Of a stretch of 64,000 bases of DNA, positions 1-64,000 are shown piece after piece (position 1 is the stretch's first letter; each line of letters begins with the position of its first letter). The DNA lies in assembly GCF_000014345.1 (NCBI RefSeq), contig NC_009879.1, positions 821,501-885,500 on the forward strand, read 5' to 3'. Position numbers and translations under genes: made by a program. The DNA comes from Rickettsia canadensis str. McKiel (GTDB lineage Bacteria; Pseudomonadota; Alphaproteobacteria; Rickettsiales; Rickettsiaceae). The notes beneath the pieces were generated by a model. It did not search any database. It was given only the letters and a program-made list of their open reading frames with translations, and was not told the DNA's origin.

Positions 1-503
1 AATTGCTCTTTAGTTGTTGTAAACAAAAAATAACTCTGATCTTTTGCCGGATCAATCCCTATATGTAATTCAGCTCCGTTATCACCGTTTATTTTTCGTA
101 CGTAATGACCGGTAGCAAGCTGAGCTGCTCCAAGCTCTTTAGCTGTTTTAATTAGATCCTTGAACTTTACCGATTTATTACATTGCACGCACGGAAGCGG
201 TGTTTCACCTTGTAAATAGCTATCAACAAAATTTTCTATTACCGACTCTTTAAATTTGCTCTCATAATCAAGTACATAATGAGGAATACCCAGCTTATTC
301 GCTACCATTTTAGCATCGTAAATATCCTGACCGGCACAACAGGCATTTTTTTTGCCTACTGCCATACCATGATCATATAACTGCAAGGTAATACCTATTA
401 CGTTATATCCTTGTGCATGCAGCATTGCTGCAACTGCCGCACTATCAACACCGCCAGACATTGCAACAACTATGATAGACTGCTTATCACCTAAATTAAT
501 CAT
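1..503 (-). CDS. mnmA: tRNA-specific 2-thiouridylase MnmA (5' part, runs off the window)
   Basis: MnmA installs the 2-thio group on wobble uridine 34 of the Lys, Glu and Gln tRNAs, taking sulfur from a persulfide relay. The minus strand from an ATG at 501-503 reads [20 protein letters not shown], with the PP-loop ATP-binding motif SGGVDS near residues 15-20. A Cys-Cys pair follows in the segment NACCAGQD, the family's first catalytic cysteine region, and then LPCVQCN. About 167 residues are visible; the family is usually about 360-370, so the 3' half lies outside the window. The frame is uninterrupted. Identification is secure from the motifs. Confidence 0.95.
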
Positions 504-611
504 AAGAACCTAAAATAAACAAGGAGTTATACTAGATTTATAATTAAATTACAACACTATCTTTTGATATATTAAAATGCTATAATTAGCATTGTTTAAT
601 AATTATCAATT

Positions 612-651
612 GCATCATTGCGAGCATTTGCTCGGAGCCATGGCAATCCAG
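612..651. repeat. Dispersed repeat, 'gagcatttgctc' family, copy 1
   Basis: A segment holding the small palindrome GAGCATTTGCTC followed by a TGGCAATCCAG-like end. A diverged copy lies at 43285-43330 in the same orientation, sharing the core and the GGCAATC tail. It sits between mnmA and the next gene. It looks like a fragment of a Rickettsia intergenic repeat; I cannot assign a family number. Confidence 0.55.
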
Positions 652-717
652 CAAAAAAATAAAAAATGTGAATTTATAGCATTTGTAACTGATGTAGCCT
701 AAAAAATTTTAAAAAAT

Positions 718-1701
718 ATGTTATTTAAAATATTATACAAAACAGTTGTTACATTAATACTAATTTATTTAATACTGATTATTTTAGAATATGCACGACA
801 AGGTTTTATTAATGACTTATCACTACAAAAAGTAGATTTATCTATTCAAAATTCTATAAAAGAACCTATTTATTTAGTTTCTTATACTGATGGCCCTGAA
901 TATATTTATCGTAATCAGAATGCAACAAATCATTATGCAATTAATAAAGGTATAGATTTCATATTTAACTATAAGAAAAAACACCTTAATCAAATATTTA
1001 TAGAAAAAAACCAAGAAATTTTTAATGAACCTACAGGAGCAGGTTTATGGCTATGGAAGCCTTATATTATACTTGAAACAATGAAAAATGCACCGGAAGG
1101 AGCTATTATAGTATATTTAGATTCAGCGTTTGTTATTAAAAAGCATATCAGTAATTTAACAAATCTTTTAGGCAATAATGATGTATTACTGGTACATGAT
1201 CGCAATCGTAAAAACGGTAGTTTTGTTAAAGGGGAAACTTTTGCTTTAATGGATTGTCTTACTGACGAATGCAGAAATGACGATCACATTTGGAGTGCTG
1301 TTATTATTGTGCGTAATACCGAGCTTTCTCGTTCTTTTATTGAAAAATGGCTAAAAAGTTGTGAAGATATTAGAATTCTTTCAGGTAAAAATTATAACAT
1401 TTACCCTAATTATAATGAATATAAATGGCATCATGCCGATCAATCAGTACTTAGCCTTATATATCACAAAAATCCACAAGCGGTTAAAGTAATAGAGTAT
1501 AAAGAAACAATGCCTTTTTTATCTTGGTTTCACCGTAAATATTCAGATAGCTCACCGTTAAAACATTGGTATAGCATATATGGTATAGAACCTATAATTA
1601 ATTTTAATACTAATGGCAAAGTTTTACCTTCTACTGCTCTTATAAATACTCCGCCGATTGTTAGACTTCGTAAATGGGTTATCGAGAATATTAGATTATA
1701 A
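718..1701 (+). CDS. Membrane-anchored glycosyltransferase-like protein
   Basis: A 327-residue protein. Residues about 10-24 form one hydrophobic segment, so it is probably an inner-membrane protein with its globular part facing one side. The segment GLWLWKPY (109-116) followed by YLDS (133-136) resembles the WKPYLI...YxDxG pattern of a bacterial sugar-transferase family, where the Asp motif would bind the nucleotide-sugar metal. Later HHADQSVL fits the same fold. By family analogy it would act on a surface polysaccharide or lipopolysaccharide; the substrate cannot be told. It is transcribed divergently from mnmA. The function is inferred from motif resemblance only. Confidence 0.6.
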   Translation: MLFKILYKTVVTLILIYLILIILEYARQGFINDLSLQKVDLSIQNSIKEPIYLVSYTDGPEYIYRNQNATNHYAINKGIDFIFNYKKKHLNQIFIEKNQEIFNEPTGAGLWLWKPYIILETMKNAPEGAIIVYLDSAFVIKKHISNLTNLLGNNDVLLVHDRNRKNGSFVKGETFALMDCLTDECRNDDHIWSAVIIVRNTELSRSFIEKWLKSCEDIRILSGKNYNIYPNYNEYKWHHADQSVLSLIYHKNPQAVKVIEYKETMPFLSWFHRKYSDSSPLKHWYSIYGIEPIINFNTNGKVLPSTALINTPPIVRLRKWVIENIRL

Positions 1702-1728
1702 AGACTATGGATAAGCCTTCTATAGTCT
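1702..1728 (+). terminator. Possible hairpin after the glycosyltransferase-like gene
   Basis: AGACTAT (1702-1708) and ATAGTCT (1722-1728) can pair in a 7-bp stem directly after the stop codon. There is no clear T run, so this is only a weak terminator candidate. Confidence 0.3.
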
Positions 1729-1739
1729 AAGAGTTATCA

Positions 1740-2690
1740 TAAAATTTCAACATCATTATCATAATTTAGCATATTAGAAATAGTTAAAAATGATTACTTA
1801 TTTGTGATTCCAATAAAATTTTAGGCATCCAATTCTATTGTTTTGATTCTGTGGTATTTTTTGTGTATTACTATAACCTAAGAGATAAATTTTATAATAA
1901 GCAATATATGGACATACTTCCTGAATGTTGCCTTTATGTAGTTTCTTAATTCCTGCACTATAATATCGAAATTTAAGATTTTCATTAGAACAAATATCTT
2001 CATAAGATCTATCACTTTTTAACTCATCCCTTTTATTTAATACTTCTGGTTTAGTAAGACCTTTAAGTTAATTTTTAGATTTCTTATAAATCCAACCAAT
2101 GTTTACTCATACATTTTTGTGTATATGTAAATAATTAATAATAGCCATCTTAGATATAATATATTTTGGATGTCCTGAATCATTGTTAGTTATCCATTGT
2201 GCTTTTGCAGTACTTTTAATACTCTCACATATATTTTCATAATCTATATTGTCTTCCAAGTCTTTATCTTCTATTTCTGTATCTTCTTTCATCTTTAGCA
2301 CATATCTAGCAAGTTACTAAGAGACTTCTTATAGACTTCAATACAATACAACTCCTTAATTCATTAATATCTTCTCCGCTCTTCTTTTACCATACTATTA
2401 GCAAGAATAATAATTAACTTTGAGTTATTACCTTGATTTTTGTTAAATAAAATTTGTAGTAGTCATTAACATCTACATTACATCGATAGGTGGTAGCCCG
2501 ATACTTAATCCATTTTTTGACCACAGGCTTAACACGTACATTATATTTGACTTTTCTTGTAAAAGATTAATATTATAACTAACTAGTGATAGAGCATTTT
2601 CTATGGAAATATTGTCTTTAGTTATACAAATCTCTTATAATTTTTAAGTTAAAATAAATTGTTTATTAATATTTTTGCCGGACAATACAA
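1740..2690 (-). other. Decayed region with unrecognised minus-strand coding fragments
   Basis: About 950 bases with no intact gene. On the minus strand there is a 64-codon open frame at 2107-2301 (MLKMKEDTEIEDKDLEDNID...) and a longer stop-free stretch at about 1795-2065 that has no start codon. Both contain a similar phrase (YENIC and YEDIC), so they may be broken pieces of one former gene. I do not recognise the family. The rest is AT-rich and stop-riddled. Confidence 0.4.
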
Positions 2691-3510
2691 ATATGCTCTA
2701 GCATTTCATACAAACTACAGTTGACTACTGCTATTTGACCCTGTGAAGGAATTTACCTCAACACCCAAAACTTTCACAGCAAATCCATCAGATATAATGT
2801 TTCCTGTAATAAATAATTTACTGACGCATTAAGATATTTTAGCATCGTGTAAAGCATTAATGGCCCCTACAATTTCAAGTGCATTAGTGCGATAAGAACA
2901 TAACCGTTTTTTCATGTAATTAATTCTTGCTTCTGAAGCAACGATATAGCCCATGCGAAGCCCTACAAGACCATATGCTTTTGAGAAAGATGGTACTAAA
3001 TAATGTTTTCATGAATTGCATAATTAAGAATATCACCTATAAAATCAGCACATGCCTCTAAAATCAGCAGTGGGACAGTCAAATCAGAAATTAATTCACT
3101 TAGATTATTAGGGTTGCATATATGTATTAGTGCAATATCCAGTTCTAGTCCCGTAAATAAGTCTTTTAAATCTAAAGTGAAATCAGTTTTAAGCAGAATA
3201 GTTTTTGTATCCACACCAAGGTTTGTAATTATATGCTATAGATTCAGGAAAAGTGACTAACTGGTGGCACAATAATACCTTGATTTAAAGAATATATTTT
3301 CCATCTTCAAGTAGTTGATTTGCTCCTGCCTCAACTATAACATTAGTGCTACTGATATTATAATGTTTAGCGAGAGCTTCAATTAACCTATATTCATTCG
3401 GATAAGTAATTAATAACTGATGCAGTTTTAGTAATAGCAGTAATAACTTTAGATGATGCACCTAAAGGATTTTCAACAAGTGTTAAATAATACTATTATA
3501 GCTAGTTACA
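2690..3510 (-). pseudogene. HisC-like class I/II aminotransferase, pseudogene
   Basis: Read on the minus strand across several frames, the fold's landmarks appear in order: an N-terminal VENPLG phrase (about 3485), YPNEYRLIEALAKHY (about 3390), CNPNN (about 3110, the NPNNPTG loop), LILEACADF (about 3060, the DEAY segment) and PSFSKAYGLVGLRMGY (about 2950-2990), which contains the Lys that binds pyridoxal phosphate. This is the histidinol-phosphate aminotransferase-like pattern. At least three frameshifts or stops break it, for example after DGKYIL and before the SFSKAYG segment. The only remaining open stretch (2996-3214) covers the NPNN region. The family call is firm; the original substrate is unknown. 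Confidence 0.8.
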
Positions 3511-3519
3511 AGCAGCATA

Positions 3520-4095
3520 GGTATGCTCTTAGAGTTTTTTATAAAATTCATATTAAATCTTATAAAAACTTATAAAAAATAAGGAATAAAAAATTAGAAT
3601 TTATAAAGATTGCTTATTGATTTGCTATTTTGAGGTATTTGAAAATTAATAAGATTTTTGAAGGAATAGTTACTCCTATTTCAAAAAAAATCTTATAATT
3701 TGCAGCAAAAAATAATCAAAATTAAATCTTTTTAGAAATCTTCATAGAGACTTAATAATTAAGATTAATTAGCAGCTAAATCGTCTAAAAAACAGAGATT
3801 TATAAAAAAATGTAGAAGTAGTAACAAGTTGATATAAGAAAGAAATAATAGAGTAAATTAACTTAGAAATACGGTTATTTTTATGATTTAATATTATTTT
3901 TTGCATAAATTAGTTACATTATTTATCATAGTTAAAGAAAGCTCTGTTAATGAGCAAATTCTAAATTGATAAAAAGATTTAATATTTATGAAACTCCTGA
4001 TATTATTAAATTCTATGTACAAAACTAATTCTTAATTTTGCGAAATGTAATACAAATAAAAAGTAAATTATAAAGATTGCTTTTAGGATTCAATA
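3520..4095. other. AT-rich non-coding stretch
   Basis: About 575 bases between the aminotransferase relic and ctaG. I see no coding remnant. It contains the hairpin repeat at 3649-3696, and the phrase TTATAAAGATTGCTT occurs twice (about 3601 and about 4069). Confidence 0.5.
3649..3696. repeat. Hairpin repeat, ATAAGATTTTT family, copy 1
   Basis: An imperfect inverted repeat: the left arm begins ATAAGATTTTTG and the right arm ends CAAAAAAAATCTTAT, around a TAGTTACTCCTA centre. A closely similar hairpin with the same flanking phrase (ATAATTTG...GCAAAAAA) is at 60023-60069, so this is a small dispersed element rather than a chance stem. Confidence 0.65.
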
Positions 4096-4644
4096 TTATT
4101 TATTAAATTTAACATCTCGAACTTTAAAAAAACTATAAGATAAGGTAAGTATTTTAACGTCTTGCATTTCAGGATCAAGCTCAAAATCTTTATCTATATA
4201 AAACGTAACCGGCATTAAGACTTTTTCACCGGCTTTTAATAATTGTTCTTCAAAACAAAAACAATGAATTTTTATGAAATATTTTCCTGCTTTGTTAGGA
4301 GTGACATTATATACGGATGTCCCTATTATATCGTTATTGCTTAAATTTTCTGTTTCATAGAACACTAGAGTATTCTGCCCTGGAACAATTTGCACTCTTT
4401 GTTGCCTTGGAATAAAACGCCAAGGCAATTTTTTATCAACATTAGAATCAAACTCGATAATTATAGGCTTAGTGCCTTTTGTCTTAGAATATACACTCAC
4501 CGTTTCTTTGACAGTAGTGCCACCATATCCTGTAACTTTACAAAATAAATCATAAATAGGTACGGAAGCAAAACTTAGTAACACCATACTGATTATTAAG
4601 CCTAGTAAGGAAAAAGCAAAATTTCTATTAGATTTTTTAGACAT
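4096..4644 (-). CDS. ctaG: Cytochrome c oxidase assembly protein CtaG (Cox11 type)
   Basis: A 182-residue inner-membrane protein that delivers copper to the CuB site of cytochrome c oxidase subunit I. It has a short cytoplasmic N-terminus, one membrane helix at about residues 9-28 and a periplasmic copper-binding domain. The diagnostic CFCF motif is at residues 128-131, and Cys35 sits just after the helix, matching the three conserved cysteines of Cox11. Length is typical. It starts 89 bp from, and divergently to, rpoH. It is isolated from other cytochrome oxidase genes in this window. The frame is intact with no anomaly. Confidence 0.95.
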
Positions 4645-4733
4645 TATTGGATTTTATTTAAAAATACTCTAGAAAAAGTTTATTTTAGATCATATATATG
4701 TTAGTATAAAGAAAATAGTTTTTTAAGGTTAGT

Positions 4734-5624
4734 ATGACTAATAATATTAATGCATTAGCAATCTCTAGCGAATCAGGATTTTATAGCTATTTACAGAAAA
4801 TCAATAAAATCCCTTCACTTACACAAGAAGAAGAATTTTTATTAGCGAAATCCTATTTAGAGGAAAATGATTTAAAAGCTGCACATAAATTAGTAACTAG
4901 CCATCTTAAGCTTGTTGCGAAAATTGCAAGCGGCTATAGGACGTACGGTCTTCCTATTACCGAATTAGTTTCAGAAGGTAATATAGGTTTAATGCAGGCA
5001 GTAAAAAAATTCAACCCTGAACTTGGTTTTCGCCTATCAACATATGCGATGTGGTGGATTAAAGCCGCCATACAAGAATATATATTAAAATCTTGGTCAT
5101 TAGTAAAGATGGGCACAACAGCCGCACAAAAAAAGTTATTTTTTAGCCTTAACAAAGTTAAGCATAAAATTACTAATTTATATTCAAGGGCTATTACTAC
5201 TGATGATTTTGTACAAATAGCAGATGAGCTAGGTGTTTCAGTTAATGAAGTTTCCGAAATGAATACTAGAATTTCAGGTCCTGATTTATCGTTAAATAAC
5301 TCTATAAATAGTGACGATACAGAATCAGGAGAACTAATAGAATTATTACCGGAAACACGCCCTACTCCCGAAGCTATGGCTATTAATAAGCAAAATTATA
5401 CTACTAAAAAGCACTTACTAGCAAGTGCTATGAAGATTTTAAACGATAGGGAACTTCGTATTTTAACAGAGCGTAAATTAAAAGATACTCCTAAAACTCT
5501 AGATATTTTAAGTAGTGAGTATAATATTTCTAAGGAACGTATTAGACAAATAGAGAATACGGCGTTTGAAAAAATAAAAAAGTTTATTTTAAAACATAGT
5601 AGAGCAGTAAATGTCATGCCGTGA
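4734..5624 (+). CDS. rpoH: RNA polymerase sigma-32 factor (heat shock)
   Basis: A 296-residue sigma-70-family factor that directs RNA polymerase to heat-shock promoters. Region 2 is seen at about residues 55-120 (ELVSEGNIGLMQAVKKF, STYAMWWIKAAIQEYI). The RpoH box QKKLFFSL is at 132-139, which separates sigma-32 from the housekeeping factor. The region 4 helix-turn-helix is at the end (ISKERIRQIENTAFEKIKK). The last codons (Val-Met-Pro-stop) lie inside a palindromic repeat that begins at 5611, so the repeat supplies the natural end of the gene. It diverges from ctaG. Confidence 0.95.
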   Translation: MTNNINALAISSESGFYSYLQKINKIPSLTQEEEFLLAKSYLEENDLKAAHKLVTSHLKLVAKIASGYRTYGLPITELVSEGNIGLMQAVKKFNPELGFRLSTYAMWWIKAAIQEYILKSWSLVKMGTTAAQKKLFFSLNKVKHKITNLYSRAITTDDFVQIADELGVSVNEVSEMNTRISGPDLSLNNSINSDDTESGELIELLPETRPTPEAMAINKQNYTTKKHLLASAMKILNDRELRILTERKLKDTPKTLDILSSEYNISKERIRQIENTAFEKIKKFILKHSRAVNVMP

Positions 5625-5712
5625 CTTGATCACAGCATCCAGACAAACAACTTAAAACACTAATAATTTTAGTATTTTCACTGGATCCAACGATCAAGTT
5701 GCGGGATAACAT
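5611..5712. repeat. Palindromic repeat at the 3' end of rpoH
   Basis: The left arm starts ATGTCATGCCGTGACTTGAT and the right arm ends AAGTTGCGGGATAACAT; they pair over about 32 bases with a few mismatches. It belongs to the group recognised by GTCATxCC...CTTGAxC...ATCCAG and also seen at 7187, 8199, 13663, 38945 and 41530. It overlaps the last four codons of rpoH, including the stop. Confidence 0.8.
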
Positions 5713-5749
5713 TAAAACGTTTTCCAATCTATGCAACAATACTTATTAA

Positions 5750-7084
5750 TTAATTCAGTACCATAGACCATTCTGGATCAGAAGCATCTTCAGGGGTTAT
5801 AATTTCTCTTTCATTATGACCTGTTAGGTCAATTGCAAAAATTTTGTTTTTGCCTGGAACTTTAGCTCTTGACGGCCAACCTTTAGCAAACATAATAACT
5901 CGTCCGTTAGGCGACCAACAAGGGCTTTCGACTAAATATCCGCTTGTTATTATCCTTTCACTATTCTCATCATCTTGTGGGTATGCTTTCATAATTCCGA
6001 TATTAAAAGTTTTGCTTCCGTCTTCTCCTCTAGTAATCTTAGTAAATGCTATATAGTCTCCTCTAGGCGACCAGCTAGGAGCAGCGTAAGAACCTCCGCC
6101 AAAACTAATACGCTTAACATTACTACCGTCTGAATTCATAATATATAATTGAGGAACACCGTTTCTATCGGAATTATACACAATTTTTTTACCATCTGGT
6201 GAATAGCTAGGAGAAGTATTAATACCGAAACCGTCAGTTAATTTATGCAGCTGTTTAGTAGCAAGGTCTATTTCATAAATATGGGTCGAGCCGTTTTTAG
6301 CTATTGACATTACGGCTTTTCTACCATCCGGTGAGAATCTAGGAGCAAAAGAGATACCTGCAAAATCACTGACTATACTTTCTTTTCCTGTTTTTAAATC
6401 TTTTTCATAAATAAGTGCTCTTCTTTTAGTTGCGTATGAAACATAAAAGATCTTATCCACTGAACGGGCAAACCTTGGGGTTAGTACTAGTGACGTTCCA
6501 TTGGTAAGGTATTTATTATTAGCTCCGTCATAATCCATCAAAGCGATTCTTTTTATTTTTGGTAAAGAACTGCTTTCTGATACATACACTATTTTGGTAT
6601 CAAAATAGCCAGCATCACCAGTAATTTTTTCATAAATTTTATCAGCAATTTTATGTGCGGCTCTTCGCCATAAATTTTCCGGTACCTCAAGAATTTCACC
6701 GACGAGTTGTTTTTCAAGCAACGTATCCCATAATATAAAACTAATTTTAAGCTTGCCGCTTTCTAGTTTTTTAACTTCACCGTTTACTAAAAGACTAGCA
6801 TTAATTTGACGCCACGCAGCAAAAAGCGGTTTATCTTCTATTCCTGTCTTGTCTTCTATAAAAGATGCAGAGGAAATAGGATGAAATAATCCTGAAAGCT
6901 TTAAATCATTAGAGATAACTTTAACCACATCATGACCTACTATATTATTAGTAGAAGTATCAGCATCAAACTTATTTACTGCTATAGGTGTAGGGTCAGC
7001 TCGCCCACACTCAATGTTTATTGTTTCAAGTGCATAACCAGTACAACTAAATAATAATAGTATAAAATATATAATATTTCTCAC
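5750..7084 (-). CDS. tolB: Tol-Pal system periplasmic protein TolB
   Basis: A 444-residue periplasmic protein that links the outer-membrane lipoprotein Pal to the TolQRA motor and helps constrict the outer membrane during division. It has a signal peptide at residues 1-18 ([15 protein letters not shown]), an N-terminal TolB domain to about residue 170, and then a beta-propeller of repeated phrases such as [39 protein letters not shown] and [13 protein letters not shown]. Length matches the family. It stands alone; tolQ, tolR, tolA and pal are not in the window. The 3' neighbour is the repeat-tailed rpoH in convergent orientation. Confidence 0.97.
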
Positions 7085-7132
7085 TCAAAATACTCCTTTT
7101 TATCAGATTCCGTTGAGGTTGTTAAATAACCT

Positions 7133-7262
7133 TATGTCATTCTCGCACAAGCTTTTTTGTGTAGGACGGTAAATCAGTTGTAATCCCATAACTTGATCGC
7201 CGGAAAAATCCAGTCTTTTTTAATTTTTAACGGATAGCGTGGGTCAAGCCACGGTATAACAT
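7133..7262. repeat. Palindromic repeat between tolB and thyX
   Basis: A 130-bp spacer made of repeat sequence. Positions 7187-7262 show the paired arms CATAACTTGATCGCCGG and GGGTCAAGCCACGGTATAAC of the group described at 5611. The left part (TTATGTCATTCTCGC) is a second, truncated fragment. It ends seven bases before the stop codon of thyX. Confidence 0.7.
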
Positions 7263-7268
7263 CAAAAA

Positions 7269-8159
7269 TCAACTACCAAGAAAAATCGTTCTTAACTCTT
7301 CCCATTCTCTTTTAGTCATACCGCTAGTTTCATGAGTAACTTTTTCACCTTTTATCATTCTTTTAATTACGTCCAAACCTTTACGTGAAATAGTTGCTCC
7401 ATGCAAACGATATTCTTCAAAAGCCTCATAAGTAAAAGGTACCCAAACTTTGACTATCTCAAGCATTTTTTCGGCATAAACCCTAATTTCATATTGAGCG
7501 TGAGAATCGGCACGCAACCTTAAAAAATGAAGCAAATTATGTAAATTAATCTTCCAATACCATTCAGTATAATAATTTAAAGTTAAATTCATACGGGCAA
7601 GTTCTCTTGCTATACCTATAGCATTCTCATCTATAATATTACCCTCTGCATCAGTATTCATCAGCTCCGTATAATGCCCATAGCACTGCCTAGCATCCTT
7701 TTCAAGAATCATTAATACTTTTTCTGCTATTGCCTTTGGTACACTATCACCCTCTCTACATTGTTTATTTACGGCAGATTGCGAAGCAATATTTGCCGGT
7801 TCAGGTAGATAAAACTCATTGCCTACAATAGAGTATCTTGCCGAATATTCGTTAACACTAGCTGTTCTGTGCCTAATCCATTGCCTTGCAATAAATATCG
7901 GTAACTTAATATGAAATTTGATATCACACATCTCAAAAGGGGTGGTATGATAATGTCGCAGTAAGTAATGTATTAACCCTTTATCTTGGTTTAACTGCTT
8001 TGTCCCCTTACCGTAAGAAACACGTGCTGCTTGTACTATAGCACTATCATCTCCCATATAGTCAATAACTCTAATAAAGCCGTGATCTAACACTTTTATA
8101 GGCTCGTATAAGATTTCTTCTAGTGCCGGGACTACTAATCTTTTTGTGGTGTTGTGCAT
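7269..8159 (-). CDS. thyX: FAD-dependent thymidylate synthase ThyX
   Basis: ThyX makes dTMP from dUMP with methylenetetrahydrofolate and FAD/NADPH, replacing ThyA. The signature RHRxxSxNxxSxR is present as [13 protein letters not shown] at residues 96-108. The flavin and dUMP contact segments around [15 protein letters not shown] and [21 protein letters not shown] are also present. Length is 296 residues, usual for the rickettsial form. The ATG at 8157-8159 opens the conserved block. Repeats flank both sides and there is no obvious operon partner. It matters for DNA synthesis because no thyA is seen in the window. Confidence 0.97.
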
Positions 8160-8198
8160 TCTATCCTCTGTATTTTTTGTTGCAATTATTACGTTGTT

Positions 8199-8309
8199 AT
8201 GTCATGCCTACGAAAGTAGTGATCTAATATCATCCAGCAGCTTGATCACGTGATCTAGTCTTTTTAAATTATTCTTTTGATACCGTGGTCAAGCCATGCG
8301 GTATGACAT
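8199..8309. repeat. Palindromic repeat upstream of thyX
   Basis: The left arm is ATGTCATGCCTACG... with AGCTTGATCACGTGATCTAG; the right arm is GATACCGTGGTCAAGC followed by CATGCGGTATGACAT. The outer ATGTCATGCC and GGTATGACAT pair. Same group as at 5611. It lies just upstream of the thyX start and may change its leader. Confidence 0.75.
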
Positions 8310-8374
8310 CCTGTACTTTTTGATCCACATAGGCAAACCTTACCCCTTATAACAAATAACTATATAAATTCTTA

Positions 8375-9035
8375 TCTTTTCTTTTCAGCCATAATTTTGC
8401 CGGTTGGTATCCTAAACTAGCTACCAAAAATTTTCTCTATGGTTCATGTCTTTCAAATGTGCCATTTTATGACCTACTAAATATTACAGTACTTCACAAA
8501 AGGGAGCAAAAACTAATCGCCAATTAAAAGCAAGGTTTCCTCTACTATAACAAATTCCCCAACAAGTAATATTTTTCATTATTCTAATATTGGAATAAGT
8601 AAAATTATGTTTTTTGGATATATTCTCTACTATTATTTTTATTTCTGCTAATAATTGCTTTTTAAAGAATAGTTCTATACTAAGTTTTTTAGTATCCTAC
8701 TCAATACACTTCTAATGTAGAATCATTTAGTTTTACCTGATTTTTATATTTCATAAGATTTACCTGAAATAAAAATCTTATCTTCATCCTTTGGTATCTC
8801 AGTTACATTACGACGTAATTTTTGCCTAACCCAATATTCTTTACTTAACAGAAAAATTATAATCTTTTTCATCTTTTACCTTAAGTAGGTAATACAAGCT
8901 CTGCCCCTTTAGACGTATAATGCGGATAGCTATATTTTTAGCTTTACACTTCTCCTTACTATAACATTTTGAGGTTCGCCATATTTTTTGGTCATAGTAA
9001 CAAAATCTTCCATTTAAAATACTATTATTATTCAT
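8375..9035 (-). pseudogene. YgjP-like (DUF45) metallopeptidase, pseudogene
   Basis: On the minus strand the fragments WVRQKLRRNVTEIPKDEDKI (about 8780), CYSRGNLAFNWRLVFAPF (about 8510-8560) and VGHKMAHLKDMNHRENFW (about 8425-8475) match, in order, the core of the M48-like YgjP family, including the zinc-binding HExxH position, here HKMAH. The reading frame is broken by stops and shifts, including a stop before VGHKMAH, and the metal-site Glu is replaced by Lys. Only the 5' piece (8841-9035, starting MNNNSILNGRFCYYDQKIW) is still open. It overlaps the end of the next gene by eight bases. Confidence 0.75.
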
Positions 9036-9723
9036 TTAGGCTAGGTATATATTTGCTTGGATCAACTGCTACTTTGTCTTTACGCATAGCAAAATATAAC
9101 TGATGTTCTACATGCCCGATAACACTATTTTTAGCAACCTTATCACCTTTGTTAAGTAATAAATCGTCTAAATTAGCATATGCTACTTCTAGATCGTCTT
9201 TATCTAATTTAACTATTACTAAATTACCGAATTGTTTATTAAAACCTGAATATATTACCGTTCCTGCAGCTATAGATTTAACTTCGCTATATTCTTTAAC
9301 TGCAATACCTATCCCTTTACTTTTACCAGCTTTAAACTCGGTAATAATTACCCCGTTTAACGGTTTTGCAAAGTTTAATTGTTCTATCACTTCTTCATCT
9401 TCGTTTTCATGCTGAAATATAGGGATCTCAATATTATCATTATCATCTTCTATAATTTTTGCCTTTGGTTCTTCAAGAATACCACTAACTTTTTCTGATG
9501 TAGTAGTATCTTCTATAGTTCTTTGAACTATTAATCCTTCATCGTAATCTTCATCGTAATCTAGTTCGGTAGGATTATTATTTGCAGTAATAGCACCCAC
9601 TTTATAATCAATTGGAGCAGGTGGTTGATCAACGCAAGCAATTAAACAAAAACATATAATAGTACTAAGTGCAACAGGATATTTCATATATTTAACAAAA
9701 CTATTATTTACATTAGAAAGCAA
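9028..9723 (-). CDS. M23-family (NlpD/LytM-like) lipoprotein, apparently catalytically inactive
   Basis: A 231-residue protein with a lipoprotein signal: a hydrophobic stretch ending LIAC, with the lipidated cysteine at residue 30. An acidic, low-complexity linker (DYDEDYDEG and similar) follows, then a C-terminal LytM/M23 domain (about 118-231). The domain layout is clear: FKAGKSKGIGIAV, IAAGTVIYSGFNKQFGNLVIV, LYFAMRKDKVAVDPSKYI. The zinc ligands His and Asp of the usual HKGxD segment are Lys and Gly, and the HxH segment reads LEVAYANL. It therefore resembles the NlpD/EnvC type, which activates amidases rather than cutting peptidoglycan itself. Role is inferred. Confidence 0.85.
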   Translation of the reverse strand: MLSNVNNSFVKYMKYPVALSTIICFCLIACVDQPPAPIDYKVGAITANNNPTELDYDEDYDEGLIVQRTIEDTTTSEKVSGILEEPKAKIIEDDNDNIEIPIFQHENEDEEVIEQLNFAKPLNGVIITEFKAGKSKGIGIAVKEYSEVKSIAAGTVIYSGFNKQFGNLVIVKLDKDDLEVAYANLDDLLLNKGDKVAKNSVIGHVEHQLYFAMRKDKVAVDPSKYIPSLNE

Positions 9724-9773
9724 ATCTTACATAGTATATAATTTTATCATTATTTTACATCAAAAAATACACT

Positions 9774-10227
9774 ATGAAAACTTATAATTATTGTTGCTAG
9801 TGACCATTCAGGTTACAAGCTTAAATCTTAAATTATCGATTATTTAGAACATAAATCTTTAAAAGATTTATGATTGCGGAACAAATAATACACAAACCGT
9901 TGATTATCCTGATTACGCTAAGAAAGTGGTAGATACTATTATTGAAAATTTTTTAGCACCTATCGGTATTTTAATTAATGATACGGGGGTAGGTATGTCT
10001 ATCACTGCTAATTGCAGCTCAGAAATAAGAGCCACTTTATGCAATGATATATAACTGCTGAAAATGCTAAAGCTCATAACGACGCCAATATCCTAATACT
10101 TGATGTAAAAACCATAGACCATGAAATAGTATTTAATATTAAAGATAGGTTTTTAACCATTATTTTAACCATTAAATTTGAAGGAGGCAGACATAGCACC
10201 CGCTTATCAAATAAAGTAATTTTATAA
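9774..10227 (+). pseudogene. rpiB: Ribose-5-phosphate isomerase B (rpiB), pseudogene
   Basis: RpiB interconverts ribose 5-phosphate and ribulose 5-phosphate. Across three frames the plus strand gives IVASDHSGYKLKS, then [14 protein letters not shown], then [35 protein letters not shown] and [16 protein letters not shown]. These are the consecutive blocks of RpiB, including the CGTGIGMSI loop, where the reactive Cys position is Asn, and the HNDANIL block. Stops and frameshifts occur after KLKS, before VDYP and after NDI. It tails into the convergent vapC relic. The call is firm, the gene is dead. Confidence 0.85.
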
Positions 10228-10531
10228 ACTATTAAACATTGTTAGGTTGCTTGCAGCTTTATCAACAGTAACAGTATAATTACAACCATTAAATATATTT
10301 AGCTTACCTATCTAATATATTGGGAAAATCTGTTGTATAATTTTCGTATTTTAAAACAAATAACCATAAGATTTGGTGATTCTCAAAACTAAATTCAATT
10401 ATACTAAAAATTTCTTTTTAGTACTAAAATTATTTGCTCTTTTGAATATTGATAGCCTTCTTCTAATACCTAAAACTAATATCGTCTTCAGTTAAGTAAC
10501 GAATTAGAATATGTATCTCAATGCCTATCAT
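10222..10531 (-). pseudogene. VapC-type PIN-domain toxin, pseudogene
   Basis: Directly downstream of the vapB-like gene, the minus strand reads MIGIEIHILIRYLTEDD, then YQYSKEQIILVLK, then FENHQILWLFVLKYENYTTDF and GCNYTVTVDKAASNL. These match the PIN-domain toxin pattern (MIGLDTNVLIRYLTxDD ... GCxxTVTFDKKAA) in order, but in different frames and with a stop. The first catalytic Asp of the LDTN segment is missing. Non-functional relic of a toxin-antitoxin pair. Confidence 0.8.
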
Positions 10532-10539
10532 ATGCAACT

Positions 10540-10746
10540 TTAATAATTGCATTCATTGCATCTATAGTTAGAGTATTTTGGTAAAATATGTTTCAAGTTT
10601 TTAACTGATTTATTTATAGGTATAAAAGAATTATCTTGTACTATTAGTGCTAGCTTACTTCCTGTAGATAAATTTAATTTCTCTCTAATATAACTTGGAA
10701 TTGTCATTTGCCCTCTATTAGTAAGAGCGACAAGCTGTGTGTTCAT
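10540..10746 (-). CDS. vapB: AbrB/VapB-type antitoxin (orphan)
   Basis: A 68-residue protein. The N-terminal 45 residues form a swapped-hairpin AbrB/MazE DNA-binding domain: VALTNRGQMTIPSYIREKLNLSTGSKLALIV. Antitoxins of this type bind their own promoter and the partner PIN toxin. The C-terminus (NLKHILPKYSNYRC...) resembles the toxin-binding tail but may be altered by a frameshift, because the usual tail would run into the toxin start. Its toxin partner downstream is a pseudogene, so it is now an orphan and may be decaying itself. Confidence 0.75.
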   Translation of the reverse strand: MNTQLVALTNRGQMTIPSYIREKLNLSTGSKLALIVQDNSFIPINKSVKNLKHILPKYSNYRCNECNY

Positions 10747-10911
10747 AATGATCTAATTTAAATATTTTCAGTATAAATGCAGAAATCATTTTATAATGCA
10801 GCATTATTAATTAAATTTCAGTTATTTAATTTTTCTCCAAAAATATATCTTTAACTTAATGAGACATTCCTATATGATTTTGATAAAACAATATGTACTC
10901 CGAATAAGAGT

Positions 10912-13587
10912 ATGATACTGCTTAATATGAATCTTCAAGAGTTTAAACAAAAATATAATTATGATGTTGCGACGAAAATGATGCAGCAATATCTAGACAT
11001 TAAATTTGCTCATTTAGATTGTTTACTATTATTTAGAATGGGTGATTTTTATGAAATGTTCTATGAGGATGCAACTATTGCAAGTAAAGTACTTGGCATA
11101 GCTCTAACAAAAAGAGGCAAAAACGGTGAAGAAGAAATTCCAATGTGTGGTATACCTTATCATGCTCTTGAGAACTATTTAACTAAGTTAATCAAAGAAA
11201 ATCATAAAATTGCTATTTGTGATCAACTCGAAACACCTGAAGAAGCAAAAAATAAAGGCGGTTATAAAGCGGTAGTTAGTAGAGACGTTACAAGGATTAT
11301 AACTCCAGGTACTATAATTGAAGAAAATTTCATTGCTTCAGACGAACCTAATTATTTAGCAAGTCTTGTAATACCACAAAATAAAGAAACAGCTAGCCTT
11401 TGTTATGTTGATCTTTCTACTTCTGAAATTTTTGTAGTTAATGTACCGGAAGCCGAAATTCTTAATGAACTTGCCCGTTTAAAACCTCGTGAAATTTTAC
11501 TTAGTGAAAATCTAAGATCTTCCAATCTTGCAGATAATATCTTCAAACAATTAAATTTTCGTATTACCTATCAAGTAGATAGTTTTTTTGCAGTTAATAA
11601 ATGTGAAAAAATTATTTTAGATTTTTATAAAATGAAAGATATTAAAGGAATTGGCGAGATATCTAGCGGTCAAATTTGTACTATAGGTAGCATTTTAGAA
11701 TATTTATCGTTAACGCAAAAACAAAATATCCCTCATTTGCCGATCCCTAGGATTATCAATTTTCATAGCTATATGGCTATTGATGTTGCAACTAGACGCA
11801 ACCTTGAAATTGTAACAAACTCACAAGGCGGCTCGAAAGGAAGTGTACTAAGCACCATTAATCATACAGTTACTAAACAAGGTGGACGTTTATTATATAA
11901 TTTTCTTTCGAGTCCTTTAACCGACATTACCAAAATAAATCAACGTTTAAATATTACTGATTTCTTTTATTCTAATCCGGCAATAGTTTCAAAAATCCGT
12001 GAATACTTAAAAAGAATTAGCGATATAGAACGATGCTTAACCCGTATTACAATGAATAGAAGCTCAGGTCATGATTTACTGAGTATTAAATATACTTTAG
12101 AAACGGCGACGATTATTAAAGGAGTATTTTTTGATGTTTACGGTGTTAATTTACCTGATTTTATTGAAAAAATTATTAAACCTCTCACAGGCAACGAAGA
12201 ATTATATAATTTAATAGAGGCAACAATACGGGAAGATGCTCCACATAACTTAAATGAAGGCGGTATAATAAAACATGAATATCATCCGAAAGTAGCACAA
12301 TTACATGATTTAATTAATAACGGGAAATTACATATTGAAAAGCTAAGAGATCAATATCGTAAAGAAACAGGTATAGATAGTTTAAAAATATGCCATAATA
12401 ATGTTATAGGTCTTTTTATCGATATAACTGCTAAAAATGCTAATAAAATTACTGATCCTAAATTTATTCACCGTCAAACAACAGTTAACAGCGTACGTTA
12501 TACTACTAATGAATTACAAAAGCTTGAAAGTAACCTAGTCAATGCTAAGACTTTAGTAATAAGCTTAGAAAAAGCATTATACGCCGATATTTGTAGGCAA
12601 GTAATTGTAAAATCTTCTTATTTACGAATGCTTGCAATCTCTTTAAGCAGACTTGACGTATTTTGTAATTTTGCTTATGTTGCTGATGAATATGATTATG
12701 TTAAGCCTGAATTTACCAATGATTTAAGTTTTAATATCGTTAAAGGACGACATCCTGTAGTAGAGAAAGCACTGCAGCGAGAAAGCAAAAGCTTTGTATA
12801 TAATGACTGCCGATTATCGGAGTTTGAGCGTATTTGGTTAATTACCGGTCCTAATATGGCAGGTAAAAGTACTTTCTTACGACAAAATGCGATTATTGCA
12901 ATAATGGCTCAAATAGGGTCGTTTGTACCAGCAAAAAGTGCCAAAATAGGAGTAGTCGATAAAATATTTAGCCGAATAGGTGCTGCCGATGATTTAATTA
13001 AGGGACAATCAACATTTATGGCAGAGATGCTTGAAACTTCGGCAATTCTTGCTCAATCTACCAAAAACTCACTAATCATACTTGATGAGGTAGGTAGAGG
13101 CACGTCTACTTACGACGGCGTATCTATAGCATGGTCAGTACTTGAATATATCCATGATAAGCTGAAATGCCGCTGTCTTTTTGCTACACATTATCATGAA
13201 CTAACCTTTATGAGTAATTTTCTACCGGCTTTACAAAATTATACTATCGCTATTGAGGAGTTAGGTAAAGATATTCTGTTTTTACATAATATTATCTCAG
13301 GTGCTGCGGATAGGTCATATGGTATTCATGTTGCAGCCTTAGCAGGTCTTCCTGCAAGTGTTATAAATAGAGCGGAGCAGATTCTGCTTAAATTTGAAAA
13401 AACTTCTACCATTAAAGGCAAAAATATCTTATCGACGGAATCAAATAACTTCAGTTTGTTTAACCTCAAACCTAATAAAACTACTATAAGCAACAAATTA
13501 TACGCAAAATTTAGAACTATTGATCCTGATAAATTATCTCCTAAAGAAGCACTTGAGCTAATTTATGAGTTAAAGAAAATGGTTTAA
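10912..13587 (+). CDS. mutS: DNA mismatch repair protein MutS
   Basis: An 891-residue mismatch-recognition ATPase. The N-terminal mismatch-reading motif F-x-E is at Phe46-Glu48 in GDFYEMF. Connector, lever and clamp domains follow, then the ATPase domain with Walker A GPNMAGKST at about 646-654 and Walker B plus signature LIILDEVGRGTSTYDG, then the helix-turn-helix dimerisation region. Length agrees with MutS1. I use the ATG at 10912, preceded by AAGAG; an ATG at 10927 (MNLQEFKQ) would also fit family N-termini. mutL is not in the window. The gene appears intact, so mismatch repair recognition is probably retained despite the surrounding decay. Confidence 0.97.
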   Translation: MILLNMNLQEFKQKYNYDVATKMMQQYLDIKFAHLDCLLLFRMGDFYEMFYEDATIASKVLGIALTKRGKNGEEEIPMCGIPYHALENYLTKLIKENHKIAICDQLETPEEAKNKGGYKAVVSRDVTRIITPGTIIEENFIASDEPNYLASLVIPQNKETASLCYVDLSTSEIFVVNVPEAEILNELARLKPREILLSENLRSSNLADNIFKQLNFRITYQVDSFFAVNKCEKIILDFYKMKDIKGIGEISSGQICTIGSILEYLSLTQKQNIPHLPIPRIINFHSYMAIDVATRRNLEIVTNSQGGSKGSVLSTINHTVTKQGGRLLYNFLSSPLTDITKINQRLNITDFFYSNPAIVSKIREYLKRISDIERCLTRITMNRSSGHDLLSIKYTLETATIIKGVFFDVYGVNLPDFIEKIIKPLTGNEELYNLIEATIREDAPHNLNEGGIIKHEYHPKVAQLHDLINNGKLHIEKLRDQYRKETGIDSLKICHNNVIGLFIDITAKNANKITDPKFIHRQTTVNSVRYTTNELQKLESNLVNAKTLVISLEKALYADICRQVIVKSSYLRMLAISLSRLDVFCNFAYVADEYDYVKPEFTNDLSFNIVKGRHPVVEKALQRESKSFVYNDCRLSEFERIWLITGPNMAGKSTFLRQNAIIAIMAQIGSFVPAKSAKIGVVDKIFSRIGAADDLIKGQSTFMAEMLETSAILAQSTKNSLIILDEVGRGTSTYDGVSIAWSVLEYIHDKLKCRCLFATHYHELTFMSNFLPALQNYTIAIEELGKDILFLHNIISGAADRSYGIHVAALAGLPASVINRAEQILLKFEKTSTIKGKNILSTESNNFSLFNLKPNKTTISNKLYAKFRTIDPDKLSPKEALELIYELKKMV

Positions 13588-13626
13588 TGTGAGTTGGCAG
13601 TGTTGCATGGATTCAAAAAAAGCATT

Positions 13627-13744
13627 TGATGTCATTCCTACGAACGCGGGAATCCAAAAATGATTGTCATTCCACGACTTGACCGTAGTAGGATCCAGTT
13701 AAAAATATTGCTTTTGGATACCGCGGTCAAGCTACAGTATGACA
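13627..13744. repeat. Palindromic repeat that ends the cysQ-like gene
   Basis: The arms GTCATTCCACGACTTGACCG (13666) and GGATACCGCGGTCAAGC...GTATGACA (to 13744) pair, with inner GGATCCAG. Same group as at 5611. A second fragment (GATGTCATTCCTACGAACGC) precedes it. The right arm holds the stop codon (13727-13729) and the last residues (His-Thr-Val-Ala) of the neighbouring minus-strand gene. Confidence 0.8.
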
Positions 13745-14506
13745 CTTTGACACTTTTTCCAACCAATATTTGCTACAGGCGAAAAAATTAGGATTAGCAA
13801 AATTTTCTTTACCGTAAGTAATTTCTTTTCCATCGCAATCTAAAATATTACCGCCACCGGCTCTAATTAAAGCATGACCTGCCGCTATATCCCACTCCAT
13901 AGTTTGACCGAATTTTGGATATATATCAGCTGCTCCTTCAGCAATTAAGCATAATTTGATTGAGCTACCTACGGCATTTATTTTACCGAATGAATATTTG
14001 CTTAAAAATTTTTTAGTAGCTTTATTTGAATTATAAAAACCTATTACTGCATTAAATTCCTCTCTTTTAGATTCGTAGTTAATAGGTATTTCTAAAGAAT
14101 TTTGTTCGATTTTTAATTGTTGTTTCGCATTTGTATAATATAATTTATCCGCTGCAGGTTGGTATACTAAGCCAATGGTCGGAATATTCTTTTCAATAAG
14201 CCCTATATTTACTGTATATGTACTTTTACCGTTTACATAGCTTCGTGTCCCGTCAATAGGATCGATTAACCAAAAAGTATCACTACTTAATATAGGTAGC
14301 GGCTGCTCTTCACATACTATAACTATTTGTGGGGTTAAGGTTTGTAGAGTTTGATAAATTATTTTACTAATTTCCTTATCGGCATTAGTAACGAAAGAAC
14401 CGTCTGATTTAATATCAGTCAATATTCCTGCCTTTTTTATATCTAGTGCAATCTTACCAGTATTAATAATTAAATCTTTTAAAGCAGCTATTAAGTTATT
14501 GTCCAT
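13727..14506 (-). CDS. cysQ: CysQ-like 3'(2'),5'-bisphosphate nucleotidase (inositol-phosphatase family)
   Basis: A 259-residue Mg-dependent phosphatase. Metal-site motifs are present: EE at 66-67, DPIDGT at 82-87 with flanking FWLIDPIDGTRSYVNG, and EWDIAAGHA at 204-212. The pattern with TVNIGLIEKNIPTIGLVYQP and a late YGKENFANPNFFA is closest to CysQ, which degrades 3'-phosphoadenosine 5'-phosphate. Inositol monophosphatase (SuhB) is the alternative. The C-terminal residues and stop codon come from the palindromic repeat. One base separates it from the end of the upstream DUF2608-like gene, suggesting cotranscription. Confidence 0.85.
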   Translation of the reverse strand: MDNNLIAALKDLIINTGKIALDIKKAGILTDIKSDGSFVTNADKEISKIIYQTLQTLTPQIVIVCEEQPLPILSSDTFWLIDPIDGTRSYVNGKSTYTVNIGLIEKNIPTIGLVYQPAADKLYYTNAKQQLKIEQNSLEIPINYESKREEFNAVIGFYNSNKATKKFLSKYSFGKINAVGSSIKLCLIAEGAADIYPKFGQTMEWDIAAGHALIRAGGGNILDCDGKEITYGKENFANPNFFACSKYWLEKVSKCHTVA

Positions 14507-14507
14507 A

Positions 14508-15470
14508 TTATTTATTTAACATTTTTGCAGCGATATCATCCTCTAACCACTGACCGGTATTTAGAAGTACAGCCTGCTGCAACTCAGCGATTTGATGATC
14601 AGGTGACCCAGGTAATTGGGTCCACCCCAAATACTCAATTCCATAATATTCTATATCAACCATTCTTAAATAAGAGTCCATATTTTCTAAATCTTTTTTA
14701 TTATTTGCAAAAATTACTATTTTTGTAGGTTGTGTTGGTATAATTTTCAAGAACTCTATAAGAGTTTTTACTTTATTTATATTACCAGTAAATATTATAC
14801 CTAAATAAAAAATAGGGGCTCCAGCATCACTTGGATTAAATCTAAATACATCTTTATCATTAACTTTATTAGTAAAATTAATATTAAGTCTATAAAGTAA
14901 GGTATATAGCCATCCTTCATAATTTTCAATTAAATTACACGGAGTGGTTATTTCCTGAAGTCCTAAAACCGTTGCTCCTTGCTGTTTCATCTTATTAATT
15001 AAATCTACCCATTTAGATTCAACAAGCATCATTTGACGTTGCTCTATCAATTGTGCAATAGTTTTATTAACTGATGAGTTATCCACTGCAAGACTATATA
15101 AATATTTAGTAAAATTTATATAAGAATTATCTTGGTATCGAAATAATTTTGATTTCGGTGTTATAATAGTATTATCTATATTTACAAGTACCAGTGTATC
15201 TGCATCTATCTTCGGTAATAAATTTTTCATTGTTACAGAATCTACGGAGTAAGTAGGAATAATTTGACCATAGCCTGCATAGGAAATAACTAAGCAAAGT
15301 AAACTCAATACAACTTTACCTCTTAAATAACCTACCTTATAAAGAGGAATTTGAAGGAAACACGAAACGTAGCACCGCAGCGTACAAAAAAGTACGTGAG
15401 GATGTGAGTACTGAATTGACTTACAAATTACCTTTAGAAGAAGGTTATTTAAGAAGTCTACTTTTGTCAT
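14508..15470 (-). CDS. DUF2608-like secreted HAD-fold protein with an antisense RPE1 insertion
   Basis: A 320-residue predicted protein. The native secretion signal appears to be [16 protein letters not shown] (about 53-68). Before it stand about 45 residues that come from a palindromic element (15322-15453) inserted in frame, so the signal is no longer N-terminal. The mature part has a HAD-like start, LVLVNIDNT (93-101); the usual first catalytic Asp is Asn97, while Asp99 and Thr101 remain. Other features match the DUF2608 family of Rickettsia and Legionella in general shape. The upstream neighbour is a paralogue and overlaps its start by 26 bases. Either a downstream start is used or export is changed. 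Confidence 0.7.
15322..15453 (+). repeat. Rickettsia palindromic element RPE1, inside a coding region in antisense orientation
   Basis: 132 bp with terminal inverted repeats: CTTAAATAACC at the left and GGTTATTTAAG at the right, with pairing continuing inward. On the plus strand it encodes [20 protein letters not shown] followed by [19 protein letters not shown], the typical RPE1 peptide. The host gene runs on the minus strand, so it translates the opposite strand of the element. The length is a multiple of three (44 codons), so the frame is kept. Confidence 0.9.
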
Positions 15471-16338
15471 AAGGATTTTTACCTTTTGTACTATTATTCT
15501 TTAAAGGTGGATTATTTCTTTTTACTTTATTTATTTGAGGTATTAAATCATTAATGAGTTTAGTATAATTTGCTACATCTTGATCTTCTTGGGTATTTTT
15601 ATTATTATAATGATAACCGATAAATAATATATTAGAACTATAACTATTAAGTTGAAATTCCATTGATTTTAATAATTCTATGTTACTACTAATCATTATA
15701 AAAGCTTTAGGCATAAATCTTATTTGAATAAGAAATTTAAAAATCATCTCTGCTTCTGGTATATTATTATTGGTCAATATGCCTTTATAAAATACTGGAT
15801 AAGTATTAGCAAAACTGTTGAAATTATTAAAAATAATATAATTATTGTTTGGAAAACTATTTGAAAAATCAATATCGAAATTTTTCTTTAAGTAATCGGC
15901 AAACCATATTTCAAATTTAGGAATATTATTAAAATTACCGGTAAATCCTTTATTTACAGCTATTATAGGGATTTTACTATTACTAATTTCACTGACAAAA
16001 TTTGGAAAATCCGATTCTTGTAACTCTTTATTATATTTAGCATTAGTTAAAATCAATTGCTCTATATAAATAGCTTTTGGATTTGTATTAATATTATGCA
16101 AAATAGGAGTGATTTTTAAATAAATATCCTTATCAAGGTGTTTACCGATAGGAACTAAAGACTTAAACAGAAATGCATCTAAAACTATTACTACTAATAA
16201 ATCCTGCGGTACATAATTTTTATTATAATTTTCATTAAAATCTTGCTTTATTTTATTCAAGCTATCTACTTCTATAATCTCTGCACGAACTATAGACGCA
16301 ATAAATAATATTAAAATAAATATATACTTTTTAAACAT
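15445..16338 (-). CDS. DUF2608-like secreted protein (paralogue of the next gene)
   Basis: A 297-residue protein from the start chosen at [19 protein letters not shown], which gives a clean signal peptide cleaved near residue 19. An upstream ATG at 16359 would add seven residues encoded at the edge of a repeat, so I do not use it. The body is Asn/Lys/Ile-rich, with a HAD-like first strand [10 protein letters not shown] in which the DxDxT motif is badly eroded. General layout and gene position indicate a duplicate of the downstream gene. Its last residues come from the RPE1 edge. Likely periplasmic or exported; activity unknown. Confidence 0.6.
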
Positions 16339-16339
16339 T

Positions 16340-16612
16340 AATACCATTTTGATTGTCATTCCTAAGGCTTTTTATGTCATTATTCCCGCGTATGCAAGAA
16401 AGTGTTGTTGCGTGGTTCGGTTTCCGCCCTGATCATTGTACGGCGACTTGACCACTAAATCCAGTTAAAAATACTAAAATTATCAGTAGTTTAAGTTGTA
16501 TTTCTATATGTGTGGCCAAGCCACGGTATAAAACACTGCACGCGTTTTCCACTCCACACAACAATTTGCTTACACAGGAATGACATAGATCCACACCGCT
16601 CGCAATGACGAA
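16340..16612. repeat. Cluster of palindromic repeat fragments
   Basis: About 270 bases built from pieces of the same dispersed repeats: GATTGTCATTCCTAAGG, CGGCGACTTGACCACTAAATC, GTGGCCAAGCCACGGTATA, and a right end CACAGGAATGACATAGATCC. The clear pair is GACTTGACCACTAAATCCAG with GGCCAAGCCACGGTATAA. No coding content seen; it fills most of the spacer upstream of the DUF2608-like pair. Confidence 0.65.
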
Positions 16613-16705
16613 ATTTAATATATTAGTGTTACCACATCATAATGCTAATATCAATGCATATTAAATGGATTATAATATGATAAATATGTTTGGAAGTTTT
16701 TTAGC

Positions 16706-17650
16706 ATGCTAGGTAGTATTGTCGAAAATGCATTTTGGGGTAGCACATTTTCAAGTTTAGGAAGATTTGCAGCAAAATGCTTGGTGAGTTATTTAGATCA
16801 ACTAAATCATGCACCAACAGAATATGATAATATTAAAAATTTTAAAGAAAGCTTTAAATATACTACAGCACGTTACGGCGAACCAATACTACTAATTTTT
16901 GCAAGAGTTAACTACAAAAAATAATTTGGGCAGATCAAATTAAAAAGATAACAAATAGTACCCATCGTTAAAAAATATTTCCCATATTCCGACAACCTAA
17001 AATCCGTTACTAATTTTACTAACGAGAATATAGCTATTTCTTTTCATCTGCTGTGTCAGTATTTGTGAGGGAGAAATTACTGAGATTAATAGAGTATAGG
17101 CAGGATGATGAGGTAATAAATTTAGGCAAGTATAATTTTAATTATAAAAGGATCAGACACACAATGAATAACCCGATCTTTTAATTAAAAGCAACTAAGC
17201 ATTGATAACACTCCAGCTTTTAGGTCACTTAGTTATATAGTATATGAAGAATTGCCTTTAGAAGATTTCAACAATATTAAAGTTTCTCATTTGAGATAAA
17301 AAGAAAAGTTAATATTTAACCTAGCAATTATGCAAAGGTTGAAAATTGAATCAGTAGCATTAATAACCCGGATCAGGTGAATTTATTTTACAAAGGTTTA
17401 ATAATAAAACAAATAATAAAACACATGAAAGTTCTTACAGCTACATAATAAGCTATAAGTCTATTAACTCCTATAATCATTATAATATTCGCCGATAGTG
17501 TATTTCAGCCTCAATCAGCTACAAAATACCTGTCCTAATACTAAATACCGTAGTCCCTATAGTTCGGCGATAGTTTAGACATAAGCTATTGCAGCATAAA
17601 CCGGCTATAGAGTTAACGACCCTCTCCTCTACCCTCATATTCATAGTACT
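16706..17650 (+). pseudogene. Gene transfer agent/phage tail host-specificity protein (RcGTA g15-like), pseudogene
   Basis: The 5' end is still open (16706-16924): NAFWGSTFSSLGRFAAKCL..., ending TTARYGEPILLIFARV, which matches the phage-tail opening that normally continues into RYGxPIPxVYGRVRLAGxIIWA. Further on, in changing frames, come IIWADQIK, TPAFRSLSYIVYEELPLEDF (about 17205-17270), a FILQRF-type phrase and, near 17500-17610, QSATKYL and FGDSLDISYCSI. These are in the order of the GTA TIM-barrel tail protein. Many stops and shifts. No other tail genes flank it. Family call by pattern; exact ortholog uncertain. Confidence 0.7.
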
Positions 17651-18085
17651 TGGCAATGCAGTCGTTATAATAGCGAGCGATTGCGGCAAAATTAAATTTC
17701 TACAACGAGGAGCATAATTAGAACATATAAGCAGCGAGAGCGCTTAATAAAACTGATCGATAATAGTTATATTTAAAGCAAATAGAAATACCGAAAGAAA
17801 ACATTATTAGCAAGCTTAGTATTCATTGATCAATCGATTTAATAATTAATTCTTATTGTTACATAAGTAATGAAACAGACTTAAATAGTCCAAACCTTAA
17901 GTCAATCGCTACCTTCAAATAGAGAGAATAGGAAGTTTCATCTTTAAAATGCTTCTATTGAAAGTAAGGTAATTAAATTCTTAATACAATTTTTCATAGG
18001 TTTAAACCCTAGGATTGCTTAATACTTAGTGCGTTCAGGAAATCCTGTTAGGTCAACCTACGTCCTTGCGGCTAATTTCTTTATT
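17650..18085. other. Unassigned decayed sequence
   Basis: About 430 bases between the tail-protein relic and the Fic relic. It may hold further pieces of the tail gene, but I could not align any segment with confidence. No open frame of note. Confidence 0.35.
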
Positions 18086-18965
18086 TCCTTTATTAATCCA
18101 ATTCCATACTGCTAATTATTTCGGATAATAAATATTCTATATTATCTTCTTTAATAATCTGTAAAGCTTTAATACTTTGTAACTTAACTACATTTAAAAA
18201 GCACTATAACTAAACAGTAATATCTTCAAGTTCTGTTTTCCAAGATCCTTGAGTTTTATTTTTTAGTATTTATTTTATAATAATCAATTTTGTTTTCTTC
18301 AATAATACGATCTCATGATAAATGATTTGAGTGAATAACCATGTTTTAGAAGCAATAAATTTGTTAGTAATCTACTTGTTCTACCATTAAAAAATAAAAT
18401 TAGCAATAAGGATGAGCGGATGTTTGGATTTATCGTTAAACTGCTAGATTATACTAATCTATTAACTCCTACATTTCCTTTTTTACCAAATAAGGAGCAA
18501 TAGGATCAAATATTATACACCTACTACATTACTGTCATAATCTTTTGCTTCTACTCGGTTTAAGGTAAATTTATAATTTCCCTTATGACACATATTATCA
18601 CTATAAACCAACATATCGCTATGTAATTTTAATATAAGCGATTCTGTAATATGTATTTCTTTATAATTATCAAAGATCAATTCAAGGCATAGTACAAATC
18701 CCCTACTATTTCTTACTCATCTCGTGTTTTAAATTTCTGAACATTTAAATTGCTATAAAGATTTTCTAAATCATCGGTAAGTTTATTACCATCAATACGG
18801 TTAGAAGAACCGGTAGAAGTTAATTACGTAGCAAGTTAAGTGATCTAGCGTTGAGGTAACAATTGCTTAGTAATGTGCCAGCTATTTTTTACTCCTTCAA
18901 TTTCAGAAATTATAGTATAAATTTCTTGAACTAGTTCAGGATTTAAACTTAATCTTTTATGCAAT
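18085..18965 (-). pseudogene. Fic-domain protein, pseudogene
   Basis: Minus-strand pieces in order: LSLNPELVQEIYTIISEIEG and VKNSWHITKQLLPQR (about 18850-18960), TSTGSSNRIDGNKLTDDLEN (about 18785), LYSNLNVQKFKTRDE, ITESLILKLHSDMLVYSDNM (about 18610), GNYKFTLNRVEA and, later, KTQGSWKTELEDITV (about 18230) and LQSIKALQIIKEDNIEYLLS. This is the Fic family that modifies target proteins, usually by AMP transfer. The inhibitory SxxxEG-type helix is recognisable as SSNRIDG. The catalytic HPFxDGNGR segment is destroyed, and multiple shifts and stops are present. Dead gene. Confidence 0.8.
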
Positions 18966-19014
18966 GGTCACTATGTGAGATTATGTGATAAAGCTCATAA
19001 TTTATTTAAATAAA

Positions 19015-22000
19015 CTTATAGATTGACTTTTAGCCTTCAAGAGGCTTGGTTACCTATATATTGTTTTGCAAGGGATACATTATGTATCTAACACCAAATT
19101 CTATCATATCATTTTTAGTAGAAAAACTCTCACCTAAATTATAATTTAGTTTTACAGGTTTAAATCTCACTGTTGTAAGCAGCTCATCTATTCCATCAAG
19201 CTGTGCATTGGTATTTGACAATTTTCCTCTAAAATCATAATTTACAAAACCGTGTAATTGCGGTTTTACTTTTACGTCTTTTAGCCCCACTATACCTTTT
19301 ATTTTTAAATGTAGCATAACAAGCTCCAACCATAGGTTTTATAGCTGTAAGGTTAGATATTACATAATTATCGCCACGTAATTCACCACTATAAATTTAC
19401 CGATTGCAGTTTGATCACCTATAGAAAACCTGACGTCTTTCATAATTCTTAATTTTACTTCTACCGTATGAACCTATAGACTCAACAAAGAAATTACTTG
19501 TCTCACAATTATAAAGCCAGCAGATAGAGTATATATCGCCTATAGCTTTAGTCTTTCGACTTTACAACAATATCTCGATGGCGTAATTTACTATCAGCTC
19601 TAGTATAAAGCAGCACCAAGTATTATGCTGTCACTTAAAGCATAATCAAAACCTATTATTCCTCTTTGGGATTTAGACTTATATCACCTTGCCAAATTAT
19701 TATGGAATTTTTGCATAGCCTTACACCATAGAAATGAACTACCCAAATACCCGTAACGATATTATCCTCATCACCGGTAGCTAATACCGCTTTGGTTAGT
19801 ACGGCTCTCACGATTCTCACCGCTATTAGCTTTATTTAAAACACTTAACCGTACTTTCGTCCTTATTATCTCACCGAGTCTATTTGTTGATAACCGAAGA
19901 AACAAAACTGTCCATATTGATCGAAATATCAGTTAATATATCCTCTACTTCTCATTGATTAAACTCTCCAAGCCTCTCACTCACTTCTCACACATCTGTT
20001 CTTCCACCTAAACTATCTAAAGTTTCCAATACATTTTTTGTCAATCTTAAATCATTTAATACGGTAGCTGTATAGCTTTTATTACCTAATAAATTCAGCA
20101 CATTGTTCAATTAATTGATCTATAATGCCTAGGGGGACCCCGTAACCTCATCTCTTATCAGGTTTGGATCAAAAATAAGGTATTATTCCTCCTCAATCGT
20201 CTTTATGACTACTTCCGCCGTTATCACCAGGATCAGAGTTTGTTGCATTACCACCACCATCACCATTATTATTCAGTAATACAACTCCATGCTCATCGCT
20301 TACCAATCTTATCAACCTGTTTAATTCTCTGCCTGTATCAACAGTAACTTTATCTTGAGTAACAGGAAGTAACACTTCCACCTGCTTCTTTCAATATTAT
20401 TTCATATTTAGTATCAGGAGTAATTTGAGTAATATCAGAGCATGATTTAACTTTAATTACTTATATTAAACTATAATATCTAAAGCTGATATATCAACAT
20501 TAGCCCTGTGACCGACAATATATAAGCGCCTGATTGCGCGTCTGATTGCAATGTTGTACCAAAATATAATAAATATAGAGAGGACCGTTATATGTAACAT
20601 TTCCAGTATGTTTTAATTCATAAGTAGTTAAATCTAAACAGTATCCATAAATTGTGAATCGACATTTATCTCTCAATTAGAGAGCAACACTAAATGTGCT
20701 TTATTTGCTACTAAATTAGCTGCTTAATATTCTTCTTAAGAATAGTAAATTTCTCAGAACCAAACTCTATCTGCTCTATATGTTTAATTTCTTATTTTAA
20801 CCAAACATTTTCATCAAATTTTGTAATACTACCATCATCAATTTCAGCATTTACTAAAACTATATATTTAAATATGTGCAGAAGCAGCAGCCGGTACAAT
20901 GTAATTTATCTGCATTAATATTGGTTAAATAAGTAAATAGCTGAAGTGAACGAGGAAGGAGATCTATATCTACTAGAACTATTTTGTATAATAATATTCT
21001 TCTTAGCATTCCTATTATTATCTCGTTCAAAATATATATTCTTACATACAGCAATATTAATCTTGTTAGAATATACATCTCATTTAACAGTACTATTTTC
21101 ACACTTGTACACTAACTAAACTATTATGTTTACTTCCTAAACCATAAGTAATACCATTGGCAATATTAAGTTTTACGTTACCGGTCATTAATCCTTTAAC
21201 TGTAACATTAGCATTAGCATTTGCTATGGTAAAAGTTTGAGCATAAGTGACACCTTCTATAGTATCCACTCCATTAAATATTATTTCTTCTAAAACTGCA
21301 CCGTTTACTCCTACCGTACTGCCAACAGTTCCATCAGCTACAAATACTAGCTTACCGCTATTTATTCGGCTGTAGTAGTAATATTGCCAGAATTATACTT
21401 TGATGTTCTAATTTTAATACTGATGCTTTATCTGTAAGAACTTGTTGCTCCCACATATACTTCGCTTCCAAGACTAGTCACTCCTGCCCATATCTCTATT
21501 CTCTTTCAGCTTGCACCCATTTTTGCACCTCTATGCCATATCTGTCACGCCTACATATTATCCATACGTACTTCTAGTACTTACACTACGGGTTAATTTA
21601 ACACCCTTTGCTAAAGTCAAACTTGAGACCTGTTCAAATTAGGATTACAAGGAGCAATACATTAGCAGACAATGTCACAGGATTTGCTCGAATATTCACG
21701 AATTTTAAACTATTCATCTCTATTGTTCCAATAACATTACAGCTATTTATAGTCAAGTCCCATTGATTATTTGCAGACGTCGTGATTGAACAGGTCACTC
21801 CGTTTACTATTAATTCAGCACTATATAATACATCTCCTATCAATAATCTACTTACCGTAACATTTGCATCCGCATTATTAATATTAAAATTAGTAGCATT
21901 AACCTCTCCATAAAAATTTCCTATACTATTAATATTTACTTCTGATAAAGAATTATCATTATTTCCATGGAACCGGTGATTCCGTTTACTACTAAGCATA

Positions 22001-22610
22001 CCATCTGCTCAAAAAGCGATATTACCACCTGCTCCTAAATTTAATACTTGGTTAAATGTTACTTTACTGCTATTTATTCATGCTTAGTAACTTTGTAAAT
22101 ACTGATATTATCTATTCCCTTAACTTCAAACTCTTTAAGACGATGTGTGTTATCTTGCCCTATGGTGTAAGGTCCTCCATTATTTGCTATACAGTAAGAC
22201 CGTTTGTAATTGCCTCTACTCTTTTACTATCCCATATTCATCTTTTAGATCTAACGGATTTAAATTAGCGTATAATGTAAACTGCTTTTATCCATATTAC
22301 CCATATTTGATATTTATTAAATCTAATTCCAAATCTGTCCCTTCAAATATTATCTTTGCAGTGTTATTTAATAAATCTACTGTTTTTAGCATCAATCGTA
22401 TATTTTACGTTATCAGCTATTCTGATCTCTCTTATATCTCCAGCAATTGGGGCACTAATTGTAAAATCAGCATACAGAATTATCATACCGTTATTAGGAT
22501 TTACTATAGCATTAATTACAGATAGTGCATTTATTACTAATATACCTCCATCTGCATGCTGATCATTGAAAACTACCATTTGCGCAATTAACACGCTCTC
22601 AATATTTACC
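19015..22610 (-). pseudogene. Sca-type autotransporter (surface cell antigen), pseudogene
   Basis: A 3.6-kb minus-strand relic. The downstream part (19054-19329) reads LHLKIKGIVGLKDVKVKPQL, then YDFRGKLSNTNAQLDGIDEL and NYNLGESFSTKNDMIEFGVR, typical beta-barrel strands of a type V autotransporter; the terminal strand is frameshifted. The linker at 20193-20381 is Gly/Asp/Asn-rich (NNNGDGGGNATNSDPGDNGG). The passenger (21634-21999, 22364-22594) is rich in Asn, Val, Ile and Thr, with repeated strands such as INNADANVTVSRLLIGDV, as in rickettsial OmpA/OmpB-like passengers. Dozens of stops. Its 5' end is lost near the GTA portal relic. Which sca gene it was cannot be said. Confidence 0.7.
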
Positions 22611-22639
22611 TCTCTTTAATTTATTAATTTTGAACTTTA

Positions 22640-23745
22640 AAGATTTTTTAAATTTTAATTTTCTAAAAAATTATCTATTATCTTTTTTATCTATTTTTGA
22701 ATTTTCAGATGATGTTTGACTATTAGATAATTTGTTTAACTGCACTATTAAGACCTAACTTATTTAAGGTTTCAGTAACGTTTTTAGTATCTATTATATT
22801 ATTTTCATTTTTATGCAGCCGTAATACATAATAACTCATCTTCAAACAAAATAATAAGCTTAACTATTCAAAAGCAATAATGATCTCTTCCTTTAAAAGA
22901 TACGAAAACCAATTACTTATACTAATCTGCAATTTTATCAAGTCAAGGAATTATCGTATCTTTCCATAAAGCAAGGTGTGATTCTTGCATATTGCTATAG
23001 GTATTATCACTGTTTATACCAAGTAGCTCTACAGGCCGGTACTCCAAATGCTAGTGCTATTTCTCTTGCTACCAAATTTGTAGATTCAATAAAATCCATA
23101 TACTTTGGATTAATACTCATTTCTTGCAAACAAGCTCTCCTTCAAGCAATAAAGGCTTACTGGCATTACTATTACCACTACATTTCTCTGACAATATGAG
23201 TTTGCAATCTTTTAAATTGTTCATTGTTAAGATAACCGTATGTTGTAATAATGAATGATTCCAATAAGAAGATTGCTAAATGTGAGTCAATTAAGAAGAG
23301 AAGTGGCGTCTAAACAAGATAACATGTAATGCTAATCTAAAGGATGATAGTTTTTTAAATGCAAAACTCTACTCATCGTACAAATAGGATCAATCTTATA
23401 AATTCTATCACCGGCTGCACTTTTATATTTATATACAACTAAGTTGCTATGTTCTATAACTAAGTTCCGTAGCAAGAGCCAGTAGAGTAAATAAATCTCT
23501 TTAGGATACGAGTCTAGAGTTGATAAAATATAACTATTACCGAATAATAATTTGCTTGCAATTAGCCCACTAAAAAATCCGCTCCGGCTTTTTCAGGATT
23601 CGGGCTTTTTTAGTAAATAATGTATCGTATGGTCTGATATTATCTTTAGACTTAGCTACTAATAAACCGGCAATGCTTAAATTATAAAATGACTATAAAA
23701 AGCGTTATGCATTTTCTACGGTTTCTCAAGATCAAGAGCAAAAAT
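22640..23745 (-). pseudogene. GTA/HK97-type portal protein (RcGTA g3-like), pseudogene
   Basis: On the minus strand, across frames: LSIAGLLVAKSKDNIRPYDT (about 23640-23700), a FFSGLIASKLLFGNSYI-like phrase (about 23560), LHLKNYHPLD (about 23340), NASKPLLLEGELVC (about 23140), a MDFIES...ALAFG-like stretch, and VELLGINSDNTYSNMQESHL with ALWKDTIIP (about 22950-23020). These are the landmarks of the alphaproteobacterial GTA portal, which forms the DNA entry ring of the capsid. Broken many times. It runs opposite to the tail relic 6 kb away, so the GTA pieces have been rearranged or are independent remnants. Confidence 0.75.
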
Positions 23746-23764
23746 ATCAAAAAATATACGCTAT

Positions 23765-23862
23765 AAGTTGTTTCTTGGATCCCGTTGGTCACAAGCTACA
23801 CGGGATGACACAAAGTGCGTTTTTCGATCATCAACGTAACAATGCCTTTAAGGAATAACATA
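23765..23862. repeat. Palindromic repeat fragment before the Ppx gene end
   Basis: Contains CTTGGATCCCGTTGGTCACAAGCTACACGGGATGACA, abbreviated here to its landmarks GGATCCCG, GGTCACAAGC and GGGATGACA, and a tail AACAATGCCTTTAAGGAATAACAT. A similar tail is at 33645-33672. Partial copies of the palindromic group. Confidence 0.6.
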
Positions 23863-23880
23863 GTAGTCATATAGCAACAC

Positions 23881-25293
23881 CTAATCGCTAAAATTATGAC
23901 TAATATTCTTTCTAGCAGTACTTATATCTTTTAAACGTTCACAAACCTTTTCAAAGACTTGTTTAGGCAAAATATTTGAAGCATTAATTTGTAAAAACTT
24001 ATCATCTTTTAATTTAATCGAAAAAGAAGGTTCTTGGAATTCCGGTCCATCAATTTCTCTAGCAATTTTTATATAATAACCGATTATATGACTGTTGTAA
24101 TAATCGCTTGTACTAATCATTTTCTTAGCTATTTTATTAATCTGCATGTCAGTTTTAGCAGTATAAGTAACGGTAAGGGCAATGCATAACATAAGACGCT
24201 GTCTATGACTAAAAGGAATATCTGACGATAATATAAATTCCGAAACAAAATTTGCTCTAAGCGTTTTATCAATATTTTTATTATATTGTGCTAGCATTAT
24301 AGCAAGTTCAATAATAATAAGAGTTGTGGAATCGGAATTAATTAAAAGATATTGTACTGCTTCAATATATTTTTCAATTTTACATATATTTTTATCAAAT
24401 TTTACTAATCTCCTTACCCTCTCATAAATAATATCTTTTGCTGTTTCATGTGTTGGCAACGAGTCAAATCTTACTCCTTCTTTTAAACCATAATTTGAGA
24501 TAATAATTTTTTCTGGTGAAAATACCTTAATCATTGCTTTTATTACTAAAACAGCATTATAATTTATGGCCTTCTGCTCGTAATAACTCAACTTTAATTT
24601 ATCGATTTGCGATAATTTCTCTAAATATAACTCAAACTCTACACGATTTATTTCAAAATTATGTAAATGTTTAAGAGGATAATTTATAGAGTCCATATAT
24701 ATACGGCTCATTAGACGTAATGCACCGCCAATTAAATATAAATTAGGATAATGTTCAGCTCCAAATTCCTCCTCTAGCATTTTAGTAATCAGCCCGACAT
24801 CACAAAAATTGCTCCTAGCAATAATTTTAGTACCAAGCGGCAATGATTTTAATTTACCAACCTTCTTATTTCCAATCTGTGCAAGCTCAAGACTTCCACC
24901 ACCAAGATCCGCTACAATACCGGAAGCATCACTAATACCGGAAATTAATCCGGCAGCAGCTAAATAAGCTTCACGTTCACCTGAGATAATTTCAATATCA
25001 ATATTGAATCTCTTTTTAATTATAGCTTTGAATTCATCTGCTTTAGGATGTCCTCTAAGTATAGCTGTTGCAACACATCTAATATTAGTAACAGAAAGCT
25101 TGGTAAAAATATGAATAAGATATTGTAGAGATAAATATGTTTGATGTTTTACATCTAAACTATCTAAATTAAGTAAATTTATAAGATAATTTCTAAATTT
25201 ATAATTAAAAATTTCTGGAGCTCCAAGCTCATCACTTTCATAAACTACCGCTCTTAAAGCATTTGAACCGATATCAATAATAGCTGAACGCAT
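23881..25293 (-). CDS. ppx: Ppx/GppA family phosphatase (exopolyphosphatase)
   Basis: A 470-residue member of the sugar-kinase/actin fold. The N-terminal phosphate loop DIGSNALRAVVYE (7-19) and the second motif VADLGGGSLELAQIG are present. The C-terminal half is an HD-like helical domain. Family members hydrolyse polyphosphate or pppGpp; which one applies here cannot be read from sequence. Its start lies nine bases after the stop of virD4 and on the same strand, so it is probably the last gene of the virB7-virD4 transcription unit without being part of the secretion machine. Confidence 0.9.
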   Translation of the reverse strand: MRSAIIDIGSNALRAVVYESDELGAPEIFNYKFRNYLINLLNLDSLDVKHQTYLSLQYLIHIFTKLSVTNIRCVATAILRGHPKADEFKAIIKKRFNIDIEIISGEREAYLAAAGLISGISDASGIVADLGGGSLELAQIGNKKVGKLKSLPLGTKIIARSNFCDVGLITKMLEEEFGAEHYPNLYLIGGALRLMSRIYMDSINYPLKHLHNFEINRVEFELYLEKLSQIDKLKLSYYEQKAINYNAVLVIKAMIKVFSPEKIIISNYGLKEGVRFDSLPTHETAKDIIYERVRRLVKFDKNICKIEKYIEAVQYLLINSDSTTLIIIELAIMLAQYNKNIDKTLRANFVSEFILSSDIPFSHRQRLMLCIALTVTYTAKTDMQINKIAKKMISTSDYYNSHIIGYYIKIAREIDGPEFQEPSFSIKLKDDKFLQINASNILPKQVFEKVCERLKDISTARKNISHNFSD

Positions 25294-25302
25294 TTGTGGA
25301 TC

Positions 25303-27078
25303 TTACTCATTATTTTCCGGAGCAGTTGTTGTTTCAGTCTCTTCAGAATCCTCATTATTATTTGCCCTAGGATCAAAAGGTACTTGAATAGGTACAAAAG
25401 TAGGCGGTAATAATCTACTAGTAAACAACTTATCTTCGTAATACTTAATTTTACGAGATTTTATAGGTGGAAAGGATTCTATTAAAACAATTTGCTCATC
25501 TCTCGGTAACTGTATTACTTCTTGAGGTAAAAGTAAAGCCCTTTGAACTTGAGAAACATTTTGTGTTCTAGTAGAAATATTAAGATCAAAAAATAAAGGT
25601 TTACTAAATGATCTTTGTTCTACCGTCTTATTACCAACAAGCTGCGATATTAAATTTGCTGTTTCATAGTTATTAGCAGCAAAAGTAATACGGTATGTTG
25701 CATTAGATAAGAATGAATTCATACCGGCATCTTCATATGTTCCTTTTAATTGCTGCGTATCTTGAATAATTAAAAATAAACGTACTCTATAACCTCTAAA
25801 ATATGCTATACCGGCTTTAAAAGTATCCATCTTCCCAAGAGTTGGGAACTCATCAAGTAAGAACATCACACCATAAGGTTCTTCTTTTACATCGGGTATT
25901 TTTCGGCTTAAAAATTCTGTAGCTTGCTGATAAAATACCTGCATTAATTTCTGCAAGCGTTGTATATTATCTGGAGTAAGTCCTACATATACAGTTGTTT
26001 TGACTTTTTTAAATTCTTGTATATTAAAATCAGAGGTAGCGGTAGCAGAATCGATTAACGGATTTGCCCATAATTCAAGAGATGAGTTCATTGTAGATAT
26101 TACACCTGAACGCTCTTTATCAGCTTTTTGCAGAAACGCAGCAATATTCATATATGCAACAGGATGTATTACACTGCCTAAAGTATCAAGTACGACTGCT
26201 AGATTATAAACTACATCGTCACTTCTCATGGTACGCACTACTTCACCAAAAGATTTAGTTTTAGTATGATCAGCTATTAAATATAAAGTTACACCTAAAA
26301 ATAAACTGCGTGCTTCATTATTCCAAAAATCCTTTTCAGGCATTATAAGGTTTGAAATTTTTTGAACGTCATCAACCATTTGACCAGGCTTAGTACTAAC
26401 CCAATCAAGCGGATTGTAACAATGAGTTATACCATCGGGATTAGAAGGCTCCCACACAAAAACTTTCTGACCTTGTTTCTCACGCCAACCGCTCGTCAAA
26501 CCGTAATTTTCGAGCTTTATATCATGTACTACTACAGAATCACTCCAAAATAACAAGTTAGGTATTACAAAACCCACACCTTTACCTGAACCGGTAGGAG
26601 CAAATAATAAAGCATGTTGGAAACCATCGGCAACAAAATATCCACCGGCATCAACACCTATTAACATACCTTTTTTAGATCTAAGACCTGCGGCCTCTAT
26701 ATCTGATGGTTTAGCCCAACTAGCATCTCCATATACTTTTTCCGGTTGCTTAAAAAATTGTAATGATTTTATTTTTCCAAAATTTTTAATGTAAAATATT
26801 ATAACAATAATAGCAGGCCCAAGAAGAGATGCGAGTAGCTTTAATTTTAAATAATTATAGTCGACAATTTTTAACTGCCACCAAACATTAATAAGCCAAT
26901 AAGCCCACTTATAAGCAATATTTATAGCATTTATATCTACGCCTAAAGCTCCAACTTCATTAGTAAAAATTGCAACAAATGCACCGCTTATCCACATGGT
27001 ACAAAAAATAACAACCGGATAAATTATAGCATGACCAAATATATTCCTAGTAACTTTAAGTATCTTATGCCATTCCAT
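25303..27078 (-). CDS. virD4: Type IV secretion coupling protein VirD4
   Basis: A 591-residue inner-membrane ATPase that recruits substrates to the type IV secretion channel. Two membrane segments lie near the N-terminus (about 15-38 and 83-97). Walker A GSGKGV is at 163-168, and Walker B is in VMFLLDEFPTLG. The C-terminus is acidic (NNEDSEETETTTAPENNE). In Rickettsia this is the rvh coupling protein for effectors. It is separated from virB11 by 172 bases occupied by a palindromic repeat. The frame is intact and the length is typical of the rickettsial form. Confidence 0.97.
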   Translation of the reverse strand: MEWHKILKVTRNIFGHAIIYPVVIFCTMWISGAFVAIFTNEVGALGVDINAINIAYKWAYWLINVWWQLKIVDYNYLKLKLLASLLGPAIIVIIFYIKNFGKIKSLQFFKQPEKVYGDASWAKPSDIEAAGLRSKKGMLIGVDAGGYFVADGFQHALLFAPTGSGKGVGFVIPNLLFWSDSVVVHDIKLENYGLTSGWREKQGQKVFVWEPSNPDGITHCYNPLDWVSTKPGQMVDDVQKISNLIMPEKDFWNNEARSLFLGVTLYLIADHTKTKSFGEVVRTMRSDDVVYNLAVVLDTLGSVIHPVAYMNIAAFLQKADKERSGVISTMNSSLELWANPLIDSATATSDFNIQEFKKVKTTVYVGLTPDNIQRLQKLMQVFYQQATEFLSRKIPDVKEEPYGVMFLLDEFPTLGKMDTFKAGIAYFRGYRVRLFLIIQDTQQLKGTYEDAGMNSFLSNATYRITFAANNYETANLISQLVGNKTVEQRSFSKPLFFDLNISTRTQNVSQVQRALLLPQEVIQLPRDEQIVLIESFPPIKSRKIKYYEDKLFTSRLLPPTFVPIQVPFDPRANNNEDSEETETTTAPENNE

Positions 27079-27132
27079 GAATTGATATTCCTAGTTTTTA
27101 CTTATTACTTAATATTTTATTATGAGATGGTA

Positions 27133-27250
27133 GACGAAGTTCAATTTGAAAAAGAGCAAGACACTTTGAAGCTTATAACTACAGCGTAGAATTACTACCT
27201 GAGGATTATAAGCAAAAAGTAACATAGCCAATTTTTCAAATTGAACGAGC
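27133..27250. repeat. Palindromic repeat between virB11 and virD4 (second repeat family)
   Basis: The arms GTTCAATTTGAAAAA (27139-27153) and TTTTTCAAATTGAAC (27232-27246) are perfect complements. The whole element aligns to 62105-62217, sharing GAAGTTCAA, AGAGCAAG, TCTGAGGA-like and CATAGCCAATTTTTCAA segments. It sits inside the secretion operon and touches the stop codon of virB11 (27251-27253). It differs from the ATGTCAT...GACAT group and from RPE1. Confidence 0.8.
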
Positions 27251-28255
27251 TTACACCATTCTTTCAGCATTTTTGTTCTTCTTATAATATACTTCCGAAA
27301 CATATCTTTTCCCGCTGCTACCACGTTTTAACTGCACAATGATATCTACAACGGTTAAAATATACTTCTTTACTTCTTCAGGCGGCATACCGAGATCAGC
27401 TTGCATAACCATAAGCTTTAACTGCTCAATTGCCATAGCAGGACTATCAGCATGCAGTGTCGATATTGAACCGGGATGACCGGTATTAATAGCACGCAAA
27501 AAACTAAAAGCTTCTTTACCTCGAAGCTCACCAACTATAATTCTATCAGGTCTTAAACGCAAACAGGCTTCTATTAAATCTTGAGTAGTAACATTTGCTC
27601 GTCCCTGTCCTCCTTTGGAGGCAAGTAAATGTACTCTGTTAGGATGTCTTGATAGTACAACTTCACGAGCATCTTCTACAGTAATCAATCTTTCTATTAC
27701 AGGTATTGCAGTAAGTGCCGCATTTGTAAAAGTAGTTTTACCGGTTGAAGTACCACCGCTAATTATAATATTTTTCTTTGAAATAACTGCATGTTTAATA
27801 AATTCTTTAATCTTTTTTTCAGCTAAGAAATTATTTAAAATTACTGTATCTTCATCGACTAAACTCTCTGTTGCAGTTTCATCAAATGCCCCCATTTTAG
27901 CGTACTCATCTAAAGTGAAATTCATACCGCTAGGCTTTCTGATAGCATAAATGATTTGTCCTATTTCACAAGCAGGAGGAAACACTATTTGAATACGGTA
28001 ACCATTTGGTAAAGTTGCAGAAAGTAAAGGCTTTTCTTCTGAAATCATCTGTTCGGTAGATTGAGCAATTAAACGTCCTAATGAAAGTAGATGTTCGCTA
28101 TCCAGTTCCGGTATTGGCTGAGAGTATATATCGCCTTTCCTTTCAACCCATACTTCTCCAGGCTTATTAACCATAATTTCATTAATACCGTCTTCAGCAA
28201 ATAAATTTTTAAAAGGAAGTAAAAATGTCTCTAAGGCAGCAAATTCTAAATTCAT
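27251..28255 (-). CDS. virB11: Type IV secretion ATPase VirB11
   Basis: A 334-residue hexameric ATPase at the cytoplasmic face of the type IV secretion channel. The N-terminal domain (about 1-140) is followed by the ATPase core with Walker A GGTSTGKTT at 167-175, the Asp box region LITVEDAREVVL, and the His box segment FLRAINTGHPGSISTLHADSP. Its ATG overlaps the virB10 stop by four bases, showing tight coupling. The stop codon abuts a palindromic repeat, so the last residues (AERMV) may not be ancestral. Confidence 0.97.
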   Translation of the reverse strand: MNLEFAALETFLLPFKNLFAEDGINEIMVNKPGEVWVERKGDIYSQPIPELDSEHLLSLGRLIAQSTEQMISEEKPLLSATLPNGYRIQIVFPPACEIGQIIYAIRKPSGMNFTLDEYAKMGAFDETATESLVDEDTVILNNFLAEKKIKEFIKHAVISKKNIIISGGTSTGKTTFTNAALTAIPVIERLITVEDAREVVLSRHPNRVHLLASKGGQGRANVTTQDLIEACLRLRPDRIIVGELRGKEAFSFLRAINTGHPGSISTLHADSPAMAIEQLKLMVMQADLGMPPEEVKKYILTVVDIIVQLKRGSSGKRYVSEVYYKKNKNAERMV

Positions 28256-29700
28256 TTCATTACCTTCGATTTTAATAAAATGGCTTTTGGGAATTTATAA
28301 TCCTTATTAACGTATATTCTAACCGGCGTACCTTGATTAACCGTCGTTGTCGGTTTAAACTGCTGCTGAGTTATCATATTTTGTACAACATTTGTAACAT
28401 CTGTAAAAGCTTTAGTAGAAGCTTGCTGTGCTTTCGTCGGAGTTGATACTATAGACGTAGTAGTAAGCAAACTTGAAGCTGCCTTATTAACTGCCTGTAC
28501 TAACGTAGATAATCTCTGATCGGCAGTATTCGCTGACGAAGGATCTTGGGCTGTTGTACATGCTTGAGTCATAATAGTATAAGCGTTTGAAGTTTTATCG
28601 GTAATAGCAGCAAGTACGTTAGTACAAATTGTAACTATCCTCATATTTGGATCCATTGAGGTATTAGATGCAATAGTTTGAGCAGTATTTAATAATTGTG
28701 TAGCTGTAGCACTATTAGTTGCTGCAGCTTGCGAGTTTATAGGAGGCGGCACCAACTTATCAAGGACTTTAGCAAGACCTATATTAAAGCCAGATTGTAA
28801 AACTGCATTTACAAATTGTTCTTTATATTTATTATCGACTCTTCCTTGTATCCCAGGTCTACCTAAATTATCAACTGTAGGTGAATCAAATTCTATAGTA
28901 TAACCATTGGTTAAATCTATTCTATCCCATATTATAGAAACTCTACCGTAACTATCTGATGAAGTTGAGGTTGCATATTTACCAAATATTTTTGATCCTT
29001 TCGGTATCAATATAACTTTACCTTTCTCAGAAAATACGTCTCTACTAATAATGGCTCTTATTTCACCGCCGAGATCACTATTTATTGCCGTCTCAAGCAC
29101 TGCATCAATTAATTTACCGCGTCCGAGAACCAAAGACATATCACCGCGATCTTTAAATGTTGCTTCTGCCGTAATCTGTTCCGATGCTTTTTTAAGCTCT
29201 ACACCACCAACCAACACTATAGCTGATTTTCTTTTTGCTTCACGACGTTTCTTTGCTTCATCAGTCTCAATTAGCGTTCCTGAGGTCGAAGGCAACGAAA
29301 TCGGCGGCAAAGGAAGTGTTTTGTCTTTCTTCTCTTCTACAGGAGTAGTAGGAGGTAAAACTGGTGGCATCTTTACTACTGGAGGAGGCGGTGGAGGAGG
29401 AATGGGTGTCTCAAGCTTCGGCGGATCAGGTAACTTTGGAATCTCTGGAATATTATCCTCAACATCTGTAACAGGTTTTACAATACTACTCGACACCTGA
29501 GTCTTCGGTATCTCTTCTTTTATAGTACCGAAAAAAAGAGTATAAAAAATATATATAAAAATACCACAAATTACAACTACTATTGCAATACTCTTATTAA
29601 AGCTAACTGAAATTTTTGATAATTCTCTTTGTACTTCAGGCGAATCTGCTCCTGATAAAGAACCGGTATTAGTATTATTATTATTTTGCTCTTCAGCCAT
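28252..29700 (-). CDS. virB10: Type IV secretion protein VirB10
   Basis: A 482-residue protein spanning both membranes as part of the core complex with VirB7 and VirB9. A short cytoplasmic N-terminus is followed by one inner-membrane helix (38-57), a Pro-rich periplasmic region (about 80-140, with runs of prolines) and the TrbI/VirB10 C-terminal domain (for example VFSEKGKVILIPKGSKIFGKY and GRVSIIWDRIDLTNG). An Ala/Thr/Ser-rich insertion at about 335-430 lies where the outer-membrane antenna is expected. Order virB8-virB9-virB10-virB11 follows the usual arrangement. Confidence 0.96.
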   Translation of the reverse strand: MAEEQNNNNTNTGSLSGADSPEVQRELSKISVSFNKSIAIVVVICGIFIYIFYTLFFGTIKEEIPKTQVSSSIVKPVTDVEDNIPEIPKLPDPPKLETPIPPPPPPPVVKMPPVLPPTTPVEEKKDKTLPLPPISLPSTSGTLIETDEAKKRREAKRKSAIVLVGGVELKKASEQITAEATFKDRGDMSLVLGRGKLIDAVLETAINSDLGGEIRAIISRDVFSEKGKVILIPKGSKIFGKYATSTSSDSYGRVSIIWDRIDLTNGYTIEFDSPTVDNLGRPGIQGRVDNKYKEQFVNAVLQSGFNIGLAKVLDKLVPPPINSQAAATNSATATQLLNTAQTIASNTSMDPNMRIVTICTNVLAAITDKTSNAYTIMTQACTTAQDPSSANTADQRLSTLVQAVNKAASSLLTTTSIVSTPTKAQQASTKAFTDVTNVVQNMITQQQFKPTTTVNQGTPVRIYVNKDYKFPKAILLKSKVMK

Positions 29701-29836
29701 ATCTAAATTATATTAGTTAAAGTGTTTTTTTATTATTTAAAAAATTGTCATACCTTGGCTTGCCTATATACTGTACAGACGTTTAAGATATCATTCTACA
29801 TGAACAATCTTTCATAGAACAACTAGAGTGATCGTA

Positions 29837-30322
29837 CTAAAACCTTACCATGTAGTTACTGTTTTTCTTAGGATAGTAAAATTTAATTACATATACTAAA
29901 TCCCTTTCGTTACCCATCATAAGTTCTGTAGAAGCGATATCAAATTCATATGTTCTTTTATTAGTTATAATAGTCATATTTGTACGAATATCTTTTTCAA
30001 GCGGTTTTATAAATAATCTATTTGCCAGAGGAGTTATTTTCCATGCATAAGAATCCCCAAGAATTATATTTTTGATTTCTTCGTTTTTAGCAAATTCTAT
30101 ATGTGATTGAAAACCAAAATGCAACACTAACAAATAAACTTCATTTGGATTATATATATAAGTTTTTATCCTATTATCTTTAGTTATAGATAAATCATCT
30201 ACATAATAATTATTACTACTATTACTATATGGATCCTCTTCTATAAGAGGACATTTAGCTTGAGATATAAAACTACTAAATAATCCAAACACTAAAAAAC
30301 AAAATCTAACTATTGTCATCAT
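29837..30322 (-). CDS. virB9: Short VirB9 paralogue lacking the C-terminal domain
   Basis: 161 residues with a signal peptide (about 1-22, FCFLVFGLFSSFISQA). The N-terminal VirB9 domain is recognisable by comparison with the full-length copy at 32481: NEVYLLVLHFGFQSHIEFAK versus DDVFKFTGYYGYQASIELAR, and NMTIITNKRTYEFD versus NMTLITNKRTYFFE. It stops before the C-terminal CagX-type domain that contacts VirB7 and the outer membrane. No continuation is seen in the 136 bases downstream. Its start overlaps virB8 by 17 bases. It may modulate, rather than form, the core complex; this is inference. Confidence 0.88.
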   Translation of the reverse strand: MMTIVRFCFLVFGLFSSFISQAKCPLIEEDPYSNSSNNYYVDDLSITKDNRIKTYIYNPNEVYLLVLHFGFQSHIEFAKNEEIKNIILGDSYAWKITPLANRLFIKPLEKDIRTNMTIITNKRTYEFDIASTELMMGNERDLVYVIKFYYPKKNSNYMVRF

Positions 30323-31034
30323 CTACCCTATATCCGTTAACTTGGAATCCTACCGGATTTATATCAAGTTCTGAATCTGTTAATTGCATAGGTACATAAG
30401 CATAACTTACTACTGCTATTTTATTATAAACTAATTGGTTTCCTGATGTTTCATTTACGGAAAATCTAACTATATATTTATCTGCTGCGATTTTTGACCA
30501 TGATTTTATTACTAAAAATGTAGTATTATCTTCTTTATATTTTAAAATAGGATCAAAATCTTTATTTCTTATATAGCTAAGATAATTATAATAAACACTG
30601 CTTGTTGACAATAATCTTATTGTTGTACGAGCTAAAGTAGTAAAATCAACCGGATTATATGTTTCTCGTGCCGTTATATATTTCTTGATAAAATACCTTG
30701 TAAGAGACTCATCTGCTGTTAATACCGGTGATGACATAGGTTCTACCACCGAGGCACGTCCGGTATTACTATTAAGCTGAATAACAAAAGGATCAAACTG
30801 TTTAGATTTTACTACAAATGCTATTACTAAAGTTGATATAACCATAAAAATGGTTAGTATTATTATTAATATGATAAGTAAGTTACGTTGAACAATTAAC
30901 TTATCAGATCGCTCTTCATACCAATTCTGAGTAATTTTTAAAGGATTAGCCGATTTAATACTTTCTTGATTTTGTGTATCTCCAACACGTTGCGAGTTAT
31001 TACTTGATTTAAAGAAACCAAATATATTATTCAT
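30306..31034 (-). CDS. virB8: Type IV secretion protein VirB8 (minus-strand copy)
   Basis: A 242-residue bitopic inner-membrane protein: cytoplasmic N-terminus, one helix at about 51-76 and a periplasmic nuclear-transport-factor-2-like domain (WYEERSDKLIVQR before the helix; ESLTRYFIKKYITARETYNP after it). VirB8 nucleates assembly of the channel. It is 45 bases downstream of virB7 and overlaps the short virB9. A second, diverged virB8 is on the other strand at 31781. Confidence 0.95.
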   Translation of the reverse strand: MNNIFGFFKSSNNSQRVGDTQNQESIKSANPLKITQNWYEERSDKLIVQRNLLIILIIILTIFMVISTLVIAFVVKSKQFDPFVIQLNSNTGRASVVEPMSSPVLTADESLTRYFIKKYITARETYNPVDFTTLARTTIRLLSTSSVYYNYLSYIRNKDFDPILKYKEDNTTFLVIKSWSKIAADKYIVRFSVNETSGNQLVYNKIAVVSYAYVPMQLTDSELDINPVGFQVNGYRVDDDNS

Positions 31035-31079
31035 ATCAAAGGTATTTTATTAAATTGTTATTGTGTAAAACTATTGCGT

Positions 31080-31259
31080 TTATGCTATATTCACTGAATT
31101 AACTGGTCTTCTTATACAAGGATTTACGCTTAAACTCGATCGATCATCTATATCAGCAGAAACGCACGGACTTTTAATTTCATAAGGAGCTGAAGGGGTG
31201 CATGACAACAATTGAGCAAGCATAATTAATATTAATAAAAACTTTAATGATTTTAACAT
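31080..31259 (-). CDS. virB7: VirB7-like small lipoprotein
   Basis: A 59-residue gene directly upstream of virB8. The reading is MLKSLKFLLILIMLAQLLSC..., with a lipoprotein signal peptide ending in the lipobox LLSC (Cys20). The mature peptide starts TPSAPYEIKSPCVSADIDD and has two further cysteines. Size, lipobox and position before virB8 are those of VirB7, which anchors VirB9 in the outer membrane. It is below common length cut-offs. The 180-bp frame is free of stops. Identity is by position and signal rather than by a strong sequence motif. Confidence 0.82.
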   Translation of the reverse strand: MLKSLKFLLILIMLAQLLSCTPSAPYEIKSPCVSADIDDRSSLSVNPCIRRPVNSVNIA

Positions 31260-31780
31260 TCTAATTATACATTATTAAATTATCTTGTTACTGTTTTAAA
31301 ATTACCTTACTATACAACACTTCACAAGCATTTTTTAAAAAAATTTATTTATAAATATAAAAAAATATTAAAAAGATTGTAAACTAGTGCGAATATAGCA
31401 AATTATTCTCAAATGATTTGGAGAATTGGAATGTAAAATGAGGAGCAAACACACACAGCTATACTTATTTTATAGTTAAGCATGTAAGTTCCACGAAGTT
31501 TTGTAGAACCGATTCTGCAAAACAGCATGAGTATACAATAATAACTATAATCAATAATTATTATTGTATAATTTATTTATTTTCATTTTAAAGTTAAATA
31601 CAATTTGGTATTGTAACAATAATATAAACTTATTTTATATTTATATTATTAAATTAACAAATCATAATCATATTATAAATAATTATGATAGACTTAAAAC
31701 AAAATAAAATTAGCTATTAATCAATAATAAATGTGAATAGCAAGTTACTTTTGTAATTTGTTATTACCTATTTAGTAATT
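31260..31780. promoter_or_regulatory. Divergent spacer between the two virB gene sets
   Basis: About 520 very AT-rich bases separate virB7 (leftward) from virB8 (rightward), so promoters for both should lie here. I see no coding frame and cannot assign single -35/-10 boxes with confidence because of the base composition. A 13-bp perfect inverted repeat lies in the middle (31532-31570). Confidence 0.55.
31532..31570. repeat. Perfect inverted repeat in the virB divergent region
   Basis: TATACAATAATAA (31532-31544) and TTATTATTGTATA (31558-31570) are exact complements separated by 13 bases. It could be an operator, a transcript hairpin or a terminator; it lies about 210 bp before the plus-strand virB8 start and 270 bp before virB7. 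Confidence 0.7.
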
Positions 31781-32479
31781 ATGGACCCATTAACCAACGC
31801 AATACAAGAATATATCAAATCTGGTGAATATTTTATTGATGCAAGACAATGGTATAATTTTAAGTATATCTTACCGTTAAGTCATAGAAGTCTTCTACTT
31901 TTAATATGCACGGTTTTTACCTTATTATTGATCTTAATTTGTATAAATATCAATATATTGCTACCAATAAACGAAAAAGTAAGTTATTTAATAAAAGATG
32001 ATGCCGAGCAACAAGCTACCATTACTAATACTAAACATTCATCATTAGTAAACCCTTATATTGCCGTTGCAAATATTATGCTTCAGAATTATGTAAAACA
32101 ACGAGAAGAATATAATTATGATACATTAAAAGAACAATTTATCTTTATCAAAAATACTTCTACGAGTATTGTTTATATGCAATTTGCTAATCTTATGAAT
32201 ATAGATAACCCATTATCACCGGTCATAAGATATCAAAAATTATATAAACGCTCAATTAATATATTATCAATTAACAATATAAATGATAATAAGGCAGTTG
32301 TTACTTTTGAATCATTGGCAAAGAACAGTACAGGTGAAATCTTAGAAAATATGCTGTGGGAATCAAGGATAGGGTTTATAATGGATGCTATAGGTATAAA
32401 TATATCGCCAGATACAGCGTTTAATTTTACCATTACTAGTTATAAGCTAAAATTATTAAGGAATATAAATCAGAAATAA
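31781..32479 (+). CDS. virB8: Type IV secretion protein VirB8 (plus-strand copy)
   Basis: A 232-residue VirB8 paralogue: cytoplasmic N-terminus, membrane helix at about 37-58 (LLLLICTVFTLLLILICI) and periplasmic domain. It is strongly diverged from the minus-strand copy. It is followed after one base by the full-length virB9, forming a two-gene unit. Duplicate VirB8 and VirB9 are a known trait of the Rickettsiales rvh system. The order of numbering between the copies cannot be decided from this sequence. Confidence 0.88.
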   Translation: MDPLTNAIQEYIKSGEYFIDARQWYNFKYILPLSHRSLLLLICTVFTLLLILICININILLPINEKVSYLIKDDAEQQATITNTKHSSLVNPYIAVANIMLQNYVKQREEYNYDTLKEQFIFIKNTSTSIVYMQFANLMNIDNPLSPVIRYQKLYKRSINILSINNINDNKAVVTFESLAKNSTGEILENMLWESRIGFIMDAIGINISPDTAFNFTITSYKLKLLRNINQK

Positions 32480-32480
32480 T

Positions 32481-33233
32481 ATGCAGCAACTAATAATATT
32501 TTGTACTTTTATACTACTTACATTAGATGTATTGGCTCTTACTGTATCACGACCTTTAGGTCGAGACCCACGTCTAAGAGTTATGACTTATAACCCTGAT
32601 GATGTTTTTAAATTTACAGGATATTACGGCTATCAAGCCAGTATAGAACTAGCAAGAGATGAGGAAATAGTAAGTATTTCTATGGGAGATACTACTTCAT
32701 GGCAAATAGTGCCTGCCGGTCATAGGATTTTCATCAAACCGATGGAACCGGATGCTACTACTAATATGACTTTAATTACTAATAAACGGACTTACTTCTT
32801 TGAACTATATGCTGCAGAAACACTCGATATGCGTGACCCTGAAATGGTCTTTAACGTAAAGTTTCTTTATCCGGATGACGAAAATGACAATATGAGCGGT
32901 CATATGCAAACATTTTCTGCTTCCTTTGCAAGTCCTGATCTTACTCATCCTGAAAAATATAACTTTAATTACTATATTAGCGGCAGCGAAGAAATAGCTC
33001 CTATTAAAATTTTTGATGACGGTGAGTTTACCTATCTTCAATTTAGGGATAAAAACGCTGAAATTTCCGGTATTTTTGCTGTAGATGATTCACTTCGAGA
33101 ATCTTTAGTAAATTATCACCTTGCTCAAGATAATCCCAATATGGTAATTCTTGAACAGGTTTTTCCTAAGCTTGCTATACGTAAGGGTAAAAAAGTCACA
33201 TGCGTATTTAATCAGTCTTTCAAAGCATACTAG
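32481..33233 (+). CDS. virB9: Type IV secretion protein VirB9 (full length)
   Basis: A 250-residue periplasmic/outer-membrane core component. Signal peptide at about 1-19, N-terminal domain with PDDVFKFTGYYGYQASIELA and NMTLITNKRTYFF, a linker around 135-155, and the C-terminal CagX domain with IKIFDDGEFTYLQF and a final VTCVFNQSF. This copy holds the C-terminal half that the minus-strand copy lacks, so it is the one expected to pair with VirB7 and VirB10. The mnhC gene begins two bases after its stop. Confidence 0.95.
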   Translation: MQQLIIFCTFILLTLDVLALTVSRPLGRDPRLRVMTYNPDDVFKFTGYYGYQASIELARDEEIVSISMGDTTSWQIVPAGHRIFIKPMEPDATTNMTLITNKRTYFFELYAAETLDMRDPEMVFNVKFLYPDDENDNMSGHMQTFSASFASPDLTHPEKYNFNYYISGSEEIAPIKIFDDGEFTYLQFRDKNAEISGIFAVDDSLRESLVNYHLAQDNPNMVILEQVFPKLAIRKGKKVTCVFNQSFKAY

Positions 33234-33235
33234 TA

Positions 33236-33571
33236 ATGTCGCATTTAATATATTTCTTTGCCTTGATTTTACTAACTAATGGCTTATTTATAATGCTTAC
33301 AAGCCGTAATTATATTCATAAAATTATCGGGCTTGGGATCTTTCAAAGTTCGGTATTAGTATTTTATTTAAGTCTTGGAAAAATTAAAACAGGTGGTGCA
33401 CCTATTTTACAAGAGGGTATTACTACTTACACTAGTCCTTTGCCTCATGTATTAATGTTAACTGCTATAGTAGTTGGTTTTGCTACTCTTAGCGTAGCTT
33501 TAAGTTTAATATATCAAATTTATAAACATTTTGGTACAATATCAGAAAGTACAATTAATCTTGATAAATGA
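33236..33571 (+). CDS. mnhC: Mrp/Mnh-type cation/proton antiporter subunit C
   Basis: A 111-residue membrane protein with three predicted helices, homologous to NuoK. Landmarks: LTNGLFIMLTSRNYIHKIIG, GGAPILQEG and PLPHVLMLTAIVVGFATLSV; the last is the conserved MrpC segment DPLPQALVLTAIVIGFA. MrpC is one of seven subunits of a proton-driven Na/K efflux complex. It starts two bases after virB9 and is probably co-read from the same transcript. Confidence 0.93.
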   Translation: MSHLIYFFALILLTNGLFIMLTSRNYIHKIIGLGIFQSSVLVFYLSLGKIKTGGAPILQEGITTYTSPLPHVLMLTAIVVGFATLSVALSLIYQIYKHFGTISESTINLDK

Positions 33572-33584
33572 TTGTCTCAACTAT

Positions 33585-33672
33585 GTCATTCTTGCGGTCG
33601 TTGATTTCATTCCTTCAAACAAAAGCAGGAATGGCATCGGTTCCATGCAACAATGCCTTACAGGAATAACAT
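33585..33672. repeat. Repeat fragments between mnhC and mnhD
   Basis: Contains ACTATGTCATTCTTGCGG, GCAGGAATGGCATCGG and a tail CAACAATGCCTTACAGGAAT similar to the one at 23840. These are remnants of the dispersed palindromic repeats and split the mnhC-mnhD junction. Confidence 0.55.
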
Positions 33673-33703
33673 ATAGTATAATATAAGTTTTGAATAAAGT
33701 TCC

Positions 33704-34990
33704 ATGATCCTAGCTAACCATTTCCCTATCATACAAATATTACTTCCTTTATGCGGGGCTTTACTCTCAATAATATCTTTTCGCTTTACTACCTTTGCAC
33801 GAGTAATTACTACAGTTTATATTTTATCTAGCCTTTTGGTCAGTATTTATGGATATAGCATTATACAAAATATGGAACTATCTTATACAATGGGAGAATG
33901 GAGTTCAAAAATAGGCATAGAATATCGACTAAATTCGTTAAACCAAGCTATTATTATTTATCTTAATCTTGTCTTATTATTCTTTTTAGTTTTTTGTCAT
34001 AAGATTACTAATCAAACAATCTTAAAATACATTAACAACAATAGAAAATCTTTATTTTACGGTATATTATTATTTGCTCACACCGGCTATTTAGGAATGA
34101 TTGCTACTCACGATTTCTTTAATCTATATGTATTTATAGAGATTTCGGCACTTAGTAGCTATATCTTAATAGCACAAGGAGCTAATCCAAAATCTTTAAT
34201 TGGAGCTCTTGATTATTTAATCATGGGTAGTATCAGTGCAACTCTTATTATGATATCTATAGGATTTTTATTAAGCATTACGGGCAGCTTAAATATGTAC
34301 GATGTTGCAGCTTATTTACAAGAACATCATAATTCTCGTATAACTACTATAGCTATCGGTTTTTTCTTAATAGGTGCTATTTTAAAAACAACTTTATTCC
34401 CTATGCATTTTTGGATGATGAGAGCTTATAATAACACGGCTTCAGTTATTTTAGTATATTTAGCAGGGATTTCTACTATAATAGGAATATATATAATATA
34501 TAAATTTACTTATACTATTATAGGCTATGAGACAATTAAAACAGCTATTACAAATTTTATCAGACCTACCGCTTTAGCTACTCTTATTATAGCCCCGTAT
34601 TTTGCTTACCAGGCAAAAAACTTCAAGAATATTATCATTTATTCATGTTTTACTCAAATAGGTTATGTATTCCTATTATATGTTACTGGGGGTAGTATAA
34701 TACTTTTACCAAGTTTATTACTTGTAGATAGTATAAATAAAATAGCTCTTTTCTTGATAGATGCTTATAATGAAAGCTATAAAAGAAATCCTAACAAAGT
34801 TTTAATAATAATTGTTATTATTTGCAGCTGCGGCTTACCTATCAGCCCGTTATTTTTTATCAAAGTAAATATTCTTGAATTATTATTAACGCAAAATCTA
34901 CTATTAGATTTTGTTATAATTGTACTCAGCTCTGTAGAATCATTATTTTACCATTATAAAATGGTGAAAGTTATTTTTTGGAAGAATTAA
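33704..34990 (+). CDS. mnhD: Mrp/Mnh-type cation/proton antiporter subunit D
   Basis: A 428-residue polytopic protein of the NuoL/M/N proton-channel family, with about 12-14 helices. Conserved sites seen: the membrane Glu in NLYVFIEISALSSYIL and the Lys-plus-Pro-His segment ILKTTLFPMHFWMMRAYNNT. It is shorter than the usual 480-500 residues of MrpD, mainly at the C-terminus. It follows mnhC after a repeat-filled gap of about 130 bp. Assignment to D is based on order and motif; it might function as a general antiporter module. Confidence 0.88.
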   Translation: MILANHFPIIQILLPLCGALLSIISFRFTTFARVITTVYILSSLLVSIYGYSIIQNMELSYTMGEWSSKIGIEYRLNSLNQAIIIYLNLVLLFFLVFCHKITNQTILKYINNNRKSLFYGILLFAHTGYLGMIATHDFFNLYVFIEISALSSYILIAQGANPKSLIGALDYLIMGSISATLIMISIGFLLSITGSLNMYDVAAYLQEHHNSRITTIAIGFFLIGAILKTTLFPMHFWMMRAYNNTASVILVYLAGISTIIGIYIIYKFTYTIIGYETIKTAITNFIRPTALATLIIAPYFAYQAKNFKNIIIYSCFTQIGYVFLLYVTGGSIILLPSLLLVDSINKIALFLIDAYNESYKRNPNKVLIIIVIICSCGLPISPLFFIKVNILELLLTQNLLLDFVIIVLSSVESLFYHYKMVKVIFWKN

Positions 34991-35052
34991 TGAACCTTTG
35001 ACATTCTGGTACAATAGATCATAATTAACTAGACAATAGACCAGTTAATTAT

Positions 35053-35265
35053 ATGTATAATTCTATTACCACATTCGATACTCAAACTCATTGTTCTAAA
35101 TTATGAGATCGTGCTAGTAAAGGCAAAGAAATTCTAAAAAGTAGTGGCAAAATTGTTCAAATCAATACAGAATATAATATTGAAACTTCAAGAATAGCAG
35201 TAATCAGACTGCAAAAACTTGCTAAAGAAATTAATTTACAACCTTCTGCTTTTGAAGAGTGGTGA
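35053..35265 (+). pseudogene. Phd/VapB-type antitoxin, pseudogene
   Basis: MYNSITTFDTQTHCSKL, then a stop, then DRASKGKEILKSSGKIVQIN and later IAVIRLQKLAKEIN, ending FEEW-stop. The pattern resembles small antitoxins (a KLxDRASKG helix and a kinked GKIV strand), and it is followed five bases later by a VapC relic. The single in-frame TGA near codon 18 kills it. Confidence 0.6.
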
Positions 35266-35270
35266 TAGAA

Positions 35271-35690
35271 ATGAAAGTAAAAATGTCATCTTTTGTTTTA
35301 GGTTCCTCAGTAACTCTTGCATGGTTTATGCCTTTGAAACAGCAAATTTAGAAATATTAGATAAAACTGTAGCAGGAAAAGTAATTTTCCCTACTATTTG
35401 GTGGCTTGTGATATGCAATGTTTTATTGTATGCTAAACGTGCAAGGACATCTTGCAACAAAACAACGGCATCAAGCAATTTATACTCTAAAAGATATATA
35501 CATCAAAATTGATCAAATAACTTTAGAGCATGCTTGGTTTAAAACAATGGGCATACACAATACGAATTAACTCTTTATAACGCTAGCTATTTGGAATTAG
35601 CATTACATTATATGGAATACCTATAGCAACACTTGATAAATCCTTAAAGCGAGCAAGGCAATATTGTAGGAATTATCACGATTTAAACAC
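35271..35690 (+). pseudogene. VapC-type PIN-domain toxin, pseudogene
   Basis: Begins MKVKMSSFVLGSSVTLAWF, matching FVLDxSVTLAWFF with the catalytic Asp replaced by Gly. Further pieces in other frames: ETANLEILDKTVAG, VIFPTIWWLVICNVLLYAKR, TLKDIYIKIDQITLEHAW, YNASYLELALHYG and IATLDKSLKRARQYC. These are consecutive PIN-domain blocks. Several frameshifts. Inserted between mnhD and the next antiporter gene. Confidence 0.82.
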
Positions 35691-35704
35691 CTGGTTAGCT
35701 TATC

Positions 35705-37168
35705 ATGATCACACAATTTACTACTCCGAGTCTCTTAATCTTATCAACTTTGCTAGTTGGTGCATTAAATTTAACAAGTCCGTATGCAACTAGAAAAGAT
35801 AGTCTGATACGTAATTTCTTACTTATTATTATCGCTATTTTTTTCTTCGTTAATATTTTAATTATTGATTGGTTATTTTTAAAAGGTATTAGAGCAGGAT
35901 TTGAATTTAATATATTTGCTAATTATTCCATAGGTTTTCATCTTGAACCTTTAGGGCTTATATTCTTGAGCTTAATAGGCTTTTTATGGATTTGCGCTTT
36001 ACTTTACACTCAAAAATATCTTGCTATTAATAATATAGAACACTCTTCTAGATTCTTATTTTTCTTTAACTTAACTATTCTGATCGGAGTTTTAATTGCT
36101 TTATCTAGCAATTTATTCACGATGTTTATTTGCTATGAGCTTTTAACTATTTCTACTGCTTTTTTGGTAGGACATACCAAAAATAATATAGTACTTAGCG
36201 GGTTATACCAATATCTAAAAATTCTGATGATTTCTGCCACAATATTATTTTTACCGGCAGTGATAATTATTTATGCTAAAACCGGTAACGGAGATTTTAC
36301 AAGCAGTAGTCTAGTAGAAAATTATTTTTCTAAAAGGCAATCAATTATTTTATTATTAATGTTTATTTTTGGAATTGCCAAAAATGCAATTTTTCCAGTA
36401 CATTTGTGGCTTCCTGCCGCTATGGTTGCACATTACCCCATTAGTAGTTTACTACATGCTGTAATTGTGGTTAAAACCGGATTATTTTGTATTTACAAAA
36501 TCCTATTATATATATTCGGTTTATCATATTTACAAAGGGTATTTGCTGAGTTTAACTGGTTAATTTTTATACCGATAGTAAGCATATTTTACAGCTCAAT
36601 CAAGGCACTAGGCACGAATAATATCAAAAAAATACTTGCCTATTCTACTATAAATCAACTAAGCTTAGCATTGCTTAGTGCTTTCATGTTAACACCTAAA
36701 GCGCTTGGGGCTGCAATCTTACATTTAGTTTCACATTCTTTTACAAAAATCTGCTTATTTTATAGTATGGGAAGTATTTATAGTTTAAAGAAAACTGATC
36801 AAGTACAGGATTTACATGGTACATTCAAAGAATTTCCTTTAATTTCTTTTATTATATCTATCTCTTCATTATCACTAATCGGTATACCTATCTTTAGCGG
36901 ATTTATTAGCAAATTCTCAATATTACTTGCCGCAAGCGCACAGAATCAAATCATCGTTATGATTGTCGTAATAGCTAGTAGTATATTATCAAGCCTTTAC
37001 CTTCTTAAAATATTAAGCTCTATTTATAAACCTTCTTTGATAGAATCCAGAGTAACAACTATACTTCCATATTCCATGCGAATCAGCATAATAATCTGTG
37101 CTTTAGCTATCACATTATTTTACTTTATTCAAATCTTAATAAGAAAATTTTTAGCTTATATTACATAA
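35705..37168 (+). CDS. Mrp D-like/NuoM-like proton-conducting membrane protein (second)
   Basis: A 487-residue polytopic protein of the NuoL/M/N-MrpA/D family. The conserved Glu is in FTMFICYELLTISTAFLVG, and the proton-path Lys and Pro-His motif is in GIAKNAIFPVHLWLPAAMVAH followed by PISSLLHAVIVVKTG. A further Lys/His motif is at HSFTKICLFYSMGS. It lies in the same cluster and orientation as mnhC and mnhD. It could be a second D subunit or the MrpA-core homologue. No fault in the frame. Confidence 0.85.
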   Translation: MITQFTTPSLLILSTLLVGALNLTSPYATRKDSLIRNFLLIIIAIFFFVNILIIDWLFLKGIRAGFEFNIFANYSIGFHLEPLGLIFLSLIGFLWICALLYTQKYLAINNIEHSSRFLFFFNLTILIGVLIALSSNLFTMFICYELLTISTAFLVGHTKNNIVLSGLYQYLKILMISATILFLPAVIIIYAKTGNGDFTSSSLVENYFSKRQSIILLLMFIFGIAKNAIFPVHLWLPAAMVAHYPISSLLHAVIVVKTGLFCIYKILLYIFGLSYLQRVFAEFNWLIFIPIVSIFYSSIKALGTNNIKKILAYSTINQLSLALLSAFMLTPKALGAAILHLVSHSFTKICLFYSMGSIYSLKKTDQVQDLHGTFKEFPLISFIISISSLSLIGIPIFSGFISKFSILLAASAQNQIIVMIVVIASSILSSLYLLKILSSIYKPSLIESRVTTILPYSMRISIIICALAITLFYFIQILIRKFLAYIT

Positions 37169-37230
37169 AACATATTTACATAATTTATGTATAATCATAT
37201 AACATGTAAATATGGTAGTTATTTTTGAAT

Positions 37231-37521
37231 ATGGCACAAATTATTAGAGCAACAGAAGTTGTACGATCTTTTTCGGATATTATGAATAGAGTTTACTATA
37301 AAGGTGAGAGCTTTGACGTTCAAAAAGGTAATAATGTTGTAGCAAGAATTACGCCCACAGAAACCAAGCCTTCTATATACTAAAGTAAGGAACTTAGAGG
37401 AAGCCTTTAAAAATGGCTCCACCTTTGATCCTGAAGATGCTGATCAATTCTGAAAGATATTGAAGAAATAAGAAGCAAAACCAGAGTAGACATTAAAAAA
37501 TTATATCAAAAATGGGATTAA
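37231..37521 (+). pseudogene. Phd/YefM-type antitoxin with a frameshift
   Basis: An open start MAQIIRATEVVRSFSDIMNR, with VYYKGESFDVQKGNNVVARI, is the Phd fold: a DNA-binding N-terminus and the 'xGESFxVxKGxxxVARI' strand. The frame stops at 37383. The rest (VRNLEEAFKNGSTFDPEDAD and KDIEEIRSKTRVDIKKLYQK) continues in other frames and ends overlapping the toxin start by ten bases, as in intact pairs. The toxin-binding half is therefore no longer joined. Confidence 0.75.
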
Positions 37522-37889
37522 TAATTGATAACTCAATATTTATAGCTTTAGAACGAGGAAAAATCAATACTAAAGCTTGGTTAAATTATGATAAAGCTTT
37601 TATCAGTCCTATTACATTAATAGAATTGTTAATGGTAATTGATAGAGTAGATAACGACAATAGGCGTATAAAACATTTAGATTTTATAGAGTACGTAAAA
37701 AGCTTATTTATTATATTACCTTTTGGCATCAAAGAAGCATATACATACGCCCGCATTATTCATAATTTGTATGAAGCAAATATCGCTATTAGTACTCATA
37801 ATTTACTAATTGCTACAACGGCCATTACAAATAATTGTAAAAAACTTTCAAAGGATTCACGGGCTAGAAGTGTTAACAGTTTGTTCTAA
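37512..37889 (+). CDS. vapC: VapC-type PIN-domain protein, probably inactive
   Basis: 125 residues in the PIN fold. The N-terminal Asp is kept (LIIDNSIFIALERGK, Asp6) and so is the second acid (ITLIELL, Glu). The third position, normally GAHDLLIAATA, reads STHNLLIATTA, so the metal-binding Asp is Asn. The usual C-terminal TxNxxDF motif is replaced by KKLSKDSRARSVNSLF. VapC toxins are endoribonucleases; with one metal ligand lost this copy is likely inactive, which fits its broken antitoxin. It overlaps the antitoxin by ten bases and is nine bases before the next antiporter gene. Confidence 0.8.
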   Translation: MGLIIDNSIFIALERGKINTKAWLNYDKAFISPITLIELLMVIDRVDNDNRRIKHLDFIEYVKSLFIILPFGIKEAYTYARIIHNLYEANIAISTHNLLIATTAITNNCKKLSKDSRARSVNSLF

Positions 37890-37897
37890 AGATTAAA

Positions 37898-39418
37898 ATG
37901 TTTATTCAAAACACCATATTTGCATTGCCACTCGCTAATTTTGAACTTGCTTTTGACCTTACCCCTCAAAATCAATTAATAGCATTAGCATTCTTAATTG
38001 TTACCACTATCTTAAATCTTTATACAATTTCTCAAAATAGAAAATTTGAGACGCTAATAGGTAGTTTATACTGTTTATCATCTATTATATGTGTATTGGC
38101 AGCTGATTTTATTTCTATGATCATTGCGTTTGAATTCATGACGATTTTTGCCTGCATAATTATTTTTTGTTACCAATTAAAGATAAAACCGGTACGCCAA
38201 TATTTTCTTACACATTTATTCAGTAGCGGGTTAATTTTAATTGGCATGACTCGTCTAATTCAAACAACAGGTAATACAACTTTTATCCCCTTAAATGAGT
38301 TAGTATACAATGCTGAATTACCTGCAATATTCATACTTGCAGGTTGTTTAATTAATGCCTCAGCGATTTTTGTAAACGGATGGGTTGTTAATTGCTATCC
38401 TATAGCTTCAAGTAGCGGTGTTGTATATTTAATTAGTTTTACTACTAAAGTTACTTTAATTATCATTTTAAAATTATTTAGTGGTCTTGAGATACTTAAG
38501 TTTTTTGGAATATCAATGATCATTTACGGGTTAGTATTTTCTCTAATTGAGAAAAACCTTAAACGATTGATATGTTATCTTACTGTATCACAGCTTGGTT
38601 TTATATTAACAGCTATTAGTATAAACTCACCTAGTATTGCTTATCTTATTACAAGTTTTATATTCATACATATATTATATAACGGACTATTTGCTTTATA
38701 TTTCACTTATATAGAAGATGAGTACAATATTAAAAATTACCAAGATCTTAAAACTACCACCAATCCTATTTTACTAATTGGATTTATAATTAGTATATTA
38801 ATATATACCTCTATACTACCTATTAGCTCTTCTTACATCAAAGATGAAATAGCTAATATTTTAAACGCAAATAATGTAATGCTATTTGCCAAGATAGTAA
38901 CTTGTACCGTGTTATTTCGGTTGTTGTTGGAAAGTATAGGTGATTTATCATACCACGACTTAATCGCGATATCTAGAAAAAAAATAAACAATGATAATAA
39001 ATATTTATGGATACTGCGATCAAGTCGTGGTATGATAAGTGTGGTCTACCTCTCTTTCTGCATCATAACTTTATGCGTATGTTTATTCTATCCTGTTCAA
39101 ATACCACATACTGCTAACTTCAAGCTAGTCATTCCTGCAATCTCGCTATTATTAGCTTTAATATTTAGAAAAATACCACGTATTTCAACACAACACATCA
39201 ATCTTGACTTATATCAATATATTGAAAAACTTATATATTTTAGTATCGCTAAATATAAAGAAACTGCAGACAATAACGAAGATACAGAAGAATATCTTAA
39301 TTTTAAAGTTATTTGGGTTAACATTTTAAGTAAAATATTTGCTTGGCATAATCAACAAACTGCTATATTTATTGTATTATTTCTATTAATTAGTTTGATT
39401 TTAACATTGCAATATTAA
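37898..39418 (+). CDS. Mrp D-like proton-conducting membrane protein (third), with an in-frame palindromic insertion
   Basis: A 506-residue polytopic NuoN/MrpD-family protein. Early helices show the conserved Glu (ADFISMIIAFEFMTIFACII). The channel region is atypical: VNGWVVNCYPIASSSGVVYL replaces the usual Lys/Pro-His segment, followed by SFTTKVTLIIILK. Residues about 350-381 (SYHDLIAISRKKINNDNKYL and a short tail) are encoded by a palindromic repeat at 38945-39038 and form a hydrophilic loop between helices. The reading frame passes through without a stop. Cotranscribed position at the end of the antiporter cluster, six bases before ptrB. Confidence 0.85.
   Translation: MFIQNTIFALPLANFELAFDLTPQNQLIALAFLIVTTILNLYTISQNRKFETLIGSLYCLSSIICVLAADFISMIIAFEFMTIFACIIIFCYQLKIKPVRQYFLTHLFSSGLILIGMTRLIQTTGNTTFIPLNELVYNAELPAIFILAGCLINASAIFVNGWVVNCYPIASSSGVVYLISFTTKVTLIIILKLFSGLEILKFFGISMIIYGLVFSLIEKNLKRLICYLTVSQLGFILTAISINSPSIAYLITSFIFIHILYNGLFALYFTYIEDEYNIKNYQDLKTTTNPILLIGFIISILIYTSILPISSSYIKDEIANILNANNVMLFAKIVTCTVLFRLLLESIGDLSYHDLIAISRKKINNDNKYLWILRSSRGMISVVYLSFCIITLCVCLFYPVQIPHTANFKLVIPAISLLLALIFRKIPRISTQHINLDLYQYIEKLIYFSIAKYKETADNNEDTEEYLNFKVIWVNILSKIFAWHNQQTAIFIVLFLLISLILTLQY
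38945..39038. repeat. Palindromic repeat inside the third antiporter gene
   Basis: The left arm (38945-38973) begins TTATCATACCACGACTTAAT and the right arm (39010-39038) ends CAAGTCGTGGTATGATAA. Over 29 bases they match at 26 positions. The centre is AT-rich. The arms carry the same TCATACCACGACTTGATCGC signature as intergenic copies (for example near 13666), here within an open reading frame. Confidence 0.92.
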
Positions 39419-39424
39419 TTACAT

Positions 39425-41479
39425 ATGAAACCACCAGTAACAGATAAACAAAATTATAGCTTTGAGCTTCATGGACAAATAATAAACGATGATTATCACT
39501 GGTTGCGTGATCCTAAATGGCCAAAGGTAGAAGACTCTAAAATTTTAGATTATTTAGAAGCCGAGAATAAATATACTGAAAATTTCTTTGCTGATCTGCA
39601 AAAAGATAAGGAAAAGATTTTTGAAGAATTAAAAGGACGGATCAAATTAGATGACGAATCGGTTTATGTTAAGAAAAAAGATTATTACTATTATACAAGA
39701 GTAGAGGGGGATAAAAATTATCCGATATATTGCAGAAAATATAATAATATTAATGCTCCTGAAGAAGTAATATTAGATGCTAACCTTCTTGCTCCAAATG
39801 GTGGTTTTACTGATGTTGCCAAAGTTGCAATGTCACCTGATCACAATCTAATGGCTTATAGCGTTAATTTTACAGGTAACGAAAAATACGATATCAAAAT
39901 ATACAATCTTAAAGAACAAAAATACCTATCTGATAATGTAAAGGATATTGCTCCTACGATAACTTGGCATGAAAAATTAAACGGCTTTTTCTATATTACT
40001 ATTAATGATAATCAACGTTGGGATAAAGTAATGTTTCATCGTTTAGGTGAAGATGTTTCTCAGGACAAATTAATATTCGAGGTAAAAAACCCTCTTCATT
40101 TCATTAGTAGCAAGAAATCAGCAAGTCGTGAATATATTTTTATAAACTCAGGTGATCATAATGAAAATGAAATTTACGTAATTGCTATGCAGGATGATCA
40201 TTTCACGCCTAAACTAGTACGACCTGCACAAAATAAAATATTCTATGAAATAGAACATGAAAGCGATTATTTTTATATTAAAACTAATTATAAAGCTAAA
40301 AATTTCCATATTGTAAAGCTGCCAGTAAATAATTTTGAAAACACTAGCCTAGATGATATTTATATTACCGAAGAACAGGATAAATATTTAAAAAGCTTTA
40401 ATATTACAAGTAATTATTTAATCTTAAATTATCGTGACCAAGGTTTACCGCTAATTAAAATAAAGCAATTCAAAAATCTACAAGAAAAAATAATTCATTT
40501 TCCCGACGAAATTTTCGAAGCAAGTAGTTTTTCTACAAACTTTGAGGAAGACGATATCAGGGTACATTACTCTTCTCTAGCAAGACCAAGTACCACTTAT
40601 AGCTACGATTTTGACAACAATCAATTAACGATATTAAAGCAGCAGGAAATACCTTCAGGCTTTAATCCGGAGGAGTATAAAGTAGAGAGAATATTTGCAG
40701 ATAGTGATGACGTAAAAGTACCGATTACTTTATTCTATAAAAAATCTTTATTTAAAAAAGACAACTCAAACCCTTTATATCTAATGGGATACGGAGCTTA
40801 CGGAATTAGCATACCTGTCAATTTTAGAAATATGGCAGTAACCCTTGCCGATCGCGGCTTTATTTACGCAGTTGCTCATATTAGAGGCGGTGATGATCTA
40901 GGTCATGATTGGTATGAAGCAGCGAAGTTTTTAACTAAAAAAAGAACCTTTGAAGATTTCATAGCTTGTAGTAGAACTTTAATTCAAGAGAAATATACAA
41001 GCAAACAAAATATAGTCATAATGAGCGGTAGTGCCGGCGGTATGCTAATCGGTTATGTACTTAATGAAAAACCGGAAATCTATAAAGCGGCAATCGCTCA
41101 TGTACCATTTGTAGACGTGCTAAGTACCATGCTTGATGAGAGTTTACCGCTAACTCTCTTGGAATATAATGAGTGGGGTAATCCGAAAGAAAAAGAATAT
41201 TTTGAATATATTAAATCTTACTCTCCTTATAATAACATAAAAGCACAAAACTACCCTGCTCTATTCATTACTTGTGGCATATCCGACCCACGTGTAGGTT
41301 ATTGGGAACCTGCTAAATGGGTAGCAAAATTACGAGAGCTAAAAACGGACAATAACCCATTATTATTAAAAATAAATATGTATACAGGACATACCGGTTC
41401 TGCCAGCCGTTTTGATTATCTGAAAGAAACAGCTGACGAATTAGTATTTATTTTTAGAGTGTTTAATGTGGAAATTTAA
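39425..41479 (+). CDS. ptrB: Oligopeptidase B (protease II)
   Basis: A 684-residue serine peptidase of the prolyl oligopeptidase family (S9A) that cleaves short peptides after basic residues. The N-terminal beta-propeller (about 70-400) is followed by the alpha/beta-hydrolase domain. The nucleophile is in MSGSAGGMLIGYV. YGAYGISIPVNFR and HIRGGDDLGHDWYEAAKF form the usual oxyanion and substrate region, and the catalytic His is in the MYTGHTGSASRF segment near the C-terminus. Length matches the family. Probably cytosolic. It begins six bases after the antiporter gene. Confidence 0.95.
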   Translation: MKPPVTDKQNYSFELHGQIINDDYHWLRDPKWPKVEDSKILDYLEAENKYTENFFADLQKDKEKIFEELKGRIKLDDESVYVKKKDYYYYTRVEGDKNYPIYCRKYNNINAPEEVILDANLLAPNGGFTDVAKVAMSPDHNLMAYSVNFTGNEKYDIKIYNLKEQKYLSDNVKDIAPTITWHEKLNGFFYITINDNQRWDKVMFHRLGEDVSQDKLIFEVKNPLHFISSKKSASREYIFINSGDHNENEIYVIAMQDDHFTPKLVRPAQNKIFYEIEHESDYFYIKTNYKAKNFHIVKLPVNNFENTSLDDIYITEEQDKYLKSFNITSNYLILNYRDQGLPLIKIKQFKNLQEKIIHFPDEIFEASSFSTNFEEDDIRVHYSSLARPSTTYSYDFDNNQLTILKQQEIPSGFNPEEYKVERIFADSDDVKVPITLFYKKSLFKKDNSNPLYLMGYGAYGISIPVNFRNMAVTLADRGFIYAVAHIRGGDDLGHDWYEAAKFLTKKRTFEDFIACSRTLIQEKYTSKQNIVIMSGSAGGMLIGYVLNEKPEIYKAAIAHVPFVDVLSTMLDESLPLTLLEYNEWGNPKEKEYFEYIKSYSPYNNIKAQNYPALFITCGISDPRVGYWEPAKWVAKLRELKTDNNPLLLKINMYTGHTGSASRFDYLKETADELVFIFRVFNVEI

Positions 41480-41486
41480 GAAGTAT

Positions 41487-41632
41487 ATGTCATTCATGTG
41501 TAGAGGCACGACGAATCCATTTATCCCCAACGTCATACTGTGGCTTAACCGTGGCATCCAGAAATATAACTTTCAGTGTATACTTTTGACATTTTAACTG
41601 GACCACGGGTCAAACCACGAGGTGACAATGGA
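41487..41632. repeat. Palindromic repeat between ptrB and rodA
   Basis: Positions 41530-41628 carry arms ACGTCATACTGTGGCTTAAC and GGGTCAAACCACGAGGTGACA with inner GCATCCAG and CTGGACC. Same group as at 5611. A fragment ATGTCATTCATGTG precedes it. No coding content. Confidence 0.75.
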
Positions 41633-41664
41633 AGAACTTAGTAACAATTACCTAATATAAACCA

Positions 41665-42765
41665 ATGCATAAAAATTATCTAGAACAATTACAAAAATTA
41701 CCGATTACTTTAATTGTACTAATTAGCTTAATTTGCTGCATTGGTTTCATTGTGCTGTATTCTGCAGCAAATAGCAATTTGCATCCTTGGGCTTACAAAC
41801 AAATGATAAATTTTTGTATATTCTTGCCCTTAGCTATTATTATTGCATTAATTAATTTGCGGATAATCTTTAGATTATCGTATATCTTTTATTTTTGCGT
41901 ACTGGCTTTACTAGTAGCCGTAGAGCTTTTCGGCTCGACTGCCATGGGTGGTAAAAGGTGGATCGATATCGGTATAGTTAAACTTCAACCTTCCGAACCA
42001 ATAAAAATCGCTGTTGTATTAATGCTTGCTAGATATTTTCATTCACTAACAATTGACGATCTTACAAAACTTTATAAAGTTATTATACCGATAATAGGAG
42101 TTTTAATACCGACTTGTCTAATAATTAGAGAGCCAGATCTAGGTACAGGAATAATTGTTTTAATTGTTTCGGCAATTATATTATTTGCAGCAGGTTTTAG
42201 AATAAAATATTTTATCATACTAGGCCTTGCTGCTCTTGTTAGCCTGCCTATTGCTTGGAATATGATGTATGATTATCAAAAAAAACGTGTGCTGGTTTTT
42301 TTAGATCCGGAACATGATCCACTCGGTGCTGGCTATAATATTATTCAATCCAAAATCGCTATAGGTTCAGGTAGCTTATGTGGACGCGGTTTAAATCAAG
42401 GTAGTCAAAGCCATTTAGATTTTCTTCCCGAACATCAAACTGATTTTATCTTTGCTACCTTTGCTGAAGAATTCGGCTTTATAGGAGGAATGTTTTTATT
42501 AATATTATATTTTGCACTTATAACTATTTCTTTATCAATTGCCACAAATTGCCGAGAGATTTTTAGTAAATTAATGGTAATAGGTATCACTTCAATTTTA
42601 TTTAGTCACGTATTTATTAATATAGCTATGGTGATGGGCTTACTTCCAGTAGTAGGAGTACCTCTACCGTTTATTTCTTACGGCGGGACAATGATTGCAT
42701 CTATGCTAATCGGTTTTGGACTTGTAATGAATGCTCAGGTACACAGACATACAACTTTAAACTAA
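41665..42765 (+). CDS. rodA: Rod-shape peptidoglycan polymerase RodA
   Basis: A 366-residue SEDS-family membrane protein with about ten helices. It polymerises glycan strands with a class B penicillin-binding protein during side-wall growth. Landmarks: SAANSNLHPWAYKQM, GGKRWIDIGIVKLQPSEPIK, REPDLGTG (with the catalytic Asp of the family in EPDLG), FLPEHQTDFIFATFAEEFG and the C-terminal LPFISYGGT. Length is normal. mrdA is not adjacent in the window. Also named mrdB. Confidence 0.96.
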   Translation: MHKNYLEQLQKLPITLIVLISLICCIGFIVLYSAANSNLHPWAYKQMINFCIFLPLAIIIALINLRIIFRLSYIFYFCVLALLVAVELFGSTAMGGKRWIDIGIVKLQPSEPIKIAVVLMLARYFHSLTIDDLTKLYKVIIPIIGVLIPTCLIIREPDLGTGIIVLIVSAIILFAAGFRIKYFIILGLAALVSLPIAWNMMYDYQKKRVLVFLDPEHDPLGAGYNIIQSKIAIGSGSLCGRGLNQGSQSHLDFLPEHQTDFIFATFAEEFGFIGGMFLLILYFALITISLSIATNCREIFSKLMVIGITSILFSHVFINIAMVMGLLPVVGVPLPFISYGGTMIASMLIGFGLVMNAQVHRHTTLN

Positions 42766-43361
42766 ATGCAATTATATCTATAAAAAATTAATTTTTATAA
42801 AAAAAACTATTCTAGACTACAAAAAGGAGCAAAGAAGCTTAACAGAGCAATTATACATGTACTTTATTTTTAGTTTAACCAAGCCCATACTTATTGAACC
42901 ACGTAAGTTCTGTAACTGAGATTTTTATAATCCAAATTCTTACCATCTTATCTTACTTAGAACTGATGTAGCTTCAGCAATAATAGATAGGATTTTTAAT
43001 CCTTTGGTATTTTAACAACTATCATTTTGCTTTATTAGCTGCTTTAGCTTCTACTTTCTGCTTCAACTTATACTTTGATATTTTTGCTTATACATAGTTG
43101 AAAAACTAGTAAGAATAATGGCAAAAGTTAAATAATGAAGAAGCAGTTCAAATCCCGATTTCTACAACCTTTTAATCAATAGCAAACTACATAAGTAATT
43201 TGCTATTGGCAATAGATAAGGCTAATTAGCTCGAAAAAACTACATATAACTCGGTACCACAATATAGAATTGTTACGTAGATATCGAATCTTCACGACGA
43301 GCATTTGCTCAAAACTTGGCAATCTAGAAAAAGTAATAAAAAATGCTAAAAACTTTTGATT
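42766..43361. other. AT-rich non-coding spacer with repeat and possible tRNA scraps
   Basis: About 595 bases with no coding frame. Near 43150 the phrase GTTCAAATCCCGATTTCTAC resembles a tRNA T-arm, but no matching acceptor or anticodon arm is present. The repeat at 43285-43330 lies at its right end. Otherwise I see nothing. Confidence 0.4.
43285..43330. repeat. Dispersed repeat, 'gagcatttgctc' family, copy 2
   Basis: CGACGAGCATTTGCTCAAAA followed by TTGGCAATCTAG, a diverged partner of the copy at 612-651. Same orientation. It lies just downstream of tRNA-Val with respect to the tRNA's strand. Confidence 0.55.
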
Positions 43362-43436
43362 GGTGGGCGATGAGAGATTCGAACTCCCGACACTCTCGGT
43401 GTAAACGAGATACTCTACCAGCTGAGCTAATCGCCC
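43362..43436 (-). tRNA. tRNA-Val (anticodon TAC)
   Basis: 75 bases including the encoded CCA. The acceptor stem GGGCGAT pairs with ATCGCCC; the D-arm has AGCTCAGCTGGTAGAG. The anticodon loop TTTACAC, flanked by TCTCG and CGAGA, gives UAC. The T-arm holds GTTCGAA. All stems pair. Confidence 0.97.
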
Positions 43437-43543
43437 ATATTTTTTATTAATTAGTAAAATAACATTATTCTCATTAATAAGAAGTATGTATCAATACTTA
43501 GCAAATTTTTATTAGTTTTTGCTTTTAAATTAGCTATAAAGTA

Positions 43544-43816
43544 TTATTTACTTTTATCCATACTTTGTATTTGTCTTGATAATCTGCTGATTTTTCTTGA
43601 GGCAGTATTTAATTTAATTATATTTTTTTTCACACCTTGCATTATCTTAGATTGAGCAACAGATAAAGCTAAGTTAGCATTTTCTTTATTACCAAGACTG
43701 ATTTCATTTACAACTTTCTTTATAAAAGTTTTTATTGCACTAGATCTTTTCTTATTGATTAGAGTTCTTTTTACTGTTTGCCTAGCAGCTTTTTTTGCTG
43801 AAGAATGATTAGCCAT
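43544..43816 (-). CDS. rpsT: 30S ribosomal protein S20
   Basis: 90 residues, begins [20 protein letters not shown], the typical S20 opening, with two long basic helices binding 16S rRNA. It follows rplQ after 18 bases on the same strand, so it sits at the tail of the ribosomal superoperon, an uncommon position for this usually separate gene. Frame intact. Confidence 0.97.
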
Positions 43817-43834
43817 TACTGAGTTCCCTTACAT

Positions 43835-44245
43835 TTAATTTTTAGTATCTTCATTAACATCTTGCTTGATATTTCCTTTAGCATTAACATCTCTATCTAT
43901 AAATTCAATATATGCTATCGGTGCTAAATCACCATAACGAAATCCAGCTTTTATTATTCTAGTATAACCACCAGGTCTATCTTTATATCTAGTACCTAAA
44001 ATATTTATAAGCTTTTCTACTGCTTTTTTATCTTTTATTTTTGATAAAACGCTTCTTCTTACCGCCAAATCAGCTTTTTTAGCTTTAGTGATTAGAGTTT
44101 CAATGTAAGACCTTAATTCCTTAGCTTTTGGTAGAGTAGTTTTAATTTGTTCATGGGATATAAGTGCTACAGCCATATTAGCAAGCATTGCTTGCCTATG
44201 ACTACTTGTTACATTTAACTTTCTACCTTTAATTTTATGTCGCAT
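43835..44245 (-). CDS. rplQ: 50S ribosomal protein L17
   Basis: 136 residues. The core [20 protein letters not shown] and the later [20 protein letters not shown] identify L17, located near the exit tunnel. It ends the classical alpha operon after rpoA with a 12-base gap. A hydrophilic tail ([18 protein letters not shown]) extends the C-terminus compared with the shortest homologues. Confidence 0.97.
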
Positions 44246-44257
44246 TTTTATTAGTCC

Positions 44258-45280
44258 TTAATTATCAGAATCTTCATAACGTTTAGATAATTCCTGAATA
44301 TTTTCTGGTGGCCAATCTGGTACATCCATACCAAATCTTAAATTTAATTTTGCCAATATTTCCTTAATCTCATTTAAAGATTTTCTACCAAAATTTGGAG
44401 TTCTCAGCATATCGGCTTCTGTTCTTTTTACTAAATCCCCTATATATATTATATTATCATTTTTCAAACAATTTGCTGATCTAACTGATAATTCCAATTC
44501 ATCAACTCTCTTAAGTAAATAAGGTGAAAATGGTAAAGCATCAGTTTTAACTTGCTTATCTTCTTCCTGTTCTTCAAAAGAAATAAATAATTGTAATTGC
44601 TCTTGTAAGATACGTGCAGCTAACCCTACAGCCATCTCAGGTAATAAATCACCGTTAGTTTCAACAAACATAATTAATTTATCATAGTCGGTAACCTGAC
44701 CTACCCTAGTATTTTCTACCTTATAAGTAACACTCTTTACCGGATTAAATAAAGCATCTATAGCTATTTCACCAATCGGTAAATTATCCGCATAACTATT
44801 TGTGCTCAGTACGTATCCTTTACCAACCTTACAAGTTAACTCCATTTCAAGCTGCTTGTTCTTAGCTAGATTACAAATGACATGATCCGGATTCAGTATT
44901 TCTACATCATGCCCTGTTTCAATCATACCGGCCGTTACAACACAAGGTCCTATTGCTTTTAACTTTATGATACGTTTTTCCGCAACATACATTTTTACTT
45001 CAATACCTTTAATGTTTAAAATCATTTCCGATACATCTTCTTTTACACCAGGTATAGCAGAAAATTCATGTTCTATAGCAGGGATTTTTATAGAAGTGAT
45101 AGCCGCTCCTTGTAAAGAAGAAAGTAATACTCTTCTCATAGCATTACCTAAAGTTAAACCAAAACCTCTTTCTAAAGGTTCAACTACAATTTTAGCTTTA
45201 TTATTAGTTTCCGAAACATTTTCATAAGCGACTTTATTCGGCTTTATTAAAGCATTCCAATTTTTACTTAACGATAACAT
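44258..45280 (-). CDS. rpoA: DNA-directed RNA polymerase subunit alpha
   Basis: 340 residues. The N-terminal assembly domain contains [20 protein letters not shown]. The C-terminal domain, which binds UP elements and activators, contains [20 protein letters not shown] and [20 protein letters not shown]. Length is typical of alphaproteobacteria. It lies between rpsK (18-base gap) and rplQ, the standard alpha-operon position. Confidence 0.98.
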
Positions 45281-45298
45281 TTAATACCTATGATTCTC

Positions 45299-45682
45299 TT
45301 ATACCCTTCTTCTTTTTGGCGGTCTTACTCCATTGTGAGCAATTGATGATACATCTAAAATTGATGTAACTACAAAATTTTGTCCGAATAAAGCTCTCAT
45401 TGCCGATTCACGCTGAGCTCCAGGTCCTCCAATCCTAATAGAAATAGTTTTTAGTCCATATTCTTTTGCTTTTTCTGATGCTCTATCAATTGTTACTTGA
45501 GCTGCATAAGGTGTTGCTTTTCTTGCCCCTTTAAACCCATTACTTCCTGCTGATGCAGAAGAGATAGTATTACCTTGAATATCAGTAAATGTTACTATAG
45601 TATTATTAAATGATGCTCGGATATGCACAACACCAAGAGTGATAGTTTTTTTCTTTTTCTTAACTTTAATCGTCTGATTCAT
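45299..45682 (-). CDS. rpsK: 30S ribosomal protein S11
   Basis: 127 residues. [40 protein letters not shown] and the C-terminal [15 protein letters not shown] are diagnostic of S11, which forms part of the platform near the mRNA exit. The start follows rpsM after 23 bases. A poly-Lys N-terminus (KVKKKKKTI) is normal for the family. Confidence 0.98.
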
Positions 45683-45705
45683 TTTTATACTCTATACCTA
45701 AACTA

Positions 45706-46083
45706 TTATTTTACAGCTTTTTTCTTTCCGGCTATTGCAACAGCTTTACCTTTTCTAGTTCGAGCATTAGAATGCGTGTTCTGTCCTCTTACCGGCAATT
45801 TACGTATATGTCTAAGCCCTTGGTAACATCTTATATCTTTCTTCTTCTTAATATTAAGCGTAACTTCTCGCCTTAAATCACCTTCAACTTTATATTCACT
45901 TTCAATAATATTACGTAAGCTTATTAATTCTTGATCCGTAAGTTCTTTAACTTTTTTATCTTTCGATATTTTTGCTTTACTACAAATCTCTGCTGCCATA
46001 GTAGGCCCAAGACCGTAAATGTAAGTTAAACTCACAACTAAACGTTTATTATCGGGAACATTAACACTTGCAATTCTTGCCAC
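45706..46083 (-). CDS. rpsM: 30S ribosomal protein S13 (GTG start)
   Basis: 125 residues from a GTG at 46081-46083: (M)[20 protein letters not shown], the conserved S13 beginning. A GGAG ribosome-binding site lies seven bases before this GTG. A longer in-frame ATG start exists (46141-46143) but adds an N-terminus absent from the family, so I reject it. The C-terminus ends in the usual basic tail ([20 protein letters not shown]). S13 contacts the P-site tRNA and the 50S subunit. Confidence 0.95.
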
Positions 46084-46139
46084 AAATAATCTCCAAATTT
46101 TACTAGTCACTAAAAATAATATAAAAATCTTTAATAAAG

Positions 46140-46778
46140 TCAATTTATTTTTAGTATTTTCTGTATATCAATTTCTATTTCTTGTTCATTTTTACTTCCA
46201 TTAACTATATAAAAATGACCACTATTTTTATAATAATCTATTAACGGATATGTTTCTGTTTTATATACTTTTATCCTTTTTTTTATTACTTCTTCAGTAT
46301 CGTCTTTTCTATAATCAAATGTACTTGAACCACAAACATCACATACACTGTCAGTTTTAGGCTGTAAGAAGTAACTATTATATATTTTACCGCAATTTTT
46401 ACAACTATATCTTCCCAAAACTCTTTTAATTAATAATTCATCTAAAATATCAAAATATATTATTTTAATTTTTTCTGTAATAAATGACTCAAAGAATTGC
46501 GCTTGCTCTAAATTACGCGGATATCCATCTAATATATAACCATTTTTATATTCAGAGGATAATAAAAAATTTTTGATTACTTGATTAACTATTTCATTAG
46601 GTATAAGCTCTCCTTGCCTAACATAATTATTAATTAATTCTGCTTCACTAGTTGATGTTTTTATAATTGTTCTAAATATATCACCAATTGCTATATGTGG
46701 TACATTAATTTTTTTAGCTATCTTTTTTCCTTGTGTTCCCTTGCCGGCTCCTGGAGGACCTAAAAAAATTACTATCAC
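46140..46778 (-). CDS. adk: Adenylate kinase
   Basis: 212 residues; converts AMP and ATP to two ADP. The P-loop GPPGAGKGT is at residues 7-15, the AMP-binding segment is [13 protein letters not shown], and the LID has a four-cysteine zinc site (CKNCGKIYN and CDVCG). It lies between secY and rpsM, an arrangement common in many bacteria but without rpmJ or infA. Rickettsia imports host ATP, so the enzyme balances imported nucleotides; that last point is general knowledge, not seen here. Confidence 0.97.
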
Positions 46779-46793
46779 TACTTAAGCTCATTT

Positions 46794-48095
46794 TTAATTT
46801 TTTAATTTTACTTTCTTCATTAAACCTTCATACTTACTACTAAATAAGTGAGTTTGAATCTGAGTCATAGTATCAAGTACCACATTCACTACAATTAAAA
46901 AACTTGTACCTCCTAAAGAAAGAGAGATTACATACTTATTCATTAATAGCTCCGGAATTACACATATTACACTTAAATACATCCCCCCTATAACGGTAAG
47001 CCTTGTAAGTATATAATCAAAATAATCAGACGTATTTTTTCCTGGTCTTTTACCAGGAATATAAGCACCGTATTTTCTTAAATTATTAGCAGTTTCTTCA
47101 GAATTAAATACTATTGCAGTATAAAAAAAACTAAAAAATATAATTAATGCTACATACAATAAAATATATACGGGTTTGCCATGCCCTAAATAATAAGTAA
47201 GCATACCCATAGTTTCTGAATTACTATTAGAAAAATTAGCAAGCGTAGCAGGGAATAGTAAAATTGAACTAGCAAATATTGGAGGTATTACACCCGAAGT
47301 ATTTAATTTAAGAGGCATATGCGTTGTTTCTCCCCCATAAATTTTATTGCCTACTTGTCTTTTAGGATACTGAACCAATAATTTTCTTTGGGCTTTTTCA
47401 AAAAAAATAATTATAGCTATTAATACAACTACTCCAATACAAACAGCGATCGCTATTAAAGGTGATAAGGCTCCTTTTCTTGATAATTCAAACATACTAA
47501 TAATAGCACTAGGTACTCCCGAAACTATACCTATAAATATAATTAAAGATGTACCGTTACCTATTCCACGTTGCGTAATTTGTTCCCCTAACCACATTAA
47601 TAGCATGGTGCCTACAACCAAAGTAATTACGGTTGTAACTCTAAAGAAAAAACCCGCTAAAATTACTACAGGACCGGTATTTGTTACAATTGACTCTAAA
47701 CTTATAGCAACCCCATAGGCCTGAAAAGAAGCAAACAGAACTGTTAAATATCTCGATAACTGATTTACTTTCCTTTTACCAACTTCCCCTTCTTTTTTTA
47801 AATTTTCCAAAGGTTTATATGCAACTGACATTAATTGGATAATAATTGAGGCGGTAATATACGGCATAATTGCTAAAGCAAAAACAGACATCCTACCTAG
47901 CGATCCTCCAGATAGCATATTGAACATTCCGAGTATTCCGGATTGATTCTTTTCAGCTACACTACTTAAAGCAATTGAATCTATACCGGGTATAGGTATA
48001 AAAGAGCCAAATCTACATACTATAAGAATGAGAATAGTAAAAACAACGCGACTAACTAAATCATTGCCGGACTTTTGAGAAAAATTTTGACCCAT
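46794..48095 (-). CDS. secY: Protein translocase subunit SecY
   Basis: 433 residues, ten membrane helices forming the protein-conducting channel with SecE and SecG. Landmarks: [32 protein letters not shown] (the plug and helix 2 region), [12 protein letters not shown] and [17 protein letters not shown] near the cytosolic loop. It starts three bases after rplO, the spc-operon position. The frame is intact. Confidence 0.98.
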
Positions 48096-48098
48096 ATA

Positions 48099-48560
48099 CT
48101 ATAACAACTTGCCACCTGCTTGCTCAATGAAATCCTTAGCTTTAGAAGAATATGCATCTAATTTTAATGATAGAGGAGTAGCAAAATCATCACTACACAG
48201 AGATAATAATTTCACTAATTTCTTATTGTTTTTATTATTAACTACTCCGGCTTCTATCAATTTTTCCTTAGTAATAATATCAGCAACACTTAAACGCCCA
48301 TCGGCTAATGCTACTTCAATATTGTAAATATTTACTATATTGTATTTTTTAGTTGAAATACAATTAAATCCTCTTTTAGGTAGTCTTTTTATTATAGGTG
48401 TTTGACCACCTTCAAAACCTTTTATTGCAACGCCGGATCTAGATTTTTGACCTTTAATTCCTCTACCGCCGGTTTTTCCTTTACCACTACCAATACCACG
48501 TGCTATTCTTTTCTTCCTTTTTTTAGCACCTATATTATTATATAATTCATTTAATTTCAT
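48099..48560 (-). CDS. rplO: 50S ribosomal protein L15
   Basis: 153 residues. [20 protein letters not shown] and [20 protein letters not shown] are the Gly/Lys-rich N-terminus of L15, followed by [19 protein letters not shown]. The globular C-terminal half is Leu/Ala-rich ([14 protein letters not shown]). Thirteen bases follow rpmD. Confidence 0.97.
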
Positions 48561-48573
48561 TTAAAAACTCTAA

Positions 48574-48765
48574 TTACATATTTTCTATTTTTAATAAATG
48601 CTTTACTTTTTCAACCATTCCTTTGATGGAATTAGTATTTTTAAGAATAACAGTCTTATTAATTTTGTTTAAACCAAGCCCAACTAACGTCAATCTTTGA
48701 TCATACTTACGACCTATAGCACTTTTAACTTGGGTAATTTTTATATGATTGATATTATTATTCAT
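48574..48765 (-). CDS. rpmD: 50S ribosomal protein L30
   Basis: 63 residues with the L30 pattern [20 protein letters not shown], then [20 protein letters not shown]. It lies between rpsE (34-base gap) and rplO, its standard spc-operon location. Confidence 0.96.
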
Positions 48766-48799
48766 AACTTCACCTTACTTCACAATGTTATTCATTAAC

Positions 48800-49318
48800 T
48801 TAAACATCATAAGATTTTACAGATATTTCATTTACTCTTTTATCTCTTCTCATAGCAATAGATTTTGGTGATGCCAGTTTATTTAATGCATCAAATGTTG
48901 CAGAAATCATTGCATAAACATTCGTTGAACCTATTGATTTAGCAACAATATCATGAACACCTAAAGAATGAAAAATTGCTCTCATAGACCCTCCGGCTAT
49001 AACACCTGTACCTGCTTTAGCTCTTCTTAAAATCACTTTAGCAGCTCCACTTTTACCAATAACATCATGGTGAATAGTCCTATTTTGATATAGAGGCACT
49101 TTCATCATCCTCTTTTTAGCAGCTTGCTTTGCCTTTCCTCGAGCTTCGTTTACTTCTTTAGCTTTTCCGTGTCCTGCTCCGACTCTGCCAGCTTTATCAC
49201 CAACAACCATACAAGCAGAAAAAGCAAATCTTCTACCACCTTTTACGACTTTTGTAATTCTATTTACATCAACTAAAACTTCGCTTAAAGTCTCTTCATT
49301 TTTTTTAACTTTAGACAT
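48800..49318 (-). CDS. rpsE: 30S ribosomal protein S5
   Basis: 172 residues. The double-stranded RNA-binding-like N-terminal domain contains [20 protein letters not shown] and [40 protein letters not shown] and [11 protein letters not shown] follow. S5 helps control decoding fidelity and mRNA entry. It lies between rplR (17 bases) and rpmD (34 bases). Confidence 0.98.
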
Positions 49319-49335
49319 TACTACAACCTTATAAC

Positions 49336-49692
49336 CTAAAATTTTATTTTCTCTCTAGCTGCATCAGCTAGAGCTTTTACAACACCGTGATACTTATATC
49401 CGCCTCTATCGAATACGACTTCTTTTATTCCAGCAGAATCAGCTTTTGTTGCTATTGCTTTACCTACTTTGATAGCATTTTCAATATTACAATGAGATTT
49501 TTTTAATTTTTTAATTTTTGCATCTAAAGTTGAAGCGGAGGCAATCGTTATAGACTTAGAATCATCTATAATTTGTGCATATATATGCCTACATGACTTA
49601 AATATTGATAATCTAACTCTATTAGATGTTTGAGATATTTTATGTCTTATTCTACTTCTTCTTTTTTCAAATTTTAGCTTAGCACTACGCAT
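49336..49692 (-). CDS. rplR: 50S ribosomal protein L18
   Basis: 118 residues; the conserved [20 protein letters not shown] and [20 protein letters not shown] identify L18, which binds 5S rRNA. Fifteen bases follow rplF. The frame is intact. Confidence 0.97.
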
Positions 49693-49707
49693 ATTTAACT
49701 CTTAAAT

Positions 49708-50241
49708 TTAATTTTTCTTACCTTCTTTACGTGGTATAAATTGATTTTCAAATCTAATTCCTTTTCCTTTATAAGGTTCAGGCGGTCTCTGTTTTATAAT
49801 AATTGAAGCAAATTGTCCTAACTTTTCTTTATCTATGCCCTCAAGAATAATAATATTTTGCTTAGGCACATCTATTTTAATATCTGGAGGTATTTCAATT
49901 TTTGTATTATGACTTTTCGCAAGCATTAAATTTAAATATTTACCTTTTACCATTGCCCTATAACCGACACCGTTAACTTCAAGTTTAAGTTGAAACCCTT
50001 CTTTAACGCCAGTAACCATATTCGATATTATGCTCCTTGCAGTACCCCACATAGCACGTGCATTTTTACTTACGGCTAAAGGTTTGACTAAAAGCTTGTT
50101 TTCTGCCAATAAAACTACTATATTACCTTTAAAAGTTTTTGATAATTCACCTTTAGGTCCGGATATTCTTACTTCTAAATCATTTAAACTAACTTTCACA
50201 CCTTCAGGTATAGTAATCGGCAATTTTCCAATACGTGACAT
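49708..50241 (-). CDS. rplF: 50S ribosomal protein L6
   Basis: 177 residues, two tandem L6 domains: [17 protein letters not shown]..., [20 protein letters not shown], and the C-terminal [21 protein letters not shown]6 lies at the factor-binding stalk base. Eight bases separate it from rpsH. Confidence 0.98.
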
Positions 50242-50249
50242 TTTTTACC

Positions 50250-50648
50250 TTAAAATACTTTACAAATTACTTCGCCGCCGACATTTTTAATATGAGCTTC
50301 TCTATCAGACATAACACCGTAAGGTGTAGAAAGAATATATATACCCATATTATTATAATATCCTTTCAAATCTTTAATAGCAGAATATACTCTTTTTCCA
50401 GGCTTTGATACTCTATGAATTTCACATATAGAAGCATCACCATTAACAGAGTATTTTAAAGCTACCTCAGTATAACTAATATTATTTTTGTGAGTAATTA
50501 TATAATCCTTTATATAACCTTCTTTTTGTAAAACATCTAAAATTGAAGTTTTAATTTTAGAACTAGGAAAAGAAACATTTATCAATTTACTTTTATAAGC
50601 ATTTCTAATTCTAGTTAACATATCTGCTACATTATCCGTCATTGACAT
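50250..50648 (-). CDS. rpsH: 30S ribosomal protein S8
   Basis: 132 residues. [20 protein letters not shown] and the C-terminal [20 protein letters not shown] with GGEVICKVF are the S8 signatures. S8 binds 16S rRNA helix 21 and, in enterobacteria, represses the spc operon; no such site could be verified here. Confidence 0.98.
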
Positions 50649-50667
50649 ATTATTTACCTATCGACTT

Positions 50668-50973
50668 TTACCAACTTGACTTAACTACACCGGGAACTAC
50701 GCCTCTACCTATTAATTCCCTAAGCTTATTCCTCGATATACCAAATTTTCTTGTAACACCTCTTGGTCTACCTGTCAACTCACACCTATTTCTTATTCTA
50801 GTAGGTGATGAATTTCTAGGTAATTGTGCCAGCAACATTACCAAAGAAAAACGCTCTTCTAATGAAATATTTTTATCATAAATTTTACTTTTTAGTGCTA
50901 CACGTTTATTATGCAAACTTTGTGATTTTTTTTTCCTACTTTCGTTTTTTTTTATCAAACTTACTTTTGCCAT
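50668..50973 (-). CDS. rpsN: 30S ribosomal protein S14
   Basis: 101 residues from the ATG at 50971-50973 ([20 protein letters not shown]). A longer in-frame start would add 30 hydrophobic residues derived from the rplE end and is rejected. The C-terminal [20 protein letters not shown] and KSSW end are typical. It is the long, zinc-independent form, lacking the paired CxxC motifs. Confidence 0.96.
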
Positions 50974-50983
50974 TATATATATC

Positions 50984-51529
50984 CTAAAAATTATTATAAA
51001 AAGGGAAATTAAACCCTGACAATAAAAATTTACTTTCTTTATCCGTTTTAGCAGATGTAACAATTGTAATATCCATACCCCTTATTGTATCAATTTTATC
51101 ATAATTAATTTCAGGGAATACTATCTGCTCTTTTAATCCAAAAGTAAAATTTCCTTTACCGTCAAAACTTTTATAAGAAAAACCGCGAAACTCTTTAACA
51201 CGAGGTAATGCAACAATTACTAGTCTTTCTAAAAAATCATACATTCTGTCTTTACGTAATGTAACCTTACAGCCTATTTTCATATTTTCACGTAACTTAA
51301 AGGTTGCAATAGATTTTCTTGCTAACGTTACAACTGGCTTCTGACCCGAAATCAAAGTAAGATCATTTACTGCATTATTAATTACTTTAGAATCGGCTAT
51401 TGCTTCCCCTACTCCCATATTTATAACAACTTTCTTAATTTGTGGTATTGCGTGTTTATTTTTATAAGAAAATTCTTTTTGTAAGTTTTCAATAATTTCT
51501 TGCTGATATAATTCTTTAAATCGTAACAT
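50984..51529 (-). CDS. rplE: 50S ribosomal protein L5
   Basis: 181 residues. [40 protein letters not shown] and [20 protein letters not shown] identify L5, a 5S rRNA-binding protein contacting P-site tRNA. Its ATG overlaps the last base of the rplX stop codon. Ten bases before rpsN. Confidence 0.98.
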
Positions 51530-51858
51530 TATTTACCTTCCTTACCGATAATTTCGCCTGACTTCTTTGCTACTCTAACCTTAGAACCATCTTCTAAGAA
51601 TTTAAAAACTACTTTGGTAGGTCTACCGGTTTTTGGATCGATATGTGCAATATTTGAGATATGTATAGGTAATTCTTTAGTTCTTATTCCACCTTCACTC
51701 ATTTGATTAGGCTTAGTATGCTTTTTTACTAAATTTACTCCAGCAACAATTACTTTACTGTCTTCAGGAAAAACTTTTAATATCTTACCTTTTTTTCCTT
51801 TGTGCTTTCCGGTAATAACAATAACTTCATCACCTTTCTTTACTTTTAATTTAATCAT
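51529..51858 (-). CDS. rplX: 50S ribosomal protein L24
   Basis: 109 residues. The KOW motif is visible in [32 protein letters not shown] follows. L24 initiates 50S assembly. It starts directly after the rplN stop and shares one base with rplE. Confidence 0.97.
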
Positions 51859-52227
51859 TTATAATACTTCCTCTGCAAGCGACATTATTCTAACATATTT
51901 TTTTGCTCTCAGTTCTCTTGTAACAGGGCCAAAAACTCTAGTACCGATGGGTTCGTCTTGTTTATTCAAAAGCACCAATGCGTTTTTATCAAATTTTATT
52001 GTACTACCATCAGGTCTTACTACTCCAGTCTTTGTACGAACTATCACACCTTTATAAACATCACCCTTTTTAACCTTACCACCAGGTATAGCTTCTTTAA
52101 CAGATATAACTATAACATCGCCTAGCTTGGCTACCATATGGTGAGAGCCACCTAAAACTTTAATACACATAACTTTTTTAGCACCGGAATTATCTGCAAC
52201 TTCCAAGATACTCTGCATTTGAATCAT
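51859..52227 (-). CDS. rplN: 50S ribosomal protein L14
   Basis: 122 residues beginning [20 protein letters not shown], the conserved L14 opening; later [20 protein letters not shown] and [20 protein letters not shown]. It lies 72 bases downstream of rpsQ, the largest gap inside this part of the operon. Confidence 0.98.
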
Positions 52228-52299
52228 AAACTACTTCCAATTTTTATACACGAGAGATAAAATAAACAACCTACCTTATAAAGTCAAAGATTAAAAACT

Positions 52300-52533
52300 T
52301 TATTTTCCATTTACCACTATCCATGTTTTGGTTTTTGAGATAGGACGACTTTCAATTATACTAACTTTATCTCCTTCTTGATATCTATTTTCTGAATCAT
52401 GAGCAGCATATTTTTTAGATACTTTCACGAATTTTTTATAAATAGGATGCTTGAATTTTCTTTCTACTTTTACTGTAACAGTCTTATCAGCTTTTGAACT
52501 TATAACCACGCCTTGTAACACTCTTTTTGGCAT
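52300..52533 (-). CDS. rpsQ: 30S ribosomal protein S17
   Basis: 77 residues from the ATG at 52531-52533 ([20 protein letters not shown]), with a GAGG site about nine bases upstream. An ATG five codons earlier lies within the end of rpmC and is less likely. The OB-fold core ([31 protein letters not shown]) is typical. One base follows the rpmC stop. Confidence 0.96.
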
Positions 52534-52534
52534 T

Positions 52535-52750
52535 TTAATATTCCTCACTATTAGATCTTTTTGTTAACTCAGTTTTAATACGTGCTATAGACTTTTTAAC
52601 TAACGAAAACCTACTAGTATTTTTTAACTCACCTAAAGCTTGCTGAAATCTTAAATTAAATAATTCTTTCTTTAAAAGATTAAGCTTTTTATAAAGCTCT
52701 TCTATTGTTTCAGTAGATAACTTACTTCTTAATAATTTCAAATCATTCAT
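52535..52750 (-). CDS. rpmC: 50S ribosomal protein L29
   Basis: 71 residues, two long helices ([20 protein letters not shown], then [20 protein letters not shown]). L29 sits at the tunnel exit. The start overlaps rplP by eight bases, indicating coupled translation. Confidence 0.97.
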
Positions 52751-53153
52751 AACGTCTCACTATCCTTGTTCTAACAGGTAATTTTGTACTTGCAAGTTCC
52801 AAAGCTCTAATTGCAATATTTTCTTCTACCCCTGCAATTTCAAACATAATTCTTCCAGGTGCAACTCTAACTGCAAAAAATTCAGGAGAACCTTTACCTT
52901 TACCCATTCTTACTTCGGCAGGCTTTTTAGAAACGGGGACATCTGGAAAAATGCGAATCCATAATCTTCCTTGCCTTTTCATACATCTAGTAGCAGCTTT
53001 TCTTCCTGCTTCTATTTGTCTTGCAGTAACACGCCAACTGTCTATAGATTTTAGACCAAATGATCCAAAAGCAAGTGTTGTCCCTGCTTTTGCTTTTGAA
53101 ACAACTCTACCCTTATGAGCTTTTCTAAATCTTTGTTTTTTCGGAGCTAACAT
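52743..53153 (-). CDS. rplP: 50S ribosomal protein L16
   Basis: 136 residues: [40 protein letters not shown] and [20 protein letters not shown] are diagnostic. L16 binds the peptidyl-transferase region and helps place A-site tRNA. It follows rpsC after 14 bases. Confidence 0.98.
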
Positions 53154-53167
53154 TTTAGTACTTAAAA

Positions 53168-53821
53168 TTAATTATATCTTTTATTTGCTGTATATTCACC
53201 TTTATAAATCCACACTTTAACCCCTATCACTCCATAAGTAGTTATAGCCTCAGCTGTCGAATAATCAATATCAGCTCTTAAAGTATGTAACGGCATTCTT
53301 CCTTCTATATACCACTCAGTTCTAGCAATTTCAGCACCTCCAAGCCGTCCTGAACAACTAACTCTTATACCTTGTCCACCTTGTTTAAATGAAGCCTGAA
53401 TTGCTGTTTTCATGGCTTTTCTAAAAGAAACTCTTTTTTCAAGCTGCAATGCTATAGTTTGAGCTACTATAGCAGCATCTATATTAAACTTTCTAACTTC
53501 ATGAATATTTATATAAACTTCTTGTAAATAAGTCATTTTCTCAATAGCTTTTTTTAGCTTATCAATTTCATTACCACTTCTACCAATAATTACATTTGGT
53601 TTCTTGGCATTAATATTAATGATAATACTTTTGTTAGAAGGACGTTCGATTAAAACTCTGCTAATCTGAGCTTGATTAAAACTATTATTTATTAAATCTC
53701 TAATTTTTAAATCTTGTATAAAAAGAGTTTTATAATGTTTTTCTGCATATAATACGGAATCCCAACCTTTAATTAAAGTCGGCCCAACTCTAAAACCATG
53801 TGCACAAACTTTCTGCCCCAT
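53168..53821 (-). CDS. rpsC: 30S ribosomal protein S3
   Basis: 217 residues. [20 protein letters not shown], the KH-type RNA-binding region with [17 protein letters not shown], and the C-terminal [20 protein letters not shown] are all present. S3 lines the mRNA entry channel. One base separates it from rplV. Confidence 0.98.
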
Positions 53822-53822
53822 T

Positions 53823-54182
53823 CTAATTATCCTCTTTTTCTGTAACAGTTATATAAAGATTACTAAAAAACTTATTTATTCTAGTTGCTCTTCCTTTTGC
53901 TCTCGGCATAACTCTTTTCATTACTAAAGCCTTACCTACCGTCGCTTTAGTAACAACCAACCTATCTATATCTAGACCTAAGTTATTTTCGGCATTTGCA
54001 ATAGCAGATTGTAAGCAAGTTTTTACAACTTTTGCAATTCTTTTAGGAGAGAAAGTCAACTGTACTAATGCTTCAGATACTTTCATATTTCTAATAAAAG
54101 CCGCAACTAAATTTAACTTTCTTGGACTTACTCTAATAGATTTAGCTTTTGCTGTAGCAAAATTTTTGTTTTCCTGTACCAT
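53823..54182 (-). CDS. rplV: 50S ribosomal protein L22
   Basis: 119 residues; [20 protein letters not shown] and [20 protein letters not shown] with a beta-hairpin that reaches the exit tunnel. Eight bases follow rpsS. The frame is intact. Confidence 0.97.
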
Positions 54183-54190
54183 ATAAATTT

Positions 54191-54469
54191 TTATTTTCTT
54201 TTGACTTTCTTATCTGCTCCATGACCATAAAATGTTCTAGTAGGAGCAAATTCACCTAATTTTCTTCCAACCATTTCCTCATTTACAGAAACTGGAATAA
54301 ATTTATTTCCATTATGAACAGAAAAGGTAAACCCTACAAAAATGGGTAAAATTGTTGATCTTCTAGACCAAGTTTTAATCATCTCAGATTTACCTGATTC
54401 CATTAATTTTTGAACTTTCTTGATTAAATAACCGTCTACAAAAGGCCCTTTCCATATTGAACGTGCCAT
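54191..54469 (-). CDS. rpsS: 30S ribosomal protein S19
   Basis: 92 residues: [40 protein letters not shown] and [20 protein letters not shown]. It binds the head of the 30S subunit with S13. 24 bases follow rplB. Confidence 0.98.
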
Positions 54470-54493
54470 ACTAATACCTAATTAATTTAGAAT

Positions 54494-55315
54494 CTATTTT
54501 CTTTTCTTTACAATAAATTTTGAAGTACGTTTATTTTTACGTGTCTTCTTACCCTTTGTCGGGAATCCCCAAGGAGTAACAGGATGGCGTCCTCCTGAAG
54601 TTTTACCTTCACCACCACCATGAGGGTGATCTACAGGATTCATTGCTACACCTCGAACATGCGGTCTCCAACCGAGCCATCTATTTCTACCTGCTTTGCC
54701 TAAATTAATATTTTTTTGATCCGGGTTAGATATACTACCTATAGTAGCTTTACAATCTAAAGGTATCAACCTAAATTCACCTGATCTTAATTTAATCTGA
54801 GCATATCCTGAATCTTTACCTACTAAATCTACTGAAGTACCTGCAGACCTTGCAATTTGACCACCTTTACCAACTTTCATTTCAACATTATGTACAGTAG
54901 TACCGATAGGAATAAACTTTAAAGGTAAACAATTTCCTATTTTTATATCAGCATCTTGACTTGATATTACTTTATCACCTACAGATAATTTTTGCGGTGC
55001 TAAAATATAAGAATATTGCCCATCTTCATATTTTATTAAAGCAATAAAAGCAGTTCTATTAGGATCATACTCTATTCTTTCAACAACGGCAGAAATATCT
55101 ATTTTATTTCTTTTAAAATCAATAATACGATATAATTTTTTGTGTCCTCCTCCTCTATGCCAAGAAGTAATTCTACCATGATTATTTCGTCCACCGGTTT
55201 TAGATATACCTTTGGTCAAAGATTTAAACGGTCTGCCTTTCCATACACTAGTTTTATCAACTTGAACTAGCGCTCTAAGAGAAGGAGTAATTGGATTAAA
55301 GTTTTTTAAAGCCAT
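54494..55315 (-). CDS. rplB: 50S ribosomal protein L2
   Basis: 273 residues. [40 protein letters not shown] and the C-terminal [20 protein letters not shown], with the conserved His used in subunit association and peptidyl transfer. It starts right after rplW. No anomaly. Confidence 0.98.
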
Positions 55316-55612
55316 TTATTTAATTCCTCCGGCAAAATCGATATTATTGTCTTTTTCTAATGTAACAATAGCTTTCTTTCTATTGATTTGAGTCCCTATA
55401 ATTCCTTTAAATCTTTTGTTCTTACCTTTAACGTTTAAAATATTTACTTTTTTTACTTTTACTTTAAATATTTCTTCTATAGCCTTTTTAACAGTAAGTT
55501 TTGCAGCAAATTTATCTACATAAAAAGCATACTTATTTTGTTCTGAAAGAGCCGTAGTTTTTTCTGTAATAATAGGTTTTCTAATTAAATCATAATATTT
55601 ATAAGAACTCAT
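55316..55612 (-). CDS. rplW: 50S ribosomal protein L23
   Basis: 98 residues with YYDLIRKPIITEKTTALSEQ and AFYVDKFAAKLTVKKAIEEI, the L23 pattern. L23 is the docking site for trigger factor and signal recognition particle at the tunnel exit. It overlaps the rplD stop by four bases. Confidence 0.97.
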   Translation of the reverse strand: MSSYKYYDLIRKPIITEKTTALSEQNKYAFYVDKFAAKLTVKKAIEEIFKVKVKKVNILNVKGKNKRFKGIIGTQINRKKAIVTLEKDNNIDFAGGIK

Positions 55613-56232
55613 CTTAACCTCTCTTCTAAAACGTTCACTGCTTCTTGTGATAATAGGACATATTCATGTCGTATTATATCATAAACATTTGCTCCTATTT
55701 GTGGAACAATCACGGTATTATAAATATTTTTTGCAGCTAAAGAAAAATTAATATCTACTTCGTTTCCATCTATTACAAAGAAACTTTGCCCTTGAAATTT
55801 GTTTAATATATTTACAAGAAAAGAAGTTTTAGGCTTATCTAGCTTTAAAGAATCTATTACCAATAATTTTCCTTCAGCGAATTTCTCAGATAAAGCATGA
55901 ATTAAACCCAGTTTTCGTACTTTTTTAGGTAATTGTGTTGCATGACTACGTACTATAGGTCCGTGAGCTAAACCACCACCACGCATTTGTACCGATCTAA
56001 GTGAACCTTGTCTTGCATTACCTGTACCTTTTTGCTTAAAAGGCTTTTTTGTGGTTCCTGATACTTCTGATACTGTTTTAGTTTTGTGGTTACCAGACAT
56101 TGCTTTAGCTCTCTGCCAATCAATAACCTGCTTTATTATATCATCTCTGATAAATTCAACAGCAAATATATCTTTATTTAAGCTAATCTCACCAACTTCT
56201 TCATTAGCAAGACTTAATATTTTAGTCTTCAT
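55609..56232 (-). CDS. rplD: 50S ribosomal protein L4
   Basis: 207 residues; the tunnel loop KPFKQKGTGNARQGSLRSVQ and RGGGLAHGPIVRSHATQLPK are conserved. In enterobacteria L4 represses the S10 operon; here it is separated from rplC by a 109-base AT-rich gap, unusually long for this operon, in which I see no clear structure. Confidence 0.97.
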   Translation of the reverse strand: MKTKILSLANEEVGEISLNKDIFAVEFIRDDIIKQVIDWQRAKAMSGNHKTKTVSEVSGTTKKPFKQKGTGNARQGSLRSVQMRGGGLAHGPIVRSHATQLPKKVRKLGLIHALSEKFAEGKLLVIDSLKLDKPKTSFLVNILNKFQGQSFFVIDGNEVDINFSLAAKNIYNTVIVPQIGANVYDIIRHEYVLLSQEAVNVLEERLR

Positions 56233-56341
56233 CTTTATTTAACCTTATACAGTTATATAAAACTTTTATATAACTAAATTATTGCATAGCATTTTGTTAA
56301 CTTAATAATCTTTAACATTAACAAACATGTCTCAATATATA

Positions 56342-56989
56342 TTATATAGTTATTGAAATCTTTTTTATTGCATCTTTTATTGAAAGATACGAATTTTTGT
56401 GACCGGGTATACTACCCTGAATCATAATAAGCTTACGGTCTTTATCAACAGCAAATATTTTCAAATTTTGAATAGTAACTTGGTTACATCCCATATGACC
56501 GGCCATTTTTTTGCCTTTAAAAACCTTTCCTGGATCTTGTCTTTGCCCTGTAGAACCGTGCGAACGATGGGATATCGAAACACCATGAGAAGCCTCAAGA
56601 CCTCTAAAATTATGTCTTTTCATGCTACCGGCGAATCCTTTACCTATAGTAATTGCCGTTATATCCACAAACTGTCCTGCCATAAAATGGTCTACTTCTA
56701 GACTTGCTGCTACATCAATAAAATTCTCTTCAGAAATTCTAAATTCTTTTAATTTAGTTTTAGGAGATATTTTAGCATTAGCAAAAACCTGTTTCATAGG
56801 TTTGGTTACTCTAGATATTTTTTTATCTTTTACACCAATAACCAAAGCATTATATCCATGTTTTTCCAGAGTTTTATGCCCTACTACTTGACAATCATCA
56901 ACTTTTACTAATGTTAAAGCAATTCTCTCTCCTTTATCATTAAAAACACTAGTCATCCCAATTTTTTGAGCAATTATACCGGTTCTCAT
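56342..56989 (-). CDS. rplC: 50S ribosomal protein L3
   Basis: 215 residues: [40 protein letters not shown] and [21 protein letters not shown]3 nucleates 50S assembly and reaches the peptidyl-transferase centre. Its ATG immediately follows the rpsJ stop. Confidence 0.98.
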
Positions 56990-57307
56990 TTATTCCCCAC
57001 TCTCTAATTCAATCACTACATCAACACCTGCTGCTAAATCAACTTTACTTAAAGCATCAACAACCGCCGGATTTGGATCATCTATCACTAATAATCTTTT
57101 ATGCTTTCTAATTTCAAATTGCTCTCTTGACTTCTTATGTACATGAGGAGACCTATTTACAGTAAATCTTTCAATTTTTCTAGGTAAAGGAATAGGACCA
57201 TTAATATTAGCAAACGTTCTTTTAATAGCACTAACTATCTCCTTTGTAGCTTGATCAAGAATACGATGATCAAATGATTTTAAACGAATTTTAATTTTAT
57301 TTTTCAT
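56990..57307 (-). CDS. rpsJ: 30S ribosomal protein S10
   Basis: 105 residues: [40 protein letters not shown] and [20 protein letters not shown]. First ribosomal gene of the S10-spc-alpha superoperon. S10 also serves in Nus-dependent antitermination. It lies 93 bases downstream of tuf, with hairpins in between. Confidence 0.98.
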
Positions 57308-57332
57308 TTAGCAAACCTATGTTTTAAACAGC

Positions 57333-57392
57333 AAGATGTTTAATAGACATCTTAAAATATAAATACCTATTATTAAAATAATAGGTATTTAT
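57333..57392 (-). terminator. Double hairpin between tuf and rpsJ
   Basis: Positions 57359-57392 form a perfect 16-bp inverted repeat (arms ATAAATACCTATTATT and AATAATAGGTATTTAT around two bases). A second stem, AAGATGT with ACATCTT, spans 57333-57353. In the minus-strand transcript they lie just after the tuf stop. The T run is short (ATTTTAAG), so it may attenuate rather than fully end transcription into rpsJ. Confidence 0.65.
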
Positions 57393-57400
57393 AAAATCAA

Positions 57401-58585
57401 TTAATTATTTATTTTAGTTACTACGCCGGCACCCACTGTTCTACCACCTTCACGTATAGAGAATTTTAACCCTTCCTGCATAGCAATTGGTTTAATTAAT
57501 TCCACTGTAAAAGTAGCATTATCTCCAGGCATAACCATCTGCTTATCAGCAGGCAATTTTATTGTACCGGTAACGTCTGTTGTTCTAAAATAGAACTGCG
57601 GACGATAGTCATTAGTAAATGGGGTATGACGTCCACCTTCTTCTTTACTAAGCACATATACTTCAGCTTCAAACTTATCATGCGGTTTTATGCTACCCGG
57701 TTTTGCAAGAACTTGCCCTCTTTCAACTTCTTCTCTTTTTGTACCACGTAGTAATACACCGATATTATCTCCGGCTTGCCCTTCATCAAGCAATTTTCTG
57801 AACATTTCTACACCGGTACAGGTAGTTTTCTGTGTATCTTTTAGACCAACTATTTCAATTTCCTCACCTACCTTAATTATTCCTGACTCTACTCTACCGG
57901 TTACAACAGTACCTCTGCCTGAAATAGAGAACACATCCTCTATCGGCATTAAGAAAGGCTTATCCGTAGCTCTTACAGGCTGCGGTATATAGCTATCTAC
58001 TGCATCCATTAACTCATTAATAGCTTTTTCACCTTCAGGTTTGCCTTCTAAAGCTTGAAGTGCAGAACCTTTAATAATAGGTATTTCATCACCTGGGAAA
58101 CCATATTTTGATAATAATTCCCTTACTTCCATCTCTACTAGTTCTAATAGATCAGGATCATCCACCATATCTACTTTATTTAAGAATACTACCATAGCAG
58201 GTACACCTACCTGTTTTGCTAGTAATATATGTTCTCTTGTTTGAGGCATAGGACCATCAGCAGCAGATACTACTAATATTGCACCGTCCATTTGAGCAGC
58301 ACCTGTGATCATGTTCTTTACATAGTCAGCGTGTCCCGGACAGTCTACGTGTGCATAGTGTCTATTTTTAGTCTCATATTCTACGTGTGCAGTAGAAATA
58401 GTTATACCTCTTTCTTTTTCTTCAGGCGCAGCATCAATTTGATCATACGCTGTAGCTTGTGCTCCACCTGTCTTAGCAAGTACTATAGTTATTGCTGCCG
58501 TTAAGGAAGTTTTACCATGGTCTACGTGACCGATCGTACCTATATTAACGTGCGGTTTAGTTCGTTCAAATTTTGCTTTTGCCAT
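57401..58585 (-). CDS. tuf: Elongation factor Tu
   Basis: 394 residues. It carries aminoacyl-tRNA to the ribosome as a GTP complex. G1 GHVDHGKT (19-26), the [13 protein letters not shown]3 region, the NKVD G4 motif and the C-terminal domains ending [20 protein letters not shown] are all intact. It is not next to fusA or rpsG/rpsL in this window; instead it stands between tRNA-Gly/tRNA-Tyr and rpsJ. That layout has been described for Rickettsia and reflects loss of one tuf copy and a rearranged str operon. Confidence 0.99.
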
Positions 58586-58674
58586 ATTATCACTCTCTAC
58601 AATTTTTTAGATTTAATACAAGTTAATTTTTTATAAGTGCATTTTTTGCTAAATTTATTTGTTACCACTCTCTC

Positions 58675-58748
58675 TGGAGCGGGTGATGGGAATCGAACCC
58701 ACACAACCAGCTTGGAAGGCTGGAACTCTACCATTGAGTTACACCCGC
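58675..58748 (-). tRNA. tRNA-Gly (anticodon TCC)
   Basis: 74 bases including CCA. The acceptor GCGGGTG pairs with CACCCGC; D-arm AACTCAATGGTAGAGT; the anticodon stem CCAGC/GCTGG encloses CTTCCAA, anticodon UCC. T-arm GGGTTCGATTCCC. It lies upstream of tuf, as in the tRNA-tuf clusters of many proteobacteria. Confidence 0.97.
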
Positions 58749-58918
58749 ATTGTGGCACTGTTAATAAAATAACTTCAAAGCTATTTTGTTAGCAGTGCTA
58801 TATCAACTTTATTCAGATTTATAAATATACACAATTATGTTTTATTTTTAAATAAAATTAAACATATATACATGAAATTCTTTAAAATAAAATGATATGC
58901 TTCCCTGAACCATTTAAG

Positions 58919-59004
58919 TGGTGGAGGGAGAAGGATTCGAACCTTCGAACGCTTATGCGGGCAGATTTACAGTCTGCTGCCATTGACCACTCGGCCACCC
59001 CTCC
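58919..59004 (-). tRNA. tRNA-Tyr (anticodon GTA)
   Basis: 86 bases including CCA, a class II tRNA with a long variable arm. The acceptor GGAGGGG pairs with CCCTCC-side bases; the anticodon stem GCAGA/TCTGC encloses CTGTAAA, anticodon GUA. T-arm GGTTCGAATCC. It is 170 bp upstream of tRNA-Gly on the same strand. Confidence 0.97.
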
Positions 59005-59198
59005 TAAAGAACTTTACTGTATTAATATAGACTATAATGCACTGTAAAATACAATATTAATTAGTATTAGGACTTAATAAAACTTCTTGCCGAATCATCA
59101 AATAAACAATATAGCAGCTTGCACATTTATTTAGTTGTAACTTTCTATAATAAATAGTAGTTTCTGTCAAGAACAAATTACTAAAGGTTTTCAATAAG

Positions 59199-59918
59199 AT
59201 GCAAAATAAAAAACTTGATTCTAAAAATTGTTATTATATGTATGGGAAACATCCTGTATTTTCTGCTCTAAACAATCCAAAACGTCAAATTGAAAATGTT
59301 TTATGTACTAGGGAAATTTTTGATGCAAACAAAAAATTAATAGGTACTAGATCTTATGAAATTGTTAATAACGATATTTTATCTAAATTACTAGAAAATC
59401 AAACACATCAAGGAATAGCCGCAAAAGTTAGACCAATTTTTTCTTACAATCTAGAGGACATAGATATAAAAAACCCAAAATGTAAAATTACAATTCTTGA
59501 TCAAATAACAGACACACAAAATATTGGAGCAATTATTCGCAGTGCTGCTGCTTTTGATATAAATGCTATACTATTACCTCAAGATAATGCGCCAAATGAA
59601 AGCGGTGGCATAGCTAAAGCGGCGTGCGGTACTTTAGAATTAATACCTATCATTAAAGTTACTAACTTACGCTCATGTATGAATTATCTTAAAAAACACG
59701 GCTTTTGGATTATAGGTCTAACAGGTTCTGCAAATGACTACTTTACCAATAAATTCATTACCAATAAAATAGCACTAGTATTTGGTTCGGAAGATAAAGG
59801 CATGCGAAAATTAGTTGAAAAAACATGTGATTATTTAGCAAAAATCCCTATTTCTAAGAGAGTAGAAAGTCTTAACGTATCAAATGCCGCTTCTATAATT
59901 TTTCACTTATTATATTAG
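59199..59918 (+). CDS. rlmB: RNA 2'-O-methyltransferase, TrmH/SpoU family (RlmB-like)
   Basis: 239 residues. An N-terminal substrate-binding domain (YMYGKHPVFSALNNPKRQIE, ENQTHQGIAAKVRP) precedes the knotted SPOUT domain. Motif 1 is DTQNIGAIIRSAAAFDI, motif 2 is IALVFGSEDKGM and motif 3 is LNVSNAASI. RlmB methylates a guanosine of 23S rRNA (G2251 in Escherichia coli numbering). Target assignment rests on the GKHPVxxAL N-terminal type. The gene is transcribed away from tRNA-Tyr. Confidence 0.92.
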   Translation: MQNKKLDSKNCYYMYGKHPVFSALNNPKRQIENVLCTREIFDANKKLIGTRSYEIVNNDILSKLLENQTHQGIAAKVRPIFSYNLEDIDIKNPKCKITILDQITDTQNIGAIIRSAAAFDINAILLPQDNAPNESGGIAKAACGTLELIPIIKVTNLRSCMNYLKKHGFWIIGLTGSANDYFTNKFITNKIALVFGSEDKGMRKLVEKTCDYLAKIPISKRVESLNVSNAASIIFHLLY

Positions 59919-60022
59919 ATATTACATCTAAAAATCTTTTTAATAAATCAAATATTGTTTTTTGTTTACTTCGATAATAAATATTTATTCTACTTAAGGA
60001 ACTAGGTTCTATGAAAAAATTA

Positions 60023-60069
60023 ATAAGATTTTTTCTGAAATAGTTATTCCTATTTTAACAAAATCTTAT
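60023..60069. repeat. Hairpin repeat, ATAAGATTTTT family, copy 2
   Basis: ATAAGATTTTTTCTGAAATAG pairs with the later CTATTTTAACAAAATCTTAT around TTATTC (given here in two parts). It matches the copy at 3649-3696 in sequence, orientation and right flank (ATAATTTG then GCAAAAAA). Confidence 0.65.
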
Positions 60070-60176
60070 AATTTGTGGCAAAAAAGAACAAAAATAGATT
60101 AATTTAATTTTCCACACACAAGAAGCTAAATTTTAAATCATAACTTAGTTATATCAATTAATATGAGAGCAAAGTT

Positions 60177-60462
60177 ATGAAAAGGCAAGCAAATAAACAA
60201 ATTATCGAGAGTTTTGAAAAACAATTAGAAATATTTATAAACGAATTTGCAGAAGAAGAGATAACACAGGATATATAAACAATTTTTTAATAAAGTAATC
60301 AACAATCTTAAAAATGAAAGATTAATTAATAATACTATATTTGATATATATAAGGGTAAAGCAATAATTACTAAACCTATATATTCCAATTATATCGAAT
60401 CTTCCAAACCTAAATATAACGAACATTGGCAAAAATTTATAGTTTTAATCGTAATCTTATGA
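60177..60462 (+). pseudogene. Unrecognised small gene, probably broken
   Basis: A 33-codon frame (60177-60278) reads MKRQANKQIIESFEKQLEIF, with a charged end INEFAEEEITQDI. A frameshifted continuation to 60462 reads FFNKVINNLKNERL, then GKAIITKPIYSNYIESSKPK and YNEHWQKFIVLIVIL. Together they look like one former protein of about 90 residues. I do not recognise it and give no function. Confidence 0.4.
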
Positions 60463-60623
60463 TAGAATGATAGAAAGCACATTAGTATTTATTGCCAAGA
60501 ATCTAAAAAGTGTTTTTAAAAGATAAATTATATTATTACTAAATTAGCCAAGCAATTAGATTAAATGCAGTAAGTGATCATTTTATGAACAAAATAGATA
60601 ATTATATAATAATTTAACAATTT

Positions 60624-62015
60624 ATGAAAAATTATAGAACCGAAAGCGATTCTTTTGGAGAAATTCAAATAGAAGAAAAATATTATTGGGGGGCTCAAAC
60701 TCAAAGATCTTTAGAAAATTTTAAAATAGGCAGGCAAAAAATGCCTGAAATTTTAATTCGTGCTCTTACTATTTTAAAAAAATGTGCAGCACAGGTTAAT
60801 CATGAGTTTGGTGATTTAGAAGCTAAAATCGCTACAAGTATTGATAAAGCCACGACTAGAATTCTAAGTGGTGAATTTAATGATAATTTTCCTTTAGGAG
60901 TTTGGCAAACAGGTTCAGGTACACAAACAAACATGAATATGAACGAGGTTATTGCCTCTATTGCCAATGAAGAATTAACAGGCAAGAAAGGCGGTAAATC
61001 TCCGGTACATCCTAACGATCATGTTAATAAAGGACAATCATCCAACGACTCTTTTCCCACTGGTATGAATATAGCAACCGTACTTGCAACTAAGCAGCAA
61101 CTGATACCGGCTTTGAATAATTTACTTACCTCTTTGCAAGACAAGTCAAAAGATTGGGATAAAATTATAAAAATAGGACGTACACACTTGCAGGATGCTA
61201 CTCCTTTAACTCTTCAACAAGAATTCTCCGGATATATTACACAAATAGAGTATGCTTTAGAACGCATAGAGGATGCATTAAAAAAAGTTTATCTACTTGC
61301 GCAAGGAGGAACGGCAGTCGGTACAGGTATTAACTCACGGATAGGATTCGATATAAAATTTGCTGAGAAAGTAGCAGAGTTTACCAAACAACCTTTTAAG
61401 GCAGCTCCTAACAAATTTGAAAGCCTAGCTGCCCACGACGCACTAGTAGAATTTTCGGGGACTCTTAATACTATAGCAGTTAGCTTAATGAAAATAGCAA
61501 ATGATATAAGGCTGCTTGGTTCCGGTCCAAGATGTGGTCTTGGTGAGCTGCATTTACCTGAGAATGAGCCTGGTTCTTCAATCATGCCAGGTAAAGTAAA
61601 CCCTACGCAAGTCGAAGCTTTAACAATGGTTTGCAGTCAGGTGATGGGGAATCATGTTACGGTTACTATTGCCGGCTCAAACGGACAGCTTGAACTTAAC
61701 GTATTTAAACCCGTAATAATATATAATATCCTACAATCTATTGAGCTACTATCCGATAGCATCAATAGCTTTGTTACTCACTGTATTAAAGGTTTAGAAC
61801 CTAACATAGCACGTATTAATGATTTACGTAATCAATCTCTAATGCTTGTTACAGCTCTTAATCCACATATCGGCTACGATAATGCTGCAAAAATAGCTAA
61901 AGAAGCACATAAACATGGAATAACTTTAAAAGAAGCTGCTAAAAAACTCAATTTTTTATCGGAAGAAGAATTTGACAAAATAGTAGTGCCTGAAAAAATG
62001 GTTGGGCAATACTAA
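60624..62015 (+). CDS. fumC: Fumarate hydratase class II
   Basis: 463 residues; an iron-independent tetramer converting fumarate to malate in the citric acid cycle. Conserved regions: [51 protein letters not shown] and the superfamily signature [13 protein letters not shown]. Length is typical. It stands alone between spacers rich in relics. Start ATG at 60624, where the family N-terminus [13 protein letters not shown] begins. Confidence 0.98.
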
Positions 62016-62245
62016 ATTCTCTTTATCTTTACATTATATTATAATATAGACTAGTATTAAACTAGTTTATTTTGTGTATACTCTTCTGAAATGAAGAGTT
62101 AGATATGAAGTTCAACTTGGAACAGAGCAAGGCATCTGTAAGCTGAAGAGTCAAGCGTATACTCAATTGAGCATCTGAGGACTTACAAAGACGACATAGC
62201 CAATTTTTCAACTTAAGTATATTATATATAATACAACATATACCT
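62016..62245. other. Spacer after fumC holding a palindromic repeat
   Basis: About 230 bases. A short palindromic phrase ACTAGTATTAAACTAGT is at about 62051, and the repeat at 62105-62217 fills the rest. No gene seen. Confidence 0.4.
62105..62217. repeat. Palindromic repeat, same family as in the virB operon
   Basis: Aligns to 27133-27250 over its whole length: GAAGTTCAACTTGGAACAGA versus GAAGTTCAATTTGAAAAAGA, AGAGCAAGGC versus AGAGCAAGAC, and the shared right end CATAGCCAATTTTTCAA. The arms pair less well than in the other copy, so it is an older or more decayed insertion. Confidence 0.7.
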
Positions 62246-62745
62246 AACCCAATCAATTTATTTGAAGCACAAACCCATTCTCAAACCTAATACAATGTGT
62301 ACGAGATGACAAATAAATGACTATCTGGAAGTATAATATGCCAATTGCCAAACTGATGTCTATAACAGAAAGACCTCAAAATTTGCTGAATTTAGTAAAG
62401 GCAAGACATTATAATTATTGTATGAAGCATGGAGCTACAGTACCATATCTTTGGAAACTTGAAATAACTAATATACTTAGTATTAGAAAAACATAATAGA
62501 TTATATGTAGCCGATACCGTTAAATTTATAGATTTATATAATGCTCTACCTCTTAACATATAAAATTTTAATTTTTCCATACATGACATTACACAAGCTG
62601 CAAGAAGCAACAATCTTACTATATATGATACAACTTATTTAATGTATGAAGGACTGCCCATAGCTATAACAATAAAGCATTAACCAAAGCATATCATAAT
62701 AACGACATTCTGCTATTAGAAAAAAATAATACGCATTTTTCATAA
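62246..62745 (+). pseudogene. Decayed Phd/VapC-type toxin-antitoxin pair
   Basis: Antitoxin-like pieces INLFEAQTHS (the FEAKTHLS phrase) and MPIAKLMSI come first. Then follow PIN-toxin pieces: KHGATVPYLWKLEITNILSI (about 62420), RLYVADTVKFIDLYNALPLN (about 62500), HDITQAARSNNLTIYDTTYL (about 62580-62640) and LPIAITIK. The order matches vapBC-type modules, but stops and shifts occur throughout. The second-to-last block keeps the IYDTTYL Asp. Confidence 0.75.
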
Positions 62746-62808
62746 AAGACTATGGAAATTTTAAAATCTTTTATTATACTTAAACATAAATTATATAAAT
62801 AAATTATC

Positions 62809-64000
62809 ATGGTTTTAAATATAAAAGCTCCTGAAAATATAGTATTAAAGCCGACTATTACGGTTTTCGGCGTTGGAGGTGCAGGTAGTAATGCGGTAAA
62901 TAATATGATTAGTACTAATCTGCAAGGTGCTAATTTTGTAGTAGCTAATACCGATGCACAATCGCTTGAGCATTCTTTATGTACGAACAAAATACAACTT
63001 GGTATTTCTACGACTAGAGGTCTTGGGGCAGGAGCTTCTCCTGAGATCGGAGCACTCGCTGCACAAGAATCAGAAAATGAAATCCATAGTTACCTAGAAA
63101 ATAGCAATATGGTATTTATTACAGCAGGTATGGGAGGTGGGACAGGTACCGGTTCTGCACCGGTTATTGCACGCATTGCTAAAGAACTAGGCATCCTTAC
63201 GGTCGGAGTAGTAACTAAACCTTTCTACTTTGAAGGTGGTCATCGTATGAAAACTGCCGATAAAGGGCTTATTGAATTACAGCAATTCGTTGACACTTTA
63301 ATTGTAATACCAAACCAAAATTTATTTCGTATTGCCAACGAACAAACGACGTTTACCGATGCGTTTAAAATGGCAGATGATGTATTACATGCAGGTGTTA
63401 GAGGTGTAACAGATTTAATGATTATGCCCGGACTTATTAATCTTGATTTTGCTGATATTAAAGCAGTAATGAGTGAAATGGGTAAAGCAATGATGGGTAC
63501 GGGTGAAGCTAGCGGCGAAGATAGGGCAATTAAAGCAGCAGAATCTGCAATTTCAAATCCTTTACTGGATCATAGCTCAATGTGCGGTGCAAGAGGAGTA
63601 TTAATTAATATTACCGGCAGTGCTGATATGACCTTATTTGAAGTTGACAATGCTGCTAATAGAATTAGAGAAGAAGTCGACAACCCGGATGCTAATATTA
63701 TTTTCGGTTCAACATTTAATCCAGAACTAAAAGGGATTATCAGAGTATCAGTAGTTGCTACCGGCATTGATGCCGATAAAGTACCGACATATAAACCTGC
63801 AATAGCTAAAACTACCAATACAGTTGCTGAAGAAGCATATAACAAAGTTATAGCACAACCTACTCAAATAGAAGAAATCCCTGATTTTAACAGCTACAGT
63901 ACCGAAAATATTGAAATTACCGATTCTCCAATAAATAAAAATTTTATTGGAAATGAACATGAACTAGGATTACATGTAAACACTTTCAACAAATCTGAAG
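62809..64000 (+). CDS. ftsZ: Cell division protein FtsZ (5' part, runs off the window)
   Basis: At least 397 residues are visible from the ATG at 62809 ([20 protein letters not shown]). FtsZ is the tubulin-like GTPase that forms the division ring. Seen: the N-terminal [14 protein letters not shown] nucleotide loop, the tubulin signature GGGTGTGS, the T7 catalytic loop [11 protein letters not shown], and then the start of a variable linker from about residue 330. The conserved C-terminal FtsA/ZipA-binding peptide lies beyond the window. It is isolated from ftsQ and ftsA here. Confidence 0.98.

Follow-up and report, generated by a model that had tools for sequence, protein, structure and literature searches.

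The window analysed is a 64,000-nucleotide stretch of Rickettsia canadensis str. McKiel (contig NC_009879.1, positions 821,501 to 885,500), within which an open reading frame on the forward strand (37898-39418) encodes a protein of 506 amino acids. The protein was found to match PF00361 (Proton_antipo_M) in a profile search and scored 949 bits against the NCBIfam model NF005139, 'putative monovalent cation/H+ antiporter subunit D'. Immediately upstream, separating the second antiporter-like gene from the third, lies a gene for a PIN-domain protein (PF01850; 37512-37889), which is possibly the toxin of a toxin-antitoxin system.

A palindromic element was identified within the antiporter-like gene at positions 38945-39038 (+), corresponding to residues 350-381 of the protein when numbered from the ATG, and the reading frame was unbroken across it. 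The preliminary description of this DNA had reported a 94-bp in-frame palindrome here, which was borne out by the arms, the fold energy and the open frame; the arms had been described as complementary, which they are, and as 29 bases long, while they were measured at 35 nt each (38945-38979 and 39004-39038, 24 nt apart, 86% complementary). The predicted fold energy was -37.8 kcal/mol compared to a mean of -10.6 for shuffled sequences (sd 2.7; z -10.2), and none of 200 shuffles folded as well. The element was resolved into a head-to-head dimer of CGTC-type REP units, with a first unit at 38946-38976 (+; tag TATC, 7 of 9 stem pairs, loop 5, tail CTA), a spacer at 38977-39006 (+) and a second, inverted unit at 39007-39037 (-; tag TATC, 7 of 9 stem pairs, loop 5, tail CCA). 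It belongs to a group designated type A, a label of the present analysis, as are B and C.

The host protein was modelled with AlphaFold (mean pLDDT 77, pTM 0.79, 52 sequences in the alignment), giving helices at residues 325-347 and 377-397 on either side of the insert, and residues 349-377, i.e. the insert, formed the only long stretch with a pLDDT below 50. Hydropathy was consistent with the model, the insert being hydrophilic with a helix on either side, and the loop region aligned with the end of ND2/NuoN-type chains in a profile comparison. The insert is thus predicted by the model to be a disordered loop joining two membrane helices, and the earlier proposal of a mobile palindrome from a dispersed family, placed in frame in a hydrophilic loop between two membrane helices, was upheld. 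Net charge was +3 to +6 in the nine full-length inserts for which it was computed, which would suit a cytoplasmic loop.

Purifying selection on the parts of the gene flanking the insert was evident in four groups of orthologues, with dN/dS values of 0.22 (type A), 0.25 (type B), 0.24 (bellii-type B) and 0.29 (type C). The corresponding values for the insert were 0.61, 0.97, 0.00 and 0.85, of which the bellii-type value (dN 0) rests on few codons and the type C value includes a reversed copy (see below). The gene is therefore constrained around a peptide that is nearly free to change in three of the four groups. Stop codons close to the C-terminus in 2 of 22 orthologues (L028 at 515 of 516; L032 at 495 and 509 of 514) could be taken to mean that the gene is a pseudogene or is untranslated, so that its open frame carries no meaning. 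The flank dN/dS values and the lack of any stop codon inside the insert in all 20 occupied orthologue rows leave that reading with a negligible probability, and it was rejected. In R. conorii, a guanylate kinase that carries an RPE was reported to be translated and active (PMC2229807, in the part accessible).

Further copies were located in the window by searching for half-units, which gave 10 matches in all, those of the focal element included, against 0.03 expected. Four other type A pairs were found, at 5616-5707 (overlapping only the last codons of an ORF at 4734-5624), 7183-7257 (intergenic), 13669-13740 (intergenic apart from an overlap with the final 14 nt of an ORF at 13727-14506) and 16438-16529 (with no ORF over it), as judged against ORFs of 90 amino acids or more. 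The preliminary description had noted the same signature in copies between genes, which these four pairs confirm, and had regarded the repeat as otherwise intergenic, which does not hold: among the seven best-matching places in the same genome (G000; 1,159,772 bases) one more lies within an ORF, identified as ubiB (TIGR01982, 615 bits against a cut-off of 488), where the copy is again in frame. In total, 46 matches to the element were obtained in this genome at E <= 1, with both strands and weak matches counted.

CGTC-tagged REPs were defined by Di Nocera (2013; PMC3733652) and, in the accessible part of that paper, are described as mostly head-to-head dimers without a dedicated transposase and as fewest in R. 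canadensis; intragenic R. conorii copies are equated there with RPE-4 and RPE-6. The element studied here shows the head-to-head dimer and the genome dispersal that define the CGTC-4 REP (RPE-4), and it is in frame and free of stop codons as are the intragenic Rickettsia palindromic elements. It differs from the REPs described in that part of PMC3733652 in a decayed tag and decayed unit stems: both arms carry TATC, neither CGTC nor TGTC, and each stem retains 7 of 9 pairs compared to the CGTC-4 stem of 9 bp, which starts with complementary AT. The TATC tag was read as decay because orthologues satisfy the CGTC/TGTC definition, the type A copies of G018 and G014 carrying TGTC and having 5' units with 9 of 9 stem pairs, a loop of 5 and tail CCA, like CGTC-4 as given there. 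In tag, stem, loop and tail, the type A orthologues and type C (stem of 8, loop of 4) agree with the families treated in that source, CGTC-1 and CGTC-4. No Rfam family was found at the gathering score. The best sub-threshold match, over 38946-39037, was to the Wolbachia sRNA family WsnRNA46 (34 against 65.3 bits), a family that may itself derive from a palindromic repeat.

Of 23 genomes of the genus, 22 were found to encode the host protein, the exception being G016, which is 88% complete. The preliminary description had named a clean gap of about 94 bp in the orthologues as support for insertion, and no such gap was observed: a palindromic unit occupies this loop in 20 of the 22 orthologues aligned, 12 of these 20 being of a different family, and the two without a unit (G017 and G020) are too diverged there for a clean gap. 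Nor is one and the same segment shared by all lineages, as the family at the site differs. Type A (GTCATACCGCG...) was present in eight genomes (G000, G018, G008 (R. oklahomensis), G022, G014, G015, G001 (R. akari) and G002), type B (GTCATTGCGAG...) in eight (G021 (R. tamurae), G005, G006 (R. hoogstraalii), G004, G013, G003, G012 and G011) and type C (GTCATTCC...) in four (G009 (R. rhipicephali), G010, G007 (R. kotlanii) and, as a single unit, G019). Types B and C are unrelated to A and to each other, though all three belong to one superfamily of dimers. Peptides of these three kinds were also recovered from a wider protein set, of which 52 of 85 were aligned. By eye, two proteins (P0016 and P0034) may hold nested or re-framed versions of the insert, and the loop differs in the proteins of R. 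typhi and R. prowazekii (P0024, P0026), where it may represent a decayed element. One orthologue (L033, from G005) carries a further palindromic insert, in frame and about 49 residues long, at residues ~288-337 of the host gene, seen in none of the other aligned orthologues (n=22 in all). Its peptide looks like RPE-1, to which we presume it belongs; like the elements in the loop it is a coding palindrome in a Rickettsia gene, here in the same host gene, and it differs from the focal element in family, in its longer peptide and in its site in the protein.

The sharing of sites by different RPE groups was already published in 2013, when 18 genes were reported in which one site carries RPE-4, -6 or -7 depending on the group (PMC3767692). 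In the accessible part of that paper, six species are compared, R. canadensis not among them, and the choice between a hot spot and a common origin is left undecided with a leaning to common origin. RJP_0300 ('NADH dehydrogenase subunit N') is among the entries of its Table 1, where R. felis has RPE-7 and spotted fever species have RPE-6. In G010 the distance from MnhB to the host gene is about 21 kb, with the true nuoN elsewhere (at 756 kb), and RJP_0300 lies 16 gene numbers from RJP_0284 (mnhB), which at 1.32 kb each gives the same distance of about 21 kb. RJP_0300 is thus very probably the host gene, assuming that G010 is collinear with R. japonica, and type C would then very probably be RPE-6 and type B RPE-7. 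By elimination, and from PMC3733652 as far as accessible, type A, and with it the focal element, is most likely RPE-4/CGTC-4. The host gene was thus very probably among the published cases of site-sharing by RPE-4, -6 and -7 (PMC3767692), and the elements treated in the accessible part of that source resemble those found here in being dispersed palindromes of about 100 bp that lie in frame, have ATGAC ends and occupy one orthologous site with different groups. Insertion of such a repeat into a multi-pass transporter had been called less ordinary in the preliminary description; the case is less unusual than that, given the intragenic RPE-4 and RPE-6 and the shared sites, transporters included, in the accessible parts of PMC3767692 and PMC3733652, together with the ubiB copy.

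The reading favoured in what is accessible of PMC3767692, that RPE-4, -6 and -7 go back to a single ancient insertion and diverged in place, draws on the GTCAT...ATGAC ends common to A, B and C, which that paper noted and which were seen here in all three types. The change of family at the site is, however, abrupt. A type B gene (L026) and a type A gene (L019) were 88-100% identical in all segments outside the insert and 25% identical inside it, the figures for L022 (B) and L024 (C) were 81-98% and 38%, and no intermediates between A, B and C were present at the site in 22 rows. Each family also gave matches in all 23 genomes at E <= 1e-6 (in most genomes part of the candidates was scored, which indicates presence only), and the B element of the Pyrocoelia endosymbiont matched a copy elsewhere in G005 at 95%. 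These dispersed family pools and abrupt swaps go against divergence in place, which was rejected as very improbable.

Turnover at the site was also apparent on trees built with the insert excluded. The protein tree (22 rows) required seven state changes (minimum 3), a number as low being reached in 0 of 200 shuffles, and the DNA tree (20 rows) required six (minimum 2; 1 of 200 shuffles as low). AU tests rejected a single clade for the eight B rows (p = 4e-49), the four crown B rows (6e-9) and the eight A rows (1.5e-4). The trees carry no direction of change; our reading is that A would be the older state in the crown, because its spacer is closely similar among the type A orthologues and the dS of A inserts (0.354) is near that of their flanks (0.303).

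Such turnover could come from a plain hot spot, at which CGTC dimers insert independently at a local DNA feature, old copies are lost and the loop is tolerated with no interaction with a resident REP. In agreement with this, type B lies in a different reading frame in G003, G012 and G011 than in the other five B rows, so that at least those are separate events, and the dS of B inserts (0.187) is below that of their flanks (0.412). Units were, however, also found to cluster at two further places, which makes one local motif unlikely. One of these directly follows the antiporter-like gene's stop codon (to ~150 bp downstream, L017-L035), and units were present there at 18 of 22 loci; in the rest of the region of about 1.5 kb on either side of the host gene they occurred at only 4 of 22 loci. 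One of the loci is cut short, and a shuffled control of the unit scan gave 0 hits over 271,680 bases (one strand). The units behind the stop codon were of mixed families, with A and C together in G004 and G005. In the R. canadensis window no unit was found behind the host stop codon, and the next ORF begins 7 nt after it.

The other place is ubiB, whose site was occupied in all 22 genomes aligned, G020 being left out as its gene matched in two pieces. Type A was found in five, B-like in ten and C in six, where the unit scan had flagged 18 of the 22 rows and G009, G010, G015 and G007 were typed as B-like by eye. The remaining dimer, in G013, was an A/C chimera, with one side formed by an A unit and the other by a C unit. 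The ubiB tree gave six changes (minimum 3), with 0 of 200 shuffles as low. At the antiporter loop itself, decayed half-units adjoin the present element in three lineages examined, shuffles doing as well in 3 of 2000 cases for the bellii-type lineage, 1 of 2000 for G010 and 0 of 2000 for G009. The chimera, the co-occurrence of A and C units downstream of the stop codon and the decayed half-units favour exchange at sites that are already occupied, and independent insertion at a plain hot spot is accordingly considered unlikely, although with some weight left to it.

Alternative occupied alleles could also have been spread between Rickettsia species by allelic recombination. The Pyrocoelia endosymbiont and R. 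tamurae have identical B arms in genes that are 65-82% identical over most segments and that share 90% identity over the 11 codons following the insert; that same stretch is, however, also 87% identical to a type A gene, and identity upstream of the insert stays at 65-80%. Another protein (P0025), whose gene is 64% identical, was seen by eye to have nearly the insert peptide of R. rhipicephali together with the next residues. In close pairs, on the other hand, the edges of the swap are the element's own ends with no wider tract, and recombination of alleles appears rather improbable as the source of the pattern.

In one case the element was found to have opposite orientations at the same site in two genomes. 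The C element of G010 agreed with that of G009 (R. rhipicephali) at 98% in reverse relative to the gene and at 76% in direct orientation, while the flanks were direct; the C element of G007 agreed with the G009 orientation, and the frame in use is open in both. No reversal was observed among nine other orthologous pairs of G010 and G009 (3 C, 2 A and 4 B), one of which lies in a segment inverted as a whole (the non-orthologous L066/L068 being left out). In G001, the loop of the first A unit was seen by eye to be reversed.

Co-variation of the arms was assessed in six of the eight A rows, the two gapped ones being left out. Of the arm pairs, 91.7% still pair, and 7 of 30 had changed on both sides, as many being reached in 2 of 500 shuffles. 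The covariation score (0.291) was above that of all 500 shuffles and dropped to 0.036-0.124 when the partner was slid by 1-3 columns, while further pair types were fewer than in 499 of 500 shuffles. As the six rows are related, co-variation of the arms is suggestive only; it may reflect hairpin-templated correction or the replacement of both units.

The Y1 transposase (PF01797), whose association characterises REPs mobilised by RAYTs (REPtrons), was detected in only 10 of 23 genomes and was absent from 13, although all 23 carry the repeats, and it is unsupported as the mover. The gene was present in at least 89 copies in G011 and at least 121 in G019, mostly of equal score.

The account we hold to be probable, taken as a whole, is that of a type A dimer in a tolerant loop that has become a docking site and exchanges with other REP copies. 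Selection would retain only in-frame, stop-free insertions in a tolerant loop, and the loop would now be a standing docking site. The resident palindrome may be a preferred target for other REP copies, or may be exchanged with them unit by unit, through a putative activity acting in trans. Hairpin events may correct the arms against each other and could reverse an element in place. Neither a transposase mover nor an exchange event was seen in the data, and this counts against the account. We put forward only tentatively, as something possible rather than expected, that certain loops of core proteins serve as standing docking sites for CGTC REPs; once taken, such a site would stay occupied while families are exchanged one unit at a time and elements reverse in place, rewriting about 30 residues of a conserved membrane protein over and over with the frame kept.

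Compared to the accessible part of PMC3767692, the present analysis adds a third family at the site in an R. canadensis-type case, dispersed pools and with them evidence against divergence in situ, the reversed copy, the co-varying arms, and ubiB, a gene missing from its Table 1, with the chimera. In PMC3733652, as far as accessible, the recB genes of two Xanthomonas species are noted to hold different REPs at nearly the same position, while family turnover or reversal in Rickettsia is not described. The literature searched, which included few subscription papers, yielded no description of in-place reversal of an element or of an A/C chimera within a Rickettsia gene.

Small DNA parasites appear, from the sequences compared, to have been swapped repeatedly within a working gene, and the manner of this swapping we infer to be as proposed above. 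On the question raised in the accessible part of PMC3767692, hot spots or one diverged insertion, the present comparison goes against divergence in place, and exchange at occupied sites becomes testable. A working gene can thus carry for a long time a replaceable peptide that is encoded by selfish DNA.
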